From Bacillus multifaciens (GTDB lineage Bacteria; Bacillota; Bacilli; Bacillales; Bacillaceae_G), in NCBI RefSeq assembly GCF_030756675.1, contig NZ_JAVBXD010000006.1:62001-126000 (forward strand): a stretch of 64,000 bases of DNA, given 5' to 3'. The notes beneath the pieces were generated by a model. That model saw only the letters and a program-made list of their open reading frames with translations. It was not told the DNA's origin and did no database searches. This document shows, in pieces, positions 1 through 64,000 of the stretch (its first letter is position 1; the number at the start of each line of letters is the position of its first letter). Position numbers and translations under genes: made by a program.

Positions 1-887
1 TTCAAAACCTTTATGATCTTCCACAGTATATGATGCAACCTTTCTATCATTTCATCTAATTGGTGCGGCGCAAAACGTAATGACCAGACTACTAATGAAA
101 AGATAACCATTCCAGCATAAATGGAATAAAGCAGCCAAAAATCTTCAGGAATATTATGATTAAAATATCCTTGAATTTGCCCTATTGAAAATGGAATGCT
201 CTCATTCCTTTGAAATAAAGCTACTTTTACAAAATCATGAATTGGGTCTCCCCAATCAAAATTATTGAAATCAATTACCCCAGCATACCTATTATTGTCT
301 ACGATAATATTTTGTAAATGAAAATCGTCGTGCTGAAATCGATTCGGACGTCCTTTTAATAAATACTTATTTTCTTCAATAAAATTAATAACCTTATAAT
401 CATTTTCAATCTTTATTCCACTTTTTTCATAAGCATCAAGGTATCGATAATGCTTTTGCATTGCTTGTTCATACCAAGATTTGATAGTAATAGGTGCTTC
501 AAGCAAATGCATTCTAGATAGCTGTCCTCCTGCTTCAATACCAATCTTGTATTGTTCTTGATCAGTAAGAACGGTTAATGTTTCTTTTACATCAACGCCC
601 TCAATAAAAGAATAAATTGTGTAGCAAGAATTCATTTCTTCTAAAATCCCGATTTTTATCGGCTTAGGGGATTTAACATAATATTCTTGCATTCTTTTCA
701 ATATTTGAAACTCCGTCTGCTTTCTTTCATACCCTTCTAAACTACCTGTTCTTAGTAAGAATTTCCCATCACCAGAATAGACTACATACTTTTCATCTGG
801 AGAATATCCTTTAGATAATCTTTCAACTCTATTAGCACAATATAAGAAATCAATTTTTTCTTGAAGAAATCGAGGAACGTTCTCCAT
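1..887 (-). CDS. Aminoglycoside phosphotransferase (APH) family kinase, 3' end cut by window edge
   Basis: Protein kinase-like phosphotransferase that would phosphorylate a small hydroxylated substrate; the substrate is unknown. The reading frame begins at an ATG (885-887) after a GGAGGTAA ribosome site and stays open to base 3, about 295 codons, so the C-terminus lies outside the window. The catalytic loop HDDFHLQN and the metal-binding segment IDFNNFDWGDP, both diagnostic of the APH/choline kinase fold, are near residues 190 and 215. It may be a chromosomal resistance-like or metabolic kinase; the family call is firm and the substrate is not. It points the same way as the two genes upstream but is separated from the next one by about 75 bases. 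Confidence 0.85.
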   Translation of the reverse strand, partial: MENVPRFLQEKIDFLYCANRVERLSKGYSPDEKYVVYSGDGKFLLRTGSLEGYERKQTEFQILKRMQEYYVKSPKPIKIGILEEMNSCYTIYSFIEGVDVKETLTVLTDQEQYKIGIEAGGQLSRMHLLEAPITIKSWYEQAMQKHYRYLDAYEKSGIKIENDYKVINFIEENKYLLKGRPNRFQHDDFHLQNIIVDNNRYAGVIDFNNFDWGDPIHDFVKVALFQRNESIPFSIGQIQGYFNHNIPEDFWLLYSIYAGMVIFSLVVWSLRFAPHQLDEMIERLHHILWKIIKVL

Positions 888-960
888 AGTTTACCTCCAT
901 TATAGATTTTTCAAATGCCTTTCTAATTCTTTCATTACATTACGATAGTTATAGTAATTA

Positions 961-1596
961 TCATTTCTTTACATCAATCGGAAAAATCACATCTATTCCT
1001 ATCTTACTTAATTCTTCCTGAATAAAATAACAATGCTCTGCGCCGATTGTTATTAAAATCCTTTCTTTTTCATTACTTGTAGCATATTTAATAATGTTAT
1101 CTATAATTTGTTCATTTCTTTTACACCATACAATTTCATGTACAGCGGGGTTCTTTTCTTTTAGCCATAATTGTTTTTTCTTGATTATTTCATTCGTCGT
1201 ATGAGAATTTAAAGGGAATGGTTCTAAAACCGTCACTTTAAATATATTTTCATATATTTGACTCAACTCATGTTCCAAGTGCTTTCTCGACTCTTCATTA
1301 TAATAAGAAAAGTAGTTTAGGCTTGTTACCTCGTCATCAAACCAATCAATAGGTGCGAATGAAATACCTTCACTCTCACATAGTGGGAGAATTAAAGATC
1401 TATATTCAGAGGGGCCTAAATATCCTTCATAATTTCTATTTTCTAAGTACCGTTTATAATCTTCTGGTCTCACCTCTCCAAGAATTGAATTTGGTTGAAA
1501 AGTACGAATAGCATCCTCCATTAAATGTAGCGGATATTTTAACTTTTGACGTAAATCATCTGTGTGTACAGTTCCAAATAAACCAATTATAGCCAT
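961..1596 (-). CDS. Uncharacterised protein, possibly TIKI/TraB/ChaN-like
   Basis: A 211-residue cytoplasmic protein without signal peptide or membrane segment. I chose the second ATG because GAGG then sits nine bases upstream of it. Features seen: an N-terminal hydrophobic strand followed by GTVHTDD, then GEVRPEDYKRY, an APIDWFDDE segment and a C-terminal TIGAEHCYF segment. Alternating acidic motifs and a late His loosely recall the TraB/TIKI/ChaN superfamily, but this is only a resemblance by eye. It lies 13 bases downstream of a DUF2332 gene and may be co-transcribed with it. Function unknown. Confidence 0.6.
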   Translation of the reverse strand: MAIIGLFGTVHTDDLRQKLKYPLHLMEDAIRTFQPNSILGEVRPEDYKRYLENRNYEGYLGPSEYRSLILPLCESEGISFAPIDWFDDEVTSLNYFSYYNEESRKHLEHELSQIYENIFKVTVLEPFPLNSHTTNEIIKKKQLWLKEKNPAVHEIVWCKRNEQIIDNIIKYATSNEKERILITIGAEHCYFIQEELSKIGIDVIFPIDVKK

Positions 1597-1617
1597 AAAA
1601 TTCATCCTCTATATACC

Positions 1618-2643
1618 CTACATCACGTTCCAATCAAACCATCTACCATGTCCGTCTGTCTCTCCAACCGTTTGCTGGTACTCAACACCATCTATATAAT
1701 AATCAAGGTGAAGATTTCGATCCCACATATTATTGTAAAGATGGAAAACGTCTCGTTTACTTCCAATCATTTTTATTTTTTCTAGCAGTTCATACTTAGA
1801 CTTTTCTGGCATTTGATTTGCGACATGAGTATGAAAAATACAAATTACAGTATCCTTCGGAAGTTTTTCCACAACTTCTGTAAGTAAAGCCACTCCATCA
1901 CCTTCTATAAGTTCTACTGGATTTTCAATTAAACATGTAGCTGCCTTTTCAAAAAGTGCTATCCTTTCTTCATGTTCTGGCCAAATAAGCGATTTTAACC
2001 ACAAATAGTCTTCAAAATTATTTAAATCGTTTATATGTAAATCTAACCCTACTTTTGAAGCTACTGGAGGACTAGGTAATAGAAATGACGGTGTATAATT
2101 TCCTTTTATTTCAGAGGTTATATGGACACGTGAGTTTCTATCCCCATATATCCCATTTGCTCCATATGAATAACTATACTTGTCCCATAACAATTGAAGA
2201 CCAGCACTTGTCCCAATTTCTATTAATGATAGCGGTTTCTTGACAACGCTATAAATATAACAAAATATTGGATATAAATACGCACAGCGCCTTACTTCAT
2301 TAGTCTGTACTAACTTACTCTTTAGGAGAGAAATTATTTCGTCTTTATACACTTGGCAAAAATCTTTAAAATGAAGAAAAGAATCGTCTATTTCCCTTGG
2401 ATCCTTCGTAATACTCAGATAATACTCTTTTAAAACATGCTCTTTTCCTTTTAGCAAAAGATAATGAACAGCACCAAATAATAGATTAGGAACTGGCTGC
2501 CCTTCTCGAGAATTCATGCATAGCTCTAACAATTCATCATCTTCAGAAATTTTGATGGATAAATACTCATATAATTCACTTGAACCTCTGCATTCCAGTT
2601 TCGCGAAATTTTCGAATCGTTCAGATAGTTGAGTTGTATTCAA
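1618..2643 (-). CDS. DUF2332 family protein
   Basis: A 341-residue protein matching the DUF2332 pattern: an N-terminal helical part with GQPVPNLLFGAVHYLLL, a central IEIGTSAGLQLLWDKYSY segment that resembles a Rossmann/methyltransferase glycine motif (LIEIGTSAG), and a C-terminal VCIFHTHVANQMP followed by DGHGRWFDW. It starts at TTG (2641-2643) with AAGGGGG six bases upstream; no better ATG is nearby. DUF2332 proteins are of unknown function, and a SAM-dependent fold is my inference from the glycine motif. No membrane segments are visible. Confidence 0.85.
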   Translation of the reverse strand: MNTTQLSERFENFAKLECRGSSELYEYLSIKISEDDELLELCMNSREGQPVPNLLFGAVHYLLLKGKEHVLKEYYLSITKDPREIDDSFLHFKDFCQVYKDEIISLLKSKLVQTNEVRRCAYLYPIFCYIYSVVKKPLSLIEIGTSAGLQLLWDKYSYSYGANGIYGDRNSRVHITSEIKGNYTPSFLLPSPPVASKVGLDLHINDLNNFEDYLWLKSLIWPEHEERIALFEKAATCLIENPVELIEGDGVALLTEVVEKLPKDTVICIFHTHVANQMPEKSKYELLEKIKMIGSKRDVFHLYNNMWDRNLHLDYYIDGVEYQQTVGETDGHGRWFDWNVM

Positions 2644-2777
2644 AATAATCCCCCTTAATTAGTTTGAATTTTACTAATTTTAAAAACAATTTAATTATAA
2701 CCAAAACTAATATTATAGTAAATTATTCTTGTTATAACAATATATGTAATTCAAAAGAAACTTATAAAAAACAAAAA

Positions 2778-2804
2778 GTACATCACTTTCAGCAAGTGAT
2801 GTAC
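2778..2804 (-). terminator. Rho-independent terminator of dsdA
   Basis: Perfect 11-bp stem (GTACATCACTT / AAGTGATGTAC) with a five-base loop, followed on the minus strand by TTTTTG. It lies just past the dsdA stop codon. Confidence 0.85.
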
Positions 2805-2814
2805 CCTTGGTTGT

Positions 2815-4146
2815 TTATCCTTTTTGATAATATTCTTCCATAATTTGCGGTGGAACCATTCCGCCGCCTGTTCCCCACATAATATGCGTTGCTTGTTTCA
2901 TTTTTTCTTGCAAGTGATTTTCTTGAATATATTGCTGTTGCTTGAACAATTGAACTGGTCCGTATACACTTGCTAATGCGGACGGCTCTAATTTTATACC
3001 TTCTGTATCAACAAAAGCCTTTAATAGTCTATATAATTCTTGATCATTCACTGTGTAACATCCACTTAATAACGGTTCAATTACTTTCCCTACAAATCCT
3101 GATGCTCTTCCTACGGCAAGACCATCAGCTTCAGTCACATTATCAATCCCAAAGTCTTGGACAGAAATTTGATCATGAAGACCTGTCAATAAACCAATTA
3201 ACATACAAGGAGAATGAGTTGGTTCCGCAAAGAAGCAATGTACATGATCACCAAACAATAATTTTAAACCGAACGCTACGCCACCAGGTCCGCCGCCGAC
3301 ACCACATGGTAAATAAACAAATAGCGGATGATTAGCATCAACAATAACGTTTTGATCTTGTAGCTGCTTTTGTAAGCGGGAAGCTGCCACAGCGTATCCA
3401 AGGAAAAGATTTTTTGAATTCTCATCATCAACGAAATAACACATAGGATCTGCTTCGGCTTGTCTTCTTCCCTCTTCTACTGCCTTACTATAGTCCGCTG
3501 CATATTCAATAACAGTAACATTTTTACTGCGTAGTAAATCTTTTTTCCACTGCTTTGCATCAGCTGACATATGTACTGTTACATTAAATCCAAGTTTAGC
3601 ACTCATAATGCCAATACTTAGACCTAAATTCCCCGTTGAACCTACTGCGATTGAATATTGCGAAAAGAACGTGCGGAATGCATCACTATCTAAAACGGAA
3701 TAATCATCTTGTATATTTAATAACCCCTGTTCCAAAGCTAAATCTTCTGCATGTTTCAGAACTTCATAAATACCGCCTCTTGCTTTAATAGATCCTGATA
3801 TCGGAAGTTGGCTATCACATTTTAGTAATACATTACCTGCGATATGCTGATCATATCCTTGTTCTAAATGTTGTTTCATAGAGGGAGTTGCGACTAACGG
3901 AGACTCAATGATTCCATTTGTATCTTTTGTCTCAGGAAAAGCTTTCGCAATATACGGCGCAAAACGTTTTAATCTTTCCTCCGCATCCTTTACATCCTCT
4001 ACCGTAAGAGGTGCTTTTTGAATTCCTATTTCGAATTCTTCTTTATTCGGATTCACCCAAAATACTTCCTCTGTCAAAACAAGTTGATTTAATAAAGGGT
4101 GCTTTTCTTTTAACATTTGTATTGCTTCGCTGTCATACTTCTTCAT
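2815..4146 (-). CDS. dsdA: D-serine ammonia-lyase (D-serine dehydratase)
   Basis: PLP enzyme that converts D-serine to pyruvate and ammonia, detoxifying D-serine or using it as a carbon and nitrogen source. The 443-residue length matches the DsdA family. The PLP lysine is K121 in SGSIKARGG. The phosphate-binding/Asn region is [11 protein letters not shown] near residue 170, and the glycine-rich loop [10 protein letters not shown] is near 280. It is transcribed divergently from an XRE-cupin regulator 160 bases away across a very AT-rich gap, suggesting local control. A terminator follows directly, so it appears monocistronic. Confidence 0.95.
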
Positions 4147-4305
4147 TCGTCTATTCTCCCTTCTTCATTCCTGCCATGTTATCATTTCAAAATTTAAATT
4201 TATTTATTATAATTAAAACAAATTTAACACACAAACGAAAAGAATTAAATACAAATTAACAAATTTTAATTTAATTTAATTTCAACTAATAGAAGGGGAA
4301 TTAGC
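4147..4305. promoter_or_regulatory. Divergent AT-rich promoter region between dsdA and XRE-cupin regulator
   Basis: About 160 bases that must hold both promoters. The part next to the regulator (about 4220-4290) repeats short AATTTAA/TTTAATTT words several times in both orientations, a plausible operator for the adjacent XRE-cupin protein. No clean -35/-10 pair could be assigned by eye. Confidence 0.4.
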
Positions 4306-4860
4306 ATGAATGATATAAATGTCGGAGAAAAAATAGCAGAATACCGAAAAGCACAAGGATTAAATAGTCGAGAACTAGCAACACTCGTCAATATCACTCC
4401 TTCAATGTTAAGTCAAATTGAAAAGGGATCCGCAAACCCTTCTCTACAAACTCTTAAATTAATAGCTGCAGCATTAAATATTCCTATGTTTAATTTCTTC
4501 TTGGAAGATACGAATGCTCAAAGCTTAGTTGTAAGAGCTGACCAACGAAAAAAAATTACCTTTCCTGAAAGTGAAAGCTTATCATACGAGTTACTATCTC
4601 CCGATTTAAGCGGAGCTCTTGAGCTTGCTCTTATGACTTTATTGCCGCAATCTGCTTCTTCCGAAAAACCGCTGGAACATAAAGGGGAGGAAATTGCATT
4701 TGTTTTAGAAGGAACTGTTACCCTATATTTAAATCAAGAAACTTTAACTTTATACAAAGGAGATAGTGTAAAAATCCCCTCTTACATGAAACATAAATGG
4801 AAAAATCCATATAAAAAGAAAGCAGTAGTCATTTTTGCAATTACTCCTCCTACTTTTTAG
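4306..4860 (+). CDS. XRE-family regulator with C-terminal cupin domain
   Basis: Transcription factor of 184 residues. Residues about 7-62 form an XRE helix-turn-helix (ELATLVNITPSMLSQIEKG). Residues about 105-180 form a cupin_2 beta-barrel (HKGEEIAFVLEG, then GDSVKIPSYMKHKW) that in such proteins binds a small ligand or metal. This architecture is common for regulators of amino-acid and polyamine catabolism. Its divergent placement beside dsdA makes control of D-serine breakdown the obvious guess, but no direct evidence is in the sequence. AAGGGGAATTAGC precedes the ATG. Confidence 0.9.
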   Translation: MNDINVGEKIAEYRKAQGLNSRELATLVNITPSMLSQIEKGSANPSLQTLKLIAAALNIPMFNFFLEDTNAQSLVVRADQRKKITFPESESLSYELLSPDLSGALELALMTLLPQSASSEKPLEHKGEEIAFVLEGTVTLYLNQETLTLYKGDSVKIPSYMKHKWKNPYKKKAVVIFAITPPTF

Positions 4861-4870
4861 ACTAGTAAAC

Positions 4871-4912
4871 AAGCCAGCATTTTGAGGGATTCCTCCTAAA
4901 AATGCTGGCTTA
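4871..4912. terminator. Bidirectional terminator
   Basis: Stem AAGCCAGCATTTT / AAAATGCTGGCTT with an inner loop that itself pairs weakly (GAGG/CCTC). It lies between the convergent regulator and isochorismatase-like genes and can serve both. Confidence 0.8.
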
Positions 4913-4916
4913 TTTA

Positions 4917-5444
4917 TCATACAATTAGCTTTATTTCTTTTACATCCACTATATCCGCAAACCAACCTAATACTTTGTTATGATGGTGAATGATATCCTC
5001 AGCACGTAATTGTTCTGAGTCAAACGTACTATGCGCTCCTCGAATGAGCGTTACCTTATATCCTTCACTAAATGCACGGCGAACAGTTGTATCTACGCAA
5101 TATTCTGTTTGCAATCCGCAAATGAAAAGATGTTCAATTCCTTTTTCCTGTAAAACTTCACGCAGATTCGTTTTATGAAAAGAATCCGGTGTTTCTTTTT
5201 CCACTATAAGCTCATTTGGCATCGGAGTAATTTTAGAATGAATGTGCCAACCTGCTGTTCCTTTTTCTAACGGATGCCCTTCAGATCCATTGTGTTGTAC
5301 ATAAATAACAGGAATATTATGCGCACGACACTTTCGGATGACTTCCTCTAAATTTTGCAATAAGTTAGAACCATTATGTACAGGAATACCCGCTGCATAC
5401 ATTCCTTCTTGGACATCAATTACTATAAGTGCTTGTTTCTTCAT
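4917..5444 (-). CDS. Cysteine hydrolase, isochorismatase-like family
   Basis: Hydrolase of the isochorismatase/nicotinamidase fold, about 175 residues, probably acting on an amide or enol-ether bond of a small metabolite. The catalytic triad is visible: Asp in ALIVIDVQEGMY near the N-terminus, a central Lys, and the nucleophilic Cys in LQTEYCVDTTVRRAF. I start it at ATG 5442-5444, with GGGAGTG six bases upstream, not at the in-frame GTG nine bases earlier. It begins next to the stop codon of the upstream acetyltransferase, so the two are almost surely co-transcribed. Substrate unknown. Confidence 0.88.
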   Translation of the reverse strand: MKKQALIVIDVQEGMYAAGIPVHNGSNLLQNLEEVIRKCRAHNIPVIYVQHNGSEGHPLEKGTAGWHIHSKITPMPNELIVEKETPDSFHKTNLREVLQEKGIEHLFICGLQTEYCVDTTVRRAFSEGYKVTLIRGAHSTFDSEQLRAEDIIHHHNKVLGWFADIVDVKEIKLIV

Positions 5445-5445
5445 A

Positions 5446-5988
5446 TTAATCACTCCCTTTTTCTTTAAACTCCATCATCCAACAATCTTCCAATACCCCT
5501 TCATGCAATTCATGTTCTTCTAACACTTTCACTTTTTGGAACCCACACTTCTCATAACAACGAATTGCTCTTTCATTACTTACCCTTGGATCCATCGCAA
5601 TTGCCACTGCTCCCAATTCATTCATAATATATGTAATTGCAGCCTGCACAAGTTCTGTACCAATCCCTCGATTCCAGTACGCTGTTTCTCCAATAAATTG
5701 ATCCATCCCCCACACATTCTCTCTCTCATCATATCCATATAACGCTTTCCATTCTGGATCTAAAGGATACATTTGTATATAACCGATAGATTTATTTTTG
5801 TATTCTACAATACACCTTTTCTCTCCCGAACTACTTATATAGCGCTCTCGAACTTGCTGTGGTGATTGTGGTTTGTCTCGTCCTTCATAAAAGCGTAAAA
5901 CTTCAGGGTTTGATAGCCAGTCTGATAAGGTTTGAACATCATTTTCTGTTACGTATCGAATGGATAGTTCCCCTTCTTGAAATATCAT
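5446..5988 (-). CDS. GNAT acetyltransferase resembling aminoglycoside 6'-N-acetyltransferases
   Basis: Acetyl-CoA-dependent N-acetyltransferase of about 180 residues. It opens with LSIRYVTENDVQTLSDWLSNPEVLRFYEG, has the acceptor-side pattern WGMDQFIGETAYWNRGIGTEL (acetyl-CoA loop N-R-G-I-G-T) and ends with the SNERAIRCYEKCGFQKV motif. This order and spacing is that of the AAC(6')-type branch, so an aminoglycoside could be a substrate, though chromosomal members often have other roles. Start chosen at ATG 5986-5988 with AGGAGTG five bases upstream. It is the first gene of a pair with the cysteine hydrolase. Confidence 0.85.
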   Translation of the reverse strand: MIFQEGELSIRYVTENDVQTLSDWLSNPEVLRFYEGRDKPQSPQQVRERYISSSGEKRCIVEYKNKSIGYIQMYPLDPEWKALYGYDERENVWGMDQFIGETAYWNRGIGTELVQAAITYIMNELGAVAIAMDPRVSNERAIRCYEKCGFQKVKVLEEHELHEGVLEDCWMMEFKEKGSD

Positions 5989-6076
5989 ATAATCACTCCT
6001 CTCTTGCAACATTACTGTATTCGACTTTTAATGAAATAACCCCTTTCTTTGAAAGGAAGAGGTATGAAGAATTATC

Positions 6077-7060
6077 TTATTTCAACATTGAGAGTAATAT
6101 TTTTTCAAGTTCTTCTTTTGGTAAAATACTAGCATTAATATAAATTTGATATGCACTTCTCCCATCTTTTTCTGGGATTATGATTTTCATTCCTTTTATA
6201 TTCCCCCTTTCATTTTCACCAAAGGTTATATTATATCCTTCAAGAGTATACGTTGATATTTTAGCAAAATGAGGTTCTTTTTTCGTTGCTTGATCAAATG
6301 GTTTATTTTCAAAAAAAGTACCCTTTTGATTAAAAATTTCCGATTGCTGTATCGTAAATCCTTTCTCTGCATTCGATTTCCCAGAACCTGCATTATTATT
6401 TTTAAATTCTCGTTTAATAATTGGTTTGGGTTTTCCAGTTGTAATTTCAGTAAATACACTTTCCTCTTCTAATGTATAATCATCAGGAATATAAGTAGGA
6501 GATTGAACTGGGAAATTAACGACTTTTTTCACTTCTTCAATCGTATAATTAAATTTCTCTTGTATTTTAGCCCAATACTTATTTAATTTCTCAATTCTCT
6601 CTGTCGTCTGTTTTTCGTCGTCTTGATTAATCCGTTCGCTTGCTGTTCTTCTCTCTCCATCTTCAACAATACTAACCTTTTTCAAATACTCATAGTCCTC
6701 TTTTAATAGCACGATAAACTCATCGAATTCTTCTTTTGTAAGAACTTGCTTTGCCACTTCTATACTTTCATTAAATTTCGAATACCATTCACCATTCATA
6801 CCTATATCCTTCTGCGCTTCTTCCGGTGTACCAACTATCTTACTAACCAACGTAGGTCCTGCTAATGTTCCTGTAGGTACGAGGATTGCAGCTGCCACCA
6901 ATCCTGCTAATAACTTTTTTTTCATAGAACTTTTCTCCTTCCTTTTTTCTTGACGATACATTTCAAAAGATGCTTCAACTCTTTTTTGCAAATTGCTAGA
7001 CGGTTGCATCATCTCCGCTGTTTTTTGAAACTCATCTCGTAATCGCTTTTCAAAATCCAT
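6077..7060 (-). CDS. Membrane-anchored anti-sigma factor, DUF4367-like C-terminus
   Basis: Predicted to sequester the ECF sigma factor encoded just upstream. Residues 1-45 are cytoplasmic and charged (FEKRLRDEFQKTAEMM), a single membrane segment lies at about 48-70 (LLAGLVAAAILVPTGTLAG), and the remaining ~255 residues would be extracytoplasmic. The C-terminal part (PTYIPDDYTLEEESVF ... EGYNITFGEN ... LPKEELEKILLSM) looks like a DUF4367/MucB-type sensor domain. The start overlaps the sigma gene by 11 bases, the usual layout of a translationally coupled sigma/anti-sigma pair. The signal sensed is unknown. Confidence 0.8.
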   Translation of the reverse strand: MDFEKRLRDEFQKTAEMMQPSSNLQKRVEASFEMYRQEKRKEKSSMKKKLLAGLVAAAILVPTGTLAGPTLVSKIVGTPEEAQKDIGMNGEWYSKFNESIEVAKQVLTKEEFDEFIVLLKEDYEYLKKVSIVEDGERRTASERINQDDEKQTTERIEKLNKYWAKIQEKFNYTIEEVKKVVNFPVQSPTYIPDDYTLEEESVFTEITTGKPKPIIKREFKNNNAGSGKSNAEKGFTIQQSEIFNQKGTFFENKPFDQATKKEPHFAKISTYTLEGYNITFGENERGNIKGMKIIIPEKDGRSAYQIYINASILPKEELEKILLSMLK

Positions 7061-7625
7061 TTACTTCGCCTCCTTGCTCAATCGATAAATTTTCCATCTC
7101 TGTTCGTAAACGCTTCAATGCTGTATGTAATCGAGATTTCACTGTACCAACCGGTGTTGCGAGAAGCGTTCCAATTTCATCTAAGCTATATTCATGGAAA
7201 TAACGCATAACGACTACTTCACGATGTTTATATGATAACTTTTGCACAAGTTCCATTAATTCACTACGTGTTTCCATATGAAAAAAATCTTCATCAATAA
7301 CATAAACTTGTTCTTGCGTGTATATCTTCTTTTTTTCAAAGATACGAAACCTTCTCCACGTCTTTCTTCTCCAATCCTGTACTTGCTTAACAATTAGACC
7401 ATGCAACCAAAACCGAAAAGATCGGTTTATATCATAGTTATGTAACGATTTCCACATTTGGATATACACTTCATTTACAATATCCTCCACATCTTGCTTA
7501 TCATGAATCAAGAACGCTACTGTTCGATATACATCTTTACATGTAAATTCATAAATAATATGAAAAGCGTCTTGATTTCCAGCAGCCATTTGCTGCAACC
7601 ATTCTTGTAATTCTACTTCACTCAC
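7050..7625 (-). CDS. ECF-type RNA polymerase sigma factor
   Basis: Alternative sigma factor of 191 residues. Region 2 is at about 20-85 (DVEDIVNEVYIQMWKSLHNYD, then FRFWLHGLIVKQV) and region 4 at about 130-180 (LSYKHREVVVMRYFHEYSLDEIG, then GTVKSRLHTALKRLR). No region 3, as expected for group IV. It is followed by its probable membrane anti-sigma factor with overlapping ends. A GAAAGCTTTTAC stretch about 40 bases upstream could be part of an autoregulated ECF promoter, but I cannot confirm this. Family assignment is firm; which named sigma it corresponds to is not clear. Confidence 0.92.
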   Translation of the reverse strand: MSEVELQEWLQQMAAGNQDAFHIIYEFTCKDVYRTVAFLIHDKQDVEDIVNEVYIQMWKSLHNYDINRSFRFWLHGLIVKQVQDWRRKTWRRFRIFEKKKIYTQEQVYVIDEDFFHMETRSELMELVQKLSYKHREVVVMRYFHEYSLDEIGTLLATPVGTVKSRLHTALKRLRTEMENLSIEQGGEVNGF

Positions 7626-7711
7626 ACTGGGGCCCCTTTCTATTACCTGTAAAAGCTTTCACTCTATATTCGCTCGATGTTCAAAAAAAGTTCATTTTTA
7701 TTTCACAAAAA

Positions 7712-7737
7712 AAGAACAACCATTTTAGGCTGTTCTT
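7712..7737 (-). terminator. Terminator after the lsrB remnant
   Basis: On the minus strand AAGAACAGCC / GGTTGTTCTT (one mismatch) with a six-base loop, then TTTTTTTG. It lies about 50 bases beyond the remnant's stop codon. Confidence 0.65.
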
Positions 7738-7789
7738 CATTATGAAAATATTTATTATTATTAATAATTTTTTCTTTAAAAAGATTCCA

Positions 7790-8112
7790 TTAAAAATTAT
7801 ACTTCTCAATATTATACTTTGTAAACACAACCTGTTCTGGTAAGATGATAATTCCATTTCCTTCCGCTTCATAAGCGTATCCTTGAATTGCATTTAGTTC
7901 TACTTTCACTTCCCCCATGGAATTCCAAAACTGTTGCCTACTTTTAACTTTTTCCCCTTCATCACCAATTCATTTGCAACATAAGCTGCAAGTGCACCTT
8001 GTTGTTTTACATCCCACAAACCAAATGGTTGAACTGGTCCGCGTTTTACGTAATCACGCATAACATTAGGTGTTGAAAATCCAGTAACAGTAACTTTCTT
8101 ATCCATTTTCAA
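7790..8112 (-). pseudogene. C-terminal remnant of AI-2/rhamnose-type ABC substrate-binding protein (lsrB-like), frameshifted
   Basis: Only the last ~110 residues of a periplasmic-binding protein of the LsrB/RhaS type remain. The first 68 codons read [19 protein letters not shown] then [20 protein letters not shown], and stop at 7906. The frame then shifts by one: beginning [20 protein letters not shown] and then GIIILPEQVVFTKYNIEKYNF, ending at 7790-7792, it gives the expected end of the same protein. So there are two lesions: loss of the N-terminal two thirds, and a frameshift near 7908-7915. The neighbouring lsrR fragment, lsrK and lsrF show that it belonged to an autoinducer-2 uptake system. 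Confidence 0.8.
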
Positions 8113-8140
8113 ATTACTATATAAATCAATTTTAATTTTT

Positions 8141-8298
8141 CGACATATAAGTTGCTGTTATGCAGACTGTAACACCACCTGTACTCGCTTTTTCCCTTTG
8201 TTTTAAAACATCGCATGTGGCAGGAAAAGGCCCTGACCGCTTCTATGCACGGCCAGATGCTCTCGTCCTCCCCTAAAAAGAAAGAGGCTTTTATGTCG
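8141..8298 (+). repeat. bcr1-type repeat, copy 1
   Basis: About 158 bases bounded by CGACATA...TATGTCG inverted ends. It shares long identical blocks with the copies at 41048 and 47568, for example AAAAGGCCCTGACCGCTTCT and GATGCTCTCG. Size, intergenic position and group specificity fit the bcr1 element described for the B. cereus group, a mobile non-coding repeat able to fold into structured RNA. This copy sits in the gap of the broken lsr locus. Confidence 0.75.
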
Positions 8299-8323
8299 GT
8301 TTTTTAATTTGGATATATATATA

Positions 8324-8354
8324 GCAACCTGTGCATTGCTGGTAATGCAGTTGC
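8324..8354. repeat. Inverted repeat of unknown role
   Basis: GCAAC-TGCATT / AATGCA-GTTGC, arms of 11 bases with a three-base bulge and a six-base loop, between the bcr1-type copy and the lsrR fragment. It could be a former operator of the lsr locus or a hairpin. Confidence 0.4.
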
Positions 8355-8528
8355 CTCAGTACAAATCACTGCATTAATGTCCTGGATACGCTTTTAAAAT
8401 ACTTTCATCTATCTTTAATAGAAAACATTTTTTCAAACTTTATTTTTCTCTACTAGTTTTATAGCAATTATATATTCTTTTCTTCATATCTAAAAAGTAT
8501 TTTTCTCAAGAAATTTCCAACTACTATT

Positions 8529-8723
8529 GGTATAAATGAAAATTTATGTACATATTTTGAAGAGATAGAAAGCATAACACAGCTGAACTTTGAAAAAAAC
8601 TTGTTAAAGAATGATGCTTGGTATTATTACAAAGATTATCTTCCCCAACAAGAAATTTCCTCCTTACTACATATATCTAGAAATAAGGTTGTCCGTTTAC
8701 TAGAGAAGGAGCGTGGAATATAA
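8529..8723 (+). pseudogene. N-terminal remnant of lsrR (SorC-family regulator), helix-turn-helix only
   Basis: An open frame (open from 8457) encodes the N-terminal HTH of an LsrR/SorC regulator: DAWYYYKDYLPQQEISSLLH then ISRNKVVRLLEKERGI, and then stops at TAA 8721-8723. Full-length LsrR is about 315 residues, so the sugar-binding effector domain is gone. No ATG precedes the HTH in frame; only TTG 8601 or CTG 8583 are available, so it may not be translated. The stop overlaps the lsrK start as TAATG, so a product, if made, would be translationally coupled to lsrK. Confidence 0.75.
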
Positions 8724-10285
8724 TGACTGCTCTATTAGCTTATGATGCTGGAACCGGTAGTATCCGAGCTGTCTTATTTGATTTGCAAGGAAATCAACTT
8801 GCTGTTAGCCAACGAGAATGGGTTCACATAGAAAACTCACGATACCCAGGTTCAATGGATTTTGACGTAAAGGAAAATTGGAACCTTATTCAAAACTGTA
8901 CAAAAGAAGTACTACAAACAAGTGGTATTCCCCCTTCTTCTATTCAAGGAATTAGTGCAACAAGTATGCGCGAAGGATTCATTTTATATAACAAAGATGG
9001 TACAGAAATTTGGGCATGCGCAAATGTTGATAACCGGGCTACTGATGAGGTTACACAACTCAAGCAAATACACACCCACATTGAACGTGATATATATACA
9101 GTATCCGGGCAAACGTTCGCTCTAGGTGCATTACCAAGGTTGCAGTGGATTGCAAAACACCAACCAGAGATTTATGAGAAAGTACATTCTATTACTATGT
9201 TAAATGATTGGATTTTATATAAACTGTGCGGCGTCTTACAAGTTGACCCTTCCAATGGGTGTACAACGGGAATTTTCAATTTACAAAACAGAAATTGGGC
9301 TCCCGAGTTAGCAACCCAATGTAGACTCTCCTCTATACCCTCACCACAAATAAATGAAGCAGGGACTATTATAGGAAACGTAACAAAACAATGCGCAGCA
9401 GAAACTGGATTATTCGAGGGAACGCCTGTTGTTACTGGAGGCGGAGATGCGCAAATGGCTTCTCTCGGTTCCGGGGTTGTCAAAAATGGGCAAACGTTCA
9501 TATGCGGTGGAAGTTTTTGGCAACAAGAAGTAAACGTAAATAATCCTGTACCAGATCCAAACGCTCGCATTCGTGTAAATTGTCACGTTCTTCCTACTCT
9601 TTGGCAATACGAAACAATTGCCTTTTTTCCTGGTCTTGTTATGCGGTGGTTTCGAGACGCTTTTTGTCAGGAAGAAAAACAACGAGCAAAAGAACTAGGT
9701 ATCGGTGCTTACGAATTATTAGAAGAACAAGCAAAGGACGTCCCCGTTGGATCACACGGCATCATTCCGATTTTTTCTAATGTCATGAACTATATATCTT
9801 GGCGTCATGCATCTCCCTCTTTTATAAATTTAAGTTTAGATTCTGAAAAATGCGGGAAGAAAGAAATATTTCGAGCAATTGAAGAAAATGCTGCTTTCGT
9901 GACATATGGAAATTTAAAGTTAATTGAAAAAATAACAGGAGAGTTCCCAAAAGAAGTAGTTTTTGCCGGAGGAGCTTCAAAGGGGAAATTATGGTGTCAA
10001 ATTGTTGCTGATGTATTAGGCGTTCCTGTAAAAGTACCTGTAGTTAAAGAAGCAGCCGCTTTAGGAACAGCAATTGTGGCAGGGATTGGTGTTGGTATTT
10101 ACCATTCAATGGAATCTACTTCTGAACAATTTGTAAAATGGGAAGCAACCTTTATACCAAATAGTGAAAATCATAAACAATATCAAATTTTATACAAAAA
10201 CTGGAAGACTGTATACCAACAGCAACTCCAATTAGCTGATCAAGGCTATACTTCTCATATGTGGATTGCACCTGGTGCTTTGTAA
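8723..10285 (+). CDS. lsrK: Autoinducer-2 kinase
   Basis: FGGY-family kinase of 520 residues that phosphorylates the AI-2 precursor DPD in the cytoplasm. The first ATPase half opens with LAYDAGTGSIRAVLFD; the substrate region carries SATSMREGFILYNKDG and WACANVDNRA, which are typical of LsrK and not of xylulo- or gluconokinases; the second half has VVFAGGASKGKLWCQIVADVLG near residue 415. It is followed by a cupin and by lsrF, supporting the AI-2 assignment. The start ATG overlaps the stop of the lsrR fragment. The gene is intact although the importer genes are lost from this locus. Confidence 0.93.
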   Translation: MTALLAYDAGTGSIRAVLFDLQGNQLAVSQREWVHIENSRYPGSMDFDVKENWNLIQNCTKEVLQTSGIPPSSIQGISATSMREGFILYNKDGTEIWACANVDNRATDEVTQLKQIHTHIERDIYTVSGQTFALGALPRLQWIAKHQPEIYEKVHSITMLNDWILYKLCGVLQVDPSNGCTTGIFNLQNRNWAPELATQCRLSSIPSPQINEAGTIIGNVTKQCAAETGLFEGTPVVTGGGDAQMASLGSGVVKNGQTFICGGSFWQQEVNVNNPVPDPNARIRVNCHVLPTLWQYETIAFFPGLVMRWFRDAFCQEEKQRAKELGIGAYELLEEQAKDVPVGSHGIIPIFSNVMNYISWRHASPSFINLSLDSEKCGKKEIFRAIEENAAFVTYGNLKLIEKITGEFPKEVVFAGGASKGKLWCQIVADVLGVPVKVPVVKEAAALGTAIVAGIGVGIYHSMESTSEQFVKWEATFIPNSENHKQYQILYKNWKTVYQQQLQLADQGYTSHMWIAPGAL

Positions 10286-10310
10286 ATTGTTACAAAAAGG
10301 AGTGATAAGT

Positions 10311-10667
10311 TTGTTAAAAATAAATGAAGAAGATTTCTCCTATCGCTTCGGTGATAACGGACCAAAATATTTAGTAAAGGGACCTAATATTGATATAGGC
10401 GTTGTTGTCATTAAACCAGGCCAAGATTTTCAAAATCATTATCATAAAACGTGCGAAGAAATTTTCTACGCATTAGAAGGTGAAATAGATTTCTATATTA
10501 ATCACGTAAAAGTTCCTATTAAACAAGGTGACGTCTTACAAGTTCGTCCTCATGAATCTCACTATCTCATCAATCGCTCTTCTCAAAATTTTAAAGCTCT
10601 CTTTATTAAATCACCTCATCTGCAAGAAAAAGATACTGTACAAACAGAAAATCCAAACTGTAATTAA
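10311..10667 (+). CDS. Small cupin protein in the lsr operon
   Basis: A single-domain cupin of 118 residues. Metal-binding signatures are HYHKTCEEIFYALEGE (His-x-His, Glu) and the second motif VRPHESHYLIN. The start is TTG 10311-10313 with AAGGAG eight bases upstream; upstream in-frame ATG codons lie inside lsrK without a ribosome site. In enterobacteria this position is filled by lsrG, an isomerase of phospho-AI-2; this protein is not LsrG-like (LsrG has a ferredoxin-like fold), so a replacement of that step is a reasonable inference. It is 13 bases upstream of lsrF. Confidence 0.8.
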   Translation: MLKINEEDFSYRFGDNGPKYLVKGPNIDIGVVVIKPGQDFQNHYHKTCEEIFYALEGEIDFYINHVKVPIKQGDVLQVRPHESHYLINRSSQNFKALFIKSPHLQEKDTVQTENPNCN

Positions 10668-10680
10668 GGAGTGATACCCT

Positions 10681-11463
10681 ATGACTTGGGGATTTCAAAA
10701 TCGCTTACATACTATTTTTCCTGGTGGAAAAGCAGTTATGTTAGCAATTGATCACGGTTACTTTTTAGGACCCATTCATGGATTGGAACAGCCTCATGAA
10801 ACAGTAAAAAACCTACTCCCATACACTGACTCCCTTTTTTTAACGAGAGGTGTTCTTAATTCTTGTATACCAGAAAATTGTAAAACTCCTATGGTCCTTC
10901 GTGTATCAGGCGGGGCCACTGTAGTTGGAAAAGATCTTGCGAACGAAACAATTGTTACTCCAATAAAAGAAGCTTTGCGTCATAACGTAGCTGGAGTTGG
11001 CGTATCTGTCTTTGTTGGATCTGATTATGAAACACAAACTGTAACAAACCTTGCCAATGTAGTATCTGAAGCACACGATTACGGTTTACCTGTCCTTGGA
11101 ATTACAGCGGTAGCAAAAGAACTTCAAAAACGAGAAGCACGTTTTCTAGCACTAGCTTCACGCGTATGTGTTGAAATGGGTGCTGATATTATTAAAACAT
11201 ATTACTGTGAGGGGTTTGAAAAAATCACAAGTACATGTCCTGCTCCGGTTGTTATTGCAGGGGGGCCAAAGTTAGACACAATTGAAGCAGTGCTTACAAT
11301 TACATACAATGCACTACAAGAAGGGGCAGTCGGTGTTGATATGGGGCGGAATATTTGGCAATCCGAACACCCTGTTGCGATGATTCAATCTATTTATGGC
11401 ATCGTAAAAAACGGATTAAATGTAAAAGAAGCTCTAGAATTATATAATACTATTATAAATTAA
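10681..11463 (+). CDS. lsrF: 3-hydroxy-5-phosphonooxypentane-2,4-dione thiolase (AI-2 degradation)
   Basis: Class I aldolase-like TIM barrel of 260 residues that, in the Lsr pathway, transfers an acetyl group from the AI-2 breakdown product to CoA. Seen: AIDHGYFLGPIHGLE near the N-terminus, LRVSGGATVVGKDLANETIV, the Schiff-base lysine segment GADIIKTYYCEGF near residue 180, and the phosphate-binding VIAGGPK and GVDMGRNIWQSEHP loops. It is the last gene of the lsrK-cupin-lsrF operon, ended by a strong hairpin. A GGAG ribosome site precedes the ATG. Confidence 0.93.
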   Translation: MTWGFQNRLHTIFPGGKAVMLAIDHGYFLGPIHGLEQPHETVKNLLPYTDSLFLTRGVLNSCIPENCKTPMVLRVSGGATVVGKDLANETIVTPIKEALRHNVAGVGVSVFVGSDYETQTVTNLANVVSEAHDYGLPVLGITAVAKELQKREARFLALASRVCVEMGADIIKTYYCEGFEKITSTCPAPVVIAGGPKLDTIEAVLTITYNALQEGAVGVDMGRNIWQSEHPVAMIQSIYGIVKNGLNVKEALELYNTIIN

Positions 11464-11495
11464 CCATTCAATCAGCATTTATGTTCACGATTTAA

Positions 11496-11530
11496 GAACA
11501 AGTAATTTGTTTTATCCAAATTACTTGTTC
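11496..11530 (+). terminator. Terminator of the lsrK-cupin-lsrF operon
   Basis: Stem GAACAAGTAATTTG / AAATTACTTGTTC with an eight-base loop, 33 bases past the lsrF stop. Confidence 0.8.
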
Positions 11531-11576
11531 GTTTCTAATTTCATATATTTTCTTACTTGTTTTATCAAACATGTTG

Positions 11577-11771
11577 TCAATTTTTTTCTTTTCCCTCCAA
11601 CAACTCAATAACTCTATCTAACTTCTTCTCAATTTCAACCGAAGAAGCTCTTTGATTTGACTGATTGATGAGTCGTGATCGTATAAAGGCGCCAAGCGAA
11701 ATAAAAAATAGCAGTGTTAAAGCGAAGAAAAGAATAATTGAAACAATGTTTACAATTGAAAAAATATCCAT
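11577..11771 (-). CDS. Small membrane protein, DUF4083-like
   Basis: 64 residues: one membrane segment (about 8-32, SIILFFALTLLFFISLGAFI), a short basic stretch RSRLINQSNQR, then an amphipathic/coiled-coil tail EIEKKLDRVIELLEGKEKN. This arrangement is that of the DUF4083 family of Bacillus, function unknown. A ribosome site GAAAGGATCGACGG precedes the ATG. Monocistronic. Confidence 0.75.
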   Translation of the reverse strand: MDIFSIVNIVSIILFFALTLLFFISLGAFIRSRLINQSNQRASSVEIEKKLDRVIELLEGKEKN

Positions 11772-11838
11772 TCTTCCGTCGATCCTTTCTATTTCTTCAT
11801 TAATTAATATGAAATGACGCCTTTTTTCTTTTGTTTAA

Positions 11839-12408
11839 TTAAGAAGAGATTCCCTTACAAAACTTTAAGGTTGAATCTAACTTTTCTTTCTCTTTCAACA
11901 AGTCCATTAATTGACATACAGCTACTGCAAACTCTGCAAACGCAGTACCCTTTGCAGTTATTATTTTGTCTTCCACTTCAATATCTGTTCCTGTATATAC
12001 TGATGTTGCAAATAGGGCTTTGTTATTCTCATATGTATGCTGAAGACACGTAAATTTTCTACCATTCAGTATCCCTGATTTTCCCAATAAGATAGCGGAA
12101 GCGCATATAGAAGCAATAGGAATATGTAAGTTAAAGGCGTTCATTAACATCCTACTAACAATTTCCTCATCTATTATTTCATGAACACCATCTCCTCCAG
12201 AAATAAGGACTAAATCAAATTCATTTACTTTAATTTCAGTTAAAGAGGTTTCGACTTGAGTCCATAACCCACCAATACTTTCTACTGGTTTACCATCTAC
12301 GGAGATAGTGGTAATTTCTGCTTTACCTATTTTTCTAAGCAAAAATAATGCGTGAGCTATTTCAAAATCAGCGTATTGTGGATAAGCAAGAAATAATATT
12401 TTTTTCAT
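11839..12408 (-). CDS. DJ-1/PfpI (class I glutamine amidotransferase-like) family protein
   Basis: 189-residue single-domain protein of the DJ-1/PfpI superfamily. The nucleophile elbow is PIASICASAILLGKSG (Cys near residue 101), with an acidic residue upstream in the FADFE-like start (YADFEIAHALFLL) and the LISGGDGVHE loop. Members act as proteases, glyoxalases, deglycases or, fused to AraC domains, as sensors; nothing here decides between them. Divergent from a GNAT gene. Confidence 0.85.
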   Translation of the reverse strand: MKKILFLAYPQYADFEIAHALFLLRKIGKAEITTISVDGKPVESIGGLWTQVETSLTEIKVNEFDLVLISGGDGVHEIIDEEIVSRMLMNAFNLHIPIASICASAILLGKSGILNGRKFTCLQHTYENNKALFATSVYTGTDIEVEDKIITAKGTAFAEFAVAVCQLMDLLKEKEKLDSTLKFCKGISS

Positions 12409-12601
12409 ACAATAATCATTCCCCTTTACATTTGTTATTCAATTACTTATAAAACCTCAAACATTTTTATCCGATACTTTCAAACTATAATCTGCTCTTA
12501 AATTGCGAAGATTTTTATCGCTAAATTATCGGAATAGTCAATATAAAATCTTGTATAATGAAAGCAGTAATAAAAATCTAATATACCGGACGGTGTTACA
12601 T

Positions 12602-13096
12602 ATGAATGAAAATCTTACCTTACAAGAATACTTTTCTGATTATCAATTTCAAATTTTAGATTTAATTCTCTCCATCCAACAAGATGAATACAATATCCCT
12701 ATTTCAAAAGAGGATCAACCTGATTTACTTAGCATAGAAAGCGTTTACCAATCTGGTAACGGTAATTTTTGGGTTGCACTTTATCAAGGAGAAGTTGTAG
12801 GCACTATCGCTCTTTTAGATATTGGCAATCGTCAAGTAGCATTGAGAAAAATGTTTGTGAAAAAAGAGTATAGAGGCAAAACATTTCAAACAGCTAGTCT
12901 TTTATTACATAACGCGATTGCGTGGGCAAAGACAAAAGAAGTGAAAGAAATATACTTAGGAACGACGTTGCAATTTGTGACGGCCCATAGGTTTTACGAG
13001 AAGCATCATTTTGAAAATATAGAAATTGATAAATTACCTACAAATTTTCCTGTTATGCAAGTAGATAAAAAGTTTTATAAATACATCGTTTCATAA
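12602..13096 (+). CDS. GNAT family N-acetyltransferase
   Basis: 164-residue acetyltransferase. The core reads FWVALYQGEVVGTIALLDIG, then ALRKMFVKKEYRGKTFQTASLLL (acetyl-CoA loop) and ending AHRFYEKHHF. The acetyl-CoA loop reads R-G-K-T-F-Q instead of the canonical R/Q-G-x-G-x-G/A, so it is somewhat degenerate. I prefer ATG 12602 over the ATG at 12503, because the extra residues look non-coding (basic, AT-driven). The ribosome site is weak (GGTG). Confidence 0.75.
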   Translation: MNENLTLQEYFSDYQFQILDLILSIQQDEYNIPISKEDQPDLLSIESVYQSGNGNFWVALYQGEVVGTIALLDIGNRQVALRKMFVKKEYRGKTFQTASLLLHNAIAWAKTKEVKEIYLGTTLQFVTAHRFYEKHHFENIEIDKLPTNFPVMQVDKKFYKYIVS

Positions 13097-13146
13097 CTAA
13101 AGACTCTGTTATTACTTCTTCATTTATCCAAATTTCCATATATTAA

Positions 13147-14001
13147 TTAGATGGTAATAAATTCTCGCACAGTTCTTATAAAAGATTCCTTTTCTTCAAC
13201 AAAAGGAAAATGATTACTATGCTCAAAAACTACCAATTTAGAATTTGGAATCAATGTATGCATTTCTTTTGAGTACAAAACAGGGCATTGAACATCATAT
13301 TGACCACAAAGAATAAGAGTAGGGAAATTAATATGTTTTAATTTATCACGAACCTCATATGTTTTAAGGTCTTTATTATAAGCCCTCATTCTTTTTCTAA
13401 TAATTTTACTAAAGGGTCTTTCACTAAAATATTCATTATACTTTTCTGGTTTATAGAGAGACAGTTCAATCAACTTCTTATTAGCTATTCTTTTCTTTGT
13501 TTGTGAAACAAAGGGTAACATCAATGATAAAAATATCTTGGATACTTCCTTGCGATGTTGCCCTGTTTTAAAATTATATATACAACTTTCCGAATTTAAA
13601 AACTCGTTAGATGCGGAAGTATCACATATTATAAGTGAATCCAATGCCTGAGGTTTACTGGTAGCATATATTAACCCTAAAAATCCACCCGCAGAATGTC
13701 CAGCAAACGACCATTTTGGATATCCTAACTCAATTCGTATGCTTTCCAGGTCTTTAACAGTCTCATTTATTGTCAATTCATTTGAGTTTTGAACCTTTGA
13801 TGAATTTCCAGCCTGTTTTAAATTAACTAAGATAACCTTGTAAAAGGATGATAAACAATCTGCAAAAATGGAACCTTTAATGGAAAATTCTTGGTATAGG
13901 TGTGTTATACACAAAGGTTTGCCATTACCACTAATAAAGATTTCGAAGGATCCTCTTTCTGTATGAATAATTTTCTGCTCATAATTTACCAACTCATTCA
14001 C
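13147..14001 (-). CDS. Alpha/beta hydrolase
   Basis: 284-residue hydrolase of the alpha/beta fold, cytoplasmic. The nucleophile elbow is FAGHSAGGFLGL (Ser near 115), the oxyanion-side segment is GKPLCITHLYQEF instead of the usual HG, and the acid and histidine are in LCGQYDVQCPV and HSNHFPFVEE. The architecture is that of proline iminopeptidase/haloperoxidase-type enzymes. Substrate unknown. Confidence 0.85.
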   Translation of the reverse strand: MNELVNYEQKIIHTERGSFEIFISGNGKPLCITHLYQEFSIKGSIFADCLSSFYKVILVNLKQAGNSSKVQNSNELTINETVKDLESIRIELGYPKWSFAGHSAGGFLGLIYATSKPQALDSLIICDTSASNEFLNSESCIYNFKTGQHRKEVSKIFLSLMLPFVSQTKKRIANKKLIELSLYKPEKYNEYFSERPFSKIIRKRMRAYNKDLKTYEVRDKLKHINFPTLILCGQYDVQCPVLYSKEMHTLIPNSKLVVFEHSNHFPFVEEKESFIRTVREFITI

Positions 14002-14208
14002 CTACTTTACAGTTTCACTAAAAAATATTGTAGACTGTTTAAAAATAGTTGTAGACTGAAAAATTATTTTCTGTATATGAAAGCATCTTTTGTTAAGATA
14101 AAACCAACGTATCACAAAAGATTTAAAAGTCTCTTCAGAAGACCTGAAAAGACTCCCATTCGCATAATTAGTGGTATCGGATATTAAATTAAAACTAGTC
14201 TTTTTAGT

Positions 14209-14748
14209 TTAAGATGATTTCATTATTTCTTCTAAAATCTTGTTTATAAACTCACTTTTACCTTCCACATAACTCACTCGATTATTTGCTGTATTTGATA
14301 ATTCCTTTTTTAATCGTCTATATTCTTTAGCAGCTTCTGGATGATTACGAAGATAATTACGAAATGCTAAATGTCTTGCAAGTTCCTTATTATCTTTACA
14401 GCAAACATATAAGTGGTGTTCCATCCATATTCTTTTTTCTCCATGCCATGGCGTGAAATGATCTTTTCTTCCAAAAGCTTCACGCCCTTCAACGCCTTGA
14501 TTACCTTCATGATAATAACCTAATTTTTCAAGCTTTTGAGTAACTTTTGGAAGCATGTTGTGGTTATCCATTACAAGGTCTAAATCTATAATAGGTTTTG
14601 CACTTAGATTATTGACTGAAGTACTACCAACATGTTCAATTGACAATAATAAGTCGCCTAGCTCGGCTTCAAGAACATACTTTAAATCTTTAAAAATAAT
14701 TGGCCATTCTGGATTATAGTCTTCAATTCTTATTACACTCTTAGTCAT
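14209..14748 (-). CDS. GrpB family nucleotidyltransferase-fold protein (UPF0157)
   Basis: About 179 residues. Signature GrpB motifs are present: YNPEWPIIFKDLKYVL, the HVGSTSV and AKPIIDLDLV core of the nucleotidyltransferase fold, then PWHGEKRIWMEHHLYVC and LAFRNYLRNHPEAAKEY. The start is the ATG at 14746-14748, with AAGGTGG eight bases upstream, rather than the upstream in-frame GTG or ATG. Function of the family is not established; the standalone form often occurs beside resistance or stress genes. Confidence 0.85.
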   Translation of the reverse strand: MTKSVIRIEDYNPEWPIIFKDLKYVLEAELGDLLLSIEHVGSTSVNNLSAKPIIDLDLVMDNHNMLPKVTQKLEKLGYYHEGNQGVEGREAFGRKDHFTPWHGEKRIWMEHHLYVCCKDNKELARHLAFRNYLRNHPEAAKEYRRLKKELSNTANNRVSYVEGKSEFINKILEEIMKSS

Positions 14749-14902
14749 TAACATAGCCACCTTTTTGCTCTGTCCGGCTTGGCGATATGCCTAAAACTCG
14801 CCGACAAAACGTGAAAGCCTTACGCTAAAAGATATACCAACCAAAAATAAACGTTTTTTGATGATTCTGAGTGGTGCTTTTATATTCCAATTCTTAAACT
14901 TG

Positions 14903-15142
14903 CTATGAGTAGAAAATATAAAAAAGAAGATAGTTAAAGGCACAAATTAACAAAAGACCTAATGTATTTAATGTTACTGTTTTAGCATTTATTGGTTTGA
15001 AAATTAGAGATATTATAAAAAGTAATCCTGCCATCGCATAAAAAATAATTGGGTTTTTTAATAAGACAACAAATATAACAGATAAAACGATTATACCCAT
15101 ACTATAACGTTCTTCTGCTTTACTAGCATATCGAGAAAACAT
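14903..15142 (-). CDS. Small membrane protein, unknown
   Basis: 79 residues with an N-terminal charged stretch (SRYASKAEERYS) and about three hydrophobic segments (15-30, 33-50, 57-78). A very good ribosome site, GGAGGG, lies before the ATG. No family recognised. Confidence 0.65.
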   Translation of the reverse strand: MFSRYASKAEERYSMGIIVLSVIFVVLLKNPIIFYAMAGLLFIISLIFKPINAKTVTLNTLGLLLICAFNYLLFYIFYS

Positions 15143-15273
15143 TTCATCCCTCCTTTCTATTCTTCGTAAAATTACATTTATCCCCTTTTCACTTTGATAG
15201 TATCAGATTTGATGTGCGAATTATTTGTAATATGGGAATTGATAGTGGCAAAAAGATTCGTAAGGTCTCACCG

Positions 15274-15392
15274 CATCGCCATCAAGCTAAGATACTCATT
15301 GTTCCCCAAAACGAGAAAATTGGCATCTCTAGGTGAAAATGTACATTTTTTTTGTTTTGGGGCGTTATAAAATTCTTAAGTTGATGAGCACG
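15274..15392. mobile_element. Short non-coding relic with IS231-like inverted ends
   Basis: About 119 bases. The left end CATCGCCATCAAGCTAAG and the right end (read inward CGTGCTCATCAACTTAAG) match the IS231 terminal repeat as I remember it (CATGCCCATCAACTTAAG) at 14 and 16 of 18 positions. An inner inverted pair CCCCAAAAC / GTTTTGGGG is also present. There is no transposase, so this is an internally deleted or MITE-type derivative. No target duplication could be seen. Confidence 0.55.
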
Positions 15393-15438
15393 AGAGGTAA
15401 AGTATCGTAACTTTATTTCAAATCCATAGTAATATCTT

Positions 15439-15936
15439 TTAACACGACACAGCACTTAGTTTATCTTTATTTAAATTCCGACAAAATCTGTTCAATTCAT
15501 TGAAGGCTTCCCATAATGCATCCACTGCTACCTTTCCATCTTCTTCTTTTATCAGAACCCAAATGGTCTTATGACTATCAGCAGCTTGTAAAATTTGCAC
15601 ACCTTTTTCCCATAGAGCAGAACTGACTTGTGATACGATTCCTGGCGCCCCAGAAAATTCAGCTGTTCCTTCTATGGTTACCTTAATACACCCTGGATTG
15701 ATTTCAGGAATATAGTCAAACTGTTCGATAATTGTAATTGCCTTTGCTAATTTTTCATTCTCTACAGAAAATAAGACTTCCTCTACAGATATGTGTACAA
15801 AATCAACCTTAATCTTTTCTTTAACAATTTGATTAAATATCGGAATTGGGAACATAGTATCTATTTCTTTTTTCTTTACCTTTATTTGATTTATTGGTGA
15901 ACTACAAAAAATATTTGTTTTAAATATTTCACTCAT
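15439..15936 (-). CDS. Stand-alone ACT-domain protein resembling the aspartokinase regulatory region
   Basis: About 165 residues. The C-terminal two thirds read like the paired ACT region of aspartate kinases: KAITIIEQFDYIPEINPGCIK-like strand, then EFSGAPGIVSQVSSALWEKG and QAADSHKTIWVLIKEED. The first 35 residues (KTNIFCSSPINQIKVKKKE) have no recognisable domain. No kinase domain is present, so it cannot be an aspartokinase; it may bind an amino acid and act as an independent sensor or subunit. Start at the second ATG, nine bases from GGGAG. Confidence 0.7.
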   Translation of the reverse strand: MSEIFKTNIFCSSPINQIKVKKKEIDTMFPIPIFNQIVKEKIKVDFVHISVEEVLFSVENEKLAKAITIIEQFDYIPEINPGCIKVTIEGTAEFSGAPGIVSQVSSALWEKGVQILQAADSHKTIWVLIKEEDGKVAVDALWEAFNELNRFCRNLNKDKLSAVSC

Positions 15937-16105
15937 AATCATAATCTCCCATCTTTAAAACCATTCATTTTTCCCAACCTCTATACTCTTTATATTTTTT
16001 CAGAACATTCTTTCTCATTTTAAATCAAAAGAATAGCCCAGTAAATCCAAAATTTGTATTTACTAATCACTAAAAATAACATAAAAAACAACTTAAATTT
16101 CAGTA

Positions 16106-16294
16106 CCAATCCTTGTAATTAGTGACAAGTATGACGATGCCATTGGACCAAGTCACTTTAAAAAATTTAAGTTTTCTAATATGTCCGTTACTATTTTAGA
16201 AGATAAACATCATCCTTATTTAGAAAACAAAGAGGAATTTAAACGTGTAATTCAGGAATTTGTACTAACTATATCTACTCTTAAAACAACTTAA
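16106..16294 (+). pseudogene. C-terminal remnant of an alpha/beta hydrolase
   Basis: 63 codons without a start read PILVISDKYDDAIGPSHFKK, then NMSVTILEDKHHPYLENKEE, FKRVIQEF and stop at 16294. This is the acid-and-histidine end of an alpha/beta hydrolase (Asp in DKYDD, His in DKHHP). The nucleophile half is absent upstream, where the sequence is AT-rich and without a frame. A deletion scar, not expressed as an enzyme. Confidence 0.75.
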
Positions 16295-16514
16295 ATTTAC
16301 TATTAATAACGCTGATTATGTGAATGTTAAAGATTTTGCAATACTTTGAATTTATGTCATTTGGTTACGGCAACCAAAAGTGAAATATAGGGATATATAA
16401 ACTCCAATTGAAAATAGCATGAAATGAATAATATCATCGTCCCTATAATACTATTTATTTTTCTTTTACCAATTATATTTTTAGACTTTAGATTGATTAA
16501 CAAGAAATACTAAC

Positions 16515-16549
16515 AAAAAAAAGCTTTAGATAATATCTAAGGCTTTTTT
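16515..16549. terminator. Bidirectional terminator
   Basis: AAAAAAGCTTTAGATA / TATCTAAGGCTTTTTT, one mismatch, short loop, T-run on both strands. It serves the minus-strand GNAT gene ending at 16627. Confidence 0.8.
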
Positions 16550-16626
16550 GTTTTTCTTTGTGAATTCTTATTAAACTGTCCATTTTATAGGGTACAGTTC
16601 AGGTTTCAGATTATCTCTTTTCACTT

Positions 16627-17196
16627 TTACATATTCATCGGACTTTGAAGTAATGTTGCCCATTCTTCCTTTAACAACGAATACATAATTGCATCATGCA
16701 TCACGTCATTTTGAATCATATACTTTCGAAGCAATCCTTCTTCCGCAAAACCTGCTTTTTGTAATAATTTTCGCGATGATTCATTTTCTGGGTACACAAC
16801 CGCTGAAATTCTCTCATAATAAAGTGTTTCAAATCCATATGTAAGAATTGCTTGTAATGCTTCTGTCGCATATCCTTTTCCCCAATATGTTTCATCAAGT
16901 TCATATCCAATTTCAGCTCGTCTATGTTTGTTATTTATGAGATGAAAGCCGCATGTCCCAATTAGTTGATCAGTTCCTTTTAATACAATTCCCCAGCGGA
17001 ATGCAGATCCTTCTTCATATCTGCTCCTAAAATTTCGGATGACGTTTTTTACTTCTTCGATATTTTGAAACGAATCCATCCCAAAATATCGAAGAACAGG
17101 TTCTTTTGCAAAATACTGAAACATTGTATCTGCATCGACTAACGTTAATTCTCTTAACTGTAAACGATTTGTTTCTAAACTAGGAAACCTTTCCAT
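16627..17196 (-). CDS. GNAT acetyltransferase, RimJ/RimL-like
   Basis: 189-residue N-acetyltransferase of the RimJ/RimL/YdaF branch: ETNRLQLRELTLVDADTMF at the start, GTCGFHLINNKHRRAEIGYELD, the acetyl-CoA loop YWGKGYATEAL near residue 105, and the terminal NESSRKLLQKAGFAEEG. These enzymes acetylate N-terminal amines or small amines; the substrate here is unknown. GGGGGAAAGGGA precedes the ATG. A VOC gene ends 12 bases upstream, so the two are probably co-transcribed. Confidence 0.88.
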   Translation of the reverse strand: MERFPSLETNRLQLRELTLVDADTMFQYFAKEPVLRYFGMDSFQNIEEVKNVIRNFRSRYEEGSAFRWGIVLKGTDQLIGTCGFHLINNKHRRAEIGYELDETYWGKGYATEALQAILTYGFETLYYERISAVVYPENESSRKLLQKAGFAEEGLLRKYMIQNDVMHDAIMYSLLKEEWATLLQSPMNM

Positions 17197-17208
17197 TCCC
17201 TTTCCCCC

Positions 17209-17592
17209 TTAATCTAATGAACTACAAATTTCAATATAATTTCCATCCGGATCAGAAACGTAAGAGACTGTTTGTCCCCACGGTTTTGTAACAGGTTCTA
17301 CTAATACTGTTACACCATGTTTTTTTAGCATATGTATTGTTTCATCAACATCATCAACTACAAAGCCAATCTCAAATGTAGACGATTGTGATAGTGTCTT
17401 CGGGATTGGTAACCCAGTTAACTCTTGAACATCATCTCTACTATTGATCGCCAAAATGGTAGAACCCGTGTCGAACTCAACATATGTACCATGCTCTCCC
17501 TTTATCGGTAACTGTAAAACATCACGATAAAAACAGATGCATTCCTCGTATTGCTTCGCATATAAAATAATATATTTCATTTGAAGTTTCAT
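17209..17592 (-). CDS. VOC superfamily (glyoxalase/bleomycin resistance-like) protein
   Basis: About 127 residues with the paired beta-alpha-beta-beta-beta units of the vicinal oxygen chelate fold: KYIILYAKQYEECICFYRDV, FEIGFVVDDVDETIHMLKKH and the end segment YVSDPDGNYIEICSS. The last carries the conserved Glu metal ligand. The start is ATG 17592 with GGAGG eleven bases upstream; the upstream GTG reading would contain the ribosome site itself. Substrate unknown. Confidence 0.85.
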   Translation of the reverse strand: MKLQMKYIILYAKQYEECICFYRDVLQLPIKGEHGTYVEFDTGSTILAINSRDDVQELTGLPIPKTLSQSSTFEIGFVVDDVDETIHMLKKHGVTVLVEPVTKPWGQTVSYVSDPDGNYIEICSSLD

Positions 17593-17710
17593 ATTTCTAC
17601 CATCCTCCTCCACATCCTTACTACATTTGACAAAAAATGCATAAATCCTTTAATCTTTCATGAATAAACACCTCTATAGTTACAAATGCTAACAATGGAG
17701 GTGTGTTAAT

Positions 17711-17956
17711 ATGGAACCAATGCTTTGTCCAAGTTGCAAAACAAACCGCACACGATTCAACATTATTGAACAAACAGCAAAACCGGTAAAATTAAATCCA
17801 CAAACTGGCCAGGTTGAAGAAGAATATACAAACGAGAATATGAGTGCATTTCATATGGCCTACCAAGGTCCTACATATCGCGTCCAATGCGCTGCGTGCG
17901 GATTAATTGAAAACCCAGAACAATTTATTAAGCCAGCACAAAATCAATCTTTCTAG
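17711..17956 (+). CDS. Small zinc-ribbon protein
   Basis: 81 residues with two Cys pairs, CPSC near residue 6 and CAAC near residue 62, spaced as in a zinc ribbon with a long insert. GGAGGTG lies nine bases before the ATG. No family name recognised; such proteins are usually nucleic-acid or protein-binding accessory factors. Confidence 0.75.
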   Translation: MEPMLCPSCKTNRTRFNIIEQTAKPVKLNPQTGQVEEEYTNENMSAFHMAYQGPTYRVQCAACGLIENPEQFIKPAQNQSF

Positions 17957-17966
17957 TCTCTTAAAC

Positions 17967-17999
17967 AAAAAAGTTGCTTACAAAATAAGCAACTTTTTT
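17967..17999. terminator. Bidirectional terminator
   Basis: AAAAAAGTTGCTTA / TAAGCAACTTTTTT, perfect 14-bp stem, between the convergent zinc-ribbon and NUDIX genes. Confidence 0.88.
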
Positions 18000-18019
18000 C
18001 ATTGATCCCTAACTCTCTA

Positions 18020-18490
18020 TCATCTAAAACAGCCCTTCTTATTCGAAAGCCAATCTTCCCAAGCATCTTCATGCTGTTTCACAAAGAGTGGTGGGAATTC
18101 GTCACTCGGAAAATATTTAAGCTCTAACGTTTCATTTCCATCTGTTTTTAACGTCCCTCCCACTTGCTTACATTGAAAAAAGAACACAATCGTCTGCGCT
18201 TGATCTCCATTTGGATATTCATCGTAATATTTCGTATACACGCCAATTAAGTGTTCAACTGTTACCATTAGTCCTGTTTCTTCATATATTTCACGAATAG
18301 CTGTCTCTTCAGCAGATTCACCAAGTTCCATCGCACCACCAGGAAATCCCCACGCATTTCTATCTCCACGTTTTTGCAGAAGCACTTCGCCTTCTTCGTT
18401 ACAAATAAGTCCACCTGCAAAATTGAGAAAAATTCTTTCAGGCCCTAATTTCTCTCGAATAAAACGAATATAATCTAGCTTTTTAGTCAT
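18020..18490 (-). CDS. NUDIX hydrolase
   Basis: 156-residue pyrophosphohydrolase. The complete NUDIX box runs from GGAMELGESAEETA to REIYEETGL, following the substrate-side LLQKRGDRNAWGFP. The N-terminal helix DYIRFIREKLGPERIFLNF is typical of the ADP-ribose-type B. cereus group. Start taken at ATG 18488-18490 with GGGG six bases upstream; the longer in-frame version has no site. Substrate unknown. Confidence 0.88.
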   Translation of the reverse strand: MTKKLDYIRFIREKLGPERIFLNFAGGLICNEEGEVLLQKRGDRNAWGFPGGAMELGESAEETAIREIYEETGLMVTVEHLIGVYTKYYDEYPNGDQAQTIVFFFQCKQVGGTLKTDGNETLELKYFPSDEFPPLFVKQHEDAWEDWLSNKKGCFR

Positions 18491-18578
18491 GATAATCCCC
18501 CTATTATTCAATACATTTTTGCTAAATCGTACCAATTAAACATGATATAATCATAATATCTAGAAAGGACTGATAGCA

Positions 18579-18944
18579 ATGTCAATGTTACAAAATACTG
18601 TAAATAAACTACTCCTCGAAAATGAAACGATTCTTTTTCATAAGGAATGTTCTCTATCTTTATTTCTACATAAAGGACCTTCTGTACCGGGAGTAATACT
18701 AACAATAAATAATAGAATGCTGTTTATATATAAAGAAAAAGACACCTTTAATCCTACGCGATATGAAGAATATATTTACGAAAATATAAAGGAAGTAAAA
18801 GAACACCCTTATTTTTTCAACTCTCATATCTCGATATACTACAACGATGAATGGGTTCAATTTCGAGATATTTATGATAAAAATGTAAGAAAACAACTTT
18901 GTTCCATTATTCAAAAGCAAATTTCAACTAGTCCTGTATCCTAG
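18579..18944 (+). CDS. Hypothetical protein, PH-like (bacterial PH/YokE type)
   Basis: 121 residues. The pattern LTINNRMLFIYKEKD, EEYIYENIKEVKE and FFNSHISIYYNDEWVQF suggests the beta-strand-rich bacterial PH fold, with a helix (VRKQLCSIIQKQI) at the end. No catalytic residues evident. GAAAGGACTGATAGCA precedes the ATG. Function unknown. Confidence 0.65.
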   Translation: MSMLQNTVNKLLLENETILFHKECSLSLFLHKGPSVPGVILTINNRMLFIYKEKDTFNPTRYEEYIYENIKEVKEHPYFFNSHISIYYNDEWVQFRDIYDKNVRKQLCSIIQKQISTSPVS

Positions 18945-19066
18945 TGCTACTTATATGTGTATCTCTTAAAACATGTACTACATTGTAGTATAACTTAAAA
19001 TAGTTTTAATTTTTAGAAAAATTTGTTAAAATATTCAAAAAGATTGTACGAGAAAGGAAGAAACAA

Positions 19067-19996
19067 ATGATACTTAAATTAAAAGAAAATATCTCTTCTG
19101 TTTTTGTTGGAAAAGAAAATGTAATTGATCTCCTCTTAGTTTCTTTATTAGCAGATGGACATGTCTTATTAGAGGATGTACCTGGTACAGGTAAAACATT
19201 ATTAGCAAAAACAATCGCAAAAAGTATCGGCGGACAATTTTCTCGTGTCCAGTTCACACCTGATGTGTTACCGAGTGATGTAACAGGTATTGAATATTTT
19301 AATCCGAAAACAAGTGAATTTGAATTGCGCCTTGGTCCTGTTATGACAAATTTATTATTAGCTGATGAAATTAACCGTGCAATGCCGCGAACGCAATCGA
19401 GTTTATTAGAAGCAATGGAAGAAAGACAAGTAACACTTGAAAAGCAATCTACCCCTCTTCCCAAACCGTTTTTCGTAATCGCAACGCAAAACCCAATTGA
19501 ATCACAAGGAACATTTCCACTTCCAGATGCTCAGCTTGATCGCTTTTTAATGACTATTTCGATTGGTTATCCTACTCCAGAAGAAGAACTCCAAATGATG
19601 AGACGTTTTCGAAAAAATAAACCGTTGGACGAGCTTCATTCGGTCATCTCACTAGAAGATATATTACAAATACAAAATAAAGTAAAAGATGTTCATGTAT
19701 CAGAGCCTTTGGAAAGCTACATCATCAAACTCGCTAATGCGACTCGTAATCATGACTTTATTGCAAATGGAATTAGTCCGCGCGGGACACTCGCTCTAGT
19801 CCGAGCAATTCAAGCTCTTGCTTTATTACGTAATCGCGATTTTTGTACACCAGAAGACGTACAATTCCTACTTCCTTACATTTGGAAGCATCGTATTATT
19901 TTATCTATGGAAGGTGCTCTTCGTACGACAAAACAAGAGATTATCGAAGTAATTTTGAAAGAAGTTGATGTACCGGTGGAGATTGAACAAGCATGA
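19067..19996 (+). CDS. MoxR-family AAA+ ATPase
   Basis: 309-residue AAA+ ATPase, chaperone-like. Walker A is DVPGTGKTLLAK near residue 40, Walker B is LLADEINRAMP near 105, sensor 1 is VIATQNP near 140, and the lid helix follows (ISPRGTLALVRAIQ). MoxR proteins assemble or activate von Willebrand/DUF58 partners, and a DUF58 gene overlaps by four bases (ATGA), so the two products are expected to act together at the membrane. First gene of a three-gene operon. Confidence 0.93.
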   Translation: MILKLKENISSVFVGKENVIDLLLVSLLADGHVLLEDVPGTGKTLLAKTIAKSIGGQFSRVQFTPDVLPSDVTGIEYFNPKTSEFELRLGPVMTNLLLADEINRAMPRTQSSLLEAMEERQVTLEKQSTPLPKPFFVIATQNPIESQGTFPLPDAQLDRFLMTISIGYPTPEEELQMMRRFRKNKPLDELHSVISLEDILQIQNKVKDVHVSEPLESYIIKLANATRNHDFIANGISPRGTLALVRAIQALALLRNRDFCTPEDVQFLLPYIWKHRIILSMEGALRTTKQEIIEVILKEVDVPVEIEQA

Positions 19997-21156
19997 ATGG
20001 TCAACGTCTCGTCTCTGTCCCGTTAGTATTTCAAAATCATATCATTAAATTGACGATTCCGATTGCACTGTTGTTCACATTTTATTTGCCGCAGTCATAT
20101 ATCGTATATCCGCTTCTGTTTTATTATTTATTTTCTTTTTTTATTTATCGGTACGTCACTTACATAGAAGATTACTTTCAAATTATGAATAAGAAACAAT
20201 CAACAAGATTGTTTCCTGAAGAAAGTGGACAACTATCTGTTGCGTTACAAAATGAAGCAAAATTACCGCTAGTGAATGGAAAATGTTTTTTGCATATAAA
20301 CCCATCGCTCGTTATGCAGCCAAGCGATGGTCTAGATCAAATATCAAAAACGCTCTTTTCTTTCCCATTTTCACAACGTGCTCGCTCACAGAACATATGG
20401 GATTTAACGTTCACAGCGACAAGACGAGGCGTTTTCCAAATTGAACAGTTTGAATGCATCATTGGTGATCCCTTTAACATCATTCAAGTTCATTTACCCG
20501 TTATGCATAAACTAAAAACAGAAATTATTGTCTATCCTTCCCCAAAGCAAGTTGCGGGGTTACAAGAAATACAGCAATTATTACTCGGCTCTTACAGAAC
20601 AAATTTTTCTTTTTTCCATGATGAAACGTCAATTGTCGGAGTAAAACAGTATGAAAGGGAATCCTTTCGATCCATTCATTGGAAAGCATCAGCGAAAATG
20701 CAAAGTTTACAAGCAAAGCAATATGAAGCAGTAAAAAATTATAGCTGGACCATTTGTATCTGTCTTGCCTCAGATCGAGGAATTGGATGGAAAGAAAATA
20801 TAGAAGACTTGATTTCCTATGCGACATACATTTGTCAAATTGCAACGGAAAAGAAAATTCCATTTGAGTTATTTATTAGCATTTTAGCAGAAGATGGGCC
20901 GCTGCACTTGATGCTAAATGAAGGTCCCATGCATTATGCAAAATCATTGGAAGAACTTGCGCGTATTTCAGAAGATAGTACATTACTGCCGCGAGAAACT
21001 TTTCTGCATTATATGATGCGAAAAAGAGTGAGGTCGTCTACGCTGTTTTTCCTTGGCGTCCCTAAGCAAAATATTCCTCATACGATGCAGCCAACATATA
21101 TTGTTCACGATGAAGGAGTGGTGGAACAACTTGAATACATGGCTACGGTACGTTAA
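19993..21156 (+). CDS. DUF58 domain membrane protein
   Basis: 387 residues. Two N-terminal hydrophobic segments (about 17-55) are followed by a beta-rich region and the DUF58 core: YERESFRSIHWKASAKMQSL near residue 225, the family's signature. These proteins carry a vWA-like fold and are partners of MoxR ATPases. Start overlaps the MoxR stop. The 3' end overlaps the start of the next membrane gene by 47 bases. Confidence 0.9.
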   Translation: MNGQRLVSVPLVFQNHIIKLTIPIALLFTFYLPQSYIVYPLLFYYLFSFFIYRYVTYIEDYFQIMNKKQSTRLFPEESGQLSVALQNEAKLPLVNGKCFLHINPSLVMQPSDGLDQISKTLFSFPFSQRARSQNIWDLTFTATRRGVFQIEQFECIIGDPFNIIQVHLPVMHKLKTEIIVYPSPKQVAGLQEIQQLLLGSYRTNFSFFHDETSIVGVKQYERESFRSIHWKASAKMQSLQAKQYEAVKNYSWTICICLASDRGIGWKENIEDLISYATYICQIATEKKIPFELFISILAEDGPLHLMLNEGPMHYAKSLEELARISEDSTLLPRETFLHYMMRKRVRSSTLFFLGVPKQNIPHTMQPTYIVHDEGVVEQLEYMATVR

Positions 21157-22221
21157 TGATTTTATTCTTCTTCTCCTTCTTTCTTTATTAACTGAAAAAG
21201 GAGAAGTTGTACACATCGTTTTGTTTCTTCTAGTCAGTCATATTTGCTTGCTTCCTATTATGAAAATTAGTAAAAAGAAAAATAGATGGCTTACAGCACT
21301 ATTCATTCTACAAGTCATTGTTTGCTATTCGTTAGCGATATTTTCTTCTATTAGTTCCGTATTATTGCCGTTTTTCTTTTTTCTTGTGTACGTAAAGGAT
21401 AATGTTTCACCCTTTCATAAATTATTAGGGGCATTTCTATGGTCTTTTTGTTCCCTTCTCCTCCATATGCAGTTTCCATCCATATGGGAAATAGGATTGC
21501 TTATTTTGTATACACTTCTAACATTATGGATTACAAGTTTTAATCGAAACCAACAAATGATGCGTTTGTCCTCAATTACAGCTATCGGGATTATTATTTT
21601 TTTATTCATCCCTTTACTCTCTTACGTACGAACCGGCATTATTTATGCACTTCAATGGATTGCTTTAGGATTGGGATATATATTAAATCCATTATTTCTA
21701 GCAGCTGAACGGAAGCAGACAGACCGTACTTTAAATAGTAATTTGACGCAAGGTAATTTGCCGCCTCCACCGGGTTCTAATAAAGTATATGATCCATTCA
21801 TTATCCAATGTCTTACCATCTTGATCATTGTAGTTGTTGCCATATATGTGATTTGGAAACTATATAAGAAGCGTCATGAAATCAAATTTGGACGTATGTC
21901 TTCCTATGAACCTATCGCTGTTGGTCCTGAACTAGAAAATATACTAAAGCGAAACCGAAAGTTACGGCCACCAAACAATGCAATTCGCAAAGAAATTTTT
22001 AAACTTGAAAAAAATTAAAACCGCCATTAAATCGGCAACGTGGTGAGACAGTGGAACAATGGATGGAAAGACTTCGTATAGAAGAAGACATAAGGATTCA
22101 ATCAGACATTATTATAACAGCGTATAGTACTGCTAGATATGGTGCTGAAGAAGATAATACCCTTCTTCAGCAGTTCAAAACAGAAACGAATACGTTATAT
22201 AACTATCAAAAGAAAAAATAA
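21110..22221 (+). pseudogene. Polytopic membrane protein of the MoxR-DUF58 operon, C-terminus shifted by a poly-A frameshift
   Basis: Third gene of the operon, with five to six hydrophobic segments (about 15-190) and one more near 235-255 after a PPPPGSNK linker. The frame stops at 22016-22018, right after a run of seven A. Adding one A would continue it as KLKPPLNRQRGETVEQWMER, then LRIEEDIRIQSDIII, to a stop at 22219-22221, about 68 residues more with good coding character, like the DUF4129 end of transglutaminase-type partners. No transglutaminase domain is seen. The start is uncertain: ATG 21110 lacks a ribosome site, and TTG 21131 follows GGAGTGG. Confidence 0.7.
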
Positions 22222-22224
22222 TTT

Positions 22225-22253
22225 AAAAAAGACGGTGCAAATCCGTCTTTTTT
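22225..22253. terminator. Bidirectional terminator
   Basis: AAAAAAGACGG / CCGTCTTTTTT with a seven-base loop, between the end of the DUF58 operon and the convergent NUDIX gene. Confidence 0.88.
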
Positions 22254-22717
22254 CAGTTTGTTACTATATGCTCTACGCACTCTGGTAAATGTTTAAGTTT
22301 TGTCGTTAAAAATGCAGGTTGCGTATTAAAAAGATGTAACTCCTCCAGCGGAACCCACTGGAATTCAAACTCTCGTCCTCCATCTTCTCTTATAAAAGAA
22401 CCCGTTTTCGGAATTGAGCAATCTTCTAAATGCGTTTCATAGTAAAACCCAATTTCATGAAACTCATGATTATCATAAGTAAAAAACTTCTCAACAATCC
22501 ATATTAATCGTTTTACATTTGCATTCGCTTCTAATTCTTCTTGAAGCTCTCTTTTAAGGGCAGACTCACTACTCTCAAGCATTTGAACTCGTCCACCAGG
22601 TAAACACCAATAATTGTCTCCCTTCCCGCGATGAAGAAGAACCTGTCCCTTTTCAATACATACTGCTGCAACGCGATAATTAAATCGTTTTCCGTTTTCA
22701 GTAAAAACAATATCCAT
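22253..22717 (-). CDS. NUDIX hydrolase
   Basis: 154-residue NUDIX enzyme. The box runs GGRVQMLESSESALKRELQE with EELEA completing it, preceded by VLLHRGKGDNYWCLP. Late segment FEFQWVPLEEL is the usual C-terminal strand. Two G-rich stretches precede the ATG. Substrate unknown; a housecleaning or nucleotide-sugar activity is typical. Confidence 0.88.
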   Translation of the reverse strand: MDIVFTENGKRFNYRVAAVCIEKGQVLLHRGKGDNYWCLPGGRVQMLESSESALKRELQEELEANANVKRLIWIVEKFFTYDNHEFHEIGFYYETHLEDCSIPKTGSFIREDGGREFEFQWVPLEELHLFNTQPAFLTTKLKHLPECVEHIVTN

Positions 22718-22809
22718 CCCTATCCCCCCTATACTTAACTAACAAATCAAAAGCCACAAATTCCATTATAAGAAATTTATAGATTTTTTCCAATAATTTC
22801 ACAACCAAA

Positions 22810-22844
22810 AAGCAGCAGAACAATTTTATATCGTTTTGCTGCTT
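22810..22844 (-). terminator. Terminator of the following GNAT gene
   Basis: AAGCAGCAGAAC / GTTTTGCTGCTT stem (one G-A mismatch), loop of eleven bases, T-run on the minus strand. Confidence 0.7.
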
Positions 22845-22851
22845 ACATCAT

Positions 22852-23322
22852 TTATATATGCTTTACAAATAATACTCGGCTTCCACTTTTTCCATCATAG
22901 TTTGAATGTACAGACACTCCATCTATTTCAGCATCTCCTCTTTCAATTTCAAATCCGATCTCACGGTGAAATTGAATTGACTTTTTGTTAACCGGAGATG
23001 TTATCGCCTTTACAACGTGACGCCCATTGGAACGAACTGCCTCAAAAAAGCTGGAATACAATATCGACGCAATCCCTTGTCTTCTAAATTTCGGATTTAC
23101 ACTAATGAAATGAACATACGCTTCATCTTTAAAAGTTTGCGAGAAAAAACCACATAAAAACCCTGCAATTTCATTGTCTTTTTCAACAATAAAACTAGTT
23201 TCTTGAAAATGAACAAAAAAGAGCTTTGGCAGCATATCTGCCATCTGTCTTCCGCCCCACCAATCATTAATAACAGAATGAAGTGTAGTATAATCCTCAG
23301 GTCTAATTTTTCTAACGTGCAT
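22852..23322 (-). CDS. GNAT family N-acetyltransferase
   Basis: 156 residues: RKIRPEDYTTLHSVINDWWGG at the start, FIVEKDNEIAGFLCGFFSQ, the acetyl-CoA loop NPKFRRQGIASILYSSF near residue 80, and SPVNKKSIQFHREIGF at the end. The acetyl-CoA loop is canonical (R-R-Q-G-I-A). GAGAGGG lies seven bases before the ATG. Substrate unknown. Confidence 0.88.
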   Translation of the reverse strand: MHVRKIRPEDYTTLHSVINDWWGGRQMADMLPKLFFVHFQETSFIVEKDNEIAGFLCGFFSQTFKDEAYVHFISVNPKFRRQGIASILYSSFFEAVRSNGRHVVKAITSPVNKKSIQFHREIGFEIERGDAEIDGVSVHSNYDGKSGSRVLFVKHI

Positions 23323-23461
23323 ATGTCATACCCTCTCTTTTTCCTGTAATACTTATATATTATTAAATATTGAGATACATTTTCCTGTTTAACTTAAAAA
23401 TTCATTTTCGTAGATTCATATGAGATAATTGGATTAAAACAAATGAAATTAGGTGAAAAAC

Positions 23462-23908
23462 ATGTACAAAAAGCCTTCTTTTGGCAAGAAAAAACAGCAT
23501 ATAGAATACATCTCACGCCCAAGCTCTTATGCAATTATTTTTAAAGAAAATACTAGTAAAATAGCCGTTATCCAAAAAGGAATACGTTACTTTTTGCCTG
23601 GCGGTGGAATAGAAAATGGTGAAACAAAAGAAAGCTGCTTACACCGTGAACTACTAGAAGAATTAGGCTGGGAAATTAAAGTGCTGCACTATATTGGAAA
23701 TGCTGAGCGTTATTTTTATGCTGAAAAAGAAGATGTTTATTATTTAAATGATGGATTTTTTTACATATGTAACAAAATACGAAAAACACATGTTCCAAAA
23801 GAAGATGAATATATCCTGCATTGGGTTTCTTCATCTGAAGCACAGCGTTTGCTTGTTCACGATCATCAACAATGGGCTGTGAAGCAAGCAGTCTTATTAT
23901 GCAAATAA
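23462..23908 (+). CDS. NUDIX hydrolase
   Basis: 148-residue NUDIX enzyme. Box: GGGIENGETKESCLHRELLE then ELGW, preceded by IAVIQKGIRYFLP. Start taken at ATG 23462 after AGGTG; an in-frame GTG three codons earlier overlaps the ribosome site. Third NUDIX gene within 6 kb. Substrate unknown. Confidence 0.87.
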   Translation: MYKKPSFGKKKQHIEYISRPSSYAIIFKENTSKIAVIQKGIRYFLPGGGIENGETKESCLHRELLEELGWEIKVLHYIGNAERYFYAEKEDVYYLNDGFFYICNKIRKTHVPKEDEYILHWVSSSEAQRLLVHDHQQWAVKQAVLLCK

Positions 23909-23912
23909 AAAT

Positions 23913-23937
23913 GACCACACCTCTCACGGTGTAGTCC
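23913..23937. terminator. Hairpin between convergent NUDIX and EamA genes
   Basis: GACCACACC / GGTGTAGTC (one mismatch) with ATTTTTATTT on the minus side, suited to ending the EamA transcript. Confidence 0.7.
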
Positions 23938-23946
23938 ATTTCCAAA

Positions 23947-24858
23947 CTAACTTACCTTTTTTAAATTCAATGCTGGCTTTTTCACTGTTCCTTTTTTGAC
24001 AACATATAACCCAGCGAAAATTACAAATCCACCGAACAACTGCATAATATTTACTTGTTCGCCTATCGTTACAGCCGCAAATATTACAGCAAATAACGGA
24101 ACAAGATACATATAAACCATTACTTTTGTTGAACCATTTTTACTAATTCCAACGTACCACATTGCAAGTCCAAAAATTGTCGCAAAAACAATAGAGTAAC
24201 CTAATGATCCCCAGCTTAACATGTCAGTTGTCCATGTTAACGAGTCGACATTTATAAAACAGTATATAACTAACGGAACAATTCCTAATAAAGTCGACCA
24301 AGCAGTTACTCGCATCGCGGAATATTTCGTAATAAGCGGCTGTGCTAGAATTGGATACCAGCCCCACGCAATTGACGCAACCAACCCAATTATATTGCCA
24401 ATCCATGCGTATTCATATGTAGACTGATTTGTATTTCCAGTTAATAAAACAAGTGCTGCACCGCTAAAAGATAGTAATGATCCGATTTGTATTTTTAGAG
24501 AAAAGCGTTCTTGTTTATGCAATACCGCTAAAATCCCCGTAAAAATTGGTGACATTGCAATTAATAATGAAGCATTCGTCGCAGATGTATATTTTACTGA
24601 GAGCATAAATAGTGTCTGATATATAGTTGTCCCAACAATACCAACTACCAATAGTCTGAGCCAGTCTTTCTTCTCTATACGTAACGAACGTTCCATAATA
24701 AAAGTAATTAGTAACAAAACTGGAGATGCAATTAAAAAACGCATACTATTAAATTGAACGGACGACATATATGCCACCCCATATTTTCCTATCGTATAGT
24801 TCGCTCCCCATACTAATGCAACTAACATCAGGAGCACTTCCATTTGCCTTTGTTTCAT
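23947..24858 (-). CDS. EamA/DMT family transporter
   Basis: About 303 residues with ten predicted membrane helices in two EamA repeats: first WGANYTIGKYGVAYMSSVQF, second IAWGWYPILAQPL. Such proteins export amino acids or metabolites. Start at ATG 24858 with GGAGAGG six bases upstream. It diverges from a MocR-type regulator across a 126-base region holding a perfect palindrome, the common arrangement of a MocR protein controlling an adjacent exporter. Confidence 0.88.
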   Translation of the reverse strand: MKQRQMEVLLMLVALVWGANYTIGKYGVAYMSSVQFNSMRFLIASPVLLLITFIMERSLRIEKKDWLRLLVVGIVGTTIYQTLFMLSVKYTSATNASLLIAMSPIFTGILAVLHKQERFSLKIQIGSLLSFSGAALVLLTGNTNQSTYEYAWIGNIIGLVASIAWGWYPILAQPLITKYSAMRVTAWSTLLGIVPLVIYCFINVDSLTWTTDMLSWGSLGYSIVFATIFGLAMWYVGISKNGSTKVMVYMYLVPLFAVIFAAVTIGEQVNIMQLFGGFVIFAGLYVVKKGTVKKPALNLKKVS

Positions 24859-24915
24859 CAAAACCTCTCCTTTCCTCATTTAGCATAGTAAAATTGGCCC
24901 GATGTAACACCATCC

Positions 24916-24952
24916 AATTGGCTGTTTTTTTACCCAGCCAATTTGCTATAAT
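24916..24952. promoter_or_regulatory. Palindromic operator and -10 box between EamA and MocR genes
   Basis: Perfect nine-base inverted repeat AATTGGCTG (24916-24924) / CAGCCAATT (24935-24943); a further ATTGGC lies near 24892. TATAAT at 24947-24952 directly follows the right arm and fits a -10 element reading toward the MocR gene. MocR proteins bind such repeats, so autoregulation and control of the exporter are likely. Confidence 0.65.
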
Positions 24953-24984
24953 GGTGATAATAAAGTAACAAGGAGACGGGACAA

Positions 24985-26430
24985 ATGAAATGGACATTAG
25001 ATACTGATAGTAAAATCCCAATCTATCAACAAGTTGTTGATTTTATTGAGAGACGTATTTTATATGGAGAACTGCCACCTGGCAGTTTTCTTCCGTCAGA
25101 ACGTAAACTAGCAGAGCAGCTTCAGGTGAATCGAAGTACAATTACAACAGCTTATAATGAACTACGCGCAATGGGAATTGTTGAAAGTACAACAGGAAAA
25201 GGGACGCGTGTAAGCACACATATGTGGGGTGTATCTCCAAAGTTCACGCCAAATTGGAGAGGGTTTGTAGAGGGCGGGACATTTTTGCCTAATTTACCGC
25301 TCCTTCGTTACATTCGTGAACAAGTACAGCAAAATGACAATATCATTGATTTTGCAAACGGAGAACTCGGATGCGATTTGTTCCCGCACCAACAATTACA
25401 AACGATATTACGCGAACAATCATTAACGCAATCGTTAAGTTATGATCATCCACAAGGCTATCTTCCTTTACGACAAGCTGTAGCTACATATATGAAGGAG
25501 CATTTACAAATTGATGCAACTGAACAATCCATTATGATTACTTCAGGCGCCCAACAAGCACTGCATCTTATTGTCCAATGTTTATTAAATCCAGGTGATG
25601 CGGTAGCATTTGAAAGTCCATCACATTGTTATTCGTTGCCTCTTTTTCAATCTGCAGGCATTCGAATTTTCCCGTTACCTGTTGATGAACACGGGATTAA
25701 TCCCGATGATGTAGAAGAGCTCTATCGTAAGCATCGAATTAAAATGATTTTCTTAAATCCAAATTACCAAAATCCAACCGGAACGCTCCTACACCCGAAA
25801 AGAAGAGAAACTCTTTTATCTTTATGCGCAGATCTACGCATTGCGATTGTTGAAGATGATCCGTCTAGCTTACTTTCATTAGAAAAGAAAGAACAAGCAT
25901 GTGCAACCTTAAAATCAATTGATACGAACGGAACAGTCATTTATGTTCATTCTCTATCAAAAATGATAGCACCAGGTTTGCGAATTGGTTGGCTCGTTGC
26001 TCCGCAATCTGTTGTGGAGCGGTTAGCAGATGCACGGCATCAAATGGAATTGGGCTTAAGTATTTTTCCGCAATGGCTTATGCAACAATTTTTTGAAACT
26101 GTTCCGTTCAAAACACATTTACAGCAATTACGGTCTGAATTAATCCAAAAAAGAAATATTCTAGCAGATGCACTGCAACATTCACTCAAAGAAGAACTCT
26201 CATTTTCATTGCCAACAGGTGGAATTTATATATGGGGGAAATTACAGCAAACGATTAATGAAAAACAGTTGATAATGCAAAGCATAAAACAACAAGTTGC
26301 TTTTATGCCCGGCAGTATTTTTGGCGCAAGAGATGGTTATATTCGTCTATCGTATGGAAAGGTAGATATAAACCACATTGCTGAAGGAGTCTCGCGCTTA
26401 CAACAGGCGATTAAGTCGTCTCATACATGA
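24985..26430 (+). CDS. MocR-family (GntR-HTH plus aminotransferase) transcription regulator
   Basis: 481 residues. Residues about 10-75 are a GntR winged helix (PIYQQVVDFIERRILYGELP, then LPSERKLAEQLQVNRSTI). The rest is a class I aminotransferase fold with the PLP lysine in HSLSKMIAPGLRIGW near residue 325 and NPNYQNPTG near 255. It probably senses a PLP-reactive metabolite such as an amino acid or vitamer and controls the divergent exporter. GGAGACGG precedes the ATG. Confidence 0.92.
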   Translation: MKWTLDTDSKIPIYQQVVDFIERRILYGELPPGSFLPSERKLAEQLQVNRSTITTAYNELRAMGIVESTTGKGTRVSTHMWGVSPKFTPNWRGFVEGGTFLPNLPLLRYIREQVQQNDNIIDFANGELGCDLFPHQQLQTILREQSLTQSLSYDHPQGYLPLRQAVATYMKEHLQIDATEQSIMITSGAQQALHLIVQCLLNPGDAVAFESPSHCYSLPLFQSAGIRIFPLPVDEHGINPDDVEELYRKHRIKMIFLNPNYQNPTGTLLHPKRRETLLSLCADLRIAIVEDDPSSLLSLEKKEQACATLKSIDTNGTVIYVHSLSKMIAPGLRIGWLVAPQSVVERLADARHQMELGLSIFPQWLMQQFFETVPFKTHLQQLRSELIQKRNILADALQHSLKEELSFSLPTGGIYIWGKLQQTINEKQLIMQSIKQQVAFMPGSIFGARDGYIRLSYGKVDINHIAEGVSRLQQAIKSSHT

Positions 26431-26514
26431 AATTATTTCTACCATCTCTCTATGCAATAAAACTCATGTAAATTATTTATATAGGACGATCTACCTTTTG
26501 TTCTTTTCCAAATT

Positions 26515-26549
26515 ACCCAGAAGTACAGAAACTTACTGTACTTCTGGGT
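26515..26549. terminator. Strong bidirectional terminator
   Basis: ACCCAGAAGTACAG / CTGTACTTCTGGGT, 14-bp perfect stem with a seven-base loop, between convergent MocR and VOC genes. Confidence 0.85.
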
Positions 26550-26573
26550 AATTTTCTTTCACCTTAATTCTTC

Positions 26574-27377
26574 CTAAAATATGTACATACCATTTCGTAT
26601 ATGATATACACTCTTTTTCTCCTTATCTCCTTGAAACTCTATCGCAAATGGCGATTCACCATAATTTTTTAATTGATTCTGAACTATCCCACTCCCTATC
26701 GGTTCACAAAATTGAATGGTGATTTCTCCTAATGAAAAACTTTGAGAGATCGCATTCAACTCTTTATTTATTCTCGGTGGACTCATTTCTATTTGCAGTA
26801 AATCTTCCCATCGTTTGCTTGTTTCATTTAAATTCGTTACAGCATAAAACACTGTTTTCATGCCAATTATGTTATTGCTATGGGGCGAGATTACTCCTTT
26901 TTTCTGTAAATCATCCCTTCTTCTTTCATCCGATTCGCCCCACTCAATGAAAAATGGAAATCTAGGACCTTCTTTTTCTTGTTCAATAAATAACATTTTC
27001 CAGCTTAAGAGTGTTCCGTCATCCCTCATACGTTTCCCTTCCAATAGACCGTTTGTATGAAATCCTTTTTCCCTCAGTTTCTCAGCAAACTCTTCCATGC
27101 GTTCAGTCCGCAGTGCAATTTGAAGCATTCCCTCTCCTGTTTTCAACTTATGAACAACTTGCCTAATAAGAGGATTCTTTGTTCGGTTTGCTATCTCTTG
27201 ATTTTGCACTGCTAAAAATTCAATATACGCTAAATCGAAATAACATAAACTATTATGTGTCCCCCAATTTGTATGCTCTCCCCCCTGAACGACATGAAAT
27301 CCATGTATTTTCATCTGATTTATTGCCTCAGCTGGAGAGCAATGAACTACATGGACAAGATGATCAAACTGGAACAT
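26574..27377 (-). CDS. Glyoxalase-like (VOC) domain protein, long form
   Basis: 267 residues, about twice a single VOC unit, of the Glyoxalase_3 type. It begins FQFDHLVHVVHCSPAEAINQM and has a first half with THNSLCYFDLAYIEFLAV and a second with KTVFYAVTNLNETSKRWEDLL. Start chosen at ATG 27377 immediately after GGTGAGGAG; the longer frame has no site. Family of unknown role. Monocistronic. Confidence 0.82.
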   Translation of the reverse strand: MFQFDHLVHVVHCSPAEAINQMKIHGFHVVQGGEHTNWGTHNSLCYFDLAYIEFLAVQNQEIANRTKNPLIRQVVHKLKTGEGMLQIALRTERMEEFAEKLREKGFHTNGLLEGKRMRDDGTLLSWKMLFIEQEKEGPRFPFFIEWGESDERRRDDLQKKGVISPHSNNIIGMKTVFYAVTNLNETSKRWEDLLQIEMSPPRINKELNAISQSFSLGEITIQFCEPIGSGIVQNQLKNYGESPFAIEFQGDKEKKSVYHIRNGMYIF

Positions 27378-27422
27378 CTCCTCACCACCCTTACCTTTTC
27401 CATTTAGTGTATAATTTTTCAA

Positions 27423-27723
27423 TTATTCTTTTCAATTCTAATATTAACTTAAAGCAAATTTCTTTATATGATTGTCGAAAAATATTTATCTGAATTTTCT
27501 ATTAATTTTAAAGGATTTTTCGAAACATAATGCGAAACCATTGTATAACCTTTTTTATCAAAGGATTGCTTTATACATATTTATTAGGAACGGGACGAAT
27601 TTTGAAAGCGCTTTTCTTAAATAGCCATTTATTTCTATAAGAAAATCCTTGCAATATATTCAGAAAATCATTACAATTGCCATATATTAAAAATCATAGT
27701 AATAGAAAAATCCTCATCAATCC
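27423..27723. other. Intergenic stretch without recognisable gene
   Basis: AT-rich spacer between the VOC gene and the lysine riboswitch. It must contain the riboswitch promoter; no clear coding frame or hairpin was seen. Confidence 0.5.
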
Positions 27724-27940
27724 GATGAGGTAGAGGTTGCGACTTTTATTAGTAATCTAGACGAGACGCGGAGAACGTCAATAACTCTAGCTGAAAGGAA
27801 AAGTTGCCGAAGTTTATACTTCTTCTCTGGAAGTATATGCTGGGGCTGTTTTCGAATAGGAACAGAACTGTCACGTTTACAAAATTACCGTGTAAACGTG
27901 GGGCGCTATCTTAACGGAAGGTATGATGGGGTGGCTATTT
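27724..27940 (+). ncRNA. Lysine riboswitch (L-box)
   Basis: Leader RNA with the conserved L-box blocks in order: GATGAGGTAGAGGTTGC, GGAGAACGTCA, CTGAAAGGAAAAGTTGCCGA, TCTGGAAGTATATGCTGGGG, CAGAACTGTCAC, TAACGGAAGG and GGGGTGGCTATTTTT. These pair into the five-helix lysine aptamer. A terminator hairpin follows, so lysine binding should end transcription before the permease gene. Confidence 0.93.
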
Positions 27941-27950
27941 TTGAATTGCT

Positions 27951-27977
27951 CCGCTAAAGTCCTTTGGCGGTTTTTTT
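27951..27977 (+). terminator. Riboswitch terminator
   Basis: CCGCTAAAG / CTTTGGCGG with T7 tail, the expression platform of the lysine riboswitch. Confidence 0.88.
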
Positions 27978-28023
27978 AATTCCCCCCGCTCCTTCCTATC
28001 TTACTAGAAAAGGAGTGTTGAAC

Positions 28024-29493
28024 ATGAACGGCGCAACTACTAACGTTACCTCTACAGCTACAAATCAATCTGCTCAATCAAATAATGAACTACGACGCGG
28101 ATTGAAATCTCGCCATCTTACAATGATCTCTCTTGGTGGTACAATTGGAACAGGTTTATTCCTAGCAAGCGGTGGTGTTGTCCACACAGCTGGTCCTGGT
28201 GGTGCACTCGTCGCCTATGCTGCAATTGGTATTATGGTATATTTTTTAATGACAAGCTTAGCTGAATTAGCATCCTACATGCCTGTAGCAGGATCATTTA
28301 GCACCTATGCAACCAGATTTGTTGATCCATCGCTTGGATTTGCATTAGGTTGGAACTACTGGTATAACTGGGCCATTACCATTGCTGCTGAACTCTCTGC
28401 AGTCACATTAATTATGAAGTTTTGGTTTCCAAATACACCTTCCCTACTTTGGAGTGGAATTTGTTTAGCTATTATGTTCCTTTTAAACTATTTATCTGTT
28501 AAAGGCTTTGGGGAAGCGGAATATTGGTTTGCACTTATTAAAGTTGTAACTGTTATTGCCTTTTTAATCGTCGGATTTCTTATGATTTTCGGTATTATGG
28601 GCGGAGAGCCTGTTGGTTTTAAAAACTTCACAGTTGCAGATGCACCGTTTAACGGCGGCTTCATGGCAATCATCGGTGTGTTTATGGCAGCTGGATTCTC
28701 GTTCCAAGGAACAGAATTATTAGGAGTTGCGGCTGGTGAAACTGAAGATCCACAGCGCAACATTCCAAAAGCAATTCGCAGCATCTTTTGGCGAATTCTA
28801 TTGTTCTATATTTTTGCGATTCTCGTAATTGGCTTATTAATCCCGTATACAAACGAAAACCTTGCAGCAAGCGATGTAACAGTAAGTCCATTTACACTTA
28901 TATTCGATAAAGCAGGCATTGCCTTTGCAGCATCAGTAATGAACGCCGTTATTTTAACAGCTGTTTTATCCGCTGGTAACTCTGGTATGTATGCATCAGC
29001 ACGTATGCTTTGGGATTTAGCAAACCAAGGCAAAGCACCGAAGTTTTTAGGAAAATTAAATAGTCGCGGTGTACCAGTAAATGCGTTGCTTGCAACATCA
29101 TTAGTTGGATCTGCTGCTTTCTTAGCTTCTTTATTCGGTGATGGCGTTGTCTATGTGTGGCTATTAAATGCCTCTGGTATGTCAGGTTTCATCGCTTGGA
29201 TCGGAATTGCCATTAGTCACTATCGTTTCCGCAAAGCATACATTGCACAAGGAAAAGACTTAAATGACTTACCTTATAAAGCAAAATGGTTCCCATTCGG
29301 CCCTATCTTTGCATTTGTATTATGCTTAATCGTTGTCCTTGGTCAGAACTACGGTGCATTTATGGGAGAATCTATTGATTGGAACGGTGTACTCGTTTCG
29401 TATATAGGCTTACCTCTTTTCTTAATACTTTGGTTAGGTTATAAATTTACAAAGAAAACAAAAGTAATCCCATTAGATAAATGTGAGCTTTAA
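28024..29493 (+). CDS. lysP: Lysine-specific amino acid permease
   Basis: 489-residue APC-superfamily permease with about twelve membrane helices. The first helix carries SLGGTIGTGLFLASGG, and helix 6-8 carries FQGTELLGVAAGETEDPQRN, both typical of AAT/LysP-type permeases. The lysine riboswitch directly upstream makes lysine the probable substrate. I start at ATG 28024 (GGAGTG upstream) because the longer frame would begin inside the riboswitch terminator. A hairpin follows the stop. Confidence 0.92.
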   Translation: MNGATTNVTSTATNQSAQSNNELRRGLKSRHLTMISLGGTIGTGLFLASGGVVHTAGPGGALVAYAAIGIMVYFLMTSLAELASYMPVAGSFSTYATRFVDPSLGFALGWNYWYNWAITIAAELSAVTLIMKFWFPNTPSLLWSGICLAIMFLLNYLSVKGFGEAEYWFALIKVVTVIAFLIVGFLMIFGIMGGEPVGFKNFTVADAPFNGGFMAIIGVFMAAGFSFQGTELLGVAAGETEDPQRNIPKAIRSIFWRILLFYIFAILVIGLLIPYTNENLAASDVTVSPFTLIFDKAGIAFAASVMNAVILTAVLSAGNSGMYASARMLWDLANQGKAPKFLGKLNSRGVPVNALLATSLVGSAAFLASLFGDGVVYVWLLNASGMSGFIAWIGIAISHYRFRKAYIAQGKDLNDLPYKAKWFPFGPIFAFVLCLIVVLGQNYGAFMGESIDWNGVLVSYIGLPLFLILWLGYKFTKKTKVIPLDKCEL

Positions 29494-29502
29494 TAATCAA
29501 AC

Positions 29503-29528
29503 CCTATCAACTTTTGTTGATAGGATTT
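29503..29528 (+). terminator. Terminator of lysP
   Basis: CCTATCAAC / GTTGATAGG, four-base loop, followed by ATTTCTTG. Confidence 0.75.
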
Positions 29529-29768
29529 CTTGTGTAACTCTCAATATACAAGTTAAAAACTCCTTCTTTTTAAACGAACGAGAGCAGCTGGCTGCGAATA
29601 GAAACGATTAGAGCCTATCACATGCAAGGTTTAAAACAAAAGAAGAAAGCAAGTATAGATCACTTTTTTCTTCTGCGTACCATTAACTAATATATTGAAA
29701 AATCAAAATGAATTTATATATTATTGTATCTTTGTTAAAATAGATGTTTAGGAAAGGAACGTGATCAT

Positions 29769-30065
29769 ATGAATATTCGCGTTACAAATATAGCAAAAGA
29801 GAAATTGCAACAAAACGAAGATAAAATCATTGTTAGAATAAAAGGAAGTATCGGAAACACTTGTACTGTCTATGTAAACATTGATTTAATCATTGATGAA
29901 TACAATGCAAATGATGTTGTATTTGAAGATGAACAGCTCGTAATTCAAATGGACGATTTTACAAAAGATTATATCGGAGATGCTATGACGCTAGACTACA
30001 ATACGGGGTTTAAAATCACAACACCAAGTGAAACGATTGTTTATGGCTTATCACTAAAAAAATAA
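29769..30065 (+). CDS. HesB/IscA-fold protein lacking the cluster cysteines
   Basis: 98 residues with the beta-sheet pattern of the iron-sulfur biosynthesis (HesB/YadR) fold: NIRVTNIAKEKLQQ at the start, VVFEDEQLVIQMDDFTKDYI and GDAMTLDYNTGFKITTP. Only one Cys (in GNTCTVYVN) is present and the C-terminal CGCG-type motif of A-type carriers is missing, so it is unlikely to be a cluster scaffold. Bacillus genomes hold several such degenerate members of unknown role. GGAAAGGAACG upstream. Confidence 0.75.
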   Translation: MNIRVTNIAKEKLQQNEDKIIVRIKGSIGNTCTVYVNIDLIIDEYNANDVVFEDEQLVIQMDDFTKDYIGDAMTLDYNTGFKITTPSETIVYGLSLKK

Positions 30066-30079
30066 TGCTTTTTAATACA

Positions 30080-30120
30080 AAACAAACAACGCATGGAAAA
30101 ACGAAATGCGTTGTTTGTTT
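30080..30120. terminator. Bidirectional terminator
   Basis: AAACAAACAACGCAT / ATGCGTTGTTTGTTT, 15-bp perfect stem between convergent genes. Confidence 0.88.
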
Positions 30121-30124
30121 TGTT

Positions 30125-30718
30125 TTATCCTTTTAGCACCAAATCAGCATGTTTGTCAGGAGCTTCCGTATTTACATAAAATTCTTCAGCCTTCCAATAT
30201 CTATTTTCAAATTTCGCAATGTTCTTTTGAGTATCTTCACTTTCACGAAGAAACCTCTTACTTCTCGGACAATCTAGATATACGACATAATCATAGAAGC
30301 TTCTCCACTCTTTACGCTGTAAAAAAACACCTTCTACTATGATAACAGAAGCATTAGAAAGCTGAATTTCCTTCTTACTATGTGTGTCAGATTCATCATT
30401 ATAAACAGGAAGAGTAAGATGGTTAGAGGATTTTAGTTTACTGAAAAAATGTTGATTTAACCAATCCGTATCCCATTGTAAATTGTAATACTCATACCAT
30501 TCCTCATTCCCTGTATTATAACGTTTTTCACGCTGGGAAATATAATCATCAATATGAAAAACTTGAAACGGGATGTTCTTTTCTTTCATATTTTGACTGA
30601 GTTTATTCACGAGTGTTGTTTTGCCAGAACGGCTTAAGCCATCTATCCCTAAAATAAACCGATTTCCACTATTGGCATTTTTAATTATTTCTAGTAATAT
30701 TCTTTCGTTCTTCCCCAA
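30125..30718 (-). CDS. Uridine kinase-like P-loop kinase
   Basis: 197 residues. Walker A is GIDGLSRSGKTTLVNK near residue 24, HIDDYI is the phosphoacceptor-side motif near 55, and IIVEGVFLQRKEW near 128 is the usual EGxF/L motif of uridine kinase/phosphoribulokinase-like enzymes. The nucleoside is not certain; annotation as a uridine kinase-family protein is as far as the sequence goes. Followed by a terminator shared with the HesB-like gene. Confidence 0.82.
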   Translation of the reverse strand: MGKNERILLEIIKNANSGNRFILGIDGLSRSGKTTLVNKLSQNMKEKNIPFQVFHIDDYISQREKRYNTGNEEWYEYYNLQWDTDWLNQHFFSKLKSSNHLTLPVYNDESDTHSKKEIQLSNASVIIVEGVFLQRKEWRSFYDYVVYLDCPRSKRFLRESEDTQKNIAKFENRYWKAEEFYVNTEAPDKHADLVLKG

Positions 30719-30813
30719 ACTACTCTCCCCTTTGCAACAAATCTCCTTTTTTGAAACTATGATAGTTCTTTAACGCGATTTAAACATATACAATATTCCC
30801 CTTAACATTCAAG

Positions 30814-30850
30814 CCCCCACTTCAAAACGTGTTAGCGTTTAAGTGAGGGG
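30814..30850. repeat. Hairpin repeat, copy 1
   Basis: CCCCCACTTCAAAACG / CGTTTAAGTGAGGGG with a GTGTTAG loop. The reverse complement closely matches the hairpin at 36964-37000. It sits just past the sirtuin stop and can act as its terminator. Confidence 0.7.
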
Positions 30851-30867
30851 TAGTTGACTTACTCGAC

Positions 30868-31599
30868 CTATTCTTTTTCCGCTACTATTCCCTTCACAAA
30901 TTCCCCAATCGTTTCATGAAATACATAATCAAAATATTGTTCTTGTCCTGTTTGTTCATTGTTAACAAGTATTGTTGTTGCTCCTATTTCTCGTTTTGCG
31001 ATTTGCGGAAAGGATGCTACAGGCTGTACTTTCAGCGACGTTCCCATCACAAGTAATACATCCGTTTCATATAATCTTTCAACTGCCATTTGAAATTGCG
31101 GCAATGTATCTCCATATAACACAACATCAGGATTCAAAATGAAATTACATTTTTCACAACGCGGCACTTCATGTTCAATCATATATTGTAAGTTGTATTT
31201 TGCACGACACTTCGGACAATGAGCCGATTGAAGCGTACCATGTAAATTAATAACACGTGTACTCCCACCCAATTGATGAAGGCCATCAATATTTTGTGTT
31301 AACAATACAATATCTTTTCCCGCTTGCTCTAACTGCGCAAGAAACACATGTCCTTCATTCGGTTTATATTGATTGAATGTCTCAATTTGAAAAATGGCTT
31401 TATAATGTTTCCAAAATTCTTTCGGATTTCGATTATAATATCCTCTTGATAAATACATTTCTACATTTGCATCTGCGTACAAACCATTTGCTGATCGAAA
31501 GTCTGGAATTCCACTCTCTGTACTTGCACCTGCTCCGGTTAACACTGTAATTTTCTTGGCACTTCTAATAATAGAACGCACTTCCTCATAATGCTGCAC
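30868..31599 (-). CDS. SIR2-family NAD-dependent protein deacylase
   Basis: About 243 residues. The NAD-binding GAGASTESGIPDFRS motif is near residue 23, the QNIDGLH loop and catalytic His in INLHGTL near 120, and four zinc cysteines CPKC and CEKC near 130-155. The enzyme removes acetyl or longer acyl groups from lysines using NAD. Start chosen at GTG 31597-31599, six bases after AGAGGTG; a GTG three codons upstream has no site. The ATG-free start and strong zinc motif are as in B. cereus sirtuins of the CobB/SrtN class. Confidence 0.92.
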   Translation of the reverse strand: MQHYEEVRSIIRSAKKITVLTGAGASTESGIPDFRSANGLYADANVEMYLSRGYYNRNPKEFWKHYKAIFQIETFNQYKPNEGHVFLAQLEQAGKDIVLLTQNIDGLHQLGGSTRVINLHGTLQSAHCPKCRAKYNLQYMIEHEVPRCEKCNFILNPDVVLYGDTLPQFQMAVERLYETDVLLVMGTSLKVQPVASFPQIAKREIGATTILVNNEQTGQEQYFDYVFHETIGEFVKGIVAEKE

Positions 31600-31692
31600 A
31601 ACATTCACCTCTATGTATCATTCTTTTTACATTATAACAGGCATTCATAATAACTTGGAAATATTTCCTTACTCAGTTTTCTCAGCTACCTT

Positions 31693-31971
31693 ATAAAGTG
31701 AAACTTTAATCAGTGGGGGGGTTCTTCATCCCCCACTGATTATCAGCCCTCACCAATCGGGCTTTTACGGGCAGTTTATCTCCCACCTAACTTCTTAAGA
31801 AAAGCGGAAGCGGCTCGCTCAGAATCGCAGGACGCCCACGCACAGGGCGGAGAGGCGCTTTTTGCCTCGTCCGAGGGGGTGAAACGACCGGAGATTCTAG
31901 CCGCTAGAGCTAGACAATGTTTTTACCTAATTTTGAGGTGGGAGTATTACTGCCCGTTAATGCGGGATAAA
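31693..31971 (-). repeat. Composite intergenic repeat, long copy with nested insertion
   Basis: 279 bases. Its two flanking parts match, in reverse complement, nearly the whole 154-base element at 63319-63472 (ends TTTATCCCGCATTAACGGGC and AATCAGTGGGGG). Between AGAAGTTAGGTGGGAG and CTCCCACCTCAAAATT about 130 bases are inserted (31797-31926) instead of 12. Stem pairs CCCACCT/AGGTGGG and CGGGCAGT/ACTGCCCG make it a multi-hairpin element. Confidence 0.75.
31797..31926. repeat. Nested GC-rich insertion inside the composite repeat
   Basis: AAAAGCGGAAGCGGCTCGCT at one end and CTAGCCGCTAGAGCTAGACA at the other, with an inner GGGCGGAGAGGCGC part. Clearly more GC-rich than its surroundings. This type of block (reading TGTCTAGCTC...GCTTCCGCTTTT) recurs in intergenic regions of many Bacillaceae as I recall; origin unknown. 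Confidence 0.55.
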
Positions 31972-32009
31972 TTTTGATTGCACATTCTCAAGATAAAAAT
32001 AAAAGAAGA

Positions 32010-32036
32010 GATCAAAACTCAAAATGAGTTTTGATC
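32010..32036 (-). terminator. Terminator of the cutC-signal peptidase pair
   Basis: GATCAAAACTCA / TGAGTTTTGATC with a three-base loop; minus strand continues TTCTTTTATTTTT. Confidence 0.82.
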
Positions 32037-32050
32037 CCTTCCAAAAACGA

Positions 32051-32593
32051 TTATAGTGCTCTAGCATGCTGCAATGGCCAAAATACTACTGAACCTTTCC
32101 CAACAATTTGTTCTTCAGAAACAAATCCAAATGCACGGCTATCTTTTGATACTTGACGATTATCTCCTAGTACAAATACAGAACCTTTTGGAACAGTTTT
32201 TTGCCCAGTTAACCCTTCTAATGTAAAATCAGGAGTTAACACCTCACCAGATAATTGCTTTTTATATTCATCTAAATATTGTTCAGCAACTGGTTTACCA
32301 TTTACATATAAAACATCGTGTTTATATTCGATTGTGTCCCCCGGTAATCCAATTACTCGTTTCACCAAATCATGACCTTCATTCCCATGAAAGACGATAA
32401 TTTCAAAACGATCTAACCCTTGTACACTATAGCCAATTTTATTTACAACCATTCTCTCATTGTTTTCCAGCGTTGGCATCATAGATTCCCCTTGCACAAG
32501 CGATGGTGTAAATAAAAATGCCCGACACACAAATGCAATAATTAAAGCTAAAGCAATACTTTTAACCCATGACATAATTTCACTCTTATTCAT
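32051..32593 (-). CDS. lepB: Signal peptidase I
   Basis: 180-residue type I signal peptidase that cleaves secretory signal peptides outside the membrane. One N-terminal membrane anchor (about 8-27), catalytic Ser in QGESMMPTLEN near residue 37, catalytic Lys in DLVKRVIGLPGD near 77, and the box E segment VFVLGDNRQVSKDSRAFG near 140. Length and single anchor fit the prokaryotic SipS/SipT type. It starts 16 bases after cutC and is followed by a terminator. Confidence 0.93.
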   Translation of the reverse strand: MNKSEIMSWVKSIALALIIAFVCRAFLFTPSLVQGESMMPTLENNERMVVNKIGYSVQGLDRFEIIVFHGNEGHDLVKRVIGLPGDTIEYKHDVLYVNGKPVAEQYLDEYKKQLSGEVLTPDFTLEGLTGQKTVPKGSVFVLGDNRQVSKDSRAFGFVSEEQIVGKGSVVFWPLQHARAL

Positions 32594-32609
32594 CTATCCC
32601 CTATCTCCT

Positions 32610-33290
32610 TTAACAACTAGTCATTTTTGCGATTTCTTGTACATTTTGAACAACAATTTCACCAAAGCACGATTTTCCCTCTCTCACCGCTGTACCTACG
32701 TGAGCCTGTATAGTCCCTGTTTCATGCAGTAATTGTTGTATATTCTCTTTCGTGACGCCACTACCAACAATCACTTCTATGTGTCCTTCACTTGCTTCGT
32801 GCATTTGGCGCAAGACAGAAATGTTATCTTCTATTTTTCCTTGTCCGCCAGATGTTAAAATATGTGTGACTTTCTTAAACTTCCGTAATATTTTGACGGC
32901 CCCTATTAAATCCCTCATTTCATCAATTGCGCGGTGAAACGTCACATTCATTCCCTCTGTTACTTCTAGTAATTTTGCTAACTTTTCTTCATCAATTTCA
33001 TTTTTTTCATTTAAAACACCTAATACAACACCAGTTGCACCAAGCTCTTTTACCACTCGAATATCTTCTCTCATTAATTCTATTTCTTCATTAGAATATA
33101 CGAAAGACTTAGCATGCGGTCGTATCATTACATGCACCGGAATAGAAACTGCAGCTATCACGCTTTTTATTAACGCATAGCTCGGTGTAAGACCACCTTC
33201 AGTAAAAGCAGTAATTAATTCGATCCGTTTCGCACCGCCACGCTCAATCCGTTTGGCATCTTCTAAACATGTTGCGATGACTTCTAGCAT
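32610..33290 (-). CDS. cutC: CutC family protein
   Basis: 226-residue TIM-barrel protein. It begins LEVIATCLEDAKRIERGGAK and has ELITAFTEGGLTPSY, PVHVMIRPHAKSFVYSNEE and HILTSGGQGKIEDN, all signature CutC segments. Originally linked to copper tolerance, though its true activity is debated. GGAG lies seven bases before the ATG. Upstream partner of the signal peptidase gene. Confidence 0.93.
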   Translation of the reverse strand: MLEVIATCLEDAKRIERGGAKRIELITAFTEGGLTPSYALIKSVIAAVSIPVHVMIRPHAKSFVYSNEEIELMREDIRVVKELGATGVVLGVLNEKNEIDEEKLAKLLEVTEGMNVTFHRAIDEMRDLIGAVKILRKFKKVTHILTSGGQGKIEDNISVLRQMHEASEGHIEVIVGSGVTKENIQQLLHETGTIQAHVGTAVREGKSCFGEIVVQNVQEIAKMTSC

Positions 33291-33350
33291 TTGTTAACTC
33301 CTTTTTGTACATTGTCCATTTTTATTATATACGAAAAAGGAAAGTAGTAC

Positions 33351-34502
33351 CTATTTTTTATCACCAAAATCTTGCAAGGCATGTTGTGCTAATAGCGAAA
33401 TTGTCATATCATCCATTGGAGGATTATGAAGGCCAGCACGAACATGCAAATAATAACGGTGTAATGGATTTTTTTCAGATAAACTCCTTGCTCCGACGAT
33501 ACGCATCGCCTTATCTACAATAGAAATCGCTGCATTTGTCACCGTATACTTCACAGCTGCCATCTCGGCTTGCATACACTGTTTATCTTCTTCATAGCGT
33601 TTTGCAACACTATATAAAAAAGTACGAACTTGCATCATCTCTAATTCTATTTCTCCTATTAATCTTTGCACATTTGGTACCATCGCTATCGGCCCTTTCA
33701 AACTATTCGGTTGATATGTTGCAGCAAATTGCAAAGCATACCGCCGCGCCGCCTCTGCAATTCCGAGATAACAAGCCGGAATGTGCAAAAGCCATCCTCT
33801 TCTCTTTTCTGTACTACGCGGAGAAATTTTCTCAACAAAATATTTATATGGAACTGCTACCTGTTCCAAAATTAAATCATGACTTGCTGTACCTCGCATT
33901 GCTACACAATCCCATGTTTCTTCAATTGAGGCACCCTCTGTAGTACGCGGAACAAGAAATTCTCCTATTTCTTCTGTCCCTTCGATAGATGCAGAAACTA
34001 GAAAATAATCTAATACCGGTGCCATTGTTGTAAATGTTTTTCTTCCAGAAATAATCCAATTATCTCCTTTTCGTACTGCTGTTGTTTCTAGTTTTCCTCC
34101 TCTTGTCGGACTCCCCGTGTTTCGTTCCGTGGCCGCTCTGTTTATAAGTGCTCCATTCTTAACCTTCTTACAAAGCCAAGAAAACAATTTCTTATCCCAT
34201 GAATGATTTTCAGAAAGTTCATGTATAATCCCAAGATGCCACCCCATACATAGTGCCGTCGCACCATCACCCTGGGCAATATATTCTTGACATAATAAAA
34301 AATCATACAAGGACATTCCTAAACCACCTTCGTCCTTTGGAACGGTCCACGATGTATACCCAATTCCTTTTAAATCTTTTACATTTTCAAAAGGAAATGA
34401 ATACAATTTATCTAACTGCTGCTCTCTCTTTGAAAATAGAGTGATATATGGTTGTAATTCACTAAGCCGCTTTTGTTGCTCTTTCGTTCTTACAAAATCC
34501 AT
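33351..34502 (-). CDS. Acyl-CoA dehydrogenase family protein
   Basis: 383 residues, FAD-dependent fold. N-terminal helices (GYTSWTVPKDEGGLGMSLYDF), middle beta domain with KGDNWIISGRKTFTTMAPVLDYFLV, and C-terminal helical domain ending KNPLHRYYLHVRAGLHNPPMD. The substrate is unknown: the middle domain and the NPPMDDMT tail resemble the DszC/SfnB-like or yngJ-like branches more than classical fatty-acid enzymes. Start at ATG 34502 with GGAAAGG nine bases upstream. No fatty-acid neighbours. Confidence 0.85.
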   Translation of the reverse strand: MDFVRTKEQQKRLSELQPYITLFSKREQQLDKLYSFPFENVKDLKGIGYTSWTVPKDEGGLGMSLYDFLLCQEYIAQGDGATALCMGWHLGIIHELSENHSWDKKLFSWLCKKVKNGALINRAATERNTGSPTRGGKLETTAVRKGDNWIISGRKTFTTMAPVLDYFLVSASIEGTEEIGEFLVPRTTEGASIEETWDCVAMRGTASHDLILEQVAVPYKYFVEKISPRSTEKRRGWLLHIPACYLGIAEAARRYALQFAATYQPNSLKGPIAMVPNVQRLIGEIELEMMQVRTFLYSVAKRYEEDKQCMQAEMAAVKYTVTNAAISIVDKAMRIVGARSLSEKNPLHRYYLHVRAGLHNPPMDDMTISLLAQHALQDFGDKK

Positions 34503-34674
34503 TTCATCAACCCTTTCCACGTCATCCTAAAATTATATGCATACAGTTCTCTTTCGTTAATAAACGACAAAAATCTTGTTTATAAATTTATCACTTTACT
34601 CATTCTTTTCCTTAAACACATTAATCCACCTCTTAATTGTTGCACTATTCCGACAGAAAAACAATGTTTTAAAC

Positions 34675-34704
34675 AAAAAAGATCTCCTAAAACATTAGGA
34701 AATC
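34675..34704 (-). terminator. Terminator of the DUF218 gene
   Basis: Minus strand GATTTCCTAA / TTAGGAGATC followed by TTTTTT, just past the stop. Confidence 0.7.
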
Positions 34705-34708
34705 TCCT

Positions 34709-35338
34709 TTATTCATCACCCTTTAAAAACCGAACAGGTAAGGATGCCATATAACCAATATAAGAACATAACTCTTTAAAAAAGAACGGTAACTCGGTGT
34801 CTAGGCTGCGGTAAGCAGACGTTGGCGTTGGTGAAGAATATGCATCCATACCGAGATGCTTAGCAATTTGCATCGCTCGTTTCATATGAAGCGGATCACT
34901 TACAATTGTATACGTTTGTATGCCGTGGTCTTTTCCAATCTGAAGTGCATTTTTTAAATTCTCTTCTGTAAAACGCGACTCCGTTTCAATTAAAATATCT
35001 TCATCCTTCACACCATGCTTTAATGCATATATTTTTGACGTACGCGCTTCTTCTAATTCTGTATCAAACTTCGTACCACCAGTAAAAATAATTTTTTTAA
35101 TGCTTCCATTTTGATAGAGAGCAATGGCATGATTAATTCTCTCACGAAGTACCGGTGACGGTTTTCCATTCCAAGAAGCCGCGCCTAACACAACTGCCGC
35201 ATCTGTATCAACTCGATCTGTCTTAGAACGATAATGCCAAATATCATACGCCGCATAACTAACAAATACAATAATGGAACCAAGTATGAATAAGAGTGCC
35301 TGTACCACCCTTATTTTTATACTTCTTTTTTTCTTCAT
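34709..35338 (-). CDS. YdcF/SanA-like DUF218 membrane protein
   Basis: 209 residues with one N-terminal membrane segment (about 10-30) and a DUF218 domain: DAAVVLGAASWNGKPSPVLRERI, IIFTGGTKFD, ILIETESRFTEENL and YTIVSDPLHMKRAMQIAKHLGM. DUF218 proteins are linked to envelope integrity (SanA) or bind nucleotides; no activity is certain. Start at ATG 35338 preceded by GGGGG. Confidence 0.85.
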   Translation of the reverse strand: MKKKRSIKIRVVQALLFILGSIIVFVSYAAYDIWHYRSKTDRVDTDAAVVLGAASWNGKPSPVLRERINHAIALYQNGSIKKIIFTGGTKFDTELEEARTSKIYALKHGVKDEDILIETESRFTEENLKNALQIGKDHGIQTYTIVSDPLHMKRAMQIAKHLGMDAYSSPTPTSAYRSLDTELPFFFKELCSYIGYMASLPVRFLKGDE

Positions 35339-35580
35339 AAACTTATAGCCCCCGTATTTCACACATACTTTATATAAAAATTCGTTAAATCAAATAATCG
35401 GTCAATTTGTTTTTTGAATTCATTTGAAAGAAGGGAGTTTTTATGTCATAAAAGTAATCTATTTATAATAACAACTTATATTTCTCTCAAATTCTTAACT
35501 TCTATATTGTAGCGAATTTTTCTGTAGAATGGAATGATGAAACAAAAGTATATAGAATACGTAATCGTTTTGTAAGAAAA

Positions 35581-35608
35581 AATGCCTCCTAACATATTAG
35601 AAGGCATT
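35581..35608 (-). terminator. Terminator of the GNAT pair
   Basis: AATGCCTTCTAAT / GTTAGGAGGCATT with a short loop, followed on the minus strand by TTTTTTC. Confidence 0.8.
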
Positions 35609-35620
35609 TCACTTAATCTA

Positions 35621-36118
35621 CTATTTCAAAATCCAATATTTCATATGTTCTTCCTGTAACACACAGTAAAAACCAGATTTTTCCAACACTCTCGCAGAAG
35701 CAGTATTACTTGTTAAACATTCCGCTTTAATCGTCGTTACATTTTGGTGATTTAATAACCACTGCACAAGACCTTTTACCATCTCTGTAGCATATCCTTT
35801 TCCTTGGTAATCAGGGACAATACTATAGCCGATTTCAACAATACCATTCACATCTGGGCCGCCTTTACAGCCCATATCACCAATAATTGTATGATCCTCT
35901 TTATGAATAATAAGTCCACTCCACTGACTACTTTCTGGATTTTCTTGTAGCCGCTCCGCTTTCCATGGTAAAATTTCCGCATAATCCGGCATAGGCCACT
36001 GCTTAGAAATTTCATAAGGTATTACTTTCGAAAGCTCCTCAGTCCCCTTTATTGTAGCCTCTACTAATTCTAATGTGAAAGAAATCATTTTTAATCGTTC
36101 TGTTTCTATATACGGCAC
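35621..36118 (-). CDS. GNAT acetyltransferase, RimJ/RimL-like
   Basis: 165-residue acetyltransferase. YIETERLKMISFTLELV opens it, IIGDMGCKGGPDVNGIVEIGYSIVPDY is the central strand, the acetyl-CoA loop is YQGKGYATEMVKG, and NTASARVLEKSGFY ends it. The start is GTG 36116-36118 with AAGGGGG six bases upstream. It begins 12 bases after the upstream acetyltransferase, so the two form an operon. Confidence 0.88.
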   Translation of the reverse strand: MPYIETERLKMISFTLELVEATIKGTEELSKVIPYEISKQWPMPDYAEILPWKAERLQENPESSQWSGLIIHKEDHTIIGDMGCKGGPDVNGIVEIGYSIVPDYQGKGYATEMVKGLVQWLLNHQNVTTIKAECLTSNTASARVLEKSGFYCVLQEEHMKYWILK

Positions 36119-36130
36119 CTTTATCCCCCT

Positions 36131-36709
36131 TTACCGATAACATATTAATTTATTTTCTAATTTCTCTTTTACACTTGGCCAATCTTCTGAAATAATACTA
36201 TATACAACCGCATCCCTCACATATCCATTTGAAAGTTCGCGTTCATTTCGCATTATCCCTTCTTTAACTGCTCCAAGTCTTTCAATTGCTCGCTGAGACT
36301 TTTCATTGCGAGCATCTGTTTTAATTTGGACACGTAGCATTCCTAACTCTTCAAATGCATAGCGAAGCATCATAAATTTGCACTCTGTATTTACACTTGT
36401 ACGTTGCACGCTTGGACTGTACCAAGTATGTCCAAGCTCGGTTGTTTTGCAATCCTTTGATATGTTGTATAACCGCGTCGTTCCCACAATCTCATTTGTC
36501 GTTTGATCAATTACAGTAAACGGAAGGTCACCCCCCTTTTTATACTTTCCTATTGATTCTTCAACTAATCTTTCCATGTCTTCCAAACAATCCATTTTCG
36601 CTATTAAGTATGTCCAAATATCAGGGTATTTTTCAATAATGGCGTACAATGGTCGTACATCATTTATAGATAATAACTGCAATTTTGCTCGATTATATAC
36701 AATTTCCAC
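36131..36709 (-). CDS. GNAT acetyltransferase
   Basis: 192-residue acetyltransferase of the RimJ/RimL branch: FTVIDQTTNEIVGTTRLYNI, TTELGHTWYSPSVQRTSVNTE (acetyl-CoA loop Q-R-T-S-V-N, the variant seen in the YhhY/YdaF-type group) and NEKSQRAIERLGAVKEG. I start it at GTG 36709 because GGGG lies eight bases upstream, inside the longer ATG version. First gene of a GNAT pair. Confidence 0.85.
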   Translation of the reverse strand: MEIVYNRAKLQLLSINDVRPLYAIIEKYPDIWTYLIAKMDCLEDMERLVEESIGKYKKGGDLPFTVIDQTTNEIVGTTRLYNISKDCKTTELGHTWYSPSVQRTSVNTECKFMMLRYAFEELGMLRVQIKTDARNEKSQRAIERLGAVKEGIMRNERELSNGYVRDAVVYSIISEDWPSVKEKLENKLICYR

Positions 36710-36810
36710 AGGACAGTCCCCTTTATTTTTCATCTCAATTATATAATAATATTAATTATATAAATTTTCAAAAAAATATCGAATTTAAAATACTTAGGAG
36801 GAAATATACT

Positions 36811-36975
36811 TTGAAACGCTATTTTATTAACAATGGAAAAATAGATGTACATATTACAGAATGGGGAAATAAGAAGAACCCTGTAATCTTTTGTTTACAC
36901 GGATTAGGCGGCACTAGTCTTAGCTTTATCGAAATTGCAATTGGTCTTGTTCCTAGTGAATTCCCCCCACTTTAA
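36811..36975 (+). pseudogene. N-terminal fragment of an alpha/beta hydrolase
   Basis: 54 codons from TTG 36811, preceded by a perfect AGGAGG seven bases upstream. It reads KRYFINNGKIDVHITEWGNK then NPVIFCLHGLGGTSLSF: the oxyanion loop HGLGG of an alpha/beta hydrolase, then runs into PSEFPPL, encoded by the hairpin repeat, and stops. The nucleophile and acid/His parts are missing, and the convergent M20 gene follows directly. A real gene start left behind by a deletion or insertion event. Confidence 0.78.
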
Positions 36976-37000
36976 AAGCTAACGTGTTTTAAAGTGGGGG
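36964..37000. repeat. Hairpin repeat, copy 2
   Basis: CCCCCACTTTAAAA / TTTTAAAGTGGGGG, perfect 14-bp stem with a GCTAACGTG loop. Same family as 30814-30850, opposite orientation. It truncates the hydrolase frame and lies just past the M20 stop, for which it can act as terminator. Confidence 0.75.
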
Positions 37001-37015
37001 ATATTGTCTACTAAT

Positions 37016-38212
37016 TCACTTTTTCCCATTCTCAAACTCTTGTTTAATGTTTGCTAACAATGATTCCTCTGTTATTAACCGATAAGCAGTTAGTGCTAGT
37101 GCTTTTGCTCCAACGATTAATGCTTCATCTCCTCTTTCAGATCGTGCCGCTTCTCGAAATGCGTCTGTATGTGCAACTAAATCATCACTACCAATTTTAA
37201 TGTAAGGATGAATTGTCGGGATGATTTGACTAACGTTTCCAGCGTCGGTAGAACCAATGCCAATTCGTTCATCACGATGAACATTTTCTCCTAATTCTTC
37301 TAGTTCTTCAGCCACTATCGCATTAAATGCTTGGTTAATTACTAAGTTATCAATCTCATTTTGAAATTGTTCAATCTTTACTGTTGTACCGGTCGCAAGC
37401 GCAGCTCCTTGTGCGATGTTACGAATCTTTTCTGTAATTTCTGTGCATCGTTCTCTCGTTTTTGCTCGAATAAAGAAGCGAGCAGATGCGTAATCTGGAA
37501 TAATATTTGGTGCTTTTCCACCGTCTGTAATGATGCCATGAATACGCACGTCTGTTGGCAACTGCTGACGAAGTGCATTGATACTATTAAATAATTGTAA
37601 AACAGCGTCTAGTGCATTTATTCCCGCTTCTGGTGAGGCAGCAGCATGAGCTGATTTTCCGTAAAAATGAAAATCTAGCGGATCTAATGCAAGAGATGGA
37701 CTAGTTGTTGCTGTTTTACCACTCGGATGGATCATAAGTGCTGCATCAATATCTTTAAACAAGCCTGCTTTTACATAGCTTCCTTTAGCACTTCCGTTCG
37801 GTCCTCCTTCTTCTGCCGGTGTACCAAACACAACAATTTCTCCGCCAATTTCTTCAATTACCTCTGATAAAGCAATTGCCGCAGCTGTACTAATTGTTCC
37901 AATTAAATTATGTCCACAGGCATGACCTAAACCTGGAAGTGCATCATATTCTGCTAAAAAAGCAATTGTAGGCCCTTTCTTTCCAGAGCTTTTTCTCGCA
38001 ATAAAACCCGTTTCATGGCCAGCGATATGATGTTGAAGTTGAAAGCCCGCACTTCCAAGTAATAAACTAAGCGTTTTAGATGCAAAAAACTCTTGGTTTC
38101 CAATTTCGGGATTCTCATGAATTGTATGACTCGTTTTTATGTAACGCTCTCTTTTCTCCTCAACACTTTGCACAATTTTATTTCGATGCGCAGTAATTTG
38201 TAAAACTTCCAT
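37016..38212 (-). CDS. M20 family amidohydrolase/aminoacylase under SAM riboswitch control
   Basis: 398-residue zinc amidohydrolase of the M20D type. Metal-site segments: LPGLGHACGHNLIG near 103, PAEEGGPNGSAKGSY near 135, MIHPSGKT near 165, and FHFYGKSAHAAASPEAG at the dimerisation lid. Such enzymes hydrolyse N-acyl amino acids. The S-box RNA directly upstream links expression to S-adenosylmethionine shortage, so a substrate such as an N-acyl-methionine or -cysteine derivative is a reasonable inference. Confidence 0.92.
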   Translation of the reverse strand: MEVLQITAHRNKIVQSVEEKRERYIKTSHTIHENPEIGNQEFFASKTLSLLLGSAGFQLQHHIAGHETGFIARKSSGKKGPTIAFLAEYDALPGLGHACGHNLIGTISTAAAIALSEVIEEIGGEIVVFGTPAEEGGPNGSAKGSYVKAGLFKDIDAALMIHPSGKTATTSPSLALDPLDFHFYGKSAHAAASPEAGINALDAVLQLFNSINALRQQLPTDVRIHGIITDGGKAPNIIPDYASARFFIRAKTRERCTEITEKIRNIAQGAALATGTTVKIEQFQNEIDNLVINQAFNAIVAEELEELGENVHRDERIGIGSTDAGNVSQIIPTIHPYIKIGSDDLVAHTDAFREAARSERGDEALIVGAKALALTAYRLITEESLLANIKQEFENGKK

Positions 38213-38240
38213 ATTTCATTCCCCTTTCAATATACAAAAT

Positions 38241-38277
38241 AAAAAACCTCTTTCTAAAAGATAGAAAGAGGTTTTTT
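38241..38277 (-). terminator. S-box terminator upstream of M20 gene
   Basis: AAAAAACCTCTTTCT / AGAAAGAGGTTTTTT, near-perfect hairpin between the aptamer and the start codon. Confidence 0.85.
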
Positions 38278-38310
38278 AGTATACACATTACATATACTTA
38301 TGCCATCTTT

Positions 38311-38411
38311 CTTATCTTTCAAGCCTTACACTTGCTGGAATTGGCACAGTATTCATAATGAATCCGCTGCCGAGGCTTCAAAGGGCCAGTCCCTCCACCT
38401 CTCATGATAAG
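38311..38411 (-). ncRNA. SAM-I riboswitch (S-box)
   Basis: Minus-strand leader with CTTATC...GATAAG as P1 and, in order, GAGAGGTGGAGGGACTGGCC, CTTTGAAGCCTCGGCAGCGG and GTGCCAATTCCAGCAAG, the invariant S-box blocks. A terminator follows, giving transcriptional repression at high SAM. Confidence 0.95.
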
Positions 38412-38490
38412 AAATTTCAAGTATTCATATAGGATTAATTTTTAAATTATTTTCATTCTAATTTTATTATAAACAAAAGTCAAGAAAATT

Positions 38491-40773
38491 CTATATTTTT
38501 ATATCTAAAAACCCTTTTAGTACTCCAACTGTTTGCGGAGCTTGTAGTCTCGCTGTTATATATGGAAATTCTGGACTACCATCAAAAATCATCTGAGATG
38601 TTAACGGAGCACCACTCCACATGATGTCATCATCAATAATAACAAATGGCATTACTTTGTTTTGCCGATGCACTTGTACATTTTTTATCGGAACTTGAGC
38701 TTCTATATAGATAATTACGGATGCTTCTGCACGTGCTAATGCTTGCCATACTCTCTTATCCATGCGACTTGAATTAGGAATTGATACGATGATCTTCTTT
38801 TTCGCTGAGATTATATCTTTTAATAGCATTTTCGTTTCTTCTCTACTTGTTTGTACAAACCACCTTAATCTTTTCGTAATCTTTCGCTCTAAAACTGATC
38901 TTGATGTTGTGCGATCATACACATCTCCCTGCTTTTGTAAATGAAACGTTAAATGAGATAAAGCCTGTTTTCGCGAAAGATTTTGCCTCATATATTGACA
39001 ATCTGATAGCTGAATAAATTTCCCTCTTGCCCTTGTTACTGCAACATTAACGAGACGGTGATTTTTTTGATCGAAGAAGAGCACACCTGGCCGTTCTTGC
39101 GGGTAGCTATCAACTGTATCGAACAAAATCATATCACGCTCTGACCCTTGAAATTTATGCACTGTTGCCGCTAGTACAGGCGCATTTTTGAACTTTGTTT
39201 TTTGAAGAAATTCCCTTATACACGTTGATAAAAAACGTGACTGGGCACGATATGGTGTTACAATACCAATTGACGGTATTCCATCTACTAAACCAATTAA
39301 GGTAAGCTGCATCGCTAATAATCCAGATAAAATATTATAACGTGAACTAGATGCAACGTCTTTTAATGAATAAGCCCCCATATTACTTGTATCTAGTAAA
39401 ACCGCTGCTTCTTTCATGAAAGGCTGTAAAGTTGCTATATCATTTCGCTCCGTGACAGATGGATGGTCGAACACTTCATTTTTATAAATAAATTCATTCG
39501 TAAAGCTTGAAATATGCGGATGCATACGACGCTGTTCTTGCAGCATGTATAAATTCGGATGCTTTTTACGTTCATTTACCGCATCAACTATGCCAGCATG
39601 GTAAAACATATCTTCTTTTAACCACTTATTCACAAGCTCATGGTTCGATAAAGCAATCGGCGGTAATTGCAGAAAGTCTCCACACACAACAATACGTTTT
39701 CCTAAAGAGGCTGCTAATGCAATTTGCGGAACATAAGCCATACTTACTTCATCGACGACGACAAGATCGAACGTTCTTTCATAAACGAGTGAATCGATTG
39801 CACATTTTGATAATGTTGCCCCAATGACTTTTGCATTTTCAATATACTCTTTCTCAACTTCTTTCACTTTTGCTTTTTGCTTCCGAAGATCAACTTCAAT
39901 TTCCTGCATTTTTCTTTTTTCAGCAGAAGTCGCTTTATAAGAAAGAATTTTTTGTCTTAATTCTTGTCTTAATTCTTCTAAATAGAGCCTCTCTTCTTGC
40001 CATTCTTCATTTGTTGATTCAACTAGTCGCGTAGTTAGTAACGTTTCATGATTACGAATTAGGTCATTTTGACTAAAACCATACCGGATTACCTCTCCAG
40101 GTACCCACTTCTCTTTTTTCTCAATTTGTTTTGTTACTTCGCCCATTAATACATCAACGGCTGCATTACTATGAGCTAATACAAGAACAGATTTCCCACT
40201 TTGATAATGAGCTGCAATAATGCGCGATAAATTGTATGATTTCCCGGTTCCTGGCGGTCCCCAGACGTATGTTGTTGCATTATAAAAAGCACGATACGCA
40301 AGTTCATTTTTCTCTTTTTTCATTTTCACAATATGTTTTTGTTCACTTGTTCCTTGTAGTAACCGCTTTACGCGCTGACGTCTTTGTTTATCTTTTCTTA
40401 CTTCTTTTAAACGTTCTTGCAATTGTTCTAATAGCTGCCACGGCTCACTATATAATGCAGCTTCCTGTATATGTTGCTGCATGTAACAATTAAGTTTGAC
40501 TTCAATGTCTAATCCATGAACAGATAATACTTCCCCAGTTGCTTCCTCACCGTCAAATTCAATTCGAATCGGTGTTCCGTCCGGTATACTTACTTCAGAA
40601 ATAAGCTGAAATACATAGACACTACTTTCATAGTCTGTATATAAAAAACGACCATTTATAATAGACAGTTTACTTCCACCAACTGTCTTCCAATGTTTAA
40701 TTTCATATGTTAATGCTTCATGCCACTCTTTCATCGTTTCTGTTAATGAAGGAGTTTGCGCAGATGTAATCAT
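38491..40773 (-). CDS. Superfamily 1 helicase with PLD-like C-terminal domain
   Basis: 760 residues. An N-terminal beta-rich part is followed by a UPF1/IGHMBP2-like SF1 motor: Walker A GPPGTGKS near 175, a coiled-coil insertion (about 250-310), Walker B VVVDEVSMAY near 335, motif III VVCGDFLQLPP, motif V HKFQGSERDMI and motif VI VNVAVTRARGKF. The last ~150 residues (IISAKKKIIVSIPNSSRMDK, then NKVMPFVIIDDDIMWSGAP) look like a phospholipase D-type domain with an incomplete HKD motif. Start ATG 40773 after AAGGAG. No operon partner. Confidence 0.88.
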   Translation of the reverse strand: MITSAQTPSLTETMKEWHEALTYEIKHWKTVGGSKLSIINGRFLYTDYESSVYVFQLISEVSIPDGTPIRIEFDGEEATGEVLSVHGLDIEVKLNCYMQQHIQEAALYSEPWQLLEQLQERLKEVRKDKQRRQRVKRLLQGTSEQKHIVKMKKEKNELAYRAFYNATTYVWGPPGTGKSYNLSRIIAAHYQSGKSVLVLAHSNAAVDVLMGEVTKQIEKKEKWVPGEVIRYGFSQNDLIRNHETLLTTRLVESTNEEWQEERLYLEELRQELRQKILSYKATSAEKRKMQEIEVDLRKQKAKVKEVEKEYIENAKVIGATLSKCAIDSLVYERTFDLVVVDEVSMAYVPQIALAASLGKRIVVCGDFLQLPPIALSNHELVNKWLKEDMFYHAGIVDAVNERKKHPNLYMLQEQRRMHPHISSFTNEFIYKNEVFDHPSVTERNDIATLQPFMKEAAVLLDTSNMGAYSLKDVASSSRYNILSGLLAMQLTLIGLVDGIPSIGIVTPYRAQSRFLSTCIREFLQKTKFKNAPVLAATVHKFQGSERDMILFDTVDSYPQERPGVLFFDQKNHRLVNVAVTRARGKFIQLSDCQYMRQNLSRKQALSHLTFHLQKQGDVYDRTTSRSVLERKITKRLRWFVQTSREETKMLLKDIISAKKKIIVSIPNSSRMDKRVWQALARAEASVIIYIEAQVPIKNVQVHRQNKVMPFVIIDDDIMWSGAPLTSQMIFDGSPEFPYITARLQAPQTVGVLKGFLDIKI

Positions 40774-40892
40774 GTTTATGTCTCCTTCCTCTACTGCAAA
40801 CATACTTTCTCACTATACCACAAATCTATGGCTGAACTGAAAGCGAAATACTTCCTAATTAAGAGTAAATTGAGTGTTTTGAAATAGAACAT

Positions 40893-40925
40893 AAAAAACC
40901 GCAGTAAAATTCCACCGCGGTTTTT
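40893..40925. terminator. Terminator-like hairpin
   Basis: AAAAAACCGC / GCGGTTTTT with a 14-base loop, downstream of the two-component operon and the bcr1-type copy. Confidence 0.65.
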
Positions 40926-41047
40926 GCTCTTTTCGTTTTATCCGTCCTTCTTGTACAAGCTTTTTATTACGTAATTTCAGCACCCGATTATACATCTATC
41001 ATTCTTTCGTCGTTTATAATCATACCTATATATTCATTTGAATTTTC

Positions 41048-41203
41048 CGACCTCTAAGTCGCTGTTATGCAGAAGAAAACATGACCTCCACTTGTTTTCT
41101 TCTTTTGTTTTAAACCTCGCATGTGGCAGGAAAAGGCCCTGACCGCTTCTATGCACGGCCAGATGCTCTCGTCCCCCTAAAAAAGAGATGGGTTTTTATG
41201 ACA
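41048..41203 (+). repeat. bcr1-type repeat, copy 2
   Basis: 156 bases; blocks AAAAGGCCCTGACCGCTTCT and GGCCAGATGCTCTCGTCC are identical to copy 1. Ends CGACCTCTAAG...TATGACA are less perfect than in the others. It lies immediately past the end of the histidine kinase gene. Confidence 0.75.
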
Positions 41204-41222
41204 TTTCCAACTCGTATATACC

Positions 41223-42614
41223 CTAAACATTACTAGTTATTTTCGGAAGATAAAGTGTAAACGTAGTCCCTTCACCTTTTACACTTTGTACAGTAATACT
41301 TCCTTCATGAAGGTCAATAATTTTTTTCACAATCGAAAGCCCAAGACCACTACCTTCGATTGTTCTATTTCGGGCCTCATCCACTTTGTAAAATCGATCA
41401 AATATCTTGTCAATCTCCTCTTCACTCATACCGAGCCCTGTGTCAGAAATCGAGAGATATACTTCCGTTTCTTTCTCTTCTCCATAAAACGAAATAGTCC
41501 CGCCACTGTCTGTGAATTTAATGCTATTCGTCAGTAAATTTGTCCACACTTGATGAAGCAAGTTTTCATCTCCGTGCACCTGTATACTTGGAACATCGAG
41601 TTCCAGCGCGACATCTTTTTCACGCCATTGCCACTCTAACATAAATATAACATCTCTTATTTGCTTACCTACATCAAATGTTTTTTTATCTAATACTCTT
41701 TCTTCCTTATCAAGAGACGCAAGCGTTAATAATTGTTTACACAAACTAGACATACGTCTACTTTCTGATTCAATAATTTTCAAATAACGCTTACGCTCGG
41801 CTTCACTCATCTCATTTGTTTGTAACGTTTTCGAAAATCCTTGAATCGATGAAAGCGGAGATTGAAATTCATGAGAGACGTTTGAAACAAACTCTTGTCG
41901 CATTCGATCTAAATCCTTTAAGCTTTTTGCCATTTTCCGAAAACTTACAGCCAGTGTTCCGATTTCATCCTTTCGATATTCTGGTAGAGCTACTTCATAC
42001 TCTCCGTTTGCAATTTTTTTAGTTGCCCTTGTAAACAGCTGAATAGGACGAACAATAAACCGAGCTGCAATTGCAATACAAATAATACTTAACCCGACCA
42101 TTAAACATAATAAAACAGAAAAGAAAATACGCATTTCACCAAATTGCTGCTGAATATCCGGACGAATAAAGAGAGCGTATTGTTTATCATCATGTTGAAT
42201 TGGAATCCCAATACTATTTAAGAGTTCATTATCAAAAAAGCCTGTTATAAATAACCTTGTAGGGTATGTCGAAATCCCGTTATATGTATGCCCCTTTAAT
42301 ACACTTTCTATCGTTTCGTCACTCACGTTAATTTTTCGAAATGCATTTCCATATCGTTTTCCTTGTTTTTGATCATCTACTACATAAATTTCAAAACCTA
42401 GATTAGATATAGATTGCAAATATTCTTCTCGATTTTGCTCATTGGATTGCTCATATAAATGTTTTACTTCTTGTGCATATTTTAAAATCTTTTCACTGTT
42501 ATACGGTTTCAAATAAAGATGATAATACACATTCGATAATAAAAAACCAATCATACTACTAACTAACATAATGACAATCGATATTATTACAAATCGTGAA
42601 TATAATGATCGCAT
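41223..42614 (-). CDS. hssS: Sensor histidine kinase, HssS-like (heme sensing)
   Basis: 463-residue membrane kinase. Two membrane segments (about 8-30 and 163-185) flank an extracytoplasmic loop of ~130 residues with TRLFITGFFDNELLN and ALFIRPDI, segments shared with staphylococcal HssS. HAMP region about 186-238, phosphoacceptor His248 in FVSNVSHEFQSPLS, and ATPase boxes near 355 (HQVWTNLLTNSIKF) and 400-435. HssS responds to heme stress and signals to HssR. It follows the regulator gene with one base between. The partner exporter hrtAB is not in the window. Confidence 0.8.
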   Translation of the reverse strand: MRSLYSRFVIISIVIMLVSSMIGFLLSNVYYHLYLKPYNSEKILKYAQEVKHLYEQSNEQNREEYLQSISNLGFEIYVVDDQKQGKRYGNAFRKINVSDETIESVLKGHTYNGISTYPTRLFITGFFDNELLNSIGIPIQHDDKQYALFIRPDIQQQFGEMRIFFSVLLCLMVGLSIICIAIAARFIVRPIQLFTRATKKIANGEYEVALPEYRKDEIGTLAVSFRKMAKSLKDLDRMRQEFVSNVSHEFQSPLSSIQGFSKTLQTNEMSEAERKRYLKIIESESRRMSSLCKQLLTLASLDKEERVLDKKTFDVGKQIRDVIFMLEWQWREKDVALELDVPSIQVHGDENLLHQVWTNLLTNSIKFTDSGGTISFYGEEKETEVYLSISDTGLGMSEEEIDKIFDRFYKVDEARNRTIEGSGLGLSIVKKIIDLHEGSITVQSVKGEGTTFTLYLPKITSNV

Positions 42615-42615
42615 T

Positions 42616-43287
42616 TTATTTCAACTCCAATTTATATCCAAGACCACGTACCGTCTTTATTTGAAAATCATCTGTTCGTTTCGAAAAACGATCACGCAAT
42701 CGCTTAATATGGACATCTACAGTGCGTTCATCACCTGCAAAATCCACTCCCCACACAAGTTCGATCAATTCTTCACGAGAAAAAATCCGCCCTGGGTAAC
42801 TCGCAAGCTGTGATAACAACTCAAATTCTTTTAACGGTAACAAAATGGTTTGTTCATGGCAACGTACTTCATAGCTTTTTCGATCGATCGTCGTTCCATG
42901 CAATTGAATGACATCTGCACTTAACATTTGATAACGACGCAACAATGCTTTCATTCGGAATAATACTTCAGCTGGCTCAAACGGTTTAACAATATAATCG
43001 TCTGTCCCAACAGAAAAACCTTTCTCCTTATCTACTAACTGATCTTTTGCTGTTAGCATAATAACTGGTATATCATAATATTTTCTAATTTCTTCACAAA
43101 GTGTGTAACCATCTACATGCGGCATCATAATGTCAACAATCGCTAAATGAATCGTTTCTTTCTCTAATATTGACTGTGCAGCTTTTCCATCTTCAGCTTC
43201 CCACACTGTATATCCTTCTTTTTGAAGGTGATAACGAAGGAGCTCTCTTATATGTAAATCATCATCAGCTAACAAAATATGTATCAT
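42616..43287 (-). CDS. hssR: Response regulator, OmpR family, HssR-like
   Basis: 223 residues: receiver domain (1-118) with acidic pocket DDD at 8-10, phosphoacceptor D52 in IVDIMMPHVDG and Lys near 102; winged-helix domain (about 130-221) ending DVHIKRLRDRFSK, TVRGLGYKLE. The receiver stretch DIPVIMLTAKDQLVDKEKGF and GTDDYIVKPF match staphylococcal HssR closely. Known HssR activates the hrtAB heme exporter; its target must lie elsewhere in this genome. First gene of the pair. Confidence 0.82.
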   Translation of the reverse strand: MIHILLADDDLHIRELLRYHLQKEGYTVWEAEDGKAAQSILEKETIHLAIVDIMMPHVDGYTLCEEIRKYYDIPVIMLTAKDQLVDKEKGFSVGTDDYIVKPFEPAEVLFRMKALLRRYQMLSADVIQLHGTTIDRKSYEVRCHEQTILLPLKEFELLSQLASYPGRIFSREELIELVWGVDFAGDERTVDVHIKRLRDRFSKRTDDFQIKTVRGLGYKLELK

Positions 43288-43383
43288 ATATATCCAACCC
43301 TTTCCTTCAGTCAGTACGACTATACATTATAAGATAGGTACAAAATATGCAAGAAAAAAAGAGAAAGCCATTTGCTCCCTCTT

Positions 43384-44631
43384 CTATTCTAACGAATGAA
43401 TAAATAAACCACTGCGAAGTTTTGGTTCAAACCATGTTGATTTTGGCGGCATTACTTCCCCTGCATCTGCAATAGCTAGTAAATCTTCCATTGTTGTTGG
43501 GTACATTGAAAAAGCAACGGCCCATCTTTCCTCATCAACGATTCTCTCTAACGCTTCCAGCCCTCTTATCCCTCCAACAAAATCAATTCTGTCATTTGTA
43601 CGCGGATCATCAATTTGTAAAATAGTATGCAAAAGTTGATCTTGTAAAATTGATACATCCAGTCTATTTACAACATCATTTTCATCAACTCTGTCTTCTT
43701 TCACCGTCAACTTATACCATGCTTTATTCAAATACATTCCAAACGTATGACGCTCTGTCGGTTTAAATGGCGCTACTTCTGCTTTATCTACATAAAACTC
43801 TTGAGATACCGCCTGCAAAAATTGTTCTTCTGATAATCCATTTATATCTTTTACAATACGATTATAATCCCAAATTGCTAATTCATCTTTTGGAAAAAGT
43901 ACAGATAAAAAGGAATTAAATTCTTCTTCACCTGTATAATTTGAATGTACTTCCCGGCGCATTATCCCTACTTTCACAGCCGATGCAGAGCGATGGTGAC
44001 CATCAGCAATATATAAAGAAGGTATACCCTTAAACAATTCGATTAATGTAGCAACGACTTTTTCATCATGAATCATCCACGCTTTATGCCCAATATCATC
44101 ATCTGCTGTAAAGTCATAAACAGGGCTATGCGTTTTCTTCCAATTCACAATAGCATTTGCAATTTCACTTTTCCCACGATATGTTACAAAAATAGGCCCT
44201 GTATGAGCATTACAGACATCAACATGACGAATACGGTCTTTTTCTTTTTCAGGCCTTGTTCGCTCATGCTTCTTAATTGTGTCATTTAAATATTCATCAA
44301 TGGATGTACAAACAACAAGTCCCGTTTGAGAACGACCTTTCATTGTAAGTTCATAAATGTAAAAACATGGGTGTTCTTCTTGTATAAGAACACTTTCTTC
44401 AATCAAATATTGCAAATTTTCCTTCGCTTTCTCATATACCGCATTATCGTATGGAGAAATAGATGGATCTAAGTCAATTTCTGCCTTGTCTATATGCAAA
44501 AACGAATATGGATTATCTTTCGCTATTTCTCTTGCTTCCTTACTATTAAGTACATCATACGGAAGAGCAGCTACTTCTTTTGCGTGCTCTTGTATAGGGC
44601 GAATTGCCCGAAATGGTTTAATTGTTACCAC
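43384..44631 (-). CDS. DUF1015 family protein
   Basis: 415 residues. Signature segments: IKPFRAIRPIQEHAKEVAAL, PYDVLNSKEAREIAKDNPYS, FLHIDKAEID, and IADGHHRSASAVKVG near residue 205 (the ADGHHR motif). Starts at GTG 44629-44631 with GGAGGAGATTCTG before it. DUF1015 genes commonly sit beside serine-biosynthesis genes; here it follows serA. The ADGHHR motif relates the fold to ParB/sulfiredoxin-like kinases, so a phosphotransfer role on serine is a plausible inference, not shown. Confidence 0.88.
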   Translation of the reverse strand: MVTIKPFRAIRPIQEHAKEVAALPYDVLNSKEAREIAKDNPYSFLHIDKAEIDLDPSISPYDNAVYEKAKENLQYLIEESVLIQEEHPCFYIYELTMKGRSQTGLVVCTSIDEYLNDTIKKHERTRPEKEKDRIRHVDVCNAHTGPIFVTYRGKSEIANAIVNWKKTHSPVYDFTADDDIGHKAWMIHDEKVVATLIELFKGIPSLYIADGHHRSASAVKVGIMRREVHSNYTGEEEFNSFLSVLFPKDELAIWDYNRIVKDINGLSEEQFLQAVSQEFYVDKAEVAPFKPTERHTFGMYLNKAWYKLTVKEDRVDENDVVNRLDVSILQDQLLHTILQIDDPRTNDRIDFVGGIRGLEALERIVDEERWAVAFSMYPTTMEDLLAIADAGEVMPPKSTWFEPKLRSGLFIHSLE

Positions 44632-44687
44632 CAGAATCTCCTCCTTATTCGCATTTACAGGTAGTAAGCCCTCGAAGCCCCTACACT

Positions 44688-45860
44688 TTATATAATCATT
44701 CGTACTGCTACGACACCTGCAATGTTTCTAATATTTTCCACAATATCTTCTTTAATAATATCATCTATACCATTATCAATATCAATCATTGTATAAGCAA
44801 AAGAGCCCTTACTACGGTTAATCATATCTGCAATATTTATATGATGATCTGCCAAGCGTGACGTAATTTGTCCAACCATGTTCGGAATATTTTGATGCGC
44901 AATTGTAATTCGGTTCTTACCGATATACGGCAGTTCTACATTTGGATAATTAACTGAATTGCGTATATTACCCGTTTCTAAAAAGCTTCGCAATTGCCGC
45001 GCTGCCATAACCGCACAATTTTCTTCTGATTCGTATGTAGATGCCCCAAGATGCGGCGTTGCAATCACATTTTTCATTTGCAGCACACGCTCGTTTGGAA
45101 AATCTGTTATATAATGATTCACAGCCCCCGTATGAAGCGCTCGTTCTAACGCATCTTCGTCAACAAGCTCTCCGCGAGAAAAATTTAAAATACGAACTCC
45201 TTTTTTCATTACTTGAAATGCTTGTTCATTTATGAAACCTCGCGTTTGTTCTAGCAACGGAACATGTAAAGTAATATAATCGCATGTCGCAAAAACTTCT
45301 TCTAAACTAAATGCTCGCTCTACTTGTCTTGATAATCGCCAAGCTGTTTCAACCGAAACATATGGATCATAGCCAATGACGTCCATTCCTAACGATAAGG
45401 CATCATTTGCAACAAGAGCACCAATTGCACCTAGTCCAATGACTCCAAGACGCTTTCCGACAATTTCTGAACCAACATATTGCTTCTTCCCTTTCTCAAC
45501 AAGTTGCGGCACTTCTTCACCTTGCAGCCCCTTTGTCCATACAATACCGTCAACAAGATTACGAGATGACATAATTAAACTTGCAAGTACAAGTTCTTTT
45601 ACAGCATTGGCATTAGCCCCAGGTGTATTAAAAACAACAATTCCTTTCTCTGTACACCGTTCCACTGGTATATTATTTACACCTGCCCCCGCTCTTGCAA
45701 TTGCTTTTAAATCACTTGAAAACTCCTCATGATGCAATGAATAGCTGCGCAATAAAATACCATCAGGGTTCTTGGCTGTTTCTCCTATTCTATATCTCTC
45801 CTTTGAGAATGTAACAATTCCTTTTTCGGCAATTTGATTCAACGTTTGAATATGAAACAT
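44688..45860 (-). CDS. serA: D-3-phosphoglycerate dehydrogenase
   Basis: 390-residue short-form SerA that oxidises 3-phosphoglycerate in the first step of serine synthesis. Substrate-binding part with ARAGAGVNNIPVERC, NAD-binding loop GVIGLGAIGALVANDA near residue 150, catalytic Arg/Glu region and His in ATPHLGASTYESE near 280, and an ACT domain over the last 75 residues (NIPNMVGQITSRLADHHIN), which usually binds serine for feedback inhibition. Twelve bases after serC, so co-transcribed. Confidence 0.94.
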   Translation of the reverse strand: MFHIQTLNQIAEKGIVTFSKERYRIGETAKNPDGILLRSYSLHHEEFSSDLKAIARAGAGVNNIPVERCTEKGIVVFNTPGANANAVKELVLASLIMSSRNLVDGIVWTKGLQGEEVPQLVEKGKKQYVGSEIVGKRLGVIGLGAIGALVANDALSLGMDVIGYDPYVSVETAWRLSRQVERAFSLEEVFATCDYITLHVPLLEQTRGFINEQAFQVMKKGVRILNFSRGELVDEDALERALHTGAVNHYITDFPNERVLQMKNVIATPHLGASTYESEENCAVMAARQLRSFLETGNIRNSVNYPNVELPYIGKNRITIAHQNIPNMVGQITSRLADHHINIADMINRSKGSFAYTMIDIDNGIDDIIKEDIVENIRNIAGVVAVRMII

Positions 45861-45872
45861 TTTCTCATCCCC

Positions 45873-46958
45873 TTATTTGTGTTTCTTTTCAAATGCATAC
45901 ATGAAATTCACAAGTTTTTGTACAGCCTCCACTGGCATTGCGTTATATATACTAGCACGCATGCCGCCAACTGAACGATGCCCTTTTAATTCTTCAAAAC
46001 CATGCTTTTTCGCTTCTTGAATAAACAACGTATTTCGTTCATTTGAAGAGGTTGTAAATGGAATATTCATTAAAGATCGGTATGTAGTTTGTACTGGTGA
46101 AGTGAACACACTTGATTCATCTAAAAAGTTGTATAGAATAGCTGCTTTTTTGTAATTTCTTTTTTCGATTTCCTGCACGCCTCCTTGTGCTTTCAGCCAC
46201 TGCAAAACTAGCTTTGTTACATAAATACTGAAAGTTGGCGGCGTATTATAAAGTGAATTATGTTTACTGTAAGTTTCATAGTTTAACATGGCCGGGCAAG
46301 AAGAATTCGCAGCACCAATTAAATCTTTACGAACGATGACAACCGTTAACCCTGCAGGCCCTAAATTTTTCTGTGCTCCAGCATAAATAAGACCAAATTT
46401 TGTTACATCATACTCTTCAGATAAAATATGAGAAGACATATCAGCAATGAGTGGGATCTCTCCTGTCTCAGGAATATTTACATAACGTGTACCTTCAATT
46501 GTATTATTCGTTGTAATATGCATATAATCTATTTCTTGAGGGAGAAGTGTACGATTGAATTCTGGAATAGATGTAAATCGGTCATGTTCAGAAGACGCTA
46601 TAACCGAAACCGTTCCAATTTTTTCTGCTTCTTGGATTGCTTTTCTTGACCAGGATCCTGTATGTACATATGCCGCTTGTTTAAATCGGTGCATTAAATT
46701 AAGTGGAATCATGGAGAATTGTAAAGATGCGCCCCCTTGTATAAAAAGGACTTCATAATTTTCAGGGATATTCATTAACTCGCATAATAAACTTTTCGTT
46801 TCGTCTATAATATCCTGAAAGACTGCAGATCTGTGACTCATTTCCATTATCGACATGCCTGTTCCCTGATAATTTAATAAATCTTTTTGTACTTGCTCTA
46901 AAACAGAAATAGGAAGTGTAGATGGTCCCGCTGAAAAATTGTATACTCGATGCATCAT
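45873..46958 (-). CDS. serC: Phosphoserine aminotransferase
   Basis: 361-residue PLP aminotransferase, second step of serine biosynthesis. It begins VYNFSAGPSTLPISVLEQVQ; PLP lysine in YAGAQKNLGPAGL near residue 197; end segment GHRSVGGMRASIYNAMP is diagnostic of SerC. Two adjacent ATG codons; the second (46955) has better spacing to GAGGGG. First gene of the serC-serA-DUF1015 cluster. A serB-type phosphatase is not present here. Confidence 0.95.
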   Translation of the reverse strand: MMHRVYNFSAGPSTLPISVLEQVQKDLLNYQGTGMSIMEMSHRSAVFQDIIDETKSLLCELMNIPENYEVLFIQGGASLQFSMIPLNLMHRFKQAAYVHTGSWSRKAIQEAEKIGTVSVIASSEHDRFTSIPEFNRTLLPQEIDYMHITTNNTIEGTRYVNIPETGEIPLIADMSSHILSEEYDVTKFGLIYAGAQKNLGPAGLTVVIVRKDLIGAANSSCPAMLNYETYSKHNSLYNTPPTFSIYVTKLVLQWLKAQGGVQEIEKRNYKKAAILYNFLDESSVFTSPVQTTYRSLMNIPFTTSSNERNTLFIQEAKKHGFEELKGHRSVGGMRASIYNAMPVEAVQKLVNFMYAFEKKHK

Positions 46959-47130
46959 ATTCCCCTCTTTCTTTTTATAATTTATAAATTGTGAAATTTT
47001 CTGAATTATAACTCATATAAAATAGCCGGTCAAATTGTTTTTCCCATTTTATTCTAAAAAGCATTGGAACCGTTCTCATGAGTGAGTTTTCATGAAGTTC
47101 TTCTTTACTTCCTTTTCGTATTGAAACAAA

Positions 47131-47160
47131 AAAGTGTTAAGCACGTCTGCTTAACACTTT
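47131..47160 (-). terminator. Terminator of the DUF378 gene
   Basis: AAAGTGTTAAGCA / TGCTTAACACTTT, perfect 13-bp stem with a four-base loop, T-run on the minus strand. Confidence 0.88.
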
Positions 47161-47180
47161 GAATAATAATTGTATAATTG

Positions 47181-47372
47181 CTAATTACTTGCAAAAAAAC
47201 GATCATAAATTTGATATAGTGCAGAAATACCAATAAGCCAATAAACGGTATCAACAAGCGCTGGTACAGAACCAAAAATTTTTTCCACCAGATTAAAATC
47301 TAGCGCAACAAATAACCAATTTAAACCGCCAATAATCACCAGAATTGCTGTAAGGTAAGACAAAAATTTCAT
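47181..47372 (-). CDS. DUF378 small membrane protein
   Basis: 63 residues, two membrane helices (about 5-25 and 38-57). IIGGLNWLFVALDFNLVEKIFG is the DUF378 signature. GAGGGGGC lies upstream of the ATG. Function unknown. Monocistronic with its own terminator. Confidence 0.88.
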   Translation of the reverse strand: MKFLSYLTAILVIIGGLNWLFVALDFNLVEKIFGSVPALVDTVYWLIGISALYQIYDRFFASN

Positions 47373-47567
47373 TTTGATTGCCCCCTCGGTGAAAAATGGT
47401 GAAAGGCCTTTCGCTATATTATATGCATAGAATTCTTGAATTTGACCATTTTTATTTTTATTTTTTCGTTTTAAACATATTATTTTATCTTAGCTTGATA
47501 GCGATGGGGTCCTGGCAGTTTTCAAATTAAAAATCCACGCAAACTATATGTATCCATTTTAATTTTT

Positions 47568-47723
47568 AGACATATAAGTCGCTGCTATGCAGAATACAGC
47601 ATGAACCGTACTCACTTTCTCTTTTTGTTTTAAACCTTGCATGTTGCAGAAAAAGGCCCTGACCGCTTCTATGCATGGTCTGATGCTCTCGCCCGCTTAA
47701 AAAGAAAGAGAGTTTTTATGTCG
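47568..47723 (+). repeat. bcr1-type repeat, copy 3
   Basis: 156 bases with AAAAAGGCCCTGACCGCTTC and GATGCTCTCG; ends GACATATAAG...TTATGTC. Slightly more diverged (GCATGGTCTGATG instead of GCACGGCCAGATG) yet the CATGG/C-G pairing partner changes suggest preserved stems. Same orientation as the other two. Confidence 0.75.
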
Positions 47724-47756
47724 ATTTCTTAATTTGTATTTATATAACGTTGCAAT

Positions 47757-47963
47757 TTATACTGTTTTTAACTTTCCTTCAAATATTATTTTTCGTCCAC
47801 AAGGCTCTACAACCATTTTACCATCTCTTTTCACCTCATGGAAAATAGGCTCTTCCATACGGCGTGACGGTGTATATCCTTCCTTTTCCATTCTTTCGAG
47901 GCACTGTGCAATTGTTTCATCTTGTAATACTTCAAATTTCTTCTTTTTTAATTGCTTTGTCAT
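47757..47963 (-). CDS. NETI motif protein
   Basis: 68 residues. The segment [20 protein letters not shown] followed by [11 protein letters not shown] is the NETI family signature (here DETI). Small basic protein of unknown function. It begins four bases after the MFS gene ends, so it is in the same transcript. Confidence 0.9.
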
Positions 47964-47967
47964 TGTT

Positions 47968-49143
47968 TTACCTACTTTCTGCTTTCCTTATCATTGTTTG
48001 ACTTTTCATATATGCCACATAAACAATCGATATTACTGCCATAATGATCATAACGGCAAAGAAAAAACTTGTATACTGTATTTTCTCTATAAATAGTCCA
48101 CCTAATACAGGCCCAGTAATGCTTCCGATACTAAAAGCAATTCCGCACAAAATATTTCCTGCTGGTAATAAATGTTTAGATAATAAATCTGTCATATACC
48201 CGAGCCCAAGTGAAAAACATGATCCAATAACCATACCAGCAAGTAACATACATATAAATACAAGCCAATAATATTGATCGAAAATAGCTGCTAATAGAAA
48301 AATCACTGTACTGATGCTAAATGCCCATGTTAAAATACGTTCTCTTCCAAGGCGATCACTCAGCATACCAAGTGGTATTTGTGTAATAATTCCACCGATC
48401 GAAAATGCTGGTAATAAAAATGAAATTTGTTCAACCGACCAACCTTTCCTCATCGTATATACAGGCAAATTACTATTAAGCATCCCTTCTAATACTCCGT
48501 ATGCTAACGGTGCAAGTAACGCAATCCAACCCAAGATCCAAACTTGCTTATAGCGCTGCAAAGATGACTCACTTTCTTGATTCACTTCTCCTTGATCAGG
48601 AAATGCATTTTGTATTGGAATTAGCAATAACCAACCTATTAAGCAAAGAATAGTTGATACAATGAATGGAGTTGCAACACCGTATTGTACTGTACTCGCT
48701 AAATAAGGTCCTATTGCAAAACCGATACTGAAAAATGCTCCGTAAATTGAAACTTGTTTTCCTACTTTGTGCGGACTAGCAGTTGTCGTAATCCACGTTT
48801 GTGTTCCAACATGAAGCATATGATCCCCTACCCCAACTAAAAAACGAAGAACAAACCATACCCAAAAAGAAGATGTTTGCGTAAACAAAAATAATGCTCC
48901 AACAACAATGAAGCCTCCAATTACAATAAGAGGTTTCATTCCAAATTTTTTCATCGGTTTCTCAAGCCAAGGTGAAATAACAAAAATACCAATATATAAT
49001 GCCGTTGCATGAAGGCCATTAAAACTTGAGCTAATTCCCTCTTTCTCAAAAATCATTGCGATTGCTGGTAACAACATACCTTGCGAAAGCCCAGAAATCG
49101 CAACAATTCCAACCATAATCCAAAACGTATACTTTCTCCCCAT
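47968..49143 (-). CDS. Major facilitator superfamily transporter
   Basis: 391 residues with twelve predicted membrane helices. The loop between helices 2 and 3 reads [19 protein letters not shown], the equivalent second-half loop [17 protein letters not shown], and the central linker is long and charged ([13 protein letters not shown]). Drug-efflux (DHA1-like) architecture. Start at ATG 49143 with GGAGCG seven bases upstream. Substrate unknown. Confidence 0.87.
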
Positions 49144-49227
49144 TTTATTACGCTCCCTCGATAAACTCACATCCTTTATTATAGATGTTTTATCCGTAAA
49201 TCGTATACTCTTAATTTCCACAAAAAT

Positions 49228-49255
49228 AAAGCTAGAAGTTCAGACTTCTAGCTTT
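49228..49255 (-). terminator. Hairpin at the end of the 49.3-kb gene
   Basis: AAAGCTAGAAGT / ACTTCTAGCTTT with a four-base loop, then TTATTTTTG on the minus strand; overlaps the stop codon. Confidence 0.82.
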
Positions 49256-49527
49256 CATCCTTCCCATACTTGAGCTTTTACATATGATTGCATATGATTT
49301 ATATATGATTTTACCTTAGGGGCATAAAAGAACGGTTGTTGCACCACTACACCTTGTTGTGGATGTGAATAAGAATATGTCACATAATATTTCGTTCCAT
49401 ATACTGGTGGGAATGTATGGAAATATAATTTTTGTATATGTGTATTCGTACCATTTAACAAAGGATGCATATACACCGTCCTATGACGAATTGATAGATA
49501 AGCCGGTTCTGTATAAAAAATCACCAT
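49255..49527 (-). CDS. Hypothetical protein
   Basis: 90 residues, rich in Tyr, His and Pro (SYSHPQQGVVVQQPFFYAP), no membrane segment. A good site AAGGAG lies before the ATG. No family recognised; the composition recalls small spore-coat-like proteins, but this is a guess. Confidence 0.6.
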   Translation of the reverse strand: MVIFYTEPAYLSIRHRTVYMHPLLNGTNTHIQKLYFHTFPPVYGTKYYVTYSYSHPQQGVVVQQPFFYAPKVKSYINHMQSYVKAQVWEG

Positions 49528-49595
49528 AACCTTCTCCTTTTCAAAACAATCCTATTACAGTATACGTTTGTTATGTGCAATAGGAAACAAGGCAA

Positions 49596-50492
49596 CTATC
49601 CTTTCAAAAATGCGATTACTTCATTTATAAACACGTCTAAACAATCAATAAATGGCGAATGCCCACAATCTTCTAACATGACCAATTTTGCATTCGGTAA
49701 ATGCTTTGCCAACTCTTCACCAACTACTTTTGGCACCACATAATCACGATCCCCTTGGAGAACTAATGTTGGCACCTGAATGCGATTTACATCTCCGTTC
49801 CCAGGTACAATTCCGTTATGTTCATCAGAAATATTAAATGTTACAAGTCCATAATTCACATCAACAAAATTGCGCTGCGTCAACATATCATTCAGATATT
49901 TTTCATAACGATCTGCTCTAGGCTGATGATGCGTATAAATAAGTAAATTCCAGATATTACGATAGTACTTCTTATCCTTTTGTTTTAAAGCTTCAACAAC
50001 AGGTGCAATTTGAACAGGATCTTCCGCTATTTCTTCTTTTGTTGTTAACAGATTTGATACAATTGGTTGACCATTTATATCCTTCTTATATATTGGATAT
50101 CCTTTCACACCTACCGATTCTACTAATATGAGTTTATTCACATTCGTCGGATAAGCTGCTGCAAACTGCATGGCAACTCCTCCCCCCATCGACCATCCGA
50201 CCAATGAGAAATTTTCAAGTTGCAGTTCATCCACAAACAACTTCACATCTTCTGCAAAATCATTCAATGAATCAATCGGCTGATGATAAGTCGAAAAACC
50301 AAAACCACGTAAATCTAGAGCATAAATATGATAAGAATCTTGCAATTGTTCTATAACCAAATCCCAATGCTGCGAAGACGTCATATTCCCGTGAATAAGC
50401 ACTACTCTTTCTGTTCCATTTCCCAATTCTTGATATGCAATTGTTTCTCCATTTGATAATGCTACTGATTTCATAACGGCAGGTTTCATCAT
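49596..50492 (-). CDS. phaZ: Alpha/beta hydrolase, probable intracellular polyhydroxybutyrate depolymerase
   Basis: 298-residue hydrolase. HGNMTSSQHWD carries the oxyanion site, the lipase-like box is GWSMGGG with Ser101, and the acid/His ends are LQGDRDYVVPK and EDCGHSPFID. The G-W-S-M-G-G box and overall sequence agree with what I recall of the intracellular PHB depolymerase PhaZ of B. thuringiensis, which lacks the substrate-binding domains of secreted enzymes. It would mobilise carbon stores. GGGGG lies seven bases before the first ATG. Generic hydrolase is the alternative. Confidence 0.72.
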   Translation of the reverse strand: MMKPAVMKSVALSNGETIAYQELGNGTERVVLIHGNMTSSQHWDLVIEQLQDSYHIYALDLRGFGFSTYHQPIDSLNDFAEDVKLFVDELQLENFSLVGWSMGGGVAMQFAAAYPTNVNKLILVESVGVKGYPIYKKDINGQPIVSNLLTTKEEIAEDPVQIAPVVEALKQKDKKYYRNIWNLLIYTHHQPRADRYEKYLNDMLTQRNFVDVNYGLVTFNISDEHNGIVPGNGDVNRIQVPTLVLQGDRDYVVPKVVGEELAKHLPNAKLVMLEDCGHSPFIDCLDVFINEVIAFLKG

Positions 50493-50687
50493 TCTGTTTC
50501 CCCCTCAAAATTATCAATAACACACATTTTTGAAAGACAGAAAATTCTAACTTAATCATATCATACAGAATATATGTTCTCAATCTGAAAATGAAATTTT
50601 TTTCATAAGCATAACGATAGACTACTAGACAATTCTGAAAAAAATAGATATAGTTAGCTAGGTAACTAATTAGGAAAGGAAAAAAAT

Positions 50688-51104
50688 ATGGACGAAAAAC
50701 AACACTTTTTTCACACTGTCAGCCAAACCGCTCGGAAATTTTCCAAGAGATTCAACGAACGTGTTTCTCCAACCGGTTTATATAGCGCGCAGTGGGCCGT
50801 TATCTTCAGGCTAAATCAATCCGGACCTTGTACACAAACAGAATTGTGTCAATACTTAAACGTTGAGTCTCCAACAATGACCCGTACTTTAAAACGGATG
50901 GAATTAATGGGATGGATTACTCGAACTGAGGGGACAGATCGACGCGAGAAGCTCATTTCTTTATCAGAAACAGCAATCGCAATGATACCGAGTTGGCAGG
51001 AAGAAGTAGACTCATTTGAAGAAAAAGCATTGCAAGATATTAGCGAGGAAGAGCTTCACCTTGCTTTTCATCTACTACAAAAAGTAATTCGAAATCTTGA
51101 TTAG
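50688..51104 (+). CDS. MarR family regulator
   Basis: 138-residue winged-helix repressor. Recognition region TQTELCQYLNVESPTMTRTL and wing WITRTEGTDRREKLISLSE are MarR hallmarks. It is 17 bases upstream of an MFS efflux gene, so it probably represses this pair in response to a small aromatic or drug-like ligand. GGAAAGG precedes the ATG. Confidence 0.92.
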   Translation: MDEKQHFFHTVSQTARKFSKRFNERVSPTGLYSAQWAVIFRLNQSGPCTQTELCQYLNVESPTMTRTLKRMELMGWITRTEGTDRREKLISLSETAIAMIPSWQEEVDSFEEKALQDISEEELHLAFHLLQKVIRNLD

Positions 51105-51121
51105 AAATCGGAGGGATGACT

Positions 51122-52321
51122 ATGGAAAGTCAAAGACTTTGGACGAAAGACTTCATTGGAACATGTTTGAGTAGTCTATTTCTCTTTTTAACATTTTATA
51201 TGCTCATAACAACCTTGCCTGTATATGTTATTGACGGATTAAAAGGAAAACCTGAAGAAATGGGTCTTGTCGCAACAGTGTTTCTTATTTCTTCTGTAAT
51301 CTGCCGACCATTTACAGGGAAATGGCTTGATGATTTAGGAAGGAAGAAAATTTTATTCATCTCCCTTTCGTTATTTTTAGCTGCAACAGTCATGTACTTT
51401 GGTGCACAAAGCTTATTTTTACTGCTTGCTCTTCGCTTCTTCCATGGCATCGGATTTGGAATGGCAACAACAGCTACTGGTACAATCGTAACAGATGTAG
51501 CGCCGGCCCATAGGCGCGGTGAAGCACTTGGATATTACGGAGTATTTATGAGTTTACCGATGGTTATCGGTCCTTTTTTAGGTTTAACAATTATTTCTAA
51601 ATTCTCATTTACTGGTCTATTTATACTTTGTTCTATATTTTCTATCCTTGCTTTTTTATGCGGACTATTTGTAAATATCCCTGATAAAAAAACAGCTGTC
51701 ACTAACGAAAAGAAACGTATGCAATGGAAGGATTTAATAGAGCCTTCAACAATCCCAATTGCTCTCACAGGTTGCATACTTTCCTTTTCCTATAGCGGTA
51801 TTCTTTCATTTATTCCCGTTTATACAAAAGAGCTTGGCATGGCAGAGATTGCAAGTTATTTCTTTGTTGTATACGCAATTGTAGTGGTTATTTCTAGGCC
51901 GTTTTCAGGAAGAATATTCGATCGATTCGGGGAAAATGTTCTTATTTATCCATCTATTATTATCTTTATGATTGGGATGTTCATTTTAAGCCAAGCACAA
52001 ACGTCATTTTGGTTACTTGCTTCTGGCGTACTTATCGGTTTTGGATATGGAACCTTAATCCCGAGCTTCCAAACAATTGCAGTTAGTGCCGCACCTAATC
52101 ATCGACGCGGATCTGCAACAGCTACTTATTTCTCATTCTTCGATACAGGGATCGGTATTGGCTCTTTCATCTTAGGAATCGTTGCTGCACATTCAAGTTA
52201 TCATCATATGTATTTTATTTCTTCGATTATCGTTGCATTTACATTACTGATTTACCATTTTCTTCATGGACGTAAACAAAAGTTCAAAAAGCAAACAACA
52301 GAAGAAAAACTATCTGCTTAA
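51122..52321 (+). CDS. MFS efflux transporter
   Basis: 399 residues, twelve membrane helices, DHA1-type: motif A in GKWLDDLGRKKILFI, and GRIFDRFGENVLIY in the second half. Start at ATG 51122, six bases after GGAGGG; the in-frame ATG at 51116 abuts the site. Second gene after the MarR regulator, ended by a strong terminator. Confidence 0.9.
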   Translation: MESQRLWTKDFIGTCLSSLFLFLTFYMLITTLPVYVIDGLKGKPEEMGLVATVFLISSVICRPFTGKWLDDLGRKKILFISLSLFLAATVMYFGAQSLFLLLALRFFHGIGFGMATTATGTIVTDVAPAHRRGEALGYYGVFMSLPMVIGPFLGLTIISKFSFTGLFILCSIFSILAFLCGLFVNIPDKKTAVTNEKKRMQWKDLIEPSTIPIALTGCILSFSYSGILSFIPVYTKELGMAEIASYFFVVYAIVVVISRPFSGRIFDRFGENVLIYPSIIIFMIGMFILSQAQTSFWLLASGVLIGFGYGTLIPSFQTIAVSAAPNHRRGSATATYFSFFDTGIGIGSFILGIVAAHSSYHHMYFISSIIVAFTLLIYHFLHGRKQKFKKQTTEEKLSA

Positions 52322-52331
52322 TCATATTAGA

Positions 52332-52365
52332 GAGAGTAAACTTCTGTGTTTACTCTCCTTTTTTT
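52332..52365 (+). terminator. Terminator of marR-MFS pair
   Basis: GAGAGTAAAC / GTTTACTCTC, six-base loop, followed by CTTTTTTT. Confidence 0.9.
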
Positions 52366-52416
52366 GCTTCTTTATAAGCTTATCTCTTATAATAAAATAA
52401 GAAGGAGGCTTATATT

Positions 52417-53679
52417 ATGAGGTTTAAAAAATCGCCGCTTATTTTCATCATTTTAATTTTTGTATGTATATTGACTGGAATAGGATTTACGTTATTCAAT
52501 CCGAATAAAAGTTTTTCTTCAAAACAAACAGTGACGAAAAAAAACTGGTTACAAGACCCGTATCTTCGTTGGTCGTATTCACATATGCGCGAACTTGCTT
52601 CAACAAAAGTTGTCGCTAAAAATCCAAATTATATATCCTCACTCCCAACTAATTTGCAAAATCTAGATAATCTAAAAATCACAGATGAAAATGACAATAA
52701 TACATCCATTCGAAAATTATTAGAAAAACATAAAACAGATGCATTCATTGTTTTACATGATGGGAAGCTTGTGTATGAACGGTACTTTCATGGATATAAA
52801 GAATCTGAGCCACACGGTATGGCATCGGTAGCAAAAGTATTTACAGGGTTGCTCGTTAATACCCTTATTGAAGAAGGAAAGCTGCAGCCTAACGCAACTG
52901 CAGAAACTTATGTAAAAGAATTAAAAGGAACACCATTTGGAATAGCAACAATTCAACAACTATTAGATATGCAAGTTTCAGTAGAATATCCAACTCACGG
53001 TTTTAAACAAGCTGGATTAGATAATCAAGATGCACAATTATATTTAGCAAGCAATCTTCTTCCTCGCTGTAAAAACTATAATGGACCTGTAACAATTTAT
53101 GACATGTTGCTAGAAGGCAACAAAACCGCTGCTCCAGGAGAAACATTTTCATATAATAACGGTTCTGCTGAAACACTAGCCTGGATCCTTCGGACTGTAA
53201 CAGGAAAATCACTCGCAGATCAAGTAAGTGAACGGATTTGGTCACCAATTGGCGCAGAAGAAAATGCTTATTACGTTGTTGACAAAGCTGGAGTTGAACA
53301 GGCAAGTGCAGGATTAAATACCACCGCTCGAGACATGGCAAGATTCGGGAAAATGATAATGGACAATGGTGTATATGACGGGAAAGAAGTTATTTCTTCT
53401 TCTATAATTGAAGAAGTTAAACATATACAAAAATACGAACTTCCAGTCGGCGATGGTGAGGAATATTCTTATCATAATCAGTGGTGGATTTCACATAATG
53501 AACATAATGCTTTTGAAGTACTTGGCAGTTATGGACAAAGATTGTATATCGATCCAACTGCACATATGGTTATTGTTCATTTTTCTTCCAATGCGAATCA
53601 TAATGGAGAAATACAATCCGCATATAGCAAAATGTATTTGCAAATCGCTGAATATTTACAGAAAGAGTCCTCTAATTAA
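52417..53679 (+). CDS. Serine hydrolase, beta-lactamase/penicillin-binding-like, membrane-anchored
   Basis: 420 residues. One N-terminal membrane segment or uncleaved signal (about 6-28), then a class C beta-lactamase-like domain: catalytic SVAK in GMASVAKVFTGLL near 143, YNNG (the Y-x-N motif) near 245, and the end segment SSNANHNGE where KTG-type residues would be expected. It acts outside the membrane, probably as an esterase or peptidase on cell-wall material. GAAGGAGG precedes the ATG. Monocistronic. Confidence 0.87.
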   Translation: MRFKKSPLIFIILIFVCILTGIGFTLFNPNKSFSSKQTVTKKNWLQDPYLRWSYSHMRELASTKVVAKNPNYISSLPTNLQNLDNLKITDENDNNTSIRKLLEKHKTDAFIVLHDGKLVYERYFHGYKESEPHGMASVAKVFTGLLVNTLIEEGKLQPNATAETYVKELKGTPFGIATIQQLLDMQVSVEYPTHGFKQAGLDNQDAQLYLASNLLPRCKNYNGPVTIYDMLLEGNKTAAPGETFSYNNGSAETLAWILRTVTGKSLADQVSERIWSPIGAEENAYYVVDKAGVEQASAGLNTTARDMARFGKMIMDNGVYDGKEVISSSIIEEVKHIQKYELPVGDGEEYSYHNQWWISHNEHNAFEVLGSYGQRLYIDPTAHMVIVHFSSNANHNGEIQSAYSKMYLQIAEYLQKESSN

Positions 53680-53706
53680 GTTTAAATCCCTAAATTTTTG
53701 TTAAGA

Positions 53707-53732
53707 AAAGAGCTGTCTTATGACAGCTCTTT
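53707..53732. terminator. Bidirectional terminator
   Basis: AAAGAGCTGTC / GACAGCTCTTT, four-base loop; overlaps the end of the convergent hypothetical gene. Confidence 0.85.
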
Positions 53733-54086
53733 CTCAATAATTGTAATTACATGTTTCCATTGTTCTTCTGAAAGACATAACGGTTTTAATTGAAATACCA
53801 TAAAACAGATATCTTCTATATAACGGACATTTTTTCGTAAAAATTCCCATTGGAGCAACTTAGGTACATACAAATCTGCAACTTGTTCACTTTGTTCTAC
53901 TAAAATATCCACTTCTCTTTCACAAATGCCTCTTATAAGATACTCTTCTCGCACTTTTTGTTTGACTTTAGTAAATTGCTCGCTTTTCTCCTTTATACCA
54001 GATAAACACCTAAGATAAGAACAAAACAAATCATCTTCTCTTTTACATATACTCATAATTTTGTAAATCAGTTCTCTATTTTCCAT
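53718..54086 (-). CDS. Hypothetical helical protein
   Basis: 122 residues, predominantly helical and charged (SGIKEKSEQFTKVKQKVREE), with several Cys but no clear motif. A weak ribosome site AAGG lies 11 bases before the ATG. It starts 16 bases after a truncated flavodoxin-like fragment. No family recognised. Confidence 0.55.
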   Translation of the reverse strand: MENRELIYKIMSICKREDDLFCSYLRCLSGIKEKSEQFTKVKQKVREEYLIRGICEREVDILVEQSEQVADLYVPKLLQWEFLRKNVRYIEDICFMVFQLKPLCLSEEQWKHVITIIEKELS

Positions 54087-54101
54087 AATTCCGTTGCCTT
54101 T

Positions 54102-54293
54102 TCATACATTCTTTATAACCATTCCTCTCTCTTTTGACTCATCAAATGTCAGCACAGAACTAAAGTATTCTTTATACAAACCAAGAACAGTTACAGAATA
54201 TCCCCTCTCTTTCAATCCTGTTTTTTCATGTTTCAAAATTGCAGCATTGAGGCTAGAAGGGTTTGGATGCGCATATACAATTAATATGTTCAT
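54102..54293 (-). pseudogene. N-terminal fragment of a flavodoxin-like NAD(P)H oxidoreductase
   Basis: 63 codons. ILIVYAHPNPSSLNAAILKH is the FMN-binding start of the flavodoxin-like/quinone reductase (KefF/MdaB-type) family, followed by GYSVTVLGLYKEYFSSVLT, then the frame ends. The family needs about 180-200 residues, so this is a stub. Nothing of the rest was found downstream. AAGTGCTGTTTGCA lies before the ATG; no strong site. Confidence 0.7.
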
Positions 54294-54305
54294 TGCAAAC
54301 AGCAC

Positions 54306-54602
54306 TTTCCTTTAATTCCCTTTTGACTTTTTCTATGCTCACATGCTATTCTAATACATGTCAGAGGGCAAGCCTCTTTGACAAAACGACTGACACCTAT
54401 TCGGCGATGGTGTCTTTTTTATTTTTTAGCCGAGAACGCCCATCTTTTGGGGCACATTTAATTTTTTAACACTACACACTCAGCACCATTTCCTTGTAAA
54501 AAGACTGCATAGCACAGTCTTTTTATCTACATAACGCTTATCGAATAGGATGAATTTTTAAATAAATACCACTATAAAAAAGGGAGTGTAACTCCCTTTT
54601 TG
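54306..54602. other. Intergenic stretch with hairpins only
   Basis: No coding frame. It contains GACACC/GGTGTC near 54393-54415 with T6 behind, AAAAAGACTG/CAGTCTTTTT at 54498-54524, and AAAAAAGGGAGT/ACTCCCTTTTT at 54575-54601. The last is the terminator of the minus-strand orphan gene that ends at 54603. Confidence 0.7.
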
Positions 54603-54893
54603 TTATTTTACTATATAATAAACTCCCTTATCATCTATACATTTATGTTGCTCTGCTAAAGTAATTTTCCCATCTAATTTTAGTTCATCTAGCAGTCGCA
54701 ATAAATAAAATTGCTGCAGCATTTTCTTCGCAAATTCCCCTTCATGTTCAGTAGTAATATGTTGTTGAATATCCAATAATGTAATCGGTTCTTCCTTCTC
54801 TTCCATATAATTATAAATTGCATTACGTAGTGTAATATATTTCTCGAGTGTCACAGTATGCTTGCTCCCTTCTTCTCGTTGTCCATTTTTCAT
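54603..54893 (-). CDS. Hypothetical small protein under SAM riboswitch control
   Basis: 96 residues. A helical, winged-helix-like pattern is visible: LEKYITLRNAIYNYMEEKEE, ITLLDIQQHITTEHEGEF, LYLLRLLDELKLDGKI-like and GVYYIVK at the end. This could be a small DNA- or RNA-binding protein, but no recognised family. The S-box leader ending 19 bases upstream makes it a member of the methionine/SAM regulon. Possible starts are the ATG 54893 and internal ones; no clear ribosome site is visible before 54893, apart from the terminator itself. Confidence 0.7.
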   Translation of the reverse strand: MKNGQREEGSKHTVTLEKYITLRNAIYNYMEEKEEPITLLDIQQHITTEHEGEFAKKMLQQFYLLRLLDELKLDGKITLAEQHKCIDDKGVYYIVK

Positions 54894-54911
54894 TATCGGT
54901 TTTTTTACAAT

Positions 54912-54937
54912 AAAAAAACCTCTTCGATAAGAAGAAG
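54912..54937 (-). terminator. S-box terminator of the orphan gene
   Basis: CTTCTTC / GAAGAGG (G-T pair) with TTATC loop and T7 on the minus strand. Confidence 0.8.
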
Positions 54938-54956
54938 CGGATTATATCTCTTCCTT

Positions 54957-55052
54957 CTTATCTGTCAGAACAAAACTGTTCTGCTGGAATTAGCACCTGC
55001 ATAGCGGTTGCTGGGTTTCATCGGGCCAGTCCCTCCACCTCTCTGGATAAGA
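54957..55052 (-). ncRNA. SAM-I riboswitch (S-box)
   Basis: Minus strand: CTTATCCAGAGAGGTGGAGG, GACTGGCCCGATGAAACCCA, GCAACCGCTATGCAGGTGCT, AATTCCAGCAGAAC, closing GATAAG. All S-box core elements (P1, kink-turn, GGC-AACC pseudoknot pieces) are present. Terminator follows. Confidence 0.95.
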
Positions 55053-55147
55053 AAATATTCACTTTATCTATTACTATAATGAGTACAAACTAAAAAGTCA
55101 ATTCTTATAAGAATAATCAGGATTTATTTTTATTCGTTAGCTTAATA

Positions 55148-55873
55148 TTAGCCATTCAATTGAAATAATATTATAGTAACAATGAAAAAATAAACTGAGT
55201 TGACGATTTCCCACACACCCACTTTTAAAACAGTTACTTTTTTACCATACAAAACGATAGCTCGAATACAACTTGGAATAAAGACAATGACAAACCATGG
55301 AGATACAATAAACGTACCAATTACAAGTAATACATGGTATCCCCATGAAATCCAACGATATGTTGGATTTTTCTTTTCTCGAATCATCGTTTTCACATAG
55401 AACGTACTTCCCATAAAGTATAAAAATGAAACAAGTGCGATCAGCCATGCTGTTTCATCAATTGTTTTCATCGTGAAGTAATAACTAATCATTCCACCAA
55501 TACAAAAAACGATAATAGCACTAACGTCATTCAGTAATGCTCGTTCATTCTTTTGGCGAGCAAAAAAAATGTTTATAAAAAATAATGGAAGCATATATAT
55601 TGCAAAAAATAGAATTCTCCATTCGTATGTAAGTGGAACTATACCAAATAAAATAGCAAGACTAAAATATATGAGCGCCCAGTGTAAATAGCGCTTTTGT
55701 CGCATTTGTTTCATATACATTAGAAAGGGATATGTTGCTAAATAGACAAATAACCATGCTAAGAAAAGTGGTATGTGTTGCCAAGTCGCTTTGCCAATGA
55801 AAGCACTCAGTAAAAAAGGGATTAGGAGCATCGCCCATGCACCATGTTGCTTCGGAATTACTGGTTTTATCAT
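55148..55873 (-). CDS. YwiC-like membrane protein
   Basis: 241 residues, about eight membrane segments. The opening IKPVIPKQHGAWAMLLIPFL is the signature of the YwiC-like family. Function unknown; in B. subtilis ywiC lies in the anaerobic narK-fnr region. Start at ATG 55873 after AGAGGTG. A Fur-box-like sequence lies 17-31 bases upstream of the start. Confidence 0.88.
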   Translation of the reverse strand: MIKPVIPKQHGAWAMLLIPFLLSAFIGKATWQHIPLFLAWLFVYLATYPFLMYMKQMRQKRYLHWALIYFSLAILFGIVPLTYEWRILFFAIYMLPLFFINIFFARQKNERALLNDVSAIIVFCIGGMISYYFTMKTIDETAWLIALVSFLYFMGSTFYVKTMIREKKNPTYRWISWGYHVLLVIGTFIVSPWFVIVFIPSCIRAIVLYGKKVTVLKVGVWEIVNSVYFFIVTIILFQLNG

Positions 55874-55889
55874 ATAGACACCTCTAAAT

Positions 55890-55904
55890 CGAAAATGATT
55901 CTCA
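55890..55904. promoter_or_regulatory. Possible Fur/PerR-type box upstream of ywiC-like gene
   Basis: TGAGAATCATTTTCG on the minus strand matches the 7-1-7 Fur consensus TGATAATNATTATCA at 11 of 14 defined positions. Could also be a PerR site or chance. Confidence 0.4.
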
Positions 55905-56016
55905 ATATTCATTATAAATAATTTCATTCTTCGACTTTTGATGAAAATGTGTCTATAATTGAACAATTCCAGTTGCAACAACACACTGAAATCTTTTTAC
56001 ATTGTAAAATTTTTTC

Positions 56017-56481
56017 TTAAACCTTTTTACTCACTATCTCCTTCTCCCATTCACTTAAATAAGGTACATATCCAAGCTCGTTTGGTTCATTAGATAATAG
56101 AGAAATAAATTCCAGTTTGTTCCCATCGTAATCTAAAAAATACAAACTTGCTGCTGGCATCCAACTTTGAACAATAGGCTCTTCATTCCCTTTTCCTTGA
56201 CTTCCAATTACCTCTATTCCCCTATCTTCTAGCCAAGTTTTAGATCGCTTCAAAAAATCCAAGTCTACTCCAAAAGCAAAATGATTACGCTGAATCATAG
56301 CATCTTTTGACTTTTCCCATAATCCCAGCATTTGTTGTCTATCATTTCCTATCCAAAAAAAGGCCACTTTCCTTTCAGGTGATTTTCTTGCAAGTTTTAA
56401 TCCAAGTTTATTTTGGTAGAAATCAATTGCCCTCTCTAAATCTCTTACATGTAAATGTGTTTCATAAATATTCTTTATCAT
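56017..56481 (-). CDS. VOC family protein (glyoxalase-like)
   Basis: 154 residues: ETHLHVRDLERAIDFYQNKLGLKLA, RNHFAFGVDLDFLKRSKTWLEDRGI and LYFLDYDGNKLEFISLL carrying the conserved Glu ligand. Layout resembles fosfomycin-thiol-transferase-like and catechol dioxygenase-like VOC proteins, without enough to choose. AAGGGGATG upstream. Confidence 0.85.
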   Translation of the reverse strand: MIKNIYETHLHVRDLERAIDFYQNKLGLKLARKSPERKVAFFWIGNDRQQMLGLWEKSKDAMIQRNHFAFGVDLDFLKRSKTWLEDRGIEVIGSQGKGNEEPIVQSWMPAASLYFLDYDGNKLEFISLLSNEPNELGYVPYLSEWEKEIVSKKV

Positions 56482-56809
56482 ATTTTACATCCCCTTCTTG
56501 GTTATAGTGTAATACGTTACAACTATTATTAGTGAGAATTTTCTCCCTACGCTAATTCATTTCACTTTATTACCATCAGTATATAAAAAATCTGATTCCG
56601 CCAACATCCCTCTGTTGTATGTACTTATATCTATCAATGTCATACCAAAGTATGACAGATTATCCAAATAAAGAAGACACCTCTTACAAGATGTAAGAAG
56701 TGTCTCAAAAGGCAAACGAATATGTAAGTCGCGATCCTACTGTATATATGTATGACTTCCAATAAAAATTTATTCATTATTTACGTACGAAAGAATTTAT
56801 GGTATTTCC
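56482..56809. other. Intergenic stretch, one hairpin
   Basis: No gene seen. AGACACCTCTTACA / TGTAAGAAGTGTCT at 56675-56705 (one mismatch) forms a hairpin, likely the terminator of the ECF transporter operon, about 105 bases past its last stop. The VOC promoter must lie at the left end. Confidence 0.6.
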
Positions 56810-57496
56810 TTAATCTAAAATACCATACTTCCTCTTAAAACGTGTCAATATTTTAAGCCAAGATGTACTAAACATCCATAAAAAAAAGACATTAGAAAGT
56901 GCATGCGCCAAATCAAAATAAAAGCTTGTAATATATGCTTTTATAAAAGTATCCCATGTTACGTCTTTCAAAAAGCCAATGAGGAACCATAAATTCATAA
57001 TCCAGTTAAAAGCAAATCCTGCGATTAAGCCAAAGAGAACTCTTCCCCATAATGTTTTCATCATCCACGTATGCCGCAATAGCCCTGCCGAAAATCCCAT
57101 CATACCCCAGCAAAACATTTGCCACGGTGTCCAAGGTCCTTGTCCTAAAAATATATTAGAAACAAGGGCAGCTGTTGCACCAATAAGGAAACCAGCCTCA
57201 CCGCCAAATACAATGGCTGATACGATAATCACAAATGATGTTGGTTGTACACTTGGAATGATGGAAAACGGAACACGGCTAATCGCGGCAATTGCCGCTA
57301 GTACAGCTACAAGTACAATTTCACGTGAAACAAACGCTTTTCTTTCAAAACGCACATAAAATGGGAGCATAATTACAATTAAAAAGAAGAGACTGCACCA
57401 TATGTAGTATTGATCTGTTACAAAAGAAGTAAATAAAAGTGTACTAATCAATACGAACAAAACGGCTAAAACGATACACGCATATCTTTTGGACAC
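56810..57496 (-). CDS. ECF transporter S component (substrate-binding), cobalamin-type candidate
   Basis: 228-residue integral membrane protein with about six helices. The stretch ISRVPFSIIPSVQPTSFVII and the loop FLGQGPWTPWQMFCWGMMGF are typical of vitamin S components, the latter seen in CbrT/CblT-like cobalamin or precursor transporters as far as I recall. It captures the ligand in the membrane and docks on the T and ATPase subunits. It begins (GTG 57494-57496) 31 bases inside the 3' end of the ATPase gene. Last gene of the operon. Ligand is inferred from the DUF4430 partners. Confidence 0.82.
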   Translation of the reverse strand: MSKRYACIVLAVLFVLISTLLFTSFVTDQYYIWCSLFFLIVIMLPFYVRFERKAFVSREIVLVAVLAAIAAISRVPFSIIPSVQPTSFVIIVSAIVFGGEAGFLIGATAALVSNIFLGQGPWTPWQMFCWGMMGFSAGLLRHTWMMKTLWGRVLFGLIAGFAFNWIMNLWFLIGFLKDVTWDTFIKAYITSFYFDLAHALSNVFFLWMFSTSWLKILTRFKRKYGILD

Positions 57497-59124
57497 GCCT
57501 CAAACACATCCTCCCACGTTAAAGCATACGGCAATTGTTTGCGAATAAACCGATTAATAGATGTTGTATAAAAAAAGTTCTCGCTAAAAAAACGTGCCGG
57601 CGTTTCTTCCATGATAATCTTCCCGTCAAATAACATCATACAGTTATCCACGTATTTTGCTGCAAATTCAATATCATGCGTCGCCATAACAATTGTCGTT
57701 CCTTCTCTTTGTAATTGCTGAAACAAATTCCCCAGTTCTTCTTTCTTTCCTGGATCTAGTCCCTTTGTCGGTTCATCTAATAATAATAGATTTGGCTTTG
57801 ATAATAACACTGTACAAAGAGCAATTAATTGCTGTTCCCCGCCGCTACAATCATGCGGATGACGATTGCGAATATGGAAGATTGAAAAATTCCGAAGTAT
57901 TTCTTCTACTTTTTCATTTGCTTCCCCTTTATATAATTCTTCTGCACGGCTAAGCAACTCGTTCCAAACAGTATCATGGGTAAAATGATAGTAAGGATAC
58001 TGCGATACATAACCGATTTTTCGGAAGCGTTCTTTCGCTTCCACTTTATGAATGAGCTTTCCTTCCCAAACTACTTTTCCTCTGCGACACTTTTGCAATC
58101 CTGCTAAAAGCGCTAATAGCGTTGATTTTCCAGTACCATTTTTTCCAACAAGCGCTGTCCATTGTCCTTGTTTAACATTCAACGCCAAATCCTGCAAAAT
58201 GAATGGTCCATGCTTTTCATATTGAAATGAAACATGCTTTGCTTGTAGTAGTACATCCCTTTTTTCTAAATGCTGTAATGGTATGTCATACCGTAACTCA
58301 TTTAAAATAGGATACATTTGTTTCTGTGCATCACGAACGGTAAACGGGACATGGTCAGCCTTACACTCTAAAAACAATCGTGGAATTTGCGGAATATATG
58401 GACGAAATGCTTCTACTTTCCACATTTTTGGAATCACTTCTGTTGGTTTTCCATCATAAACAATCGTTCCTTCATCCATAAAAACAATTCGATCAGCAAG
58501 AGGAATCACTTCGTCTAAACGATGTTCGCTCATAATAATTGTAATTCCTAATTCTTCATGAATTCGTTTCAATAATCCTAAAAAGTCTTTTGCGGCAATT
58601 GGATCTAACTGTGCTGTCGGTTCATCTAATAACAACAATTTAGGTTGCAAAACAAGTATAGCAGCTAAATTTACAAGCTGCTTTTGCCCTCCAGATAACG
58701 TATGTACAGATTGATGCAACATATCTTGAAATCCTAAAAAGCTAATTAATTCAGCAATTCTTTTTTGAATGACAGTTGTTTCGTAGCCAACGTTTTCTAA
58801 CGAAAAAGCAAGTTCTTGAATTACCGTATCCATCACAAGCTGATTTTCTGGATTTTGAAATACCATACCAATTTCCTGAGCTGATAATAAATCTGGTATT
58901 GATTGCAGGGATGCTCCATCATAATACATGTTTCCTTTTCGTGTACCAATTGGGAGAAGTTCTTTTTTGAAATGTTTTAATAGCGTCGTCTTTCCACAAC
59001 CTGAGCGCCCTGCTAATACAACAAATTCTCCATGGGAAATCGATAAAGACACATTACATAAGGCAGCTGACTCTTCGTCTGTATATGTAAATGACAACTC
59101 TTTTATTTCTGCATGCGCCACCAT
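57466..59124 (-). CDS. ECF transporter double ATPase (EcfA-EcfA' fusion)
   Basis: 552 residues with two ABC ATPase halves. First: Walker A GRSGCGKTTLLKHF near 40, signature LSGGQKQLVNLA near 145, Walker B LLLLDEPTAQLDP, His switch SEHRLDE. Second: Walker A GKNGTGKSTLLA near 325, signature CSGGEQQLIALC near 430 (variant start), Walker B LLLLDEPTKGLDP, HD in ATHDIEF. A fused energy module of this kind, as in YkoD, replaces separate EcfA1/A2. Start at ATG 59124, five bases from GGGAG. Overlaps both neighbours. Confidence 0.93.
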   Translation of the reverse strand: MVAHAEIKELSFTYTDEESAALCNVSLSISHGEFVVLAGRSGCGKTTLLKHFKKELLPIGTRKGNMYYDGASLQSIPDLLSAQEIGMVFQNPENQLVMDTVIQELAFSLENVGYETTVIQKRIAELISFLGFQDMLHQSVHTLSGGQKQLVNLAAILVLQPKLLLLDEPTAQLDPIAAKDFLGLLKRIHEELGITIIMSEHRLDEVIPLADRIVFMDEGTIVYDGKPTEVIPKMWKVEAFRPYIPQIPRLFLECKADHVPFTVRDAQKQMYPILNELRYDIPLQHLEKRDVLLQAKHVSFQYEKHGPFILQDLALNVKQGQWTALVGKNGTGKSTLLALLAGLQKCRRGKVVWEGKLIHKVEAKERFRKIGYVSQYPYYHFTHDTVWNELLSRAEELYKGEANEKVEEILRNFSIFHIRNRHPHDCSGGEQQLIALCTVLLSKPNLLLLDEPTKGLDPGKKEELGNLFQQLQREGTTIVMATHDIEFAAKYVDNCMMLFDGKIIMEETPARFFSENFFYTTSINRFIRKQLPYALTWEDVFEACPKDMRVSF

Positions 59125-59981
59125 AACCACTCCCTTCCTTCTATTAAAATTGGTAGACTGATATACATCAGAAATGGAATGAAGACAATTACATCATTTC
59201 GCGCTAAAAAGAGCGATTCTACTTTTGGATAAATTGTTAAAATGCCATACCCCTTACTTACACCGAAAAGACAACATGCAAATAAAATGACGAACAAGCT
59301 AAGAATAAACCAATCTCTATGTCCCATACGATATCGAATATATGTACTTCGTTTTGTCACACCGAATCCACGCGCTTGCATCGAATCAGCCGTTTGCAGC
59401 GCTTCTTCTAATGAACAAACTAATAATACTTGTAAAAGCTTCATGCCATTACGTGCCCGGTCTTTCAAAGAACCTGCGTCCACTTGAACTCCCTTTGTTT
59501 TTTGTACAAGTGTAATATGAGTAAGACGCCTCATAAATAAAGGTACAAAGCGAACTGTAATCATCGTGAGCAATGCTACCTTCGGTGAAACACGAGAAAA
59601 TAAATATAAAAACTTATGACTCGATATCATCTCATTATAAGAAGTAAACGTAAACATAATGACAGCCAATGATAACGCCATTGTGTATCCATATGTTACA
59701 GCTTCTAAAGTAATTGGATTAAAACCAATATAAAATAAAATCGTACTGCCTCGATGCGTTAATAACGGATTGGCTATCGTAATAATAAAAGCGAAAAATA
59801 GTGAACTAGGTAACATTTTTCGCAATTTCGCTCCATTACCTTGCGTAATATTTAATATAAGGATCATACAAATTGCACCAATTAAAAAAACAGGATGAAG
59901 ACATACCATACATAGTACCATCACCCCTATATAATATAGAAAATTGATGAATGGATGCATTGAAGAAAATGCTAGTTTCAT
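59103..59981 (-). CDS. ECF transporter T component (EcfT-like)
   Basis: 292-residue membrane protein with about five to six helices. The cytoplasmic coupling motifs of EcfT are SLEEALQTADSMQARGFG (the A-R-G motif near 210), with a preceding region GSLKDRARNGMKLL. It couples the ATPase halves to the S component. Six bases after the lipoprotein gene and overlapping the ATPase gene by 22 bases (28 in the longer frame). Confidence 0.92.
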   Translation of the reverse strand: MKLAFSSMHPFINFLYYIGVMVLCMVCLHPVFLIGAICMILILNITQGNGAKLRKMLPSSLFFAFIITIANPLLTHRGSTILFYIGFNPITLEAVTYGYTMALSLAVIMFTFTSYNEMISSHKFLYLFSRVSPKVALLTMITVRFVPLFMRRLTHITLVQKTKGVQVDAGSLKDRARNGMKLLQVLLVCSLEEALQTADSMQARGFGVTKRSTYIRYRMGHRDWFILSLFVILFACCLFGVSKGYGILTIYPKVESLFLARNDVIVFIPFLMYISLPILIEGREWLWWRMQK

Positions 59982-59987
59982 TACCCT

Positions 59988-60719
59988 TTACCGATCTTCT
60001 TTCCTATAATCTAATGAATAAAACCATTCAATTTTATCACCTTGTTTCACTTTATAGCTACCTGCACCCTTATTCACAGCAACACCATTCACACGATACA
60101 TCCATCCGCTCCCGGCACCTTTAGATTTCTCGTATAAATTATTAATACCTTGAACATATACACCGCTTCCGGAACCTGTATAATCCATTTGAATTCCTTT
60201 TTTCTTCAATGTCCGGCCCAATACTTTAAAGACTGTATCTCCATCTTGAAGTTCTACTTCTGTTTCTCCCAAGATTGTACCTTGATCATCTCGTACTGAT
60301 AATGTAACTGTCTTTACTTCTGGTTTTGGCTTCGGTTGAGGTTCTGGGTTTGATTTCGGCTCAGGTTTCGGTTCAGGTGCAGGTACTGGATTTACTTGTG
60401 TTTGCTGTACATTTTCTTGTTTCTGTGTTTCTTTCGGTTCATTTACAACTTTAGATTGTTCTTTTTGATTTTGTGATGGTTCCGCAGCTTTTTCTTCTTT
60501 TTGTTTCTCTTCTTGTTTCTGTTCTTCAGCTGGCTTTTGTTCTTGCTTACTATCTTCTTGTTTTTGCTCTTCCTGTTTTTTCTCTTCTTGCTTCTTCTCT
60601 TCTTTTTTCTCTATTTGCTTTCCAGCAACTTTTGCGTCGGTTTTCACTTCATTTTGACTACATCCCGTAATAAAGCTAAAGGAGAAAACTAACAATACAA
60701 GCCATTTCATCATGTTCAT
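59988..60719 (-). CDS. Surface lipoprotein with DUF4430 (transcobalamin C-terminal-like) domain
   Basis: 243 residues. Lipoprotein signal with lipobox ITGC, so Cys20 would be lipidated. Residues about 30-145 are low-complexity, Lys/Glu/Gln-rich then Pro/Lys-rich, enough to span the wall. Residues about 150-243 are a DUF4430 domain: LSVRDDQGTILGETEVE, GDTVFKVLGRTLKK, GVYVQGINNLYEKSKGAGSGW and VKQGDKIEWFYS. DUF4430 is homologous to the ligand-capping domain of transcobalamin and intrinsic factor. It sits between the surface protein and EcfT genes, so it likely hands ligand to the ECF transporter. Start at ATG 60719, eight bases from AAGG. Confidence 0.88.
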   Translation of the reverse strand: MNMMKWLVLLVFSFSFITGCSQNEVKTDAKVAGKQIEKKEEKKQEEKKQEEQKQEDSKQEQKPAEEQKQEEKQKEEKAAEPSQNQKEQSKVVNEPKETQKQENVQQTQVNPVPAPEPKPEPKSNPEPQPKPKPEVKTVTLSVRDDQGTILGETEVELQDGDTVFKVLGRTLKKKGIQMDYTGSGSGVYVQGINNLYEKSKGAGSGWMYRVNGVAVNKGAGSYKVKQGDKIEWFYSLDYRKEDR

Positions 60720-60773
60720 CTTTCTCACACCTTTCATAATAAAATTAGGAGCAAATATTTGCTCCTAATTTTG

Positions 60774-62417
60774 TCAAGCCGCTTTTCTTCTCCATAATAC
60801 ATATGCACCGGTCATACATAATACACCTAGCGCAGCTGATGTAGCAATGTCTCCACCTGACATACCTGTCTCTGGTAAGTAACGATTTTCTACTTTTGTA
60901 TCTTTTTGTACAGATTGGTTTTCATCATTTACGGCAGAAGATTCACTTGTATTCTTTTGTGGTTCTTCTACTTTAGGCTGTTCATTTGTTGGTTGCTTTG
61001 ACTCGTCAGTTGGATTATTCCCTTCATTTGTTGACGTTTTTGTCCAATCATAAACAGAGCCTTTACCCGTTAAAAAGTTCTTATATTGCACAAGTGCTAA
61101 CATCGCTTGCTCCGTTGTCATGCCACTTTCTTCCGTATCAGCTGACAACCATTTAAACCCACCATTTTCTAATTGATAGGATAATAGATTTTGCACCGCA
61201 TTATAATTATTTTTTGTAAATGTAGCACTCGTTGGATCGATACCAGCTGCTGCAAGCCCAAGTATCGCTTGCGCTACACTGTTAGCATTTTCTACACCAC
61301 CAGATGAAAATCCACCTTTACCTGTTTGTGTACTAGCTAAATATTTCTTCGCTTTTTCTAACGCTTGTTTTACTTCTGCTTGATCTTGATATGGTGCTAA
61401 TGCCACAAGAGCCATTCCTGTTACATCAGCATCACCTGGTTCCTCTAAATTCCCCATATACGCCCAGCTACCGTCTGTATGTTGTAATTTTAAAATAGCA
61501 TTAATTAAGGCGTCACGATTCCATTTTGCATTCGCTGGCACTTCGTATTTTCTTGTATCTAACGCTATTAAACTAAAAATGTAATCTGTAATAGTTTCTG
61601 TTTTTTCAAAGTTATATAGCTTTGAAATTAAGTTATTATTAGCAATGTTTGTTGGATCTCCATTTACTGCTGTAACTGCTAAAATGGTACGTGCTAATTC
61701 AGTAGAAGAAAATTTATTTTCTTTTTCATCAATACGTTCTACTAACGATTGTAAATAACTTGACTTTGTATCTTTAGAAACTTCTTGGCCTGATTGAGTA
61801 AGTCCAATCATGACCCAGTCACCATCGATACCATCTTTCATCATCTTTTGGGCAGTTTTTGTAATCGCTTCATCCACTTTCTTTGTTACATCAACTTTTG
61901 TAGGTTCTTGTGGTTTTGGTACATCTGGCTTATCTGTATTTGGCTTTTCCGTATCAGGTTGTTTCTTACATGTACCAAGTTTATCTAACACTTGTTGCAA
62001 AGTTTCTTGACTCATATTGTTCCAATTAACAACATAGCGATACGCAACAACATCTCCAGCATTTAATTTATAGCTATCTGCCCCAACCATTGGTGATTGA
62101 TTATTTACCTCATATGTCCAGCCGCTTGTTGCACCAGCCATTAATCCATCAATACCTTTAATATATACACCATACTTTGTGTTTTCTGCCGTTACTTTAT
62201 TACCCATTTCTTTTTGCAGTAAACTATAGGCTGTATCTCCATCTTGAATTGCAACTTCTTTTGGACATAGCATAATTCCTTTTTGCGAATCTCCAACAAT
62301 TGCTAACGTTGCTGTATTCCCTTCAGCAAACGTAATATGTACAGTATTTGCAAAAGACAAGACAACCAATGCAACTGTCATAAATGACGTTACTAACCAC
62401 TTTTTCATATTCGTCAT
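60774..62417 (-). CDS. LPXTG cell-wall protein: DUF4430 plus terpene-cyclase-like alpha/alpha toroid
   Basis: 547 residues. Signal peptide 1-31 (cut after TFA). DUF4430 domain about 33-150 with DGDTAYSLLQKEMGNKVTAE, GVYIKGIDGL, SGWTYEVNNQSP and LNAGDVVAYRYV. Pro-rich linker about 155-180. Residues about 185-465 are helical repeats of the prenyltransferase/squalene-cyclase type (ILKLQHTDGSWAYMGNL, YLASTQTGKGGFSS, LLSYQLENGGFKWLSADTEE). A Ser/Asn/Glu-rich stalk leads to the sortase signal LPETG at 514-518, hydrophobic tail and RRKAA. Both folds occur in transcobalamin/intrinsic factor, in reverse order. First gene of the operon. Confidence 0.9.
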   Translation of the reverse strand: MTNMKKWLVTSFMTVALVVLSFANTVHITFAEGNTATLAIVGDSQKGIMLCPKEVAIQDGDTAYSLLQKEMGNKVTAENTKYGVYIKGIDGLMAGATSGWTYEVNNQSPMVGADSYKLNAGDVVAYRYVVNWNNMSQETLQQVLDKLGTCKKQPDTEKPNTDKPDVPKPQEPTKVDVTKKVDEAITKTAQKMMKDGIDGDWVMIGLTQSGQEVSKDTKSSYLQSLVERIDEKENKFSSTELARTILAVTAVNGDPTNIANNNLISKLYNFEKTETITDYIFSLIALDTRKYEVPANAKWNRDALINAILKLQHTDGSWAYMGNLEEPGDADVTGMALVALAPYQDQAEVKQALEKAKKYLASTQTGKGGFSSGGVENANSVAQAILGLAAAGIDPTSATFTKNNYNAVQNLLSYQLENGGFKWLSADTEESGMTTEQAMLALVQYKNFLTGKGSVYDWTKTSTNEGNNPTDESKQPTNEQPKVEEPQKNTSESSAVNDENQSVQKDTKVENRYLPETGMSGGDIATSAALGVLCMTGAYVLWRRKAA

Positions 62418-62807
62418 ACTGATGAATCATCCCCTCTCCTATAAATCACATAAAAAATACCCACAATGGCTGCTGCATAAACACGCAGCGAAACAAATAT
62501 TCAATAAGCGCTTTACATTTCTGTTGCTTCCTTTATATATATTAGGAAACAATAATGTTTTACATCATAGATTTTACGCTATTGCAAATCCATAATGTTA
62601 CAAAATTCTGTACTATTTTACTATTTATATATTTTTTTGTCTATGATTTCTCATATTTCCTTCTAAAGATTAATAGAATTTTTATACGGCTACTTGTGGG
62701 TATTCCCCCTCATGATTGTAAGAAATCCGATAAAGATAGACCTCGTAACAACTCAATAAGGAATGAAAAACATTAATACAAAATTCACTTTATCACCTTA
62801 TTTTATA
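62418..62807. promoter_or_regulatory. Upstream region of the ECF/DUF4430 operon
   Basis: 390 bases without a gene. Near the operon are GCTGC/GCAGC at 62470-62490 (hairpin), a weak cre-like core AATAAGCGCTTTAC at 62504-62517, and an inverted repeat TTGCTTCCT (62524-62532) / AGGAAACAA (62544-62552, one mismatch). I looked for the cobalamin riboswitch core and did not find it. The remaining 200 bases toward RraA are plain AT-rich sequence. Confidence 0.5.
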
Positions 62808-63293
62808 TCATAACTCATGATGAATTTCTTTTTCACATACAATTACACCATCTTCGTCAACATAAACATAATTTCCCGGAATCCAAGAAACTCCGCCAAA
62901 AGACACCGGAATATTTGTTTCTCCCTTCCCTTCTTTCACACTTCGCTTCGGCATCGTCGCAATCGCTAAAATACCGATTTCTATTTTCTGTAAATCGGCA
63001 CAATCACGAACACATCCATAGATAATGATGCCGGATAAATTCCGCTGCCTTGCTATGTTTGCTAAATTATCACCAAGTAATGCGCAATTGGTTGAACCTT
63101 CTCCATCTACAACCAATACCGTTCCTTCTGGTACCATTTCTAGTGCTCTTTTTACGAGTACATTGTCATCTTTAACTTTCACTGTCGCAATTTTCCCATG
63201 GAACTGCTTTTTCTTTCCATATGATTGAAATAATGGTTTACATACTCGTACTTCCCTTTCATTGTCATCATAAAGATCACTCGTTCTCCACAT
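62808..63293 (-). CDS. RraA-like protein
   Basis: 161 residues. Signature [27 protein letters not shown] near residues 72-98 with the R-D pair that coordinates metal in RraA/HMG aldolases, followed by [20 protein letters not shown]. In E. coli RraA inhibits RNase E; most relatives are 4-hydroxy-4-methyl-2-oxoglutarate or oxaloacetate aldolase/decarboxylases, which is the more likely role in a Bacillus lacking RNase E. Start at the second of two adjacent ATG codons. Confidence 0.9.
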
Positions 63294-63318
63294 CATTTTC
63301 CCTCTTCTCTTTTCATAA

Positions 63319-63472
63319 TTTATCCCGCATTAACGGGCAGTAATATTCCCACCTCAAAATTCGGCGAAAGCAAAGAAGTTAGGTGGGAGATAAACTGCCC
63401 GTAAAAGCCCGATTGGTTCAACTAATAATCAGTGGGGGATGAAGCCCCCCACTGATTAAAGTTTCACTTTAT
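63319..63472 (+). repeat. Composite intergenic repeat, short copy
   Basis: 154 bases, TTATCCCGCATTAACGGGCA to AGTTTCACTTTAT. Internal stems CCCGCATTAACGGG, CCCACCT/AGGTGGG, CGGGCAGT/ACTGCCCG and AATCAGTGGGGG/CCCCCCACTGATT. Nearly the same as the two arms of 31693-31971, but in reverse orientation and with only 12 bases in place of the nested block. Confidence 0.75.
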
Positions 63473-63563
63473 GTTACATATTCTTGTCCTTTCTTATTTT
63501 CCCTGTCTTATTTTGCAAAATTTTGTATACTGAATAGAAGAAATAAAAAAGGAAGTGTGTAAC

Positions 63564-64000
63564 ATGAGTAGTAAAACAAATGCTTGTCGTTTATTAGATA
63601 AGCACAAAATCGTATATACAGTTCACAAATATGAATGGGATGAGGAAAACTTAGATGCGAAACATGTCGCCGAGCAAGTTCATTTACAATTAGAACAAGT
63701 CTTTAAAACGCTCGTCCTTCGCGGTGATAAATCTGGCGTAATTATGGCCTGTATCCCTTCACACAAAGAGCTCAATTTAAAAGCGCTGGCATCTGCAAGT
63801 AAAAATAAAAAAGTTGAAATGGTTCCAATGAAAGAAATACTTGGATTAACAGGATACATACGCGGCGGTGTTTCACCGCTTGGTGGAAAGAAAAATTATC
63901 CACTCTTTATTGATGAATCTGCTGCAAATCTAGACCCAATTAGTATTAGTGCTGGAAAAAGAGGATTGCAAATTTTCATGAACGGCGCTGACTTAATCAA
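63564..64000 (+). CDS. ybaK: Cys-tRNA(Pro) deacylase (YbaK type), 3' end cut by window edge
   Basis: First 145 codons of a YbaK/EbsC-family editing protein that hydrolyses Cys-tRNA(Pro) formed in error. It begins KTNACRLLDKHKIVYTVHKYEW and shows QLEQVFKTLVLRGDKSG, MACIPSHKELNLKALA and YIRGGVSPLGGKKNYP, all standard YbaK segments including the conserved Lys in VFKTL. ATG 63564 follows GGAAGTG. The family is about 160 residues, so some 15 codons are missing at the right. Confidence 0.92.
   Translation, partial: MSSKTNACRLLDKHKIVYTVHKYEWDEENLDAKHVAEQVHLQLEQVFKTLVLRGDKSGVIMACIPSHKELNLKALASASKNKKVEMVPMKEILGLTGYIRGGVSPLGGKKNYPLFIDESAANLDPISISAGKRGLQIFMNGADLI

Follow-up and report, generated by a model that had tools for sequence, protein, structure and literature searches.

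A candidate corrinoid-scavenging operon of Bacillus multifaciens joins a wall-anchored toroid and DUF4430 protein to a CbrT-like ECF transporter

Gene Organization of the Locus

The window, as the whole 64-kb stretch of DNA analysed is called here, carries five open reading frames on its minus strand between positions 56810 and 62417, which form one operon. In 5′ to 3′ order, the operon encodes an LPXTG surface protein, a DUF4430 lipoprotein, and the T component, fused ATPase and S component of an ECF transporter (Table 1). All five genes were located where an earlier note on this DNA had placed a five-gene operon, and the tight spacing or overlap that it had claimed is borne out by the coordinates, with gaps of 36 and 6 bases followed by overlaps of 28 and 31 bases. 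The sortase-anchored DUF4430 protein and the DUF4430 lipoprotein of that description are both present, and the Pfam matches to CbiQ, ABC_tran (twice) and ECF_trnsprt agree with its complete ECF transporter. Terminator-like and promoter-like sites are found at the two ends of the operon; neither kind is in excess in the region (3 terminator-like sites against a shuffle mean of 3.8, and 17 promoter-like sites against 25.5).

Table 1. Features of the operon and its flanks in the coordinates of the window.
Feature	Position	Strand	Evidence
Promoter-like site TAGACA-17-TAAAAT	62615..62643	-	Promoter scan
Presumed 5′ leader, without recognisable cobalamin aptamer	62418..62608	-	RF00174 searches, alignments
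LPXTG surface protein, 547 aa (proposed B12 receptor)	60774..62417	-	ORF, Pfam, motif
DUF4430 domain of surface protein, residues 60-128	62034..62240	-	Pfam, E 1.3e-13
Alpha/alpha toroid domain, about residues 180-462	61032..61880	-	Pfam, alignment of relatives
LPETG sortase motif, residues 514-518	60864..60878	-	Motif search
DUF4430 lipoprotein, 249 aa	59988..60737	-	ORF, Pfam, lipobox
DUF4430 domain of lipoprotein, residues 166-240	60018..60242	-	Pfam, E 7.7e-22
ECF T component, 292 aa, CbiQ family, CbrV-like	59103..59981	-	Pfam, E 6.8e-11
ECF ATPase, 554 aa, two fused nucleotide-binding domains, CbrU-like	57466..59130	-	Two ABC_tran stretches (Pfam)
ECF S component, 228 aa, CbrT-like	56810..57496	-	ECF_trnsprt, E 4e-13 (Pfam); PDB profile match
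GQGPWTPWQM loop of S component	57116..57145	-	Family alignment
Terminator-like hairpin 3′ of S gene	56674..56706	-	Terminator scan

The Two DUF4430 Proteins

The surface protein comprises, in this order, a signal peptide (read from the sequence), a DUF4430 domain, an alpha/alpha toroid, a linker, and the LPETG sorting signal. The earlier note was right about the DUF4430 domain and the sortase anchor but overlooked the toroid, which is matched by Prenyltrans over residues 274-421 (Pfam, E 6.1e-07) and also by SQHop_cyclase_C. Most of the protein consists of this toroid. Its residue D331 is invariant in all 32 aligned relatives, and the PDB sequences closest to the toroid profile are squalene-hopene cyclases and thioester-domain proteins; the N-terminal half of the toroid matched nothing in the PDB. 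The Cobalamin_bind model (PF01122) scored 19.6 bits on the surface protein, below its cut-off of 25, and reached E ≤ 1e-3 in only one of the 32 relatives, the window protein itself. Judged by sequence, the toroid is without recognisable membership in the family of B12 carriers.

The DUF4430 domain gives a different picture at the level of profiles. When a profile of 25 surface-protein domains was compared with the PDB, the best eight matches were haptocorrin, transcobalamin-2 and intrinsic factor (E 1.2e-7 to 2.3e-3); no B12 carrier was found there with the surface protein or with the DUF4430 domain of the lipoprotein as a single query. The vertebrate B12 carriers have an alpha/alpha toroid fold. 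By domain content, both kinds of fold known from intrinsic factor and transcobalamin are thus present in the surface protein, in reversed order, with DUF4430 N-terminal to the toroid.

The lipoprotein has the lipobox ITGC, and a long linker, charged and proline-rich, precedes its DUF4430 domain. An "Additional lipoprotein component of putative cobalamin ECF transporter" appears, as a name only, among the annotations in the available part of PMC9963975, where a DUF4430 gene adjoins rtpR; the lipoprotein so annotated presumably carries DUF4430.

The ECF Transporter

Across 26 aligned S proteins, conservation of the GQGPWTPWQM loop is complete or no lower than 90% at each position. As a single sequence, the S component matched CbrT in the PDB (6fnp, E 1.6e-14), and the profile of its family did so at E 3.6e-23, the sole other chain at E ≤ 1 being 4hzu (0.003). 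CbrT is, by sequence comparison, the only convincing solved relative of the S component. The earlier note had named an S component that clusters with a family of different known substrate as grounds for rejecting its proposal, and on this point the matches favour the corrinoid. An identity as riboflavin S component, which a match to PF07155 might suggest, was rejected because the NCBIfam riboflavin model scored 22.3, far under its cut-off of 99. Cobalamin is imported by CbrT, as is cobinamide, without competition from hemin (PMC5997447).

Homologous Loci and Their Riboswitches

The association of these genes is not a matter of chance, since separate toroid-bearing and DUF4430-only reading frames occur together with T, A and S genes in 34 of 45 loci of S homologues and likewise in 18 of 20 regions fetched in addition. 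Wherever a fetched region is complete (18 regions), the gene set begins with the toroid protein. Homologues occur, among others, in Latilactobacillus curvatus (L117), Aneurinibacillus thermoaerophilus (L029) and Paenibacillus cremeus (L031). Relatives often contain repeated domains (up to six DUF4430 domains and two toroids), and the toroid and DUF4430 may occupy separate proteins; in one genome (L129), a single reading frame fuses the S component, a toroid and S-layer anchors (S::toroid::SLH). Five loci (L005, L006, L007, L010 and L043) have the lipoprotein and ECF genes with no toroid gene nearby and nonetheless carry a cobalamin riboswitch, and neither a toroid nor a DUF4430 reading frame lies near S in 6 of 15 phylum-wide regions. 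Of 299 genomes drawn from across one phylum, 80 encode a homologue of the S component (E < 1e-20); within one order, the surface protein has matches in 98 of 397 genomes. A contig search found loci with the S component as query and no relatives with the LPXTG protein.

A cobalamin riboswitch precedes the surface-protein match on the same strand, at a distance of 101-3304 bases, in every one of 40 Bacillus-related genomes, selected as the best-scoring 40 of the 98 with a match among the 397. Among 34 scanned contig loci, 17 have a riboswitch upstream of the operon, and most of the others are cut short on the 5′ side. No cobalamin riboswitch was detected in three loci with at least 2 kb visible upstream (L021, L022 and L045) or in either of two plasmid loci (L116 and L117). 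Of the 15 phylum-wide regions, 14 show none upstream in stretches that begin about 4-8 kb 5′ of S.

The plasmid pMF1298-5 encodes an S homologue 42.6% identical to that of the window, in an operon whose genes have been named CbrV, CbrU and CbrT and lie beside B12 salvage genes (PMC6722938). After this operon come genes for a toroid protein (HMM E 1.8e-27) and for a DUF4430 protein, and cobS is found near the operon. With regard to the genomic background, CbiG, of the de novo corrin pathway, occurs in 5 of the 40 genomes that have the surface protein versus 7 of 20 that lack it (Fisher P 0.083), a difference that is only suggestive of its being rarer in the former; the B12-binding domain PF02310 is not discriminating (38 of 40 versus 20 of 20).

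Leader of the Window Operon

Searches with RF00174 detected no cobalamin riboswitch in the 64-kb window and none at E ≤ 10 in 62400-62830. The promoter region of the window aligns with the upstream region of one relative as far as about the start of the aptamer, and the promoter-like site of Table 1 sits in the stretch that matches DNA upstream of the relative's riboswitch-controlled operon. Against the aptamers of 20 relatives, no score of the window leader exceeded those of its 100 shuffles. Against upstream regions, the observed score was reached by 0 of 500 shuffles with strict gap costs and 6 of 500 with loose ones for L095, by 8 and 4 for L093, by 6 and 20 for L096, and by 156 and 170 for L094. 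The z-score of the leader fold is -1.98. Catabolite control was also considered and set aside, as 62418-62808 contains no site with up to one mismatch.

Proposed Function and Alternatives

The corrinoid that the earlier note had proposed as substrate is strongly supported by sequence evidence, because of the kinship of the S component to CbrT, the likeness of the DUF4430 profile to B12 carriers, and the riboswitches on homologous operons. These three lines, like the gene set and the domains, can be read from the sequences themselves; ATP-driven import of the corrinoid by the transporter of this operon is putative. The operon as a whole is probably a system for scavenging cobalamin or other corrinoids, consisting of capture at the surface, a lipoprotein step, and import through a CbrT-like S component and its ECF partners.

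Intrinsic factor and transcobalamin hold their ligand with an alpha toroid on one side and a beta domain on the other. At the wall surface, the sortase-anchored protein would capture the corrinoid in the same manner and hold it between its toroid and its DUF4430 beta domain. The membrane lipoprotein, which has the DUF4430 half only, on a long linker, may receive the ligand or help to release it near the membrane, where the CbrT-like S component would bind it and the dedicated module of T component and double ATPase would import it at the expense of ATP. The analogy with intrinsic factor drawn in the earlier note is strengthened by the toroid, as a second fold of carrier type, and weakened by the position of that toroid outside the carrier family by sequence. 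It is possible, though rather doubtful, that the wall-displayed protein is the Gram-positive counterpart of intrinsic factor, that swapping of beta domains with the lipoprotein passes the corrinoid to the S component, and that the vertebrate B12 carriers arose from the bacterial pair.

A bacterial receptor need not match the selectivity of intrinsic factor. As a variant of the explanation just given, the operon could mainly import a corrinoid precursor, such as cobinamide, over complete cobalamin. The uptake of cobinamide by CbrT (PMC5997447) and the cobS gene near the pMF1298-5 operon agree with this variant, and no observation sets the two ligands apart; the variant is considered unlikely.

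Somewhat less likely still, the ECF transporter and the lipoprotein could form a working B12 importer while the toroid protein, under the same control, has another role, directed for example at a wall polymer, another surface ligand or other cells. The five riboswitch-bearing loci without a nearby toroid gene, and the placement of the toroid in the broad cyclase and TED superfamily, are in line with such a division. Against it stand the riboswitch in front of the surface-protein match in every selected genome, the leading position of the toroid gene, its fusion in frame with S in L129, and the same pair of domains in the known B12 carriers.

Uptake of heme or another tetrapyrrole with an Isd-like surface relay is very improbable. 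The ECF transporter LhaSTA of Staphylococcus lugdunensis does import heme and is encoded within an isd operon (PMC7299338), and the window is without a cobalamin riboswitch. However, Pfam at E ≤ 1e-3 shows no NEAT domain, hemin does not compete for CbrT uptake (PMC5997447), and both the CbrT match of the S component and the cobalamin riboswitches of homologous operons speak for another ligand. Furthermore, no Fur-box-like site was found in 62418-62808, and matches with up to three mismatches are as frequent window-wide (14) as in shuffled sequence (mean 14.25).

DxDD is the catalytic motif of squalene-hopene cyclase. A secreted terpene cyclase or prenyltransferase, to which the two Pfam matches and the best PDB matches of the toroid profile might point, can be dismissed, given that DxDD is found in none of the 32 aligned relatives and that a membrane-lipid enzyme would be implausible with a wall anchor and a DUF4430 domain.

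Comparison with Known Systems

Scavenging of corrinoids by a wall-displayed receptor, the reading preferred here, would provide a prokaryotic parallel to the two paired folds of intrinsic factor and transcobalamin, possibly even their origin; with this system, what DUF4430 signifies can be tested directly. Since both the importer type and the surface protein are widespread, a defined receptor would bear on competition for B12 in many habitats.

Vertebrate intrinsic factor, transcobalamin and haptocorrin share DUF4430 with the window protein, for which a corrinoid is the expected ligand. In the carriers DUF4430 is C-terminal, as seen in the PDB matches, whereas it is N-terminal here; the window protein further differs in its wall anchor and in a toroid that falls outside PF01122 by sequence. 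The Isd heme relay of Gram-positive bacteria unites a wall-anchored receptor, a lipoprotein and an importer in one locus, with NEAT domains, heme as ligand and control by Fur. The window operon resembles it in these three parts and is unlike it in the absence of a NEAT domain (Pfam, E ≤ 1e-3) and of an upstream Fur-box-like site.

The importer part is already known, CbrTUV being a named B12 importer (Santos et al. 2018, PMC5997447). As there, an S component homologous to CbrT has T and ATPase partners, and a corrinoid is the expected substrate. CbrT and FolT2 of L. delbrueckii use the same ECF module (PMC5997447), and the word "lipoprotein" has no occurrence in the main text of that paper; here, the operon is dedicated, has its own T component and fused double ATPase, and also encodes two DUF4430 proteins that are extracellular. 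The lipoprotein annotated in PMC9963975 is likewise tied to a cobalamin ECF system, without mention of a surface toroid protein in the part of the source available. The earlier note had therefore overstated the absence of a previous description, which holds for the toroid and DUF4430 surface receptor in text searches of open-licence papers but not for the transporter and the lipoprotein.

Capture of B12 outside the membrane of Gram-positive bacteria seems to be little described, as the available literature on CbrT concerns a membrane transporter and that on Bacteroides concerns surface capture. BtuG of Bacteroides is a Bacteroidetes lipoprotein and an interaction partner of BtuB, a protein of the outer membrane, with no DUF4430 and toroid pair described in the available part of the source (PMC6143338). 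Like the role proposed here for the wall-anchored protein, that of BtuG is to serve uptake as a surface-exposed B12-binding protein (PMC6143338).

Substrate of the operon

The operon is, with high confidence, B12-related, and the corrinoid substrate proposed in the earlier note is strongly supported by the kinship of its S component, the DUF4430 profile, the riboswitches on homologous operons, and the context of plasmid pMF1298-5. Among solved structures, the only convincing relative of the S component is CbrT (6fnp), the S component of a B12 ECF transporter, which is matched by the single sequence (E 1.6e-14) and by a profile of 26 sequences (E 3.6e-23, next chain 0.003). CbrT is reported to serve the import of cobalamin and cobinamide, hemin being no competitor (PMC5997447). 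For a profile of 25 DUF4430 domains from surface proteins, the top eight PDB sequences are all haptocorrin, transcobalamin-2, or intrinsic factor (haptocorrin 4kki first, 1.2e-7); as single sequences, neither the whole surface protein nor the DUF4430 domain of the lipoprotein matched any B12 carrier in PDB.

On pMF1298-5, the S homologue is 42.6% identical to that of the window, and the operon, with genes named CbrV, CbrU, and CbrT, has been linked to B12 turnover (PMC6722938). According to the plasmid record, cobS is close to the operon, past a transposase gene, and immediately 3' of the S gene are a DUF4430 gene and an annotated 'fucose-binding lectin II' (L116:7647-8699), which is a toroid protein of the surface-receptor type (HMM E 1.8e-27).

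Organization and domains

The five open reading frames were found at the coordinates claimed for them, all on the minus strand, and Pfam recovers the expected DUF4430 pair and ECF set (see table). The T, ATPase, and S genes overlap or almost touch. The sortase anchor and the lipoprotein were likewise correctly called, the sorting signal LPETG and the lipobox ITGC both being present. As regards the surface protein, DUF4430 and LPXTG were right, but the earlier note overlooked the alpha/alpha toroid that forms the bulk of it (Pfam Prenyltrans, E 6.1e-07); a Cobalamin_bind match in this protein falls below threshold (19.6 vs 25 bits).

Coordinates of the operon genes and of riboswitches elsewhere in the window
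Feature	Position	Strand	Basis or context
LPXTG surface protein	60774-62417	minus	ORF; DUF4430 by Pfam
Lipoprotein	59988-60737	minus	ORF; DUF4430 by Pfam
ECF T component	59103-59981	minus	ORF; CbiQ by Pfam
Double ATPase	57466-59130	minus	ORF; two ABC_tran stretches by Pfam
ECF S component	56810-57496	minus	ORF; ECF_trnsprt by Pfam
SAM riboswitch	54955-55053	minus	5' of 96-aa ORF (54603-54893) without Pfam match at E<=1e-5
SAM riboswitch	38309-38413	minus	precedes M20 peptidase gene (37016-38212)
Lysine riboswitch	27723-27916	plus	precedes 509-aa ORF (27964-29493)

Against PDB, the toroid profile has its closest matches among squalene-hopene cyclases and thioester-domain proteins (E down to 3e-16), not among the B12 carriers, so membership of the intrinsic-factor family is not claimed; the N-terminal half of the toroid alone gave no match. 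The cyclase motif DxDD is present in none of 32 aligned relatives, and D331, one aspartate of the DxDD region, is invariant in all 32.

Distribution and architectures

A scan with the S component returned 45 loci, from Paenibacillus, Desulfosporosinus, Latilactobacillus, Aneurinibacillus, Syntrophomonas, and others, in which toroid and DUF4430 were called with local HMMs. A toroid-bearing ORF, a DUF4430-only ORF, T, ATPase, and S occur together in 34 of them. Within the available stretches, the toroid gene alone is missing from L005, L006, L007, L010, L042, L043, and L045, toroid and DUF4430 genes are both missing from L018 and L033, just DUF4430 and S are present in L026, and just S in L044 (3.1 kb). 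The surface protein is matched at E<=1e-3, partly by DUF4430-only proteins, in 98 of 397 genomes from the order that contains G008, which is related to Bacillus sp. EAC, and the gene set is complete in 18 of 20 regions fetched from strong-match genomes. The remaining two (L111, L112) lack T and ATPase and have only toroid and DUF4430 proteins beside a short S-like one. These reduced operons follow cobalamin riboswitch matches that are weak (34 and 36.6 bits), and their genomes (G145, G117) are the sole two without the PF02310 B12-binding domain among 60 searched.

The DUF4430-toroid layout with an LPXTG-type end is found in the window and in L093-L096. Other relatives have two DUF4430 plus toroid, toroid-DUF4430-toroid, or toroid only (L021, L022, L025, L105), the largest layout comprising six DUF4430 and two toroids (L102). 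The sorting signal of relatives is LPDTA, LPNTA, LPNTS, LPNTG, LPLTA, or LPQTG. In Latilactobacillus curvatus (L117), the toroid is confined to the wall protein and DUF4430 to the membrane protein, and the two are also on separate proteins in pMF1298-5; this distribution over different polypeptides suggests that the halves meet on the ligand.

Across the phylum of G008, the S component is matched at E<1e-20 in 80 of 299 sampled genomes and at E<=1e-3 in 126. In 15 phylum-wide regions (10 to 13 kb, 11 of them chosen for long frames), both toroid and DUF4430 ORFs lie near S in seven, DUF4430 only in two, and neither in six; therefore, the receptor does not always adjoin the importer. Those six make capture by the surface protein slightly less likely, and slightly more likely the alternative that the ECF transporter and the lipoprotein import B12 and the toroid protein of the wall has another role. 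Ten regions (L120-L128, L130) hold the double ATPase and S in one open frame of 794-1024 codons. In L129, S (match at 32-225) and a toroid (283-558), separated by a hydrophobic segment (245-263), share a single frame of 737 codons (2613-4826, minus) with S-layer homology domains. As it stands, this frame places the toroid outside, adjoining S; because the segment resembles a signal sequence, cleavage of the product is possible, and the frame might also be two neighbouring genes joined by a sequencing error.

Riboswitches and control region

Each of the 40 genomes that rank highest by surface-protein match among the 98 has a cobalamin riboswitch (RF00174) upstream of that match, on the same strand and at a distance of 101 to 3304 bases (median 570). 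These genomes hold at least 100 such riboswitches in all, i.e., at least 2.5 per genome of several megabases, which makes chance placement negligible. Among the contig loci, 34 of the 45 were scanned and 18 have a riboswitch (7/9, 3/10, 5/6, and 3/9 by scan), upstream of the operon in 17; in L018, it follows S. Most of those without one end short on the 5' side; L021, L022, L045, and the plasmid loci L116 and L117 have none despite at least 2 kb visible upstream. None of the 14 phylum-wide loci scanned (the 15 without L120) showed an upstream riboswitch within its stretch, which starts about 4 to 8 kb 5' of S; two weak matches in L124 follow S. Two Desulfosporosinus loci have a pair of cobalamin riboswitches each, in tandem in one (L027:982-1547) and flanking the S gene in the other (L026:7069-9069).

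In the window itself, no cobalamin riboswitch exceeds the Rfam threshold, none appears at E 10 in 62400-62830, B12-box-like sites are absent even with three mismatches allowed, and the leader aligns with the aptamers of 20 relatives no better than shuffles. A promoter-like site was called at 62643-62615 (minus); the region has 17 of these, a number below that of its shuffles. The stretch containing this site aligns with the upstream region of L095 better than 500 of 500 shuffles (six of 500 match the score under looser gap costs), and more weakly with three other relatives; the L095 alignment stops within about 10 bases of the start of its aptamer. Most simply read, the promoter would have been retained in this lineage and the aptamer lost. 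In Bacillus cereus, MetH is reported as the single B12-dependent enzyme, with MetE as its B12-independent analogue (PMC6593275), which the loss would fit if the host is of that kind.

Proposed mechanism and comparison with known systems

The arrangement is real, and the novelty claimed for it holds in part: the importer had already been predicted, and the name 'additional lipoprotein component' of a putative cobalamin ECF transporter is in use in a proteomics table (PMC9963975), but the surface receptor is apparently undescribed. No DUF4430/toroid surface receptor for B12 was found in the parts of the open-licence PubMed Central literature consulted, and an earlier mention elsewhere is possible; that literature includes work on CbrT and on Bacteroides BtuG, a surface protein that binds B12 (PMC6143338).

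In the proposed relay, the wall receptor would capture a corrinoid, which would pass to the DUF4430 domain of the lipoprotein near the membrane and then to the S component for ATP-driven import. If this model is right, the toroid would work like that of intrinsic factor.

In the vertebrate carriers, an alpha toroid and a beta domain (DUF4430) hold the ligand between them. The surface protein of the window has both parts, but in the opposite order: DUF4430 is C-terminal in the PDB matches and N-terminal here.
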